Shown here: piece by piece, positions 1 through 25,088 of the stretch | Numbering within the stretch: position 1 is the stretch's first letter | Layout: every line of letters begins with the position of its first letter | Virus record (IMG/VR): IMGVR_UViG_3300033182_001279 | Coordinates: 1-25,088 of that record | DNA length: 25,088 bases | From: a virus | Reading direction: 5' to 3' (one strand) | Position numbers and translations under genes: made by a program | Notes under the pieces: generated by a model | The model's input: the letters and a program-made list of their open reading frames with translations, nothing else | The model's database searches: none | What the model was told of the DNA's origin: nothing

Positions 1-168
1 AACAATTTGTTGAACAATACTTTTTGGAAGAGGAAGTTTATCTCTTGCTTTTAGTTCTTGTTCAAGTTCTTCAACTCGACTTCGTAAAATAATAATCGTT
101 TTATTCAGTTCAATTATTTGTTTTTCTAGTCCAGTCTCAATAATCTCATGATCAAAATAGTCACTCAC
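1..168 (-). CDS. Unrecognised coiled-coil protein, N-terminal part only
   Basis: An open minus-strand frame runs from a GTG at 168-166 to the window edge without a stop and gives at least 56 residues beginning VSDYFDHEII. Residues 13-45 form a clear heptad pattern rich in Leu, Ile, Glu and Lys (EKQIIELNKT, then RVEELEQELKARDK), so a coiled coil is likely, followed by a Pro-containing stretch (KLPLPKSIVQQ). The frame is closed upstream by a stop at 193-195, so GTG is the only usual start. It overlaps the TAG of the upstream gene by one base (TAGTG), which suggests translational coupling in the fibre-gene run. No family is recognised. It could be a fibre-associated trimerisation or chaperone-like protein, but that is inference only. 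Confidence 0.6.
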   Translation of the reverse strand, partial: MSDYFDHEIIETGLEKQIIELNKTIIILRSRVEELEQELKARDKLPLPKSIVQQIV

Positions 169-557
169 TAAAATGTACCACCATTCAATACGTCAAAATA
201 AGGAGTCCCGTTTGCTGCAATCTGCAACAACTGTCCAGAAGTTCCAGTTACACCTTCGACAACACCACCAGTTTTTGTTCTTAAAATAGAATCAGAAGCA
301 ACCGATGATAGAGTCAGATTGCCTGATACTGTAAAGTTTGTGTATGATCTATTACCACTTAAAACAACACTTTCTAAGTTAGCAACTTTATCTACAAGAA
401 GTTTACCACCGATATACTCAACACTTACTGCTGAGTTGGCAGTGTCTGTCTGTCCAATAAAAAGTTTATTGGAAGAATAGGAATAAGCAAGTTCGCCATT
501 AGCAAGTCCCGAAGGAGCATTATTGCTCTGCGAAGACTTTATGGAAATGATTGCCAT
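168..557 (-). CDS. Small tail-fibre-like virion structural protein
   Basis: 129 residues. The N-terminal segment (about residues 14-36, reading PSGLANGELAYSYSSNKLFIGQ) matches a motif common at the start of phage fibre and tropism proteins: a Pro-rich turn, then GELAY and an aromatic/Leu-Ile-Gly strand. The remainder is Ser/Thr/Asn/Val-rich and beta-like (VSGNLTLSS, SGQLLQIAANGTPYF), and the chain ends LNGGTF. The start ATG overlaps the TAA of the preceding gene (TAATG), consistent with coupled translation. Set among other Ser/Thr-rich small genes downstream of the baseplate block, it is most likely a peripheral fibre or decoration protein. The fibre class is seen in the motif; the exact position on the particle is not known. 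Confidence 0.75.
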   Translation of the reverse strand: MAIISIKSSQSNNAPSGLANGELAYSYSSNKLFIGQTDTANSAVSVEYIGGKLLVDKVANLESVVLSGNRSYTNFTVSGNLTLSSVASDSILRTKTGGVVEGVTGTSGQLLQIAANGTPYFDVLNGGTF

Positions 558-811
558 TAGAAAGTACCACCCTTGAGTGTTACTTCTTCACCATCATATT
601 CAAATACCTTTTCGCCTTTATAGGTTCCAGTATTTTCATCATAAACAAGTGTTGCGCCTGCTTCTGTTGCTTCTGCAGAAGTCAAATCGATATCTGATAA
701 TGTAGAAAGATTTGTTGCAGCAGCACTTGACTTGATCGTTAGCGGTTTTGCTGTTGTTCCAAAAGATACCTTTTGTCCTGTTGGGTTAGATATACTTACC
801 TTTAGTGCCAT
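557..811 (-). CDS. Small virion structural protein with GGTF C-terminus
   Basis: 84 residues, beginning MALKVSISNP. The central part (TLSDIDLTSAEATEAGATLVYDENTGTYKGEKVF) has the pattern 'short helix, then LVYDE-turn-Y/W' often seen in small marine T4-like fibre-region proteins in which a linker precedes a beta hairpin. It ends LKGGTF, the same last four residues as the next gene downstream, which suggests a shared contact or a duplicated C-terminal cap. It lies 12 bp downstream of the preceding gene and overlaps the next by TAATG. No enzymatic motif is visible. The structural assignment rests on neighbourhood and composition. Confidence 0.65.
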   Translation of the reverse strand: MALKVSISNPTGQKVSFGTTAKPLTIKSSAAATNLSTLSDIDLTSAEATEAGATLVYDENTGTYKGEKVFEYDGEEVTLKGGTF

Positions 812-823
812 TGCTCTCTCCCA

Positions 824-1162
824 CTATGCTTTGGTGACTTCTGGTGTTACAGTAACAACCCCTTCAACTAATCTACTTCTGGTGTTTGCTGCAGAAGTAA
901 GTTCTACATCATATACATAACGACCTGCTGCCATGGCAGTGGTTGTTGTTCTTCCTAAACTGATTGTTACTTGTCCATCAGTTCTTGGTGAACCAAAAGA
1001 AACATCAAAAACAGTTGCTGAAGTTGAAGTATAGTGCTTACGAATATGTCCGTTTGCAGAGTATCCAGTCAAATCTGTAACATCACCATTGTCGTCAGTA
1101 ACAGTTAGTGTTGTTGAGAAATCAGTTCCTTGATCAATAATGATATTCGCCTTTGCTGCCAT
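824..1162 (-). CDS. Small beta-sandwich virion protein (BppU-N-like)
   Basis: 112 residues, all beta-like. The order of elements is characteristic of a small phage structural domain: an initial strand followed by QGTDFSTTLTVTD at about 10-22, a turn with DLTGYSANGHIRK at about 30-42, GQVTISLG in the middle, then AAGRYVYDVEL and a closing EGVVTVTPEVT strand. The same order occurs in N-terminal domains of baseplate upper proteins and in small structural proteins of marine T4-like phages (family resemblance from memory). It follows the 257-residue fibre gene by only 3 bp and precedes the 84-residue protein. It probably binds or caps a fibre. No catalytic residues are seen. Confidence 0.7.
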   Translation of the reverse strand: MAAKANIIIDQGTDFSTTLTVTDDNGDVTDLTGYSANGHIRKHYTSTSATVFDVSFGSPRTDGQVTISLGRTTTTAMAAGRYVYDVELTSAANTRSRLVEGVVTVTPEVTKA

Positions 1163-1165
1163 GCC

Positions 1166-1939
1166 TTACCCCAATGCGATTGCAAATGCTAGTGATTGTG
1201 CTGTTCCAGGTGCTTCACCAGAAACAGACATATTACCGCTACTGTCAACTGTCATTATTGCTGTGTTTGATCTATTTGCAACTCTAAACACAGAATCACC
1301 ATTATCGTCTGCCAACTGAATAGTAAATCCACTATCACCAGAAGTTGAATCACCATTCAGATACATATCGATTCTATCACCATTGCTACTGCCGCCAGTA
1401 AATACAAGGTGTGGTGAGTTTAGATCTGGAGAGAAACTGGTATTAGCACCAGAAAGAATAATGTTTGATGAGTTAGAACTAAGATCACCAATATCTCTAA
1501 GTGTAAGTTCTTTGAAGTCTACACGATCAGAACCAGTAAGTCTTAGAAACTCACCGTTATTACCGCCAGTCAAACGCCAACGAGCAATATCACCAAATAC
1601 AATACGATCATTACCAACAGTGGTAAAGTTTACGTTGCCTGTAAATACCGTATTTGAATTGAATGTTGATTTTGTACCGCTGAAAGTTACATTTGATGAT
1701 ACTGTAAGAGCAGCATGAGTAGAAGTATTACCACCACTCAGTGTCGTTGCTCTTAGTGTAGAAGCAGAAAAAGTGCCAATAACATGACCATTACCAGTAG
1801 CAAGTCCACCACGATTAGCAGCACCACCTGGATTGATTGTAACAACGTTATTTGCAAGAGTTGTCGCAATAAGATTTGTATTCAATCTCCATGCGTTGAA
1901 ACTATCTACAAGTTCAGTATTTGATACGGTTACTGACAT
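1166..1939 (-). CDS. Tail-fibre-like virion structural protein
   Basis: 257 residues. The N-terminal block (TELVDSFNAWRLNTNLIATTL, about residues 8-28) resembles the 'TFxxWRxxTN' block that opens many marine T4-like fibre proteins. The body is a long run of Asn/Ser/Thr/Gly beta strands with repeated short patterns (LTVSSNVTFSG, NVNFTTVGNDRIVFGD, RLTGGNNGEFLRLTGSDRVDF), as expected of a trimeric beta-helical shaft. The C-terminus (FRVANRSNTAIMTVDSSGNMSVSGEAPGTAQSLAFAIALG) resembles fibre ends that carry per-vertex 'Val-Asp-Ser-Ser-Gly-Asn' turns. A candidate late promoter lies 75 bp upstream inside the previous gene. The receptor and exact fibre identity (short fibre or whisker-like) cannot be read from the sequence. 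Confidence 0.75.
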   Translation of the reverse strand: MSVTVSNTELVDSFNAWRLNTNLIATTLANNVVTINPGGAANRGGLATGNGHVIGTFSASTLRATTLSGGNTSTHAALTVSSNVTFSGTKSTFNSNTVFTGNVNFTTVGNDRIVFGDIARWRLTGGNNGEFLRLTGSDRVDFKELTLRDIGDLSSNSSNIILSGANTSFSPDLNSPHLVFTGGSSNGDRIDMYLNGDSTSGDSGFTIQLADDNGDSVFRVANRSNTAIMTVDSSGNMSVSGEAPGTAQSLAFAIALG

Positions 1940-1951
1940 TTCTTATTCTCT

Positions 1952-2173
1952 TTATAATTTATTGGCAATGGTCATCAATAAATCTTTGATTCCATTTAGA
2001 TCTGATTTGATACTATTTATATCTGATTCAACATCGTCCATTCTATTATTCAGATTATCTCTGTGATTCTTTTTAGTCATATATTCATTATATAATTCAT
2101 CATTATCATTTATGATTGCACGATTCTTTGAATCTCGAACCAAGTTTTTATGTTCTTTGACTCTCAAATACAT
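1952..2173 (-). CDS. Small conserved coiled-coil protein of the baseplate region
   Basis: 73 residues. It begins MYLRVKEHKNLVRDSKNRAI, a block that I recall from small proteins of T4-like marine phages encoded beside the large wedge or tail proteins. A middle segment (NDELYNEYMTKKNHRDNLNNR) leads into a C-terminal coiled coil with leucine/isoleucine heptads (MDDVESDINSIKSDLNGIKDLLMTIANKL). It starts 2 bp after the stop of the 600-residue tail protein, so both are probably translated from one message. Function is unknown; a linker or trimerisation role between baseplate edge and fibres is inference. Its coding sequence contains a TATAAATA element that may serve the genes downstream. Confidence 0.7.
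   Translation of the reverse strand: MYLRVKEHKNLVRDSKNRAIINDNDELYNEYMTKKNHRDNLNNRMDDVESDINSIKSDLNGIKDLLMTIANKL
2014..2021 (-). promoter_or_regulatory. Candidate T4-type late promoter (TATAAATA), internal
   Basis: The minus strand reads TATAAATA exactly, the -10 octamer used by the T4 late sigma factor gp55. It lies inside the 73-residue gene and 75 bp before the start of the 257-residue fibre gene, so it could boost the fibre genes separately from the baseplate genes. Because it lies in coding DNA of an AT-rich genome, chance occurrence is possible. Confidence 0.4.
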
Positions 2174-2175
2174 AA

Positions 2176-3978
2176 TTATGCCAATACAATCAATCTAAGG
2201 TTTTTACATTTTGGTATTGAAGTTGTTATATCAGACTTCAATACAATCTTGAATACCAAAGATTCAAATGGTTGAAGGTTATCCAACTGCGTTTCAATTT
2301 CAGTAAATTCATCTGTCAATGAAACTGGCATACTGTAAGGCATGCGAACAAACTCTTTTTCAGCAATATCTGTTTCTTCACCAACCAACTTAGTTTTGAA
2401 ATACAATTCAATATTGCTTGAGGTTGGGCGATTTACATCTAATCTCAAATTGATTGAAGTTGATGGATTTTTGAAATCGATTTTACGAGTAATGTACTGT
2501 GCATCGCTTGTTGAACCAGTTGCTGCTCTATCATCAATAAACTTAGTTCCATTGACAATAGTATAACTTGCAGTGTCTGTTACTGTATTAGAACCAGCAA
2601 CATTTTCAATATCAATGGTTGATCCATCATCAGCAACATCAACAACTCTGAATTTACCAGTGTTCAATGCACTTCCACCACTCAATGTCAAATGATTACC
2701 CTTTACAACTAATGTTGCATTACTTTGCGCAGCAGCAGGAACAGCAATTGTACCAAATAATGTATTTGATGTTGATTGTGTAATAGTCAAACTGGTGGCA
2801 CCAACAATTGTAACTTCGTCTTGATCAAGATAATTTTCTGAAGAATAGGTTGGGTTATTGATTTCGTTTTGAATTGCTATAATTCCAAGTTGTTTCAAAT
2901 CAACAACAGGACAAACATATTCATCCGCAGTTTCTAAACTCAAACGGTATGTAAAAGATTCTGCATCAGATAAATTGTTTGTTTTTGTAACATCACCAGC
3001 TAAAATCGCAGGAGCAGAAAGAGTATTATCACCATCATTGATTTTGGTAAACGTAGAATCAATTGAATAATCTGTAGAAGTAGTTTTGATAGATTGATCA
3101 ACAGTTGTTTCTGTGTGTTGGATCTTTGCTAATCCAGAAGAAATAACATCATAACGATAATTTCTTGATGCAAATACAGAAGGTCCACCAAATCTTGTTG
3201 CTTTACTAATTCCGTTTGCTGCATAAGGCAGAGTTATGGTATATGTATGATCTGTTGCGTTAGAAATAACAAAGTTGTTTGCAACAACACTCCCCATAGG
3301 AATTCCATAAAGAGTATTGTACGTTCCATTCATGTCTCGAGAACCTTCAATACCAGTAACTTGGACGTAAGATCCATCTGACATCCCATGATTCTTTTGA
3401 TATACACGCATTGTTGTATTTGCTGGGAAAATTTCTAGCGGATCAGCATTTAGTTTTTGTCTTCCCAATTCGCTATCTGCAAGTTTGAAATCAATATTTA
3501 CAGCACTTCCAGTAGTAAACTTGGCACGATACATGTCAAATTTTAGATCTTCTTTTTCTAAACCTGTCCACTTTTCGCCTTCTTTAGATTTGAATAATAC
3601 ACCAACATAAGGTTGTTCGTTAATTACATTTTCGGTCAAATCATCAACAGCACCAACTTCTGAACAATAGATTTTATAGTTATTTGAAGAAGTGCCTAAA
3701 CAAAGAGAATATTCACCACTTTCCAAATATATTGGTGAATCGAAAGTTACAGTTGATGCAACAGAACCATCACCAACTGTAACATCAGAAGGATAAACAT
3801 ATTTTTGAGAAAAAGGAATTATTACATCACCTGGAAATCCATCTACATTTTTTACAACATGCATGTAAAAAGGCAGTGTTGTATCTTTACCAGAAAAATA
3901 CAAATCAACCTTTGTAATCATACAACTGCGATCAACAATAAATGATTGTGCCAAGTGTTCTAAAATTTTATAAGACAT
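2176..3978 (-). CDS. Large tail/baseplate structural protein
   Basis: 600 residues. The N-terminal third is the diagnostic part: LAQSFIVD at residues 9-16, then ITKVDLYFSGKD, LPFYMHV, GFPGDVIIPFS and PYVGVLFKS, leading to LKFDMYRAKF near 145. This order of elements is common in large marine T4-like tail proteins, usually after the motif DPLAQSF inside a longer polypeptide. Here it stands alone as the N-terminus of its own gene, 14 bp after the 1438-residue DUF4815-type gene. The middle is a run of beta-rich repeats (SLTITQSTSNTLFG, VVKGNHLTLSGG) and the end is a compact domain (residues about 500-600). It is a virion protein; a wedge or baseplate-fibre connector role is inferred from order. 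Confidence 0.75.
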   Translation of the reverse strand: MSYKILEHLAQSFIVDRSCMITKVDLYFSGKDTTLPFYMHVVKNVDGFPGDVIIPFSQKYVYPSDVTVGDGSVASTVTFDSPIYLESGEYSLCLGTSSNNYKIYCSEVGAVDDLTENVINEQPYVGVLFKSKEGEKWTGLEKEDLKFDMYRAKFTTGSAVNIDFKLADSELGRQKLNADPLEIFPANTTMRVYQKNHGMSDGSYVQVTGIEGSRDMNGTYNTLYGIPMGSVVANNFVISNATDHTYTITLPYAANGISKATRFGGPSVFASRNYRYDVISSGLAKIQHTETTVDQSIKTTSTDYSIDSTFTKINDGDNTLSAPAILAGDVTKTNNLSDAESFTYRLSLETADEYVCPVVDLKQLGIIAIQNEINNPTYSSENYLDQDEVTIVGATSLTITQSTSNTLFGTIAVPAAAQSNATLVVKGNHLTLSGGSALNTGKFRVVDVADDGSTIDIENVAGSNTVTDTASYTIVNGTKFIDDRAATGSTSDAQYITRKIDFKNPSTSINLRLDVNRPTSSNIELYFKTKLVGEETDIAEKEFVRMPYSMPVSLTDEFTEIETQLDNLQPFESLVFKIVLKSDITTSIPKCKNLRLIVLA

Positions 3979-3992
3979 TATTAGTTATACCC

Positions 3993-6900
3993 TTAGATTG
4001 GAGATTGTCCAGTTGATGCGAATCCACCACCACTTTTGATATTTGCAGAAACGTCTGCCCAAATACCTGTTGCATTATTTCCATCAGAACCAACAGCAGA
4101 TACTGCTGCAACTGCCATATGCGCTGCAACTGCCGATGTATCATTTCTATCGCCACCTGCTGCTTCAACTGCATCTCTTGATGCTGAGATTGCTGCACTA
4201 TCCGCACCGTGTTGTTCAATTCCAGCATAGATAATATCAACAGTAACCTCATATAAATCTACTGCTGCTTGGGTGTATCCACTACCAACGCTGTAACTAC
4301 CAACATTTGATGGATTGACGCCATCAGATACAGAAACAGCACCAAAATCTATGTTACCACCACCAGCAGTATTTGTCCAATAATCATTACCGCCATCGTC
4401 AACTTCATTACGATCAAATGCCCATGCATACAACCCATCAAGATATCCATATTGAGGTGTTGGTTCTGGATCAGGTGGATCAGGTGGAGGAGAATATGTA
4501 TTCACAGTTCTATTCTCAATTGATGAACTTGATGTGATGACACCATTTCTTGTTGAGATAATTTCATCACGAACAACTCTTGATTCGCCAGTTGCTTCGA
4601 AAAGTGCTTGTCCGTATGTTTCAATATCGTCTTCATCATTAGTTGGAGAATCCGAAACCACAATTGTATGCTGTCCAGTATTCATTCCATGGATACTGGA
4701 AACATATCCAAATATGATAGAAGCGGCACCTGATGCATCAGTATATATTTCTGAAACTCCAGGAGTATCCCAAATATCGGATGGACTATCTTCTCTTGGT
4801 TTACAAGAGCGTGTAACATTTATGTTATCCATAAACACATAAAGTCTTGTTGATGGTTTCATACCTTCAACATCAATCTTGATTTGAACATCACGCATTT
4901 TTGGAATAAACGAAGAACTCAATACAACATCTTCGTTTCTTGTTACATCAATTTGTTCTTCTACTACAAATGTTGTTACATTTCTACTTTGATATAGATC
5001 ATACCCAACTTCTTTATCGGTTTTCCATGAATCATAAACAGTGTTATAGATATTTCCATTATTTTGAGCGACGAATGAATCATAATCGCCATCAACGTTC
5101 TTATAAATTTCTGGTTGCTCAGTATCCTCAAACCAGTTATCAACTGCAGGATCTAGTGTAACTTTACCATTATAAGAAATAACTTCAAATGGATTCAAGT
5201 TATTCGTTTTGGAAGTTCTTTGATTTGAAATGAATTTTTCTTCTGATGCATAATCCATTGTAATCAAATCACCAGTCAAAGCATATCCAGCAGATGTTCT
5301 ATCAACATCAGAATCCAAAACTTCAGCAAGTTTGAATCTATTTGCATTTGCTAAAGGTCTCAATTCAAATCTATTTGGATCAACAGCAACAGAATAGTCG
5401 TTGTTGAATGGATCGCCAATACCATGTCCTTTGAATGCATCTACAACGAATCCGTTTTTGAATCTATCAAACCCTTCATCGTCTTTGATTTGGAAAATTT
5501 CTGCTTGCTTTTCAAGCAAAGAAAGACTTGTATAATACTCAATATTCTTGATTCTTTGATCAAGTTTACTAATGTCTTTCATTGTATAACGACGTGCTTC
5601 TAATGGAATAATATTCACATCATCTTTTATATTGAACACGTATGGTTTTTGCTCTAAAACAAATAATGCAAGAGAATCAGCAGGAGTTTTTGGTTCGATT
5701 CCATTGAACTTACTGACACCTTTGATATACTTTATCTCACCGTATCTATCAAGAACAATCTTATCTTTTCTTGGTAAATAATAATCATATGTTGTGATCA
5801 TATCATTTTCAAAATCAGGCATAGAACCAACACTTGATCCAGTTCCAGTAAATCCAGTTCCAGCGTCATTGATACGTGGACGGAAATCTAAACAGTCTCT
5901 AAGAACATATTCATTATTATTCAAAGTTACTGTTTGAATATCTTTGTAGTCAATATCTGCATATGAGTCAACACTAAAGTAATCGCCAGCACCATGACTA
6001 AAGTAATCAAATGTTACTCTAATTGGACGATTTGGTGGAGTCTCGCCTTTTTTCAAAGAAACAGAACCAATTCCATAGTAAGACTCTGTTTGTCCAGTGT
6101 TCAACGTATATCTATTTGTAATATCAATAGAATTATTTGAATAGAAAGAAGAACCAAAATCCACATTGGCAGACATTTTTACGCTCTTCAGTTTATATAC
6201 GTCTGCTTTACCCAACTTCAATGTAGGAATTGCTGCTGTTGCTTCTGTTGTAAAATCAATTGTTGAATTTGAATTCAATGTTTTGACTTTCTTATCACCA
6301 GCAGTAGATGTTCTTGCAACTGTTGTCATGATATAAACAGTCTCAGAGGTGTATCCATCTCCACTCAAATCAATCGTTACAGTTTTACCTGTTGGTGAAC
6401 CACCACGTGTAACCTTTCCAGACAAATCAATTACATTACCATCGTCAGAACCAGAAGTAATGATCAATGAATAGTTTTCGTCTGAATATGATGAGAACGT
6501 TTCATCAGAACCCGCAGTAAGAGTTACAACACCTGCAGCAAGTGTTTCTGAATGATACTTTCTAACTGAATAAGAGGTGCTTGTTCCATCAGAATCTACT
6601 GTTCTGATTACGTTAGCAGGCATTTTGAAGATATATGATTTTTTATCTTGATCTTCAACTTTTGAAGTAATCAAAGAATAAACAGAACTGGTGGTGTTAC
6701 TTGCAGTTCCATCATGTGCGATTACAAGATTTTGATCATCAGTAATTGTCACAACACGAATACGATCGCCATTTACATCAAGATAATCTGTATTTGCAAG
6801 TTGGGTTGTAAATCGAGTACCAGTACCAACAATAGTATTAGCAACATTATCTACAGTAACAGAACCAGTCAAGAATGTGGTTTGTGGACGAATATCTGCT

Positions 6901-8309
6901 GTAAAATCTTCATAACCAGTGTTGTTGAAGTACACTTGTTTTGCATCATCTGTAAATGAATATCCAGTAGTCATTTGGATGTCAAACAAATACACCTTAT
7001 ATTTTGCTGAAGAAGTTCCAATATCACCACTATAATGTTCAATAGATCTTACACGTGCAGTACCAACTGCAGTTCCTGCAGAACTACCAACGGTTGAGGT
7101 ATATTGATTATAGAAAGTAACTTTCGGCAGATCACCAAGTGGTGGTAAAGAATTTAGATTATCAACAATAATATAATTACCAAATGGAAGAGCAACAGTT
7201 CCTAAAGTGACTGTATCATAGTCTCTTGCTTTGTCTGCATCAACAAAACGGTTGTTGATGTTTATAACCTCATATCCTTTTACATATGCCTTTCCAGGAG
7301 TAATATCACAAACAATCTTGTCAGCATCACCACCATCGTCAGATGAATAGAATCCATTGATGAAGAAAGGAGAATTATTTGCTCTCAAATGCTCATTCAA
7401 TTTGATTCCGTAATTTCTTACAATATAATCACCAGATTCATCATACGTTCTTCTGGCCATAACATCTTGTAAAACGTTATAATCGGTTGCTGCTTTTGTG
7501 CTGATGATTTTTCCGCCTTGGATTCTCGCCAACTCAACAAAGTTTGGATCATCTGTTGCAGCGTCAGTAAAATCTCTTGTTGCTAATGCTAGAGAAATCT
7601 TATAACGATTAGCACCTGGAGCAGCATAGTTATAAGAACCTTGCGCTGGATCAAGCAAAGAAGAATCAGCAATAGAATCTACAGTTTCTTCAGTAATATC
7701 AAAACCAACAATCTTGTCTGTTGTTGCAGTATATTTTGAAATGATCAACGTTTCGTCAGCAAAGTAAACAAAGTTACCTTTTACATAGATAACACCAGAC
7801 TCAACAGAGAATGCTTCACCGTTACCTGTTGCGCTGGTATCAACAACTTGTACTTCTTCTCCACCGCTGGTAGAAAGAATTTCTTCTTCCTCAAATACAT
7901 ATGTTTCACCATCTGAACCAGAATTTGTATATCTAACAAATAAAGTTGGTGGATCAGAATCTTCTGAAATTGTTGCAGCAACAACTTTTGCTGTTACGCC
8001 AGTTGTAGCACCAGTAATTACTTGACCAACCCAATCTTCAATAAGACTATCTGCTGAAACAGAATCATAAGTATCTTCAAGTTTTACAGACTTATAGTTC
8101 TTATCATAAAAGGTTGATCCAGGAACAACAATAGCACCTTCTTTGAAGATATTATTTCCGAACTTTTCGATCTGTTTGTTGATGATGGTTTGCATCTGCG
8201 TAAGTTCTCTGCCTTGCACAGCATAACCTGGACGGAAAAGAATTCTATGGAATCCTTTCGTTTCATCGAAGTCGTCGTAGTATGGATCGGTATTAAAATT
8301 AATTGCCAT
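3993..8309 (-). CDS. Very large DUF4815-type baseplate structural protein
   Basis: 1438 residues. The N-terminus (FNTDPYYDDFDETKGFHRILFRPGYAVQGRELTQMQ, about 5-40) is the signature of the DUF4815 phage protein family, abundant in marine T4-like phages as a virion protein. It continues with KQIEKFGNNIFKEGAIV, an aromatic-rich domain with VNGFYSSDDGGDADK and a long beta-rich body. Near residues 920-950 a helical block (KDISKLDQRIKNIEYYTSLSLLEKQAE) precedes a second conserved part. An acidic proline-rich hinge (PPPDPPDPEPTP) lies at about 1272-1284, followed by a Gly/Ala-rich module of about 155 residues. In related phages the chain appears to continue into the domain that is encoded here by the next gene. 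Role: baseplate wedge periphery, inferred from order and family. Confidence 0.8.
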   Translation of the reverse strand: MAINFNTDPYYDDFDETKGFHRILFRPGYAVQGRELTQMQTIINKQIEKFGNNIFKEGAIVVPGSTFYDKNYKSVKLEDTYDSVSADSLIEDWVGQVITGATTGVTAKVVAATISEDSDPPTLFVRYTNSGSDGETYVFEEEEILSTSGGEEVQVVDTSATGNGEAFSVESGVIYVKGNFVYFADETLIISKYTATTDKIVGFDITEETVDSIADSSLLDPAQGSYNYAAPGANRYKISLALATRDFTDAATDDPNFVELARIQGGKIISTKAATDYNVLQDVMARRTYDESGDYIVRNYGIKLNEHLRANNSPFFINGFYSSDDGGDADKIVCDITPGKAYVKGYEVININNRFVDADKARDYDTVTLGTVALPFGNYIIVDNLNSLPPLGDLPKVTFYNQYTSTVGSSAGTAVGTARVRSIEHYSGDIGTSSAKYKVYLFDIQMTTGYSFTDDAKQVYFNNTGYEDFTADIRPQTTFLTGSVTVDNVANTIVGTGTRFTTQLANTDYLDVNGDRIRVVTITDDQNLVIAHDGTASNTTSSVYSLITSKVEDQDKKSYIFKMPANVIRTVDSDGTSTSYSVRKYHSETLAAGVVTLTAGSDETFSSYSDENYSLIITSGSDDGNVIDLSGKVTRGGSPTGKTVTIDLSGDGYTSETVYIMTTVARTSTAGDKKVKTLNSNSTIDFTTEATAAIPTLKLGKADVYKLKSVKMSANVDFGSSFYSNNSIDITNRYTLNTGQTESYYGIGSVSLKKGETPPNRPIRVTFDYFSHGAGDYFSVDSYADIDYKDIQTVTLNNNEYVLRDCLDFRPRINDAGTGFTGTGSSVGSMPDFENDMITTYDYYLPRKDKIVLDRYGEIKYIKGVSKFNGIEPKTPADSLALFVLEQKPYVFNIKDDVNIIPLEARRYTMKDISKLDQRIKNIEYYTSLSLLEKQAEIFQIKDDEGFDRFKNGFVVDAFKGHGIGDPFNNDYSVAVDPNRFELRPLANANRFKLAEVLDSDVDRTSAGYALTGDLITMDYASEEKFISNQRTSKTNNLNPFEVISYNGKVTLDPAVDNWFEDTEQPEIYKNVDGDYDSFVAQNNGNIYNTVYDSWKTDKEVGYDLYQSRNVTTFVVEEQIDVTRNEDVVLSSSFIPKMRDVQIKIDVEGMKPSTRLYVFMDNINVTRSCKPREDSPSDIWDTPGVSEIYTDASGAASIIFGYVSSIHGMNTGQHTIVVSDSPTNDEDDIETYGQALFEATGESRVVRDEIISTRNGVITSSSSIENRTVNTYSPPPDPPDPEPTPQYGYLDGLYAWAFDRNEVDDGGNDYWTNTAGGGNIDFGAVSVSDGVNPSNVGSYSVGSGYTQAAVDLYEVTVDIIYAGIEQHGADSAAISASRDAVEAAGGDRNDTSAVAAHMAVAAVSAVGSDGNNATGIWADVSANIKSGGGFASTGQSPI

Positions 8310-8319
8310 TTGTTATTCC

Positions 8320-9801
8320 TTAGAAATCTAAGATAATTTTGAAATCTTCAATTTGATCTGGTTCACGCAACACAGGTTGCACGTTTTCAGTATAAAGGAT
8401 CTCACCAGAATATGTATTTGCTTCTGGACCCTTTACTTCAAGAATTGTTCCAATTTCCGTGTCGCTGGTGCTTTTGATAATAACATCATCAACTTGGAAA
8501 GATTTGTAGTTAGCGAAACTATTAACGTTATTTATGTAAACTGAATAGATAGACGTATCAGATTCTGTTTCATCTTCTCTAACATAAACAACACTTGCAT
8601 TAGCAGCACGAATAGCATTTTGTAGTGCATTAGTTGCTAGATCATCACCAAGATCTGTAATAAATCCGATAGAACCTGCTTGAGCATTTTCCAACATTCT
8701 TGTTGTTGTGATACTATCACCAACAGATAATGGATTTACTGGAGTAGATCCATCCATTTGAGTATAAGACATTTTGATTTTAGTCGAAAGTCTTAGAGTA
8801 GTTGGTGAGTTTGATGTATTTGCAATATTCTCTGATACAACAAAACCATTTGTTGAGTTTGCTTTTAGCATCGGATCCTTCATAATTGAGATTGTTCTAA
8901 ACTCAGTATTAGAAGGAACATATCCTGCACCTGATGCAGAAATACCCATATTGTTATCAGTTTGAATATTCAACAATACCTTATCTGCAGATAACTGACG
9001 AATCATATCTGCGCCATGTCCACCAACTGGAGAGAAAATAGCATTTGCCGCAGCACCTGAACCATTTACAGTATTTGCTGTAATATAAAGTTTTCCTTCA
9101 GTATATCTGCTACCTCTGTCAATAATAGTAATGCCGCTGACAGAACCAATATCAGTATTTACAGTTGAATATGCTTTAGCACCAACACCGTCACCAACGA
9201 TAGTAATGGTTGGAGAAATAACAACCTTAGAGTCTGTATTACAAGTTGTTGTAAATGCACTATTTACAGTAAGTGTTCTTGTTGTTCCATTATACCCAAT
9301 GATTCTTCTCAATTGACCAGCACCTGTTCCAGAAGAAACATAAACACTAGATCGAGTATATGAACCATTATCAGTAGATGCACCAGTTGCATCAGAACCT
9401 GACAGCGTAATAGTAAACTTTCCTGCTGAAGTTACCGAACCATTTGCAACATACAAATAATCAGAACCACCAGCATTTACTTCAGCAACCTCAATAGCAC
9501 CATTTACAGATGCGTTCTGTACTGCCAACTGTCTTTCTGACTCAATAGTAGTTCCAGAAGTAACATTACGAACAGGAATATATGTGGTTGTTAGAAACTT
9601 GTTTGCGTCTGCTAAAGAAACAGTAAACATATACTTCCAAATATAACCATCAGATGTAGTAAATGGAAGAGTAGAAAATCCAGTTGGTTTTACAGTAGAA
9701 ACACCACCTTTATTATTATACAAACAGATATAAACATTATTTTCGTCTGTCATTGCATACCATTCTTTTTCATACACATCAGTATCTGTATCACGATACA
9801 T
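8320..9801 (-). CDS. gp8: Baseplate wedge gp8-like protein, C-terminal part
   Basis: 493 residues from the first ATG, but coding-like sequence extends in the same frame for 26 more codons up to the UAA at 9880-9882 (see that entry), so the true start is probably upstream of 9801. The first part (KEWYAMTDENNVYICLYNNKGGVS, TTSDGYIWKYMFTVS) is the conserved gp8-type core in which the protein describes a small 'YICLYN...GG..S...P' strand followed by W-K-Y. The body contains recurring turn motifs (AGGSDYLYV, DRGSRYTEGKLYI, SGAGYVPSNTEF) also found in the upstream 934-residue protein. The end (EPDQIEDFKIILDF) is a typical gp8 C-terminus. gp8 dimers sit in the outer wedge of the T4 baseplate. Confidence 0.75.
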   Translation of the reverse strand: MYRDTDTDVYEKEWYAMTDENNVYICLYNNKGGVSTVKPTGFSTLPFTTSDGYIWKYMFTVSLADANKFLTTTYIPVRNVTSGTTIESERQLAVQNASVNGAIEVAEVNAGGSDYLYVANGSVTSAGKFTITLSGSDATGASTDNGSYTRSSVYVSSGTGAGQLRRIIGYNGTTRTLTVNSAFTTTCNTDSKVVISPTITIVGDGVGAKAYSTVNTDIGSVSGITIIDRGSRYTEGKLYITANTVNGSGAAANAIFSPVGGHGADMIRQLSADKVLLNIQTDNNMGISASGAGYVPSNTEFRTISIMKDPMLKANSTNGFVVSENIANTSNSPTTLRLSTKIKMSYTQMDGSTPVNPLSVGDSITTTRMLENAQAGSIGFITDLGDDLATNALQNAIRAANASVVYVREDETESDTSIYSVYINNVNSFANYKSFQVDDVIIKSTSDTEIGTILEVKGPEANTYSGEILYTENVQPVLREPDQIEDFKIILDF

Positions 9802-9882
9802 TGCATAAGAAGTACCAGAAGTCCAATCATAACGAAGAGTTACATGCGAAACATTATCTGTTGTAATCTTTTTTTTTCCTTA
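9802..9882 (-). other. In-frame UAA inside gp8 merged with an SD-like sequence
   Basis: Between the 71-codon N-terminal gp8 frame and the 493-residue C-terminal frame there is no change of frame: both begin at positions divisible by three. The only interruption is TAA at 9882-9880. The 26 codons after it (GKKKITTDNVSHVTLRYDWTSGT and so on) look like gp8 in the marine T4-like family, where the chain normally runs '...KKIT..DVSHV..R..WTSGT.Y'. The stop is the start of TAAGGA, a strong match to the 16S rRNA tail complement, followed by nine A residues (9877-9869). An AUU codon at 9867 lies 9 nt behind TAAGGA and could be an unusual restart. Readthrough, reinitiation and a real or assembly mutation are all possible. 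Confidence 0.7.
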
Positions 9883-10095
9883 TGCTTCACGGTGAACAGA
9901 GTATCTTAGGTATTGGTCATTGTCGCCTGGAACAACAGGATTTGGTTCATCTTCCCATTCTTCCGCTCTTCCAAGTACAGCATATAAAATGGTTGACAAT
10001 TTTTCAGATGATGTGTCTGATGCGCTAAGTGCCTGAATAAATGCCTTAGCATTATTGATCGATAATTCTCTTGTTGCGTATCTATAAGTTGCCAT
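9880..10095 (-). CDS. gp8: Baseplate wedge gp8-like protein, N-terminal part
   Basis: 71 residues, starting MATYRYATRELSINNAKAFIQ. The block ILYAVLGRAEEWEDEPNPVVPGD (about residues 36-58) is the characteristic N-terminal gp8 pattern of marine T4-like phages: a short amphipathic helix, then a 'Y-x-x-x-G-R/K-x-x-x-W-x-x-E-x-x-P-x-x-P' loop. It is too short to be a complete gp8 (T4 gp8 has 334 residues), and the rest of the protein continues in the same frame after the stop. The ATG overlaps the TAA of the gp7-position gene (TAATG), the same coupling used at several other junctions here, so this is the genuine gp8 start. It may make a free 71-residue peptide if the stop is obeyed. Confidence 0.75.
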   Translation of the reverse strand: MATYRYATRELSINNAKAFIQALSASDTSSEKLSTILYAVLGRAEEWEDEPNPVVPGDNDQYLRYSVHREA

Positions 10096-12899
10096 TATGC
10101 TACCTGATAATAAATGTTTGCGCTGCTGTTAGAACTTGTGTAGTAAATGTTAGCACTACTCAAGTTTGTATTTGCCCATGCAATTTTGGTGTTTGCTATT
10201 GTGTTATTAGACACTATATTTAGCGGAATTGTATAGAAAGATCTTGGAGCATATTCAACAATTATTGAACCACCATTCGCATAGTTGTTGGTGAATTCAG
10301 TTCCTGTTCCTGTAATAGTAAACGATCCGTTAGCGAATGCAATCGAACCATTTGCTTTTGCTCTTTTCTTAGAAGCAGTATAAGTTTGAATATCCAGAGG
10401 GTTTGATGATTCAAGTTTATACTTACCAAATAATCTTTGTCCAGCAGGGTGTACAAGTTTCAATACAACATCACGATATCTGTCAATAGAAATTGGAGAT
10501 TGAACTTCATATGAGAATTCGTGATAGTATCTATTGTCTTGAATATATGCTCTTAATGAAGAAACGTGACTTCTTGTTGATGCATAGTAACCTGCTGAGT
10601 TTGCAACACCTCTTAGTCTTACTGTACCTTGTGCCGCAAATGAATCAGCACCGCTACCCAAACCAAAAGTTACTTCTTCAGTATCTCTATATGAGAAACC
10701 TGAATCCCAAATTCTAAATGATGTGATAGCACCGTTTGCACCAACAGATGCAGAAATATTAGAGTTTTGTCCAATAATGCCTTTGTCTTCAACAGAAACG
10801 ATTGTAGCAGAACCATCATTAGTTTTTGTTCTTGAGTCTGCTTCAGGATTGCCAATAGTATAACCACCAGCAAATGTTTCAAATGTTGATGCACCAGTAG
10901 AATATGTTGCACCAATATTATATTGTTCTTGATCCTGCCAAACACGAACAGAAGTTTCATATGTTCCGTTAGAATATTGTGATACAGAAATAGGAGATCC
11001 TGGTGTTGTACTAGCAACAATATATCCACTTGCGGAACCAGAGTATAATCTATCTGCACTAGAAAGAGTTGTGAAGTTAGAGTTTCCTGTTCCCCAGTTT
11101 TCATCATCACTTTGTAGGGTGACGTAATATTCTTTGATTTCTAATGCTGCAATTTCAGCATCAGTTACTGATACTGTTGGTGCTTCAGTATAACCAGTTC
11201 CACCAATAGGGTCTGTCAAGTTCTGAATGGTTCCAACGCTAACTTGATCAAACAACAAAGCATCGATCAGTGGGGTGTAAATATTTTGAATTGTTGTATT
11301 TGAAGTGTCTGCCAGAGCAGTACCAACAACAGTTGATGTGTCAACTAATCTAATATTTTCTCCGCTAGAGAAAGGAATTAGTGGACCACTATCAAACTGA
11401 GTTGTTAGATTCGCAGTTGTATTTGCTGTAACTCTTAGATATGTGTTAGAAGCAGCAGAAGCAGCAATACTTTTCACAACAGCAAAAGAACCAGAAGTAA
11501 CACCAACCAACTCATCACCAACAGAAATATCCTGAGTGTTGGCAATATTCAATACATGAAAACCGACAGTATTTGACGAGAAAGAAGTTACTGTTCCAAC
11601 ATTAGATCCTGTTGGAGTTGTAATCAAAACAGACTCAGCAGAATCAAAGTTCTTATACCCATTGATTTTTAGAACTGCGTTATTTGCACTTCCACCAATA
11701 ACCTCAACAACTGTTCCATTTGCTCCTGATGTTTCTCCGAATAAATCTGAACCATTAGCAATAGCAACTGTTGAGTTTGCGATCACAAGAACTGCACCAA
11801 CATTATCGTGAAACTTTTTACCAGCACTCTCATCAGTGGTATCTGGGAATCCATACATAACACTACTCAAAATAGTGTTAGCAAAAGTTTCCATTTGTCT
11901 TGAGATGCCATCAGAATTTACGATTGATGGTGCATAAGTTGAACCAAACTCTGTTACATCGCTAATCTTATTGAAAGCAAGGTACATTGTAACAGAATTG
12001 TACAAGTCAGATTCTTCAATACTAAAACTTGCACCTGTTCCATCACTACCAGATAATGTGATTGTTGATCCAGGACTAACTGTTGATGCTCTATAACCAG
12101 AACCACCATCATTCAATGAGAATGTCAATGTTCCGTTCAAGTCAACTGTTTCGGTTACAGCAACTCTTGCAAAATCACCGATCTCATCAGACGTAACTGT
12201 TACAATATCACCAATGTTATATCCACCACCTGCTGCAGTAATAGAAATAGAATCTATACCAGCATTGATAATTGGAGTGTGTCCAGTTCCTAATGTATCT
12301 GTTTGGAGTTTGATTGGTTCAAGATCGTAAAACCTTCCAACAACATTAGAAACAAGGATTTGCATAATCTCAACGCCACGAATTGTGCGTCGAACTACAT
12401 CTTCAACCAGCGCAGAAGCACCAGAGTCGGCACCAACAATAGTTTTTCCAATAAAGTTATATGTGCTTGGTTCATATCTTCCAACCAAATAACGATCGAT
12501 TCTCCAGTCACCATCAGAAACCTTTAGGATATTATCTGCTGGAAGTTTTACATCAATATCTTCACCATAAATTGCACGGAAAAGAAGTTTATATGAAGCG
12601 ATTGTACCACGTGATTGGTTTGCTGTCTTTGCAAGTTTGATAAACATTTTCTTGTCTGCAACCATATCGACTGGCACAGAAGGCAAGAAGGTGTTCATGA
12701 AATATTTGATATATTCATCAGTTGTTGTACTGATATCCCTATAAGATTCTAGATTACGAATCCCATCGGTGAGGTTTCCGTTTTCTTCCATCCAAGCATA
12801 GTATGCCTCAACGAAAGCAAGAAAGTTCTCACCTTCTTCTTTGTAAAAACTTGGAAACTGATTTTGAACCAGTTTTGAAATTTTTTCAGTAACTGCCAT
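10095..12899 (-). CDS. Large baseplate wedge protein in the gp7 position
   Basis: 934 residues, between gp6 and gp8 exactly where T4 has gp7 (1032 residues). The N-terminal 150 residues are the conserved part: KLVQNQFPSFYKEEGENFLAFVEAYYAWMEENG, then DISTTTDEYIKYFMNTFLPSVP, SRGTIASYKLLFRAIYGEDI and GDWRIDRYLVG. The body is a long beta-rich series with at least four 'Gly-Gly-x-Gly-Tyr' turns (AAGGGYNIGDIVTV, DGGSGYRASTV, IGGTGYTEAPTV, DSGFSYRDTEEVTF), then a segment near 770-820 (LRAYIQDNRYYHEFSYEVQSP) that I recall as typical of this family. Start and stop both overlap neighbours by one base (TAATG). The assignment as gp7 is by position and size; sequence identity with T4 gp7 was not established. 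Confidence 0.75.
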   Translation of the reverse strand: MAVTEKISKLVQNQFPSFYKEEGENFLAFVEAYYAWMEENGNLTDGIRNLESYRDISTTTDEYIKYFMNTFLPSVPVDMVADKKMFIKLAKTANQSRGTIASYKLLFRAIYGEDIDVKLPADNILKVSDGDWRIDRYLVGRYEPSTYNFIGKTIVGADSGASALVEDVVRRTIRGVEIMQILVSNVVGRFYDLEPIKLQTDTLGTGHTPIINAGIDSISITAAGGGYNIGDIVTVTSDEIGDFARVAVTETVDLNGTLTFSLNDGGSGYRASTVSPGSTITLSGSDGTGASFSIEESDLYNSVTMYLAFNKISDVTEFGSTYAPSIVNSDGISRQMETFANTILSSVMYGFPDTTDESAGKKFHDNVGAVLVIANSTVAIANGSDLFGETSGANGTVVEVIGGSANNAVLKINGYKNFDSAESVLITTPTGSNVGTVTSFSSNTVGFHVLNIANTQDISVGDELVGVTSGSFAVVKSIAASAASNTYLRVTANTTANLTTQFDSGPLIPFSSGENIRLVDTSTVVGTALADTSNTTIQNIYTPLIDALLFDQVSVGTIQNLTDPIGGTGYTEAPTVSVTDAEIAALEIKEYYVTLQSDDENWGTGNSNFTTLSSADRLYSGSASGYIVASTTPGSPISVSQYSNGTYETSVRVWQDQEQYNIGATYSTGASTFETFAGGYTIGNPEADSRTKTNDGSATIVSVEDKGIIGQNSNISASVGANGAITSFRIWDSGFSYRDTEEVTFGLGSGADSFAAQGTVRLRGVANSAGYYASTRSHVSSLRAYIQDNRYYHEFSYEVQSPISIDRYRDVVLKLVHPAGQRLFGKYKLESSNPLDIQTYTASKKRAKANGSIAFANGSFTITGTGTEFTNNYANGGSIIVEYAPRSFYTIPLNIVSNNTIANTKIAWANTNLSSANIYYTSSNSSANIYYQVA

Positions 12900-14665
12900 T
12901 ATTCGTACTCAGGGATTGCAGTAATAATTGCGTCTTCAGGATCAATAATAAGAATCTGTTCTCTCAAAGGAATCAAATCAAAACGATCAGGAGTTGCAGT
13001 AAGTTTCATTTCAGTATCAACAAAATCTGTTGGAGTAAATGAATTGAAGATAACTTGTCCAGTTTCATAATCAACCGTGCCTGCCGTTGAATTGACAATA
13101 ATCTTTTCTTTATCAGTGTTGAAACGATATGCTCTAACAACACCCAATCCATCATCATCCATATAACAAGTAAATCCAGAATATGTAAATGCTGTGGTAG
13201 AAATACTTTCTGGTTTCAACTTATTATTGAAGTTGAATGTGATCGTTTGCGCAGTTCCTAATGTTGGAGTAAATCTCTTTTGCACTTGAACAGAAGCATC
13301 AGTGTTTAGAATATTTGTGCTTGATGTATTATCAAGTTCTCTAACAAAACGAGAGAAACGAAAACGATTACCAAACCTTTCAAGTTTGTTTGTTGAATAC
13401 AACTCAACACCATCTTTGATTGCAGTTTGAACTTCAGCAATACTAGCAGTTGATGTGGTTGCATTATAATATGCTTTGATTGTTGGAATAATGTAGGTAT
13501 AAACTGGATCAATAATCACTGGGTCAATACCAAGAGGACTACGATCTAAAATTGAAGTTCTCAACTTATCTTTTCTATTTTGAGTTGCAATAAGTTCGCC
13601 ATATGGTTTTACACCAATATAAACTTTACCATAGATTGCTGGAACTGCTTCTTCACCACCAAACGCAACAACCGATTCAATATCTGCATTCTCAGTTAGA
13701 ATAATTCTCTCATAATCATTAGCAATAATTGCTCTGTTTTGTGTTTGATAACTTCTTGGTGCGTTAAACTTGATGGAAGAAATACTTTCTGCACCACGTC
13801 CACCAGTAGAGTTGGTATTCGTTGTTACAGATGCTGAGGTATAATCAACACCAATGTTTATAGAGTCTGCAGAGAATGTGCTTGCTCCATTTGTTGCATC
13901 ACCATTACAAACCAAATATTCTACAGATACAATATTTCCGTTGATAACTTTTTGTCCTAAAGCACCTTGACTAAACACAATTTCATATTTACCATCAGAT
14001 GCTTCATCAAGGAAGTAAACTTTAGAGTTAGAATAGATTTGAACTATGTCTGTTGCACGTGTAAACTCATGTATTTCTGTATCAACAGATGAGTTTTGAA
14101 CTTTTACAACAAGACTTGAAGTGTCTACATTTGCGTTAGGAATAATGTATCTTTCAGGATTAGAAGAACTTACAGTCCAACGGTGAGTCAAAGGTTCACC
14201 TTCTCTAATCTCAATTGCTCTTGAGAAAGCACCATCAGTTCTATTTACAACATATGCTTCTGGTGTGACATAAGTGTACGTTACATCATCAAGTGTTGTG
14301 CTAAAGGTTGAGTTTCTTGGAATAGTGAACGAGGTTGTTCCAGACTCAACACCAGTAAATGTGATTTGAACGTTGGCAGTTGAACCAATAGCAGAAGTTG
14401 GAGTATAACCCAATTCCTTAGCACGTGATACAACTGATTCTCTTTGTTGTGCAGTATCCAAAAACATTTCATTGGCAAGCATATTCAGATAGTATGCGTT
14501 ATAATGAGTATTATAAGCAAGAACATCAAGAAGAACTGACATTGCAGAACCTTCAAAGTTATAATCTCTGAATTGATCTTGGGTGCTTAGATATGTTTTT
14601 AGATTTGTACGAATATCTTCGAAATCTAAATCTGTAACTTTTAGGTATGTATTTGCTGTTGCCAT
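12899..14665 (-). CDS. gp6: Baseplate wedge subunit gp6 (J-like)
   Basis: 588 residues. The N-terminal region (DFEDIRTNLKTYLSTQDQFRDYNFEGSAMSVLLDVLAYNTHYNAYYLNMLANEMFLDTA, about 14-72) is the recognisable gp6 signature of T4-like phages, followed by QRESVVSRAKELGYTP. A central conserved block (INIGVDYTSASVTTNTNSTGGRGAESISSIKFNAPRSYQTQNRAIIANDYERI, roughly 270-320) is the baseplate J core shared with P2 gpJ and other contractile systems. gp6 forms the inner iris of the baseplate with gp7 and gp53 and controls its change of shape. The length is close to T4 gp6 (660). Overlaps of one base with gp25 and with the next gene indicate coupled translation. Confidence 0.93.
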   Translation of the reverse strand: MATANTYLKVTDLDFEDIRTNLKTYLSTQDQFRDYNFEGSAMSVLLDVLAYNTHYNAYYLNMLANEMFLDTAQQRESVVSRAKELGYTPTSAIGSTANVQITFTGVESGTTSFTIPRNSTFSTTLDDVTYTYVTPEAYVVNRTDGAFSRAIEIREGEPLTHRWTVSSSNPERYIIPNANVDTSSLVVKVQNSSVDTEIHEFTRATDIVQIYSNSKVYFLDEASDGKYEIVFSQGALGQKVINGNIVSVEYLVCNGDATNGASTFSADSINIGVDYTSASVTTNTNSTGGRGAESISSIKFNAPRSYQTQNRAIIANDYERIILTENADIESVVAFGGEEAVPAIYGKVYIGVKPYGELIATQNRKDKLRTSILDRSPLGIDPVIIDPVYTYIIPTIKAYYNATTSTASIAEVQTAIKDGVELYSTNKLERFGNRFRFSRFVRELDNTSSTNILNTDASVQVQKRFTPTLGTAQTITFNFNNKLKPESISTTAFTYSGFTCYMDDDGLGVVRAYRFNTDKEKIIVNSTAGTVDYETGQVIFNSFTPTDFVDTEMKLTATPDRFDLIPLREQILIIDPEDAIITAIPEYE

Positions 14666-15060
14666 TATCTTACTCGTTCTAAGATTACATCCAGCACAAC
14701 TGGATTAGGATCGTTTTTGATATAGAATGCTACAGAAACTGTCAATGCGTTCAAGTCGGGTCTATCTTCAACAAGAATGCTAATCAATTCAGCACGTGGT
14801 TCATGATTCTCAATAACTTCTTTGATTGCAGTTTCCATATTTTGTTGAGTCATTGGTGTGAATAACTCAAACAAATAATTTCTTATGCCGCAACCAATAT
14901 TAGGTTTGAACGGTCTTTCGTAGAAATCAGTCAAAATCAAAGACTTTACAGATTGCTTTACTGCTTCTCTGTTTTTCTTGAGCGACAATTTGCCTGTCAT
15001 TGGGTGTGGAGTAAATCCTAATGACAAGTCGCTGAATAAATCTTTCTTTGGTTCTGGCAT
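14665..15060 (-). CDS. gp25: Baseplate wedge subunit gp25
   Basis: 131 residues, the normal size (T4 gp25 has 132). Recognised by the gp25/W order: LSLGFTPHPMTGKLSLKKNREAVKQSVKSLILT, then ERPFKPNIGCGIRNYLFE at 48-65 and the invariant EPR triplet at 87-89 (NHEPRAEL), which in type VI secretion and phage homologues holds the wedge-sheath contact. It is lysozyme-like in fold only, with no catalytic role. gp25 joins the wedge core to the first sheath ring. A TATAAATA late promoter lies 27-34 bp upstream. The stop overlaps the gp6 start (TAATG). Confidence 0.95.
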   Translation of the reverse strand: MPEPKKDLFSDLSLGFTPHPMTGKLSLKKNREAVKQSVKSLILTDFYERPFKPNIGCGIRNYLFELFTPMTQQNMETAIKEVIENHEPRAELISILVEDRPDLNALTVSVAFYIKNDPNPVVLDVILERVR

Positions 15061-15086
15061 GATTCTTTCTTATTATTTTTATATTC

Positions 15087-15094
15087 TATTTATA
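15087..15094 (-). promoter_or_regulatory. T4-type late promoter for the gp25-gp6 operon
   Basis: Minus-strand TATAAATA, a perfect match to the T4 late -10 octamer recognised by gp55 with gp33 and the sliding clamp. It ends 26 bp before the gp25 ATG, leaving room for a leader of about 20 nt that is A-rich and has only a weak AAGAAAG ribosome site. The gp5 stop codon TAA (15092-15090) lies inside the octamer, so the end of one gene is the promoter of the next block. Confidence 0.75.
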
Positions 15095-15959
15095 CCTTAT
15101 TTGGGGGAGAAGTATCAGTTCCCCCACCAAAATGATTACCTGAGTTTTGTGGGTGAGTGTGGTTCACTAAAGAAACACCGTCCACATAAACATCACCATT
15201 TGGTGCAGTCGCATAGAGAGTATTTCCAACAGTAACTGTAGCATTATCACCAACAGTTACTGTTGCGTCATTATCAACAACTATGTTCACGTTTCCTTTG
15301 ACATGTATGGCATCATCACCAGCGACGACTCGATATCCATCCTTGACAACGTGTGTAACAATGCTACCATCAGGGTGTACTTCATAAAAAGTACCTGATT
15401 TGTGCATTTCTCTAATTCGCTCATGAGAAGGCGTATCGTCATACTCCTTAGTATGACCCGACTCAGTCTCCATAACATGATTCTTTGGATATTCTGCTGC
15501 GTATGGATCATCAGGTTCTCCTATGGTTGAATCAGGTGTATGAGGTTTTGTTTGCAAACCTCGTGCAAGTTTGTTCACGTCAGGATCGTCAACCCACTTT
15601 GGATATGTTCCAGTTGGATCGTTGAACCCTTTTGTTGGATCAGCAACTTGTGATGGAATTCCTGGAAGTGTTCCCATAATAACTGGTTCTTGTGCACGTT
15701 CACCATCCATAAAGAAACCAATAACCCATGAACCTTCAACAATACCAGTAGGAGAAAAACCCAAACCATTCACAGAAGCAGATTGGACACCATTCATTAC
15801 TTGTGCCCAAGGCAAGTCTTCAGTTTTTATTTTAGACTTATCATCTGTGTGGTGTCCAAAGACACGCACACGCAAACGACCCAGTTGAACTGGATCGTCT
15901 CTATCTTCAACTACACCAACGAACCATATAAATCCGTTTCTGCCAATAAAGTTACGCAT
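15090..15959 (-). CDS. gp5: Baseplate hub spike gp5 (OB-fold, no lysozyme domain)
   Basis: 289 residues. The N-terminal OB-fold is clear: GFIWFVGVVEDRDDPVQLGRLRVRVFGHHTDD at about 10-40, LPWAQVMNGVQ, GIVEGSWVIGFFMDGERAQEPVIMGTLPGI at 72-102. The T4 lysozyme domain that normally follows is absent. Instead a short linker leads to HPDGSIVTHVVKDGYRVVAGDDAIHVKGNVNI and a beta-helix-like repeat (ATVTVGDNATVTVGN). Near the C-terminus HTH (residues 267-269, in VNHTHPQ) resembles the iron-binding HxH of P2 gpV-type spike tips. It should pierce the outer membrane when the tail contracts. Neighbours are the hub protein and gp25. Loss of the lysozyme module is common in marine relatives, so another enzyme may open peptidoglycan. 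Confidence 0.9.
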   Translation of the reverse strand: MRNFIGRNGFIWFVGVVEDRDDPVQLGRLRVRVFGHHTDDKSKIKTEDLPWAQVMNGVQSASVNGLGFSPTGIVEGSWVIGFFMDGERAQEPVIMGTLPGIPSQVADPTKGFNDPTGTYPKWVDDPDVNKLARGLQTKPHTPDSTIGEPDDPYAAEYPKNHVMETESGHTKEYDDTPSHERIREMHKSGTFYEVHPDGSIVTHVVKDGYRVVAGDDAIHVKGNVNIVVDNDATVTVGDNATVTVGNTLYATAPNGDVYVDGVSLVNHTHPQNSGNHFGGGTDTSPPNKV

Positions 15960-15962
15960 AAA

Positions 15963-16208
15963 TTATTTTCTTGATTGAATTGTTGTCTTCGCTCTATTCA
16001 CTGCTTTTTGAATGAGACCACCATTTTTTGGTGCCGAATGTTTTTTCGCAGAAAGATTATCTTCTTCAACAGGTGCTTCTTCTACAATTTCTTGCAAAAG
16101 TTCTGGTTCAACTGGAATTTGAACTTGAGGTTCAATAACTTCTTGTAAAAACTCAGGTGCTGTTGTTTCAACAACTTCTTGAATGAAATTTCTTCTTCTT
16201 GGTAGCAT
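15963..16208 (-). CDS. Small hub-region protein with three FxQE(V/I)(V/I)E motifs
   Basis: 81 residues. The start is taken as the ATG at 16208-16206 because it overlaps the TAA of the hub gene as TAATG, like other junctions here; an ATG at 16235 would add nine residues but lies inside the hub gene. The N-terminus is basic (LPRRRNF), the middle acidic, and the C-terminus again basic (KNGGLIQKAVNRAKTTIQSRK). The middle carries three copies of a short motif: FIQEVVE, FLQEVIE and LLQEIVE, 12 and 17 residues apart, separated by Pro-rich linkers. The gene lies between gp27-like and gp5, 3 bp before gp5. No family is recognised; a flexible adaptor binding three identical sites on the trimeric hub is a plausible but unproven reading. 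Confidence 0.75.
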   Translation of the reverse strand: MLPRRRNFIQEVVETTAPEFLQEVIEPQVQIPVEPELLQEIVEEAPVEEDNLSAKKHSAPKNGGLIQKAVNRAKTTIQSRK

Positions 16209-17563
16209 TATGCTATTCCTCCATCTTTTGTGCATTCCAAAACAGTTCTTACTTCACCGCTTGAGAATATTTGTCTAACCTTCGTAATTAGGTATTTTCC
16301 GCTTAGATATTTATCTCGTTCTTCCATACCTTCTCTGAGCATAGAATCAACAGGGAAGTTTAGATTTACCGTCTTGCCAACTTTCATTGCTGGGTTTCCT
16401 GGAATCTCAACTTCAACCGCTGTGTTGAAGATAGATCTTCTATATGAAGCACGAATATCCTTTATAGAATCAACTCTTTTTGGTAGAGGATTTTCTGATG
16501 AAAATAAGGTATCAGAAGCATGTCCTCTTCTGGTTGTAATCAAAGACTTGATTCTTCCATCATTATTTACTGCACCTGGAATCAATCTTTCTTGCAGTCG
16601 ATTGAACTTACCAGAGTTTGCTGTATAATCAAAAGATGATGTTCTGTATGTTTTCTTCAGCATATCCAATGATGTTGTTTGCGCTTTGTATAATCCAGCA
16701 TCAACATTTTCTAACAAATCGTGCTGTCTCAAGACATTATATTTGATAATTGAAACTGAATCATGAATAATATCGTTCTCGTTTTCAGTTGCAACATTTG
16801 CTATGCTATAATAGAAATCTTCAATTGGTTCTTCTTGAACAAGAAAGTTTACATTTTTAAAGTGGAAGTTTTCGCTGTCTTCGTAAAAATAAAATAAAGG
16901 AACACGTGATTTGCAATCTGATTCTCTTGCAAAGAAATCAATAGTATCATCAACTGTTAGTTCTGGAATAATAAACTTATGAATACCAGCAGTTTCGTGA
17001 GTTTCAAGTTCTTTTTTGATATCAACCTTTAGTCCCTTTCTCAACCCACCATACAAATCTTCAATTTGTTTTGACTGCATATATTTTTTGAAGACAGACT
17101 TCACCATACTTTCTGTTGTAGTTCCAGCACCAGATCCAAACGTTGATGAAATTGTATTTGTAAATGTTTCGTATGCTTCTAAACTAACACCAGAAATCAT
17201 ATACACTTCAGAGTTATTTGCTGATGCACGATCTTTCACAGAGTATAATCTGAATGCATGCTTATAAACTTTTTCTTTATCACCTTTTGATCTGTTTCTA
17301 TATGAAACAATCATCATTTCCATTCCACTAAAACCACCAGTGATTTTTAGATCTTTATATGATGGAAGTTCGTGCAAAAACTTTGATGGATCATAAAAAA
17401 TGAATTCAGCTTCCAAATAATGGTGGAAAATGTTTTGGTATATGCTGAATTGATCAACTAATGCAGTAACATCTATTGGACTTCCAAACTGAGTTACAAA
17501 TTTCAGTTCAAGAAGTTCAACGTCACCTGGAGATCTATAACCTTGGACGCTCTCTTCACTCAT
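16208..17563 (-). CDS. gp27: Baseplate central hub protein, gp27-like
   Basis: 451 residues (T4 gp27 has 391). The N-terminus (GDVELLELKFVTQFGSPIDVTALVDQFSIYQNIFHHYLEAEFIFYD, about 13-58) is the tube-like first domain of gp27. It continues with LPSYKDLKITGGFSGME and a domain containing TFGSGAGTTTESMVKSVFKKYM and IHKFIIPELTVDDTIDFFARESDC, a pattern common to hub proteins where a helix binds the neighbour subunit. The C-terminal part (VEIPGNPAMKVGKTVNLNFPVDS, then DKYLSGKYLITKVRQIFSSGEVRTVLECTKDG) matches the second tube-like domain of hub proteins. It forms the trimer that carries the gp5 spike and receives the tail tube. It overlaps gp53 by ATGA and is followed by the 81-residue gene with TAATG. 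Confidence 0.88.
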   Translation of the reverse strand: MSEESVQGYRSPGDVELLELKFVTQFGSPIDVTALVDQFSIYQNIFHHYLEAEFIFYDPSKFLHELPSYKDLKITGGFSGMEMMIVSYRNRSKGDKEKVYKHAFRLYSVKDRASANNSEVYMISGVSLEAYETFTNTISSTFGSGAGTTTESMVKSVFKKYMQSKQIEDLYGGLRKGLKVDIKKELETHETAGIHKFIIPELTVDDTIDFFARESDCKSRVPLFYFYEDSENFHFKNVNFLVQEEPIEDFYYSIANVATENENDIIHDSVSIIKYNVLRQHDLLENVDAGLYKAQTTSLDMLKKTYRTSSFDYTANSGKFNRLQERLIPGAVNNDGRIKSLITTRRGHASDTLFSSENPLPKRVDSIKDIRASYRRSIFNTAVEVEIPGNPAMKVGKTVNLNFPVDSMLREGMEERDKYLSGKYLITKVRQIFSSGEVRTVLECTKDGGIA

Positions 17564-18135
17564 ACACCATTCCTAAGAATAATCTCAAACTCATTAGTTA
17601 CTTGATACAAATATTTCTTATCTAAAATTTTGATAGTCTTTTTATTTTCGTTTTGTTCTAGTTCCCAATCCCACTTAGAAATAGATTCTCTTGCAGATTC
17701 AGAAAGAGAGTTATATGTGGTTTGATCTACAACAACGGTTCTTTTAGAAATAACAGTTCCATCAACTTTAGTTTGTTGATCTGTCAAAACTTTACGATAC
17801 TCATGAACTTCTGCTTGCGCTGAAGCAAATGAACCATATTTTCCTTTGATGTAATTATCAAAGTCAACATTGAATAATGGCCAATCAAAGATAGGATCTT
17901 CAATATCATTGAAATGTAGAACAACCCAAGCATAAGAAGAATCACCATAATACTTTTCAGCAATGGTGTCTGGACGATCACCTGCTTGAATATCATAGGT
18001 ATAATAGACATCAGCATTATCTTTCACGTCTTGTCTAACAATAAACCTTTTGAAGATATTTGTTACTTGCTGCTTCGTACCATTAGACAAAAGGTCATTT
18101 TGAATAGTAGGAAAGTTTTGAAAGTAATTAGACAT
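17560..18135 (-). CDS. gp53: Baseplate wedge subunit gp53 (LysM-like)
   Basis: 191 residues, close to T4 gp53 (196). It opens with MSNYFQNFPTIQND and has a LysM-like fold in the middle: YTYDIQAGDRPDTIAEKYYGDSSYAWVVLHFNDIEDPIFDWPL at 45-87, the same gp53 signature as in T4 relatives. The C-terminal half is helical (GSFASAQAEVHEYRKVLT) and ends in a short beta domain. In the T4 baseplate gp53 clamps neighbouring wedge cores together, and wedges cannot close into a hexamer without it. Its gene sits 10 bp after gp48 and overlaps the hub gene by four bases (ATGA), giving coupled translation of wedge and hub components. Confidence 0.92.
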   Translation of the reverse strand: MSNYFQNFPTIQNDLLSNGTKQQVTNIFKRFIVRQDVKDNADVYYTYDIQAGDRPDTIAEKYYGDSSYAWVVLHFNDIEDPIFDWPLFNVDFDNYIKGKYGSFASAQAEVHEYRKVLTDQQTKVDGTVISKRTVVVDQTTYNSLSESARESISKWDWELEQNENKKTIKILDKKYLYQVTNEFEIILRNGV

Positions 18136-18145
18136 ACATTATTCC

Positions 18146-19339
18146 TTATGGAGCATATTCAAGAGGATTCGGTTGGTATGGTTCCAGATTACCAATAGAA
18201 TCAAAATCTCTATTATTGAAATCAGCAAATTCTTGAGAAGATCCAGCATATGCTGCTTGCTGACTTGTTGTTATACCAACCTCATCAAAAAACTCTTTAG
18301 TAACAATTTCAACTTCTCTGAATGTCATAGACATATCAATAACAACAGGTTTGCCGTCTTCAAAGAATCTTGGAACACCATCTCCATTATAATTGACGTT
18401 CATATTTGTCATAACAGTTCTTTTCATTTTGAATAGGTTGCTGTCGATTGCTGAAGCAAAATCAATCAAAAATTCATCTGGATAATGGAATAAAAACTTA
18501 TTGTCTGATGGTAAACTTGGGTACATTGCACGTTGTAGTTCTTGAATAATCAATTTCAATTCTTGTGCTTCAGATGCATTTTTTGGAATAAATCTATATT
18601 GGAAAGTGAAGTTTCTAAAACCAACACCATCAAACAAAACACTCAAATGAGAATTTGGAGCAACCCCTGCTTGAGAAAATACTCCATCAATAATTTGAGG
18701 AACACCACCAACCGCAGCGGCAACACCTGCACCAAGAACCCCAGAGGCAGCTGCTCCTGCTGCTGTTATTGCTGCAACACCAGAGATTGCTGCTGCTGTA
18801 CCTTTTTCTTGTTCCGTTGCTGCTGTCCCAATACCTTTGAAAATACCATCTTTTTGCATAGCATCAGAAAATCTTTTCCATTGTGTTGATGCTTTTTCTT
18901 CAAACTGATTATATGCGGTTGAGAATTGATCGAGAGTAACATCCCCAGTTACCATAGCACCAGCAATTCCCATTGGTGCATCACGATAGTTTACAGCAAA
19001 TTCTGGATTTAGATTATTAGGCAGAGGTAAGATAAATATCTTTTCAGATTTTAATCCAGTATTTCCTTTACTTTTATCTGTTACACGATCAACCTTTCTT
19101 ATTCTCATATACTTTGTTGCATCTAAATCGCTTGGAAAGGTGTAAGTATATCCTCCTGCACTACTACCTGCACCACCATAGAGCGATTTTAATGGCGAAT
19201 TCAAATTAGAAGTAGTCAATGCTGATTGCAAACGTTGATTGAAGTTTGCTGAGATCGATAACCCTTTTGTAAACGATGCAGTAATATTTGGTGTAAAACT
19301 GCTCAAACCGCCATCGATAAAATCTTTGAAACCTGCCAT
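18146..19339 (-). CDS. gp48: Tail tube cap / baseplate protein gp48
   Basis: 397 residues (T4 gp48 has 364). Conserved parts are MRIRKVDRVTDKSK and KIFILPLPNNLNPEFAVNYRDAPMG (about 78-124), and the tube-like domain DGVGFRNFTFQYRFIPKNASEAQELKLIIQELQRAMYPSLP near 235-275. A hydrophobic Ala/Gly-rich segment lies between them (about 181-212). It ends NPLEYAP, nearly the same as the gp54 C-terminus NPLEFAP. gp48 and gp54 are tube-like proteins that sit on the hub and start tail-tube growth. It is the first gene of the minus-strand late block and has its own late promoter 30-37 bp upstream, with GGGA 8 bp before the ATG as ribosome site. Confidence 0.88.
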   Translation of the reverse strand: MAGFKDFIDGGLSSFTPNITASFTKGLSISANFNQRLQSALTTSNLNSPLKSLYGGAGSSAGGYTYTFPSDLDATKYMRIRKVDRVTDKSKGNTGLKSEKIFILPLPNNLNPEFAVNYRDAPMGIAGAMVTGDVTLDQFSTAYNQFEEKASTQWKRFSDAMQKDGIFKGIGTAATEQEKGTAAAISGVAAITAAGAAASGVLGAGVAAAVGGVPQIIDGVFSQAGVAPNSHLSVLFDGVGFRNFTFQYRFIPKNASEAQELKLIIQELQRAMYPSLPSDNKFLFHYPDEFLIDFASAIDSNLFKMKRTVMTNMNVNYNGDGVPRFFEDGKPVVIDMSMTFREVEIVTKEFFDEVGITTSQQAAYAGSSQEFADFNNRDFDSIGNLEPYQPNPLEYAP

Positions 19340-19368
19340 GATAGTCCCTAAATAGAAATTGTTTCAGT

Positions 19369-19376
19369 CTATTTAT
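19369..19376 (-). promoter_or_regulatory. T4-type late promoter for gp48 and the minus-strand tail block
   Basis: Minus-strand TATAAATA, exact T4 late octamer, 29 bp upstream of the gp48 ATG. The gap between the gp48 and gp4 start codons is 38 bp, so this promoter practically touches the gp4 start. No equally good octamer is seen for the plus strand in this gap; CCTAAATA at 19347-19354 on the plus strand is only a 6 of 8 match. Confidence 0.75.
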
Positions 19377-19377
19377 A

Positions 19378-19824
19378 ATGATTATGCCGAAGTTTTATAA
19401 AGGAAAGTATAAACCAAAAAATCCCAAGAAATATAAAGGTGATCCAAATAACATCACCTATCGCTCTAGTTGGGAACTTCAGATGATGGCATACTTAGAT
19501 AAAAATCCAGATATTGTGTGGTGGGCATCCGAAGAAATGGCAATACCTTATCGCTCTCCAATAGACGGAAAACGCCACAGATACTTTCCAGACTTCATAA
19601 TCAAGACTACCAACGGCGAGGTTGTCATGATTGAAGTCAAACCTGCAAGTCAATCACGTCCACCAGAAAAGAAAAGTCGAATCACAAAGAAGTATTTGTC
19701 TGAGGTGCAAACTTGGGGCATAAATCAAGCAAAGTGGAAAGCAGCAGAAAGTTATTGCAAAGATAGAAAATGGAAATTTCAAGTTATAACTGAAGATCAT
19801 TTATTCGCAAAACGTCCTAAATAA
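19378..19824 (+). CDS. gp4: Head completion protein / nuclease gp4
   Basis: 148 residues (T4 gp4 has 150). The family core is plain: FYKGKYKPKNPKKYKGDPNNITYRSSWEL at 6-34, IPYRSPIDGKRHRYFPDF at 56-73 and VMIEVKPA at 83-90. These carry the PD-(D/E)xK nuclease residues E33, D72, E86 and K88, as in TnsA-like and Holliday-resolvase-like enzymes. T4 gp4 acts after packaging so that heads can join tails, and its homologue is a nuclease. The ATG at 19378 or the one at 19384 (MPKFYKG) may be used; neither has a clear ribosome site. First gene of the plus-strand arm, diverging from gp48, followed at 4 bp by the next gene. Confidence 0.92.
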   Translation: MIMPKFYKGKYKPKNPKKYKGDPNNITYRSSWELQMMAYLDKNPDIVWWASEEMAIPYRSPIDGKRHRYFPDFIIKTTNGEVVMIEVKPASQSRPPEKKSRITKKYLSEVQTWGINQAKWKAAESYCKDRKWKFQVITEDHLFAKRPK

Positions 19825-19828
19825 TATC

Positions 19829-20404
19829 ATGTCGATATTTTCTCAAATTTTACAAAGCGGAGCAAAAGCAGGATACACACCTGCAACTTCCGCAAAAGCA
19901 AGGCAGTGGTTCCGTGATAAAGCACGTGACTTCGCTGCTGGACGCTCACGCATGATGCGAGAAGGTAGAAAAGTTTCTGCTCCAGAAATTGGTTCAATGT
20001 ATCATTTTATCTATGATCCAAAAGGTAAAAAGACTTTACCTTATTATGATAAGTTTCCGCTTATCTTTATGGTTGGACCAGCAGAAGGTGGATTTTATGG
20101 AATCAACCTCCACTACCTTCCACCAACAATGCGTGCGGTGCTAATGGATAAGTTATATACAATAGCATCCGATAGAAAGTATGATGCAAATACAAAACTG
20201 AGATTATCATATGATGTTATGAAAGGTGCTGCAAAGTTTAGATACTTCAAACCAACATTCAAGCATTATCTTGCTAATCATGTAAAATCACAGTTTATGA
20301 AAATAAACGCAGATGAGTGGGATATCGCTCTTATGTTACCAACACAGAACTTTGCTAAGGCAAGTACTGATCAAGTTTATGCTGACTCAAGGAAGGCAAT
20401 CTAA
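19829..20404 (+). CDS. Conserved protein of unknown function between gp4 and gp54
   Basis: 191 residues. Conserved-looking blocks are KARQWFRDKARDF near 23-35, GSMYHFIYDPKGKKTLPYYDKFPLIFMVGPAEGGFYGINLHYLPPTMRAVLMDKLY at 55-110, and YFKPTFKHYLANHVKSQFMKINADEWDIALMLP at 138-170. I recall similar proteins in many T4-like and other large phages, where they are usually unnamed or given as structural. The basic N-terminus and the fold-like aromatic core would fit a DNA-contacting or capsid/tail-joining protein, but no specific function can be read. It is flanked by gp4 and gp54 in one plus-strand run, with the stop overlapping the gp54 start (TAATG). Confidence 0.75.
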   Translation: MSIFSQILQSGAKAGYTPATSAKARQWFRDKARDFAAGRSRMMREGRKVSAPEIGSMYHFIYDPKGKKTLPYYDKFPLIFMVGPAEGGFYGINLHYLPPTMRAVLMDKLYTIASDRKYDANTKLRLSYDVMKGAAKFRYFKPTFKHYLANHVKSQFMKINADEWDIALMLPTQNFAKASTDQVYADSRKAI

Positions 20405-21270
20405 TGGCAATTCTAAAAGACTTCGCAAAAGGTATTGCACAGGGGTTTGTTGATGAGGGGTTGAAATCAATTTTTGGGCAACCAAACGATTCTGTTCGTG
20501 GTGATGGTGCTTCTGGTTTCAATTCTCAGAATATGATTTCATCTTTGAATAAAAGTGGTGTTGCGCACTCAGGACATTTTACTGTTCAACTTCAACCAAA
20601 AAGAATTTTGGGTGGGGAATCAGATATGATTTATAGAGCAGAATCAGCAGAACTTCCAGGACGTTCTCTTGCTACTGTTGATCATCGTTTTGATAACTAT
20701 GCACCAATTGCTCGTGTTGTAACAGGACAAACTTATACTGATGTTGCTGTAACCTTTCTTTTATCTGAAGATCTAAGAGAAAAGGAATACTTTGAAAAAT
20801 GGCAAGAATCAGCAGTTGGTACTGGAGCATTTTCTGCAACGTCAGCAAAAACAACAAACAACGTCAAATACTATGAAGACTATGCTGGAACAATCACACT
20901 AAGACAGTATGGAGCAAATGGCAATTTGCGTTCTGTTCATATTTTAGAAAACGCATATCCATTAGTATTGGGTGGCGTTCAAATGAACTGGGCAGACGAA
21001 GGATTTGCCAGACTAGCAGTTTCATTTTCTTATCAAAGATATAAAGTTATGTTTTATCGTCAGGATCAAGCAAGAAAGGGCATTTCTGCTGGATTCTCTT
21101 TAGGCAAAGGTGGATTTTCTGGTTCAATCAATATTCCAGGTATTGGAACTTTCGGAAAAAGTGGCGGAAGATCAGGTTTTGACTTGAGTCCTGGAGCATT
21201 CAATTTGGGTAAAAAGATTTTCAATGCTCTTCCATCAAACAAAACAAATCCATTAGAATTTGCACCATAA
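20404..21270 (+). CDS. gp54: Baseplate tail-tube initiator gp54
   Basis: 288 residues (T4 gp54 has 320). It has the tail-tube fold pattern: HSGHFTVQLQPKR near 57-69, YRAESAELPGRSLATVDHRFDNYAPIARVVTGQTYTDVAVTFLLSEDLREKEYFEKWQ at 78-135, and YAGTITLRQYGANGNLRSVHILENAYPLVLGGVQMNWADEGFARLAVSFSYQRYKV in the middle. The last part is Gly/Ser/Phe-rich and ends NPLEFAP, matching the end of gp48. gp54 sits on gp48 and nucleates gp19 tube polymerisation in T4. It lies on the opposite strand from gp48, which separates two partners that are adjacent in T4. The start overlaps the previous stop by one base; a 26-bp gap with GAGG precedes gp26. Confidence 0.88.
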   Translation: MAILKDFAKGIAQGFVDEGLKSIFGQPNDSVRGDGASGFNSQNMISSLNKSGVAHSGHFTVQLQPKRILGGESDMIYRAESAELPGRSLATVDHRFDNYAPIARVVTGQTYTDVAVTFLLSEDLREKEYFEKWQESAVGTGAFSATSAKTTNNVKYYEDYAGTITLRQYGANGNLRSVHILENAYPLVLGGVQMNWADEGFARLAVSFSYQRYKVMFYRQDQARKGISAGFSLGKGGFSGSINIPGIGTFGKSGGRSGFDLSPGAFNLGKKIFNALPSNKTNPLEFAP

Positions 21271-21296
21271 TTATTTTTTTATTTTGAGGTTATATC

Positions 21297-21992
21297 ATGG
21301 CATTACCAAATATTGCACTACCGACATTTAGTATGAAAATTCCATCAACTGGAAAAGAAATTACATTTCGACCATTCCTTGTCAAAGAAGAAAAGATTCT
21401 TTTGATGGCACTTGAAGGTCAAGACAGAAAAGAAATCACACAATCTGTTTATGATGTGTTGAAAAATTGTATTCTAGAAGAAAATATAGATTACAAAAAA
21501 CTTCCAACATTTGATATTGAATATATGTTTTTGATGATTAGATCAAAATCTGTTGGAGAAGAAATCACATTTACTATGTCACATTCTGAAGAAAAAGAAT
21601 GTAAACATAAAACTGAGGTATCCGTAAACTTGAATGACGTTCACGTTCAAGGTAAAGTCAAAGACGGAAATATTATGTTGACGGATTCTATTGGAATCAA
21701 AATGCGTTACCCAACAATTGAAGTTATTGATAGCGTTATGTTGGGTGAAGATACTCTTTCTGCTATCGCTAGTTGTATTGATGTGGTATTTGATGGTAAT
21801 GAGGTTTATGATGATTTTTCACATGATGAGTTGGTAGATTGGTTGGGTAAACTGAACAACTCACAATATGATAAAATAAACCAGTTTTTCTCAAACACAC
21901 CAAAACTTTCGCATACAGTAAAATGGAAATGTGAAAAGTGTGGAGAAGAAGATGAAGTAACCATTGAGGGACTTTTCAATTTTTTTATCTAA
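21297..21992 (+). CDS. gp26: Baseplate hub / tail assembly protein gp26
   Basis: 231 residues (T4 gp26 has 208). The opening (LPNIALPTFSMKIPSTGKEITFRPFLVKEEKILLMALEGQD, about 3-43) is the signature of the T4 baseplate gp26 family. A second block (FDIEYMFLMIRSKSVGEEITF) is followed by a possible zinc site made of C102, H104 (ECKHK) and C212, C215 (WKCEKCGEE). In T4, gp26 is needed for hub assembly. A good ribosome site (GAGG) stands 9 bp before the ATG. The zero-frame stop at 21990-21992 follows a U UUU UUU heptamer and a stem-loop, so part of the ribosomes may shift and extend the protein to about 290 residues. The gene order gp26, extension, tape measure is that of tail-assembly chaperones before the tape measure. 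Confidence 0.9.
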   Translation: MALPNIALPTFSMKIPSTGKEITFRPFLVKEEKILLMALEGQDRKEITQSVYDVLKNCILEENIDYKKLPTFDIEYMFLMIRSKSVGEEITFTMSHSEEKECKHKTEVSVNLNDVHVQGKVKDGNIMLTDSIGIKMRYPTIEVIDSVMLGEDTLSAIASCIDVVFDGNEVYDDFSHDELVDWLGKLNNSQYDKINQFFSNTPKLSHTVKWKCEKCGEEDEVTIEGLFNFFI

Positions 21993-22026
21993 GCATGGTA
22001 CATAATTCATTAGCGAACATGTACCA
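21980..22026 (+). promoter_or_regulatory. Candidate programmed -1 ribosomal frameshift signal
   Basis: The heptamer T TTT TTT occupies 21980-21986 and is in the correct phase for the gp26 frame (codons Asn, Phe, Phe). The zero-frame stop follows one codon later at 21990. A perfect 8-bp inverted repeat begins 9 nt after the heptamer: TGGTACAT at 21996-22003 pairs with ATGTACCA at 22019-22026 across a 15-nt loop. Slipping back one base reads Tyr-Leu-Ser and enters the 57-codon frame that ends at 22168. Confidence 0.75.
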
Positions 22027-22168
22027 GTTGAACTTCGCACTAATGCAATATCATAAATATTCATTGACTGAAATTGAAAATATGATACCTTTTGAACGTG
22101 ATATATACGTTGTTATGCTTCAGCAATATTTGAAAGATTTGGAAGAAAAACAAAGACAAAAAGGCTAA
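21995..22168 (+). CDS. -1-frame extension of gp26 (57-codon frame), GT-type candidate
   Basis: 57 residues from the ATG at 21995 (MVHNSLANMYQLNFALMQYH...), or the C-terminal 60 residues of a gp26 fusion of about 290 residues if entered by a -1 slip. It is helical, with the pattern NFALMQYHKYSLTEIENMIPFERDIYVVMLQQYLKDLEEKQRQ. The 'SLxEIxxMxPxERxxYVxxL' part is typical of small tail-chaperone extensions. There is no good ribosome site before its ATG (only TAAG, from the gp26 stop), which favours frameshift over separate start. It ends 4 bp before the tape-measure gene. The T4 gene following gp26 is gp51 (249 residues, hub assembly); whether this short frame is its counterpart is unknown. Confidence 0.8.
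   Translation: MVHNSLANMYQLNFALMQYHKYSLTEIENMIPFERDIYVVMLQQYLKDLEEKQRQKG
22052..22059 (+). promoter_or_regulatory. Weak late-promoter-like octamer CATAAATA
   Basis: A 7 of 8 match to TATAAATA on the plus strand, inside the small frame and 114 bp before the tape-measure ATG. The variable first base is tolerated in some marine T4-like late promoters. It is in coding DNA and may be chance. Confidence 0.25.
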
Positions 22169-22172
22169 TTAG

Positions 22173-23759
22173 ATGGCACTACCAGATATCCCAAGCAAAT
22201 TTTTAGAAGAAGAACTTGCAATCGGTATTTACGATCTCGATGATAAGATCAGCACAACCAACTCAAAATTAGAGCAAATTGAAAATACACTTGTAGAAAT
22301 CTTTGTTGTAAACAGCGATACTCTAAAAAAGTTGGAAGGTCTTTTCAGTATCGAAGCAGACAGAAGAAAAGATGAAACTCTTGGGGAAGGACTTGCTTTA
22401 GAAGCAGCAAGAGAAAAGGATGATTCTAAAGACGTTGAGATTAGTATAAAGGAAAGAATCAAAGAAGCAAAATCTGATTTCTCACCATTTTTATTAGGAC
22501 TAATCGCTGCTGGTGCTGGAGCATTCGCATTCGCAGATAAAATTGCTGATGTTATCAACAAAATTGATAACATGCTTCCAGATTGGTTGAAGGGTGAAGA
22601 TGGTGATAATCTTGATAATATTGGAATGGGAGCGAGAGCAGGATTAGCAAACCAACCAAAAAATTTCGATCGTTATAAAGGGCAAGGTAAGAACTCACTT
22701 ACCACTGGCAAGGCATCTCCACAATCAAGATCATTCTTTGGTTTAGGACAAGGAAAAGGATCTCTGGTAACTGGACAGGCATCTCCACAATCAAGATCAT
22801 TCTTTGAAAAGGCAGGGAAGGTAGCAAAACCAGTTGCAGGAGCAACCGCAAAGGCAGGAAAGGCAGTTGTAAACACAACTGGAGAACTTGCATCTACTAT
22901 TGGCAGAAAAGCAGGAAAGGTTCTTCTTCCTCTTGATGTTGGTATTCAAGCAGCAAGGTGGTGGTTAGTTGAAAATGATGATAGTCTATCACAAGATGAA
23001 AAAGATAAAGAACAAAACAAAATACTCGGCGGTTTTGGTGGAGCATATGCAGGAGCAAAAGCAGGTATTTTAGCAGGGTCTATTGCTGGTCCTTGGGGAA
23101 TGCTTGTTGGTGGTATTGTTGGAGGTATTGGTGGTTCAATCGCTGGAGAAGAGTTAGTGGAGGCATGGTACAATACTTTTGGTGAAGAAATAACTCCACA
23201 ACAAGCAGAAGAACTCAGAAAACAAATAGAAGAAGCAACGCAAAAATCAAAGACTCAACGCAGAATTGAAAAAGAAGATAGAGCGATGAATCTTGGGGTT
23301 GTTGTTGCACCAACAGAAACGCAAATGTTCGGAATGAATGTTCAAGGATACAATGCTGCAGCAGCAAGCAAAAAATCTATTGAAGCAGAAAATGCTAAAG
23401 CATCAACAAGAATGTTATCTGCAGAACAATACTTGAGTGTTGCTGGAAGTGAAGATATGCAAGCATTCCAATATTCTCAAGGAAAGGGATTAGAAAAAAT
23501 TGATAATGTTTCTCGATCAATATCAGGCAATGAAGATATTATCACTATTCATATTGGCGGAAAATCTAAAGAACTTGCCGATGGAAATGGAAAACCTATT
23601 GTCATAAACAACAATAATCAAACAAACAACAATGTTGTTGGTGGCGGTGGTGGTAAAAGTATTATCGGTGGTGGTGGAATGGGTAGTGCTACCAAACAAA
23701 ATCCAGGTAGAGCAAACTACAGAGAACCATTTGATCCAGTTCATTATGGAGCATTCTAA
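22173..23759 (+). CDS. gp29: Tail tape-measure / hub protein, gp29-like
   Basis: 528 residues (T4 gp29 has 590). Residues 20-60 and 80-100 form coiled-coil helices. Hydrophobic Ala/Gly segments follow at about 104-121 (SPFLLGLIAAGAGAFAFA) and 290-325 (GILAGSIAGPWGMLVGGIVGGIGGSIAG), as in tape measures that later pass into the inner membrane. A Gly-rich end (VVGGGGGKSIIGGGG) closes with REPFDPVHYGAF. It lies directly behind the gp26 and extension frames, the place of the tape measure in most tailed phages. Two 19-residue units (QGK-N/G-SL-T/V-TG-K/Q-ASPQSRSFF) at 171-189 and 193-211 are a tandem duplication. Direct similarity to T4 gp29 was not seen, so the name rests on position and composition. 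It ends 8 bp before a terminator serving the opposite strand. Confidence 0.78.
   Translation: MALPDIPSKFLEEELAIGIYDLDDKISTTNSKLEQIENTLVEIFVVNSDTLKKLEGLFSIEADRRKDETLGEGLALEAAREKDDSKDVEISIKERIKEAKSDFSPFLLGLIAAGAGAFAFADKIADVINKIDNMLPDWLKGEDGDNLDNIGMGARAGLANQPKNFDRYKGQGKNSLTTGKASPQSRSFFGLGQGKGSLVTGQASPQSRSFFEKAGKVAKPVAGATAKAGKAVVNTTGELASTIGRKAGKVLLPLDVGIQAARWWLVENDDSLSQDEKDKEQNKILGGFGGAYAGAKAGILAGSIAGPWGMLVGGIVGGIGGSIAGEELVEAWYNTFGEEITPQQAEELRKQIEEATQKSKTQRRIEKEDRAMNLGVVVAPTETQMFGMNVQGYNAAAASKKSIEAENAKASTRMLSAEQYLSVAGSEDMQAFQYSQGKGLEKIDNVSRSISGNEDIITIHIGGKSKELADGNGKPIVINNNNQTNNNVVGGGGGKSIIGGGGMGSATKQNPGRANYREPFDPVHYGAF
22711..22806 (+). repeat. Tandem 66-bp duplication inside the tape-measure gene
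   Basis: A 30-base segment starting AGGCATCTCC and ending TTCTTTG occurs identically at 22711-22740 and 22777-22806, 66 bp (22 codons) apart. The preceding part of each unit (GQGK-x-SL-x-TG) is also repeated with a few changes. The reading frame is kept. Confidence 0.95.
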
Positions 23760-23761
23760 AC

Positions 23762-23785
23762 AAAAAAGGGGTGCCGAAGCACCCC
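23762..23785 (-). terminator. Rho-independent terminator with UUCG loop, end of gp32
   Basis: On the minus strand GGGGTGC pairs with GCACCCC over a TTCG loop (23768-23785), followed by six T (23767-23762). A stem closing C(UUCG)G is exceptionally stable. It begins about 20 bp after the gp32 stop. On the plus strand the stem is not followed by T residues, so it should act mainly on gp32 transcripts and shield the tape-measure gene from antisense reading. Confidence 0.93.
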
Positions 23786-23805
23786 ACGATTATACTAGCA
23801 TAAAA

Positions 23806-24720
23806 TCAATCTTCTTCTGCTAGTTTCTCAAAGAATGACAAAGAGTCATCATCATCGTCAGTTGAAAATGGAACTGAATCCGTTTTAGGTGCTGCAGCAG
23901 TTTTCATTGGTGCTGCTTCAGCGACAGGTGCAGGATCATGATCCATTGCCGAAGTTGTTGGGGCAGTGCCACCAAGTCCTAGTACTCGATCCAACTTTGC
24001 CTTCAACTCATCATAAGACTTGAAGTGTTTAGGATCGACAAACTCTTGTAGCGAGTACATTTGATTGTATACACGCTCAAGTTCATCGTCATCACCAGCA
24101 AGTAAAGCAGATGATGAATCAAACTCAGACTTATCGTAGTTACGATAACCTTCAACATTACGAATCTTCAATTTGAAGTCCGCACCTTCCCAGAAATCAA
24201 AAGGATTCATTGGAGTTTCATCTTCAAACTCAGGATTCATTGCTTCATTCAACTTGTCCCAAATCTTCTTACCATACTGATAAAGGAACACTTTACCTTC
24301 GTTAGCAGGGTTTGCAGGATCTTTCACAACATAGATGTTTGAGTAGTATTTTAAGCGACGCTTTTGCTTACGTGCTTGCTCTTTACCAGCATCAGTACCA
24401 TTGTTCCAAAGACTAGAGTTGAACTCACCAACTGGATCCTTCTGACCAATTGTAGTCAAAGAGTTCTCAATATACCAACCACCTGGACCTTGGAAACCAT
24501 GATCGAACAGACGCACAAATGGTAAGTCTTCACCATTTGGTTCAGGAAGGAAACGGATAACTGCAAAACCGTTGCCAGACTTATCAACTTCTGGTTTCCA
24601 GAAGCGATCGTCAGCACCAGAAGATTGTTGTTGCTGTCCACCTGATTGGAGTTTTTGAGATTCAGCGACCAAACGGTCAAGAGAGTCAGAACGTGACTTT
24701 TTTAGAGATGCAAATGACAT
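23806..24720 (-). CDS. gp32: Single-stranded DNA-binding protein gp32
   Basis: 304 residues (T4 gp32 has 301). The basic LAST-type sequence KKSRS at 7-11, used in T4 for cooperative binding, is present. The OB-fold core is clear: FWKPEVDKSGNGFAVIRFLPEPN at 40-62, DHGFQGPGGWYIENSLTTIG at 73-92, RRLKYYSNIYVVKDPANPANEGKVFLYQYGKKIWDKLNEAM at 121-161, and EGADFKLKIRNVEGYRNYDKS. The Ala/Pro linker and very acidic end (DDDDDSLSFFEKLAEED) form the partner-binding tail. H74 corresponds to T4 H64, but there is no cysteine in the protein, so the T4 zinc site (H64, C77, C87, C90) is absent. It coats replication and recombination intermediates and binds gp59, its upstream neighbour. A leader with six ATAC units and GAGG precedes the ATG. 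Confidence 0.95.
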   Translation of the reverse strand: MSFASLKKSRSDSLDRLVAESQKLQSGGQQQQSSGADDRFWKPEVDKSGNGFAVIRFLPEPNGEDLPFVRLFDHGFQGPGGWYIENSLTTIGQKDPVGEFNSSLWNNGTDAGKEQARKQKRRLKYYSNIYVVKDPANPANEGKVFLYQYGKKIWDKLNEAMNPEFEDETPMNPFDFWEGADFKLKIRNVEGYRNYDKSEFDSSSALLAGDDDELERVYNQMYSLQEFVDPKHFKSYDELKAKLDRVLGLGGTAPTTSAMDHDPAPVAEAAPMKTAAAPKTDSVPFSTDDDDDSLSFFEKLAEED

Positions 24721-24723
24721 ATC

Positions 24724-24773
24724 GTATTACCTCGTATTGCGTTGTATTTTAGTATTTTTCGTATCCACAGTAT
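24724..24773 (-). promoter_or_regulatory. gp32 leader with six ATAC units, possible autoregulatory site
   Basis: On the plus strand GTAT begins at 24724, 24734, 24744, 24752, 24761 and 24770, meaning that the gp32 message carries ATAC every 8-10 nt from near its 5' end to the ribosome site and start codon. The leader is A-rich and has little potential pairing. T4 gp32 represses its own translation by binding cooperatively to an unstructured leader, so a similar role is plausible. Confidence 0.6.
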
Positions 24774-24785
24774 TCATAATATAAG

Positions 24786-24803
24786 AGTATAGCATACTAT
24801 ACT
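24786..24803. repeat. Perfect 7-bp inverted repeat over the gp32 -10 region
   Basis: AGTATAG at 24786-24792 and CTATACT at 24797-24803 are exact inverted copies around a CATA centre. The site covers the -10 element (24791-24796), so it could be an operator for a repressor or simply an extended AT-rich promoter core. Confidence 0.6.
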
Positions 24804-24819
24804 TACGAATAAATGTCAA
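24791..24819 (-). promoter_or_regulatory. Host-sigma70-type promoter for gp32
   Basis: On the minus strand TTGACA (24819-24814, perfect) and TATGCT (24796-24791, 4 of 6) are separated by exactly 17 bp. Transcription would begin near 24784, leaving a leader of about 64 nt. The -35 box lies in the last codons of gp59 and the gp59 stop TAA (24805-24803) is in the spacer, so gp32 can be expressed early independent of gp59. Confidence 0.8.
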
Positions 24820-25088
24820 GTATTATTTTCTTGAATTTATTCTTATCAATAAGTACCGCATTGTGGAGAAACGGACGGTACTTTTGCAGTTTAGAAACAA
24901 AGTCGTTCAACATCATGTCATCATACTTCAACCATAATCTAGAATAATCAACCAAATCATCTAGAACGACCATTGTTTCCAAACTAACTTTTTTGCGAAG
25001 ATACAACCGATAAAGCAAGGGATGCTTTCCATCAATTTGTTTCAACGCCATATTGAAATTATCCTCCAATTCCCACATCTTGTCAAGT
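24803..25088 (-). CDS. gp59: Helicase-loading protein gp59, C-terminal part
   Basis: The frame is open to the window end and has no stop in the last codons, so the start lies outside; at least 95 residues are visible. The visible part (HPLLYRLYLRKKVSLETMVVLDDLVDYSRLWLKYDDMMLNDFVSKLQKYRPFLH...FKKIILDIYS) lines up with the end of T4 gp59, which has YIFKLLQSNIISFETFILLDSFLNII, SIKLKAYRKIL and a final basic helix. gp59 binds fork DNA and gp32 and loads the gp41 helicase. The partnership with the next gene, gp32, is the same order as in T4 (59 then 32). The stop overlaps the gp32 promoter spacer. Confidence 0.88.
   Translation of the reverse strand, partial: LDKMWELEDNFNMALKQIDGKHPLLYRLYLRKKVSLETMVVLDDLVDYSRLWLKYDDMMLNDFVSKLQKYRPFLHNAVLIDKNKFKKIILDIYS

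Follow-up and report, generated by a model that had tools for sequence, protein, structure and literature searches.

The window studied here is the entire 25,088-base record of an uncultured T4-like phage and includes the baseplate operon, and its gene for the baseplate wedge protein gp8 is interrupted by an in-frame TAA. Most likely this is an ordinary gp8 gene with a lone stop codon that its relatives do not share, and it is probably not a new way of making a protein. For the stop itself we favour, at somewhat better than even chance, a consensus or assembly error over a real nonsense mutation. The gp8 gene lies on the minus strand; it starts at 10095 and runs for 71 codons up to the TAA at 9882-9880 (ORF 10095..9880). 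Past this codon the frame goes on without a stop from 9879 to 8323, which makes 519 codons, before the gene's own TAA at 8322-8320, and the next ATG in this frame is at 9801. The relevant features are the following:

12899..14665, minus strand: gp6-like baseplate wedge gene, 588 aa (phrog_219, E 1.1e-157)
10095..12899, minus strand: gp7-like baseplate wedge gene, 934 aa, whose stop overlaps the gp8 ATG
9883..10095, minus strand: N-terminal part of gp8, 71 codons (phrog_438 positions 6-58, E 2.2e-5; 73% identical to the related contig L001)
9880..9882, minus strand: the internal in-frame TAA of gp8; 137/137 other contigs covering the site have a sense codon here
9877..9882, minus strand: TAAGGA, a Shine-Dalgarno-like (SD-like) string made of the TAA and a Gly codon that is common in the family (94/138 records)
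9869..9877, minus strand: nine-A run, encoding lysines after the Gly, one of which (column 74) is found in no relative
9802..9879, minus strand: the 26 post-stop codons, without ATG, GTG or TTG, which belong to gp8 in relatives
8320..9879, minus strand: C-terminal part of gp8, 519 codons and its own TAA (phrog_438 positions 67-478 of 478, E 7e-75; Pfam Phage-Gp8 PF09215 at the C end, E 3.6e-7)

The two parts make up one gene. The phrog_438 profile (baseplate wedge subunit), used as the test for a T4-type gp8, is matched over 6-58 and then over 67-478 of its 478 positions, so nothing has been lost between them, and the frame continuity together with the homology of both parts is far beyond chance. 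The original prediction had placed them in one frame and one gene, and the ORFs and profile matches bear this out with the same coordinates. The gene also follows gp6 and gp7, as a T4-type gp8 should. T4 gp8 (PDB 1N7Z; phrog_438/PF09215) is itself found by the family profile (E 8.5e-16), and the likeness extends to the profile match, the predicted fold of L001 and the order gp6-gp7-gp8. The T4 protein differs in having 334 residues against approximately 590 in the window and its relatives, and only the window has an in-frame TAA. Because this TAA stands in the consensus, the gene is not a single uninterrupted frame, which lowers the claim to an intact working gp8; its assignment to gp8 at the gene level rests on the other grounds, and apart from the stop the gene, one and in one frame, is without defect.

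For the test of the fold, the intact relative L001 (71% identical) stood in for the window protein. The predicted model had a mean pLDDT of 89.8 and matched T4 gp8 1N7Z in Foldseek with E 1.9e-9 and probability 1.00. In this model the stop comes where helix 61-71 passes into strand 72-78, within a block of mean pLDDT >90, and the TAA would thus cut the helix end and the strand of gp8 in a well-ordered part of the protein.

Two neighbouring genes also depart from their profiles. The phrog_358 baseplate gene (2056 positions) appears on the minus strand as two ORFs in different frames, 3993-8309 and 2176-3978, of 1438 aa (profile 4-1239) and 600 aa (1424-1621), with TAAGGG and ATG between them; the same regions lie in a single ORF of 1940-1995 aa in L001, L002, L003, L004, L008 and L027, and the split is either a gene fission or a frameshift. 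The gp5-like hub gene (15090-15959, minus strand) has only 289 aa and aligns in two separate stretches with a "hub and tail lysozyme" profile of 868 positions; it may be without a lysozyme domain.

A scan of viral contigs for gp8 relatives yielded, besides the window, 140 distinct contigs after removal of repeats; left out of the counts were nine loci repeating counted contigs (L045, L072-L077, L100, L101) and L028, which is the window itself. A complete, unbroken gp8 is present in 125 of them, including the closest relatives of the window, whereas 13 run off the end of the contig, L025 is rearranged and L105 is frameshifted (121-1760, with parts in three frames that are probably contig errors and that give a base rate for broken baseplate genes). 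The stop column is covered by all but three contigs (L025, L027, L133), and none of the 137 readable relatives has a stop there. At this position they encode I (98), V (12), F (11), L (5), Y (4), E (3), M (3) and Q (1), although the E, Q and L of the distant loci L005 and L009-L012, which align poorly at this point, are probably misplaced in column 72. Over the 519-residue part, the closest relatives L001 and L002 (71%) and L003 (65%) all read straight through the site. The same holds for two isolates, Sinorhizobium phage phiM7 and Caulobacter phage Cr30, whose gp8 is homologous over that part (29.6% and 28.3%, respectively): in each, one uninterrupted CDS contains the N-terminal part and the 26 codons, with sense codons at the site. 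Since relatives and isolates alike read through, the interruption is confined to a single record among those examined. The alignment also shows that in relatives the 26 codons after the stop belong to gp8, so the finding that the original prediction had named as refuting it, homologues with these codons outside gp8, does not occur. An intron or insertion at the stop is ruled out by the gap-free alignment of relatives across it.

A second copy from the same population was not encountered: viral contigs held no exact match to a 23-mer, a pattern search of genome contigs returned 21 matches, none of them a relative, and the 501-base region had no DNA match in phages. With the N-terminal 71 residues alone, tblastn against phages found nothing at E 0.01, which is a failure of sensitivity, because the isolates do carry this segment.

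Selection on the gene looks quite ordinary. Against L001, dN/dS is 0.17 for the N-terminal part, 0.19 for the C-terminal part, 0.17 for gp6 and 0.26 for gp7, with dS of 1.2-1.5, near saturation, which makes these ratios rough. With L003 as the outgroup, window-only to L001-only changes number 6:4 and 53:37 in the two gp8 parts, 63:38 in gp6 and 90:109 in gp7. Twenty residues of the window gp8 occur in none of 74 close homologs, for which the single-homolog counts are 0-35, with an outlier of 132 in L107. Judged from these comparisons, both gp8 parts are under ordinary purifying selection and the gene has not decayed; the dN/dS values, relative rate and unique-residue counts rule out an old pseudogene. 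The stop is thus either very young, not real or harmless.

In a rival reading the phage bypasses the stop, with termination at the TAA followed by restart at an AUU 9 nt past the GGA, or with readthrough, giving two chains or a low level of the protein. We consider such a functional split improbable, and we give even less credit to its more specific form, in which a single lineage would make gp8 as two non-covalent chains (UAAGGA stop, AUU restart) or by UAA readthrough set to a low level, with the downstream part kept under purifying selection. The idea has some attractions. TAAGGA is a usable SD site, a passage of PMC2268962 describes more coupled re-initiation in E. coli where an SD site is present, the downstream part is indeed under purifying selection, and at two true junctions of the window (minus strand, 8322-8317 and 18148-18143) the upstream TAA lies within the TAAGGA site of the next gene. 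Those junctions, however, use an AUG, 7 nt past the GGA, whereas the 26 codons after the gp8 stop hold no usual in-frame start (ATG, GTG or TTG) and offer AUU only; the first AUG past the TAA stands in another frame, which closes after four codons. The site resembles the coupled termination-reinitiation sites of E. coli and phage operons in joining TAA to an SD-like GGA, but it differs from them in lacking a near AUG, GUG or UUG, in lying inside one conserved protein and in not being conserved.

The string itself had been described as TAAGGA followed by nine A, with ATT 9 nt past the GGA. The distance to the ATT is right, but the sequence reads TAAGG and then nine A, so that only eight A and then one G come after TAAGGA. 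The window has no excess of TAAGGA (6 observed, 11.5 expected), and, as GGA makes up 214 of its 636 Gly codons, a TAA ahead of a Gly codon gives TAAGGA about once in three by itself. The string at the gp8 stop is therefore nearly a by-product of a TAA placed ahead of the family's common Gly codon.

Other features expected of a bypass also fail to appear. RNA folding at the stop gave ordinary z values (-0.73, 0.93 and -0.33, in a test outside which pseudoknots fall), there was no Rfam match, and the window, which is only part of the genome, has no tRNA gene. A restart at the AUU would lose most of strand 72-78 of the L001 model. Moreover, the passages of PMC3004832 on the T4 tail describe a strictly ordered wedge assembly that halts at a missing product, 12 copies of gp8 per tail and a role of gp8 in helping gp6 to fold. 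For these reasons a weak bypass would hardly serve, since 12 copies are above the supply expected from weak readthrough, and by analogy the window phage would need gp8 as T4 does. The coupled restart or readthrough that the original prediction had offered is thus not supported, with a stop shared by 0/137 relatives, no usual start in the 26 codons, ordinary folding and an SD-like string that is close to a by-product. A programmed readthrough or restart device is unlikely, receiving no support from a shared stop, RNA structure, a tRNA gene, TAA recoding or a near start codon.

Two shifts of frame were considered as well. Slippage on the A run could not bypass the stop because the run lies past it, and paired opposite shifts around the stop, judged by eye only, would alter the common Gly or the hydrophobic residue. 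That the phage might read TAA as an amino acid would fit one in-frame TAA within an essential gene, but we give this reading practically no credence. TAA ends 20/24 ORF pieces (19/23 without the N-terminal gp8 piece), many of them directly at the start of the next gene, so that avoidance of TAA at gene ends is absent. These junctions contradict a changed genetic code, which had already been discounted as an explanation of the stop.

We are left with the two explanations that had been named as the main alternative, a simple nonsense mutation or a consensus error, and together they fit best a stop that is unshared, in an undecayed gene without features of a device. If the consensus is at fault, the record would hold an ordinary T4-type gp8 in which a single codon is false or unrepresentative, both the stop and the unusual adjoining A run would have arisen from error or unresolved strain variation in the assembly of a metagenomic contig, and in the phage itself gp8 would be one unbroken chain of approximately 590 residues. 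The absence of the TAA from all 137 relatives, the complete gp8 of 125 of the 140 contigs, the dN/dS values close to those of gp6 and gp7, and the need for gp8 in T4 wedge assembly all argue for this explanation. Moreover, the stop lies two bases from the nine-A run, which is the sole homopolymer of at least 8 A/T (or at least 6 G/C) in the window; related loci hold 4 A/T runs of at least 8 in 1.03 Mb. Substitution errors toward the base of the run directly after homopolymers are known for Illumina, as a passage of PMC8002175 describes, but this published pattern hits the base adjoining the run, and the stop begins two bases further. Two codons from the stop stands the column-74 lysine, which is found in 0/137 relatives covering it (A 71, G 33, L 15, M 6, I 4, S 3, V 2, gap 3). 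It is one of the 20 window-only residues of gp8 and ranks only 20th in deviance, so it is weak evidence for an error. Against an error there is also the fact that most other sequence of the window reads cleanly, and that random read errors are normally outvoted in a consensus.

A real, recent nonsense mutation is possible but less probable in our opinion. The variant would be defective or a minority one, propagated with the help of intact phages in the same cell or of a suppressor tRNA in the host. The sense codon in the closest relatives and the intact remainder of the gene, under purifying selection, are what would be expected of a very young change; gp8 is otherwise broken in 2/140 other contigs (L025 rearranged, L105 frameshifted), which gives such damage a base rate; and amber mutants of T4 baseplate genes, used in complementation assays as a passage of PMC3004832 relates, show that phages with such mutations can persist where complementation is provided. 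A consensus contig should, however, reflect the majority genome, in which a nonsense allele of an essential virion gene should be rare, and no near-identical contig was found, the best relatives being 71% identical in protein and the 23-mer having 0 exact matches.

Two cautions follow from this case. An SD-like string beside an in-frame stop can arise simply from the conserved Gly codon that follows it, and a single such stop in a metagenomic contig says little in favour of recoding. If the TAA were nevertheless real and bypassed, gp8 of this phage would be one of the rare virion proteins that are essential and stoichiometric and yet translated across a UAA.

Follow-up and report, generated by a model that had tools for sequence, protein, structure and literature searches.

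The tail assembly chaperones gpG and gpGT of phage lambda are reportedly connected by a frameshift, which Levin is said to have described in 1993 and Xu, Hendrix and Duda in 2004; P2 and other long-tailed phages reportedly use it too. The dnaX-type -1 signal of bacteria combines an internal Shine-Dalgarno (SD) sequence, a slippery heptamer and a hairpin, and stimulators at -1 frameshift sites are in general common, not obligatory. A 2016 review described the G-T frameshift as conserved "except T4" (PMC5009743). As far as the work is represented in papers citing it, Vladimirov, Gautam and Davidson identified T4 gp26 and gp51 as tail assembly chaperones in 2022 (Virology 566:9-15). With reference to that study, some T4-like phages are stated to use a short gene and a fused long gene (PMC10885494), and poly-T slip signals are stated to be known in T4-like TAC-N genes (PMC12846349). 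In regard to the short gp51 of other T4-like phages, it was noted in 2010 that cyanophage gp51 has about 20% of the length of T4 gp51 and that the first ~200 residues are missing in cyanophages and marine vibriophages (PMC3037559).

We analyzed a gp26 locus of a marine T4-like virus in which a programmed -1 frameshift very probably joins gp26 and a small downstream frame into one recoded gene, as judged from sequence comparison. By the same measure, most T4-like phages that do not belong to T4's own group have retained the slip signal. A preceding sequence-only reading of the locus had remarked that this is not the usual description of gp26. The implied novelty does not hold in view of the 2022 study, as its citing papers present it, and the frameshift principle in T4-like chaperones has probably been published already. 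In the literature consulted, which includes Vladimirov et al. 2022 by way of the papers citing it, we found neither the SD element upstream of the heptamer nor the T TTT TTA variant described, and likewise no account of how broadly the signal is conserved or of clade-specific hairpins.

Results

The DNA analyzed here (the window) is a 25-kb virus contig of 25,088 nucleotides with T4-like baseplate, tail and replication genes. The gp26 gene (21297–21992, + strand like all features below unless stated otherwise) encodes 231 residues that match PF12322 (E 1.8e-63) and phrog_150 (E 3e-67), making it the candidate short tail assembly chaperone, equivalent to gpG. Its 3' end reads AAT TTT TTT ATC TAA, with the stop codon TAA starting at 21990. 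The slippery heptamer T TTT TTT occupies 21980–21986 and lies in the phase of gp26, since its last three bases are gp26 codon 230. After a spacer of 9 nt (21987–21995) follows a stem-loop (21996–22026; MFE -12 kcal/mol, z -2.9), in which TGGTACAT (21996–22003) and ATGTACCA (22019–22026) form eight perfect pairs around a 15-nt loop (22004–22018). The -1 frame extension, the putative gpT equivalent that is annotated as gp51 in relatives, spans 21986–22168 and reads Tyr-Leu-Ser-Met and onwards until a stop codon at 22166–22168, so that the predicted long form comprises gp26 codons 1–230 plus 3 plus 57 residues, 290 in total. Heptamer, phase, spacer, stem, loop and the 290-residue product had all been proposed from the sequence alone and proved correct to the base. 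That account had missed the upstream side, where a Shine-Dalgarno-like stimulator, GAGGGA, is located at 21966–21971 with 11 nt from GAGG to the second base of the heptamer.

Directly upstream of gp26 lies a tail-tube-like gene (20404–21270; PF23849 Phage_TTP_2, E 1.5e-9; phrog_45 tail tube, E 1.7e-27). The further claim that the chaperone pair stands immediately before the tape measure gene was not confirmed: the next gene (22173–23759), encoding a putative tail protein of 528 residues, showed no similarity to T4 gp29 by hhalign and matched a tape measure PHROG only weakly (phrog_20739, E 0.006), besides a partial match to a tail-associated lysin (phrog_1047, E 5e-12). The 528-residue protein contains glycine-zipper-like stretches. 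Among relatives, the large gene after gp51 varies in length, and in two loci (L012, L019) it starts about 340 nt after gp51.

Runs of seven T were seen five times in the window as opposed to 25 expected from shuffles, and the copies other than that in gp26 all lie outside ORFs of real-gene size. One of them is intergenic (21274–21280) and another (9869–9877) falls into the region of an interrupted gp8 gene, antisense to gp8. This gp8-like baseplate wedge gene (8320–10095, - strand) carries one in-frame TAA at 9880–9882, which separates two ORFs of the same frame (9880–10095 and 8320–9879) that match phrog_438 residues 6–58 and 105–478, respectively. The sequence GGA AAA AAA AAG stands just after this TAA. 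The interruption may represent a nonsense change, an assembly error or readthrough; no near DNA match to the region was found among phage records.

The strongest evidence that the signal goes beyond chance is its conservation in relatives. We collected 340 gp26 loci from IMG/VR contigs and named phages and could place the gp26 stop with a gp26 profile in 333 of them. Thinning to less than 75% identity yielded 162 gp26 representatives, gathered by gp26 similarity and thus by a criterion independent of the heptamer; T4-type loci with separate gp26 and gp51 genes were left out of the junction statistics. P values that assume independence are overstated because the sequences are related, and counts of changes on a tree are the safer measure. 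The tree was built with FastTree from gp26 without its last codons and the junction, and the change counts are lower bounds by parsimony.

An alignment of related T4-like genomes, which the sequence-only reading had named as the way to check the signal, bears it out. T TTT TTN lies shortly ahead of the gp26 stop in 157 of 162 representatives (N being C in 96, T in 42 and A in 19), and in every complete representative (154/154) the -1 frame is open for 56–73 codons from the heptamer, whereas the zero frame ends after a median of one codon. The codon that supplies the first T of the heptamer encodes Ser, Asn, Asp, Ala, Gly, Thr and other residues and ends in T in all 157 carriers, where 92.8 would be expected (log10 P -37.5 if the sequences were independent). 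The first Phe is TTT in every carrier compared to 69% elsewhere. On the gp26 tree, the amino acid of the preceding codon changed at least 52 times, while the seventh base of the heptamer (or its absence) and the distance from heptamer to stop each changed at least 18 times. The presence of the heptamer itself changed once, and this single change accounts for all five representatives without it.

These counts bear on the possibility that the T run reflects chance or a constraint on amino acids, the C-terminal xFF of gp26 being kept as protein in an AT-rich genome. The FF is invariant in a diverse gp26 alignment and these genomes often have T at third positions, as such a constraint would have it. 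Nevertheless, we regard this explanation as wholly improbable. T is invariant at both relevant third positions of the 157 carriers, whereas consensus at the other upstream third positions averages 0.49 and nowhere exceeds 0.75. In one clade the second Phe is replaced by Leu and the slip class is retained as T TTT TTA, the HIV-type heptamer. In T4 gp26, where no gp51 follows directly, the site reads GAG TTC TTT. What is conserved beyond the needs of the protein is hence an X XXY YYZ heptamer in zero-frame phase. Two loci that seemed to show xFF or xFL without a heptamer (L103, L051) were rejected as second matches downstream of an intact heptamer.

The five representatives without T TTT TTN are three Ackermannviridae (L097, L098, L102) and the Vibrio phages 207E48.1 and K441 (L093, L094), all of which still have gp51 in the -1 frame directly after gp26. 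The three Ackermannviridae gp26 genes end in ATT TTC ATT TAA with TAATG or TAATT overlaps, and coupled starts, perhaps at AUU, are one conceivable route to gp51 in these exceptions.

The potential to pair with the anti-SD sequence is greatest 15 nt ahead of the heptamer (mean -5.8 versus -0.4 kcal/mol background in 156 relatives). The published rule for a stimulatory SD applies to 120 of 157 sequences (76%) and to 9.6% of control positions in the same phase. Where Glu occurs at the SD-like site it is encoded by GAG in 71% of cases compared to 29% elsewhere (Fisher 2.7e-21). The element is retained in 90 of the 124 relatives that lack the gp51 ATG.

A different route to gp51 would be coupled termination and re-initiation, in which ribosomes stop at the gp26 TAA and restart at ATG 21995 to yield a separate 57-residue protein. 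The spacing TAA GC ATG in the window would fit this process, TAATG overlaps suggestive of it occur in some relatives, and cyanophage annotation assumes a separate gp51, with distinct gp26 and gp51 CDS in P-SSM2, S-SM2 and others. The start is poorly kept, however. At the position of the window's start codon, ATG occurs in 33 of 157 sequences and mostly a Leu codon otherwise, and the codon changed at least 20 times on the tree. Of 155 relatives, 67 have no ATG, GTG or TTG ahead of the conserved block, and a start with an SD is present in only nine. No SD pairing was found upstream of ATG 21995 in the window, in agreement with the initial suggestion that the small frame lacks a good ribosome site, and the SD-like element lies too far upstream to serve this start. 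Re-initiation would also leave unexplained the fixed heptamer and the in-frame fusion of T4 (see below), and we consider it improbable as the main route to gp51. Since the ATG stands 2 nt past the gp26 stop in the window, coupled re-initiation could still add some free gp51 there. In a frameshift, the -1 frame runs into a conserved coding region that needs no start of its own, and gp51 is present yet unannotated in several cyanophage records, e.g. ACG-2014j, -b and -d.

Downstream of the heptamer, 51-nt segments of the 157 relatives fold more stably than codon-preserving shuffles (mean z -1.5, p 7e-19), compared to z values of -0.1 to -0.4 for control segments in the same test. Most members of the window's clade retain its stem (32 relatives, with 86% of cells paired), and the covariation anticipated for it was seen to some extent within this clade: columns 19/45 read AU in 12, GC in 11 and GU in 3 sequences. 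RNAalifold predicted no consensus structure for the window clade, and the stem was assessed instead by pair counts on the named stem and by the codon-preserving shuffles. The stem of the P-HM2 clade combines high pairing with zero covariation and was therefore left out as evidence of selection. Among the T TTT TTA clade and its neighbors, some sequences form a different hairpin, in which three pairs show compensatory changes. A tight hairpin (7–8 bp, 4-nt loop, e.g. GGCTCTC ACAT GAGAGCC) directly 3' of the gp26 stop was noted in the T TTT TTA loci L311, L319, L321, L322, L323, L329, L332, L336 and L337, with compensatory variants in L307, L317 and L339. Other clades have other stems or none that is evident, and in many relatives the stem is weak or different. 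As it varies between clades, the hairpin is best regarded as a clade-level stimulator and not as a universal part of the signal.

The stimulators found, an SD-like sequence upstream and RNA structure downstream, act on ribosomes, which speaks against transcriptional slippage, i.e. a stutter of RNA polymerase on the T run that would join both frames in some mRNAs. The run of seven T in the window would be compatible with such a stutter, and T runs of this kind are avoided in genes, possibly for this very reason (PMC4066793). Yet in most relatives the run consists of just six T, with C or A as the next base, and the heptamer holds the X XXY YYZ phase, so that we see very little likelihood in this explanation. 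A run of six T is short for polymerase slippage.

The small frame could be assigned to gp51 based on its matches to phrog_634 "baseplate hub assembly catalyst" (E 8.9e-25) and to the C-terminal part of phrog_150 (E 2e-6). In T4 gp51 (249 residues), residues 1–201 match PF12322, the gp26 family, and the C-terminus matches the family of the small frame, i.e. a gp26-like domain and a gp51 tail are united in one ORF. Given this domain order, T4 gp51 is the counterpart of the predicted frameshift product, and gp26 by itself represents the short form. Matches covering most of the T4-type gp51 were obtained for more than 1300 records. In T4, gp26 and gp51 are separate genes in opposite orientation, and they are likewise separate in Aeromonas phage Aes012. 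The locus studied here has the PF12322 domain and the C-terminal gp51 tail of this family. A separate full-length gp51 of ~250 residues with its own gp26-like domain was not found in the window, which encodes only a gp51 tail of 57–60 residues in the -1 frame directly after gp26. The contig has a single gp26 match; as it is a 25-kb fragment, a second copy could exist elsewhere in the genome.

The AlphaFold2 model of gp26 (pLDDT 94) had as its top three matches out of 457 chains 3fgx, 2ob9 (HK97 gp13) and 3klu (YqbN), with Z scores of 7.5–8.0 (rmsd 3.5–3.9 over 84–86 residues) that fall into the range the tool terms only suggestive; the next match scored 4.7. Foldseek E values for the same matches were 1.6 or worse, and a gp26 profile search against PDB sequences gave no match. 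The three proteins all figure as phage tail assembly chaperones in the literature (PMC9603447). The -1 extension was modeled as helical (pLDDT 86). Together with the in-frame fusion of gp26 and gp51 in T4, these matches support the proposed chaperone pair, in which gp26 and its extension would be the short and the long tail assembly chaperone.

Discussion

The findings suggest the following course of events. Most ribosomes would terminate at the TAA at 21990 and release gp26, the short chaperone. A minority would be delayed from both sides, with GAGGGA pairing to 16S rRNA at the rear of the ribosome and the stem-loop standing ahead; on these ribosomes both Phe-tRNAs on U UUU UUU would slip back by one base, bypass the stop codon and allow 60 more codons to be read, yielding the 290-residue gp26-gp51 as the long chaperone. 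In analogy to lambda gpG/gpGT, the tape measure protein would be coated by many copies of the short form and few of the long one, and tube subunits would be recruited through the 60-residue tail. Direct sequence comparison shows that the signal exists and is conserved, that the -1 frame is open, that no start is conserved and that the in-frame gp51 of T4 is homologous; from this we infer the slippage, its rate, the relative doses of both forms and their chaperone function.

A gp26 domain supplied by frameshifting would account for the ~200 residues found missing from the short gp51 proteins in 2010. Many records do not list the short gp51 at all. In evolutionary terms, the combination of SD-like element, U UUU UUN and hairpin could be the ancestral T4-like route to two chaperones, a scenario to which we give an even chance. 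It would have been retained in cyanophages, marine vibriophages and T4-like phages of Rhizobium, Stenotrophomonas and Aeromonas; the group of T4 would have replaced it by duplicating and fusing a gene (gp51), and in the Ackermannviridae line the heptamer would have been lost and the -1 frame be reached otherwise.

If the proposed frameshift is true, hundreds of marine T4-like genomes should bear a joined gp26-gp51 CDS. The finding also qualifies the view that T4 stands apart from an otherwise conserved tail frameshift (PMC5009743), and it offers a natural set of phages in which frameshifting and gene duplication can be compared as means of setting protein ratios.

In comparison with T4 and its near relatives, where the short and the long form come from two genes, a single gene would provide both forms here by frameshifting. 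The locus resembles lambda G/GT in having a short ORF that carries a heptamer at its 3' end and is followed by a -1 extension, a position in the tail cluster after a tail-tube-like gene and a predicted, putatively chaperone-like fold of the first product. It differs from lambda in its protein family (PF12322), in the use of U UUU UUN instead of lambda's heptamer and in the upstream SD-like element and clade-specific hairpins. It shares the three-part layout of dnaX, in which an SD-like element precedes the heptamer by ~9–12 nt and a hairpin follows it. However, the heptamer is read by Phe-tRNA and is not A AAA AAG, its hairpin is weaker and does not occur throughout, and the predicted frameshift product is a longer protein and not a truncated one. 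Pakpunavirus and Vandenendeviridae phages such as Adele (PMC12846349) likewise have contractile tails, a poly-T slip site at the 3' end of TAC-N and a -1 frame that is open in every genome, but they belong to another phage family and carry an invariant GTTTTT where the phages studied here have T TTT TTN.
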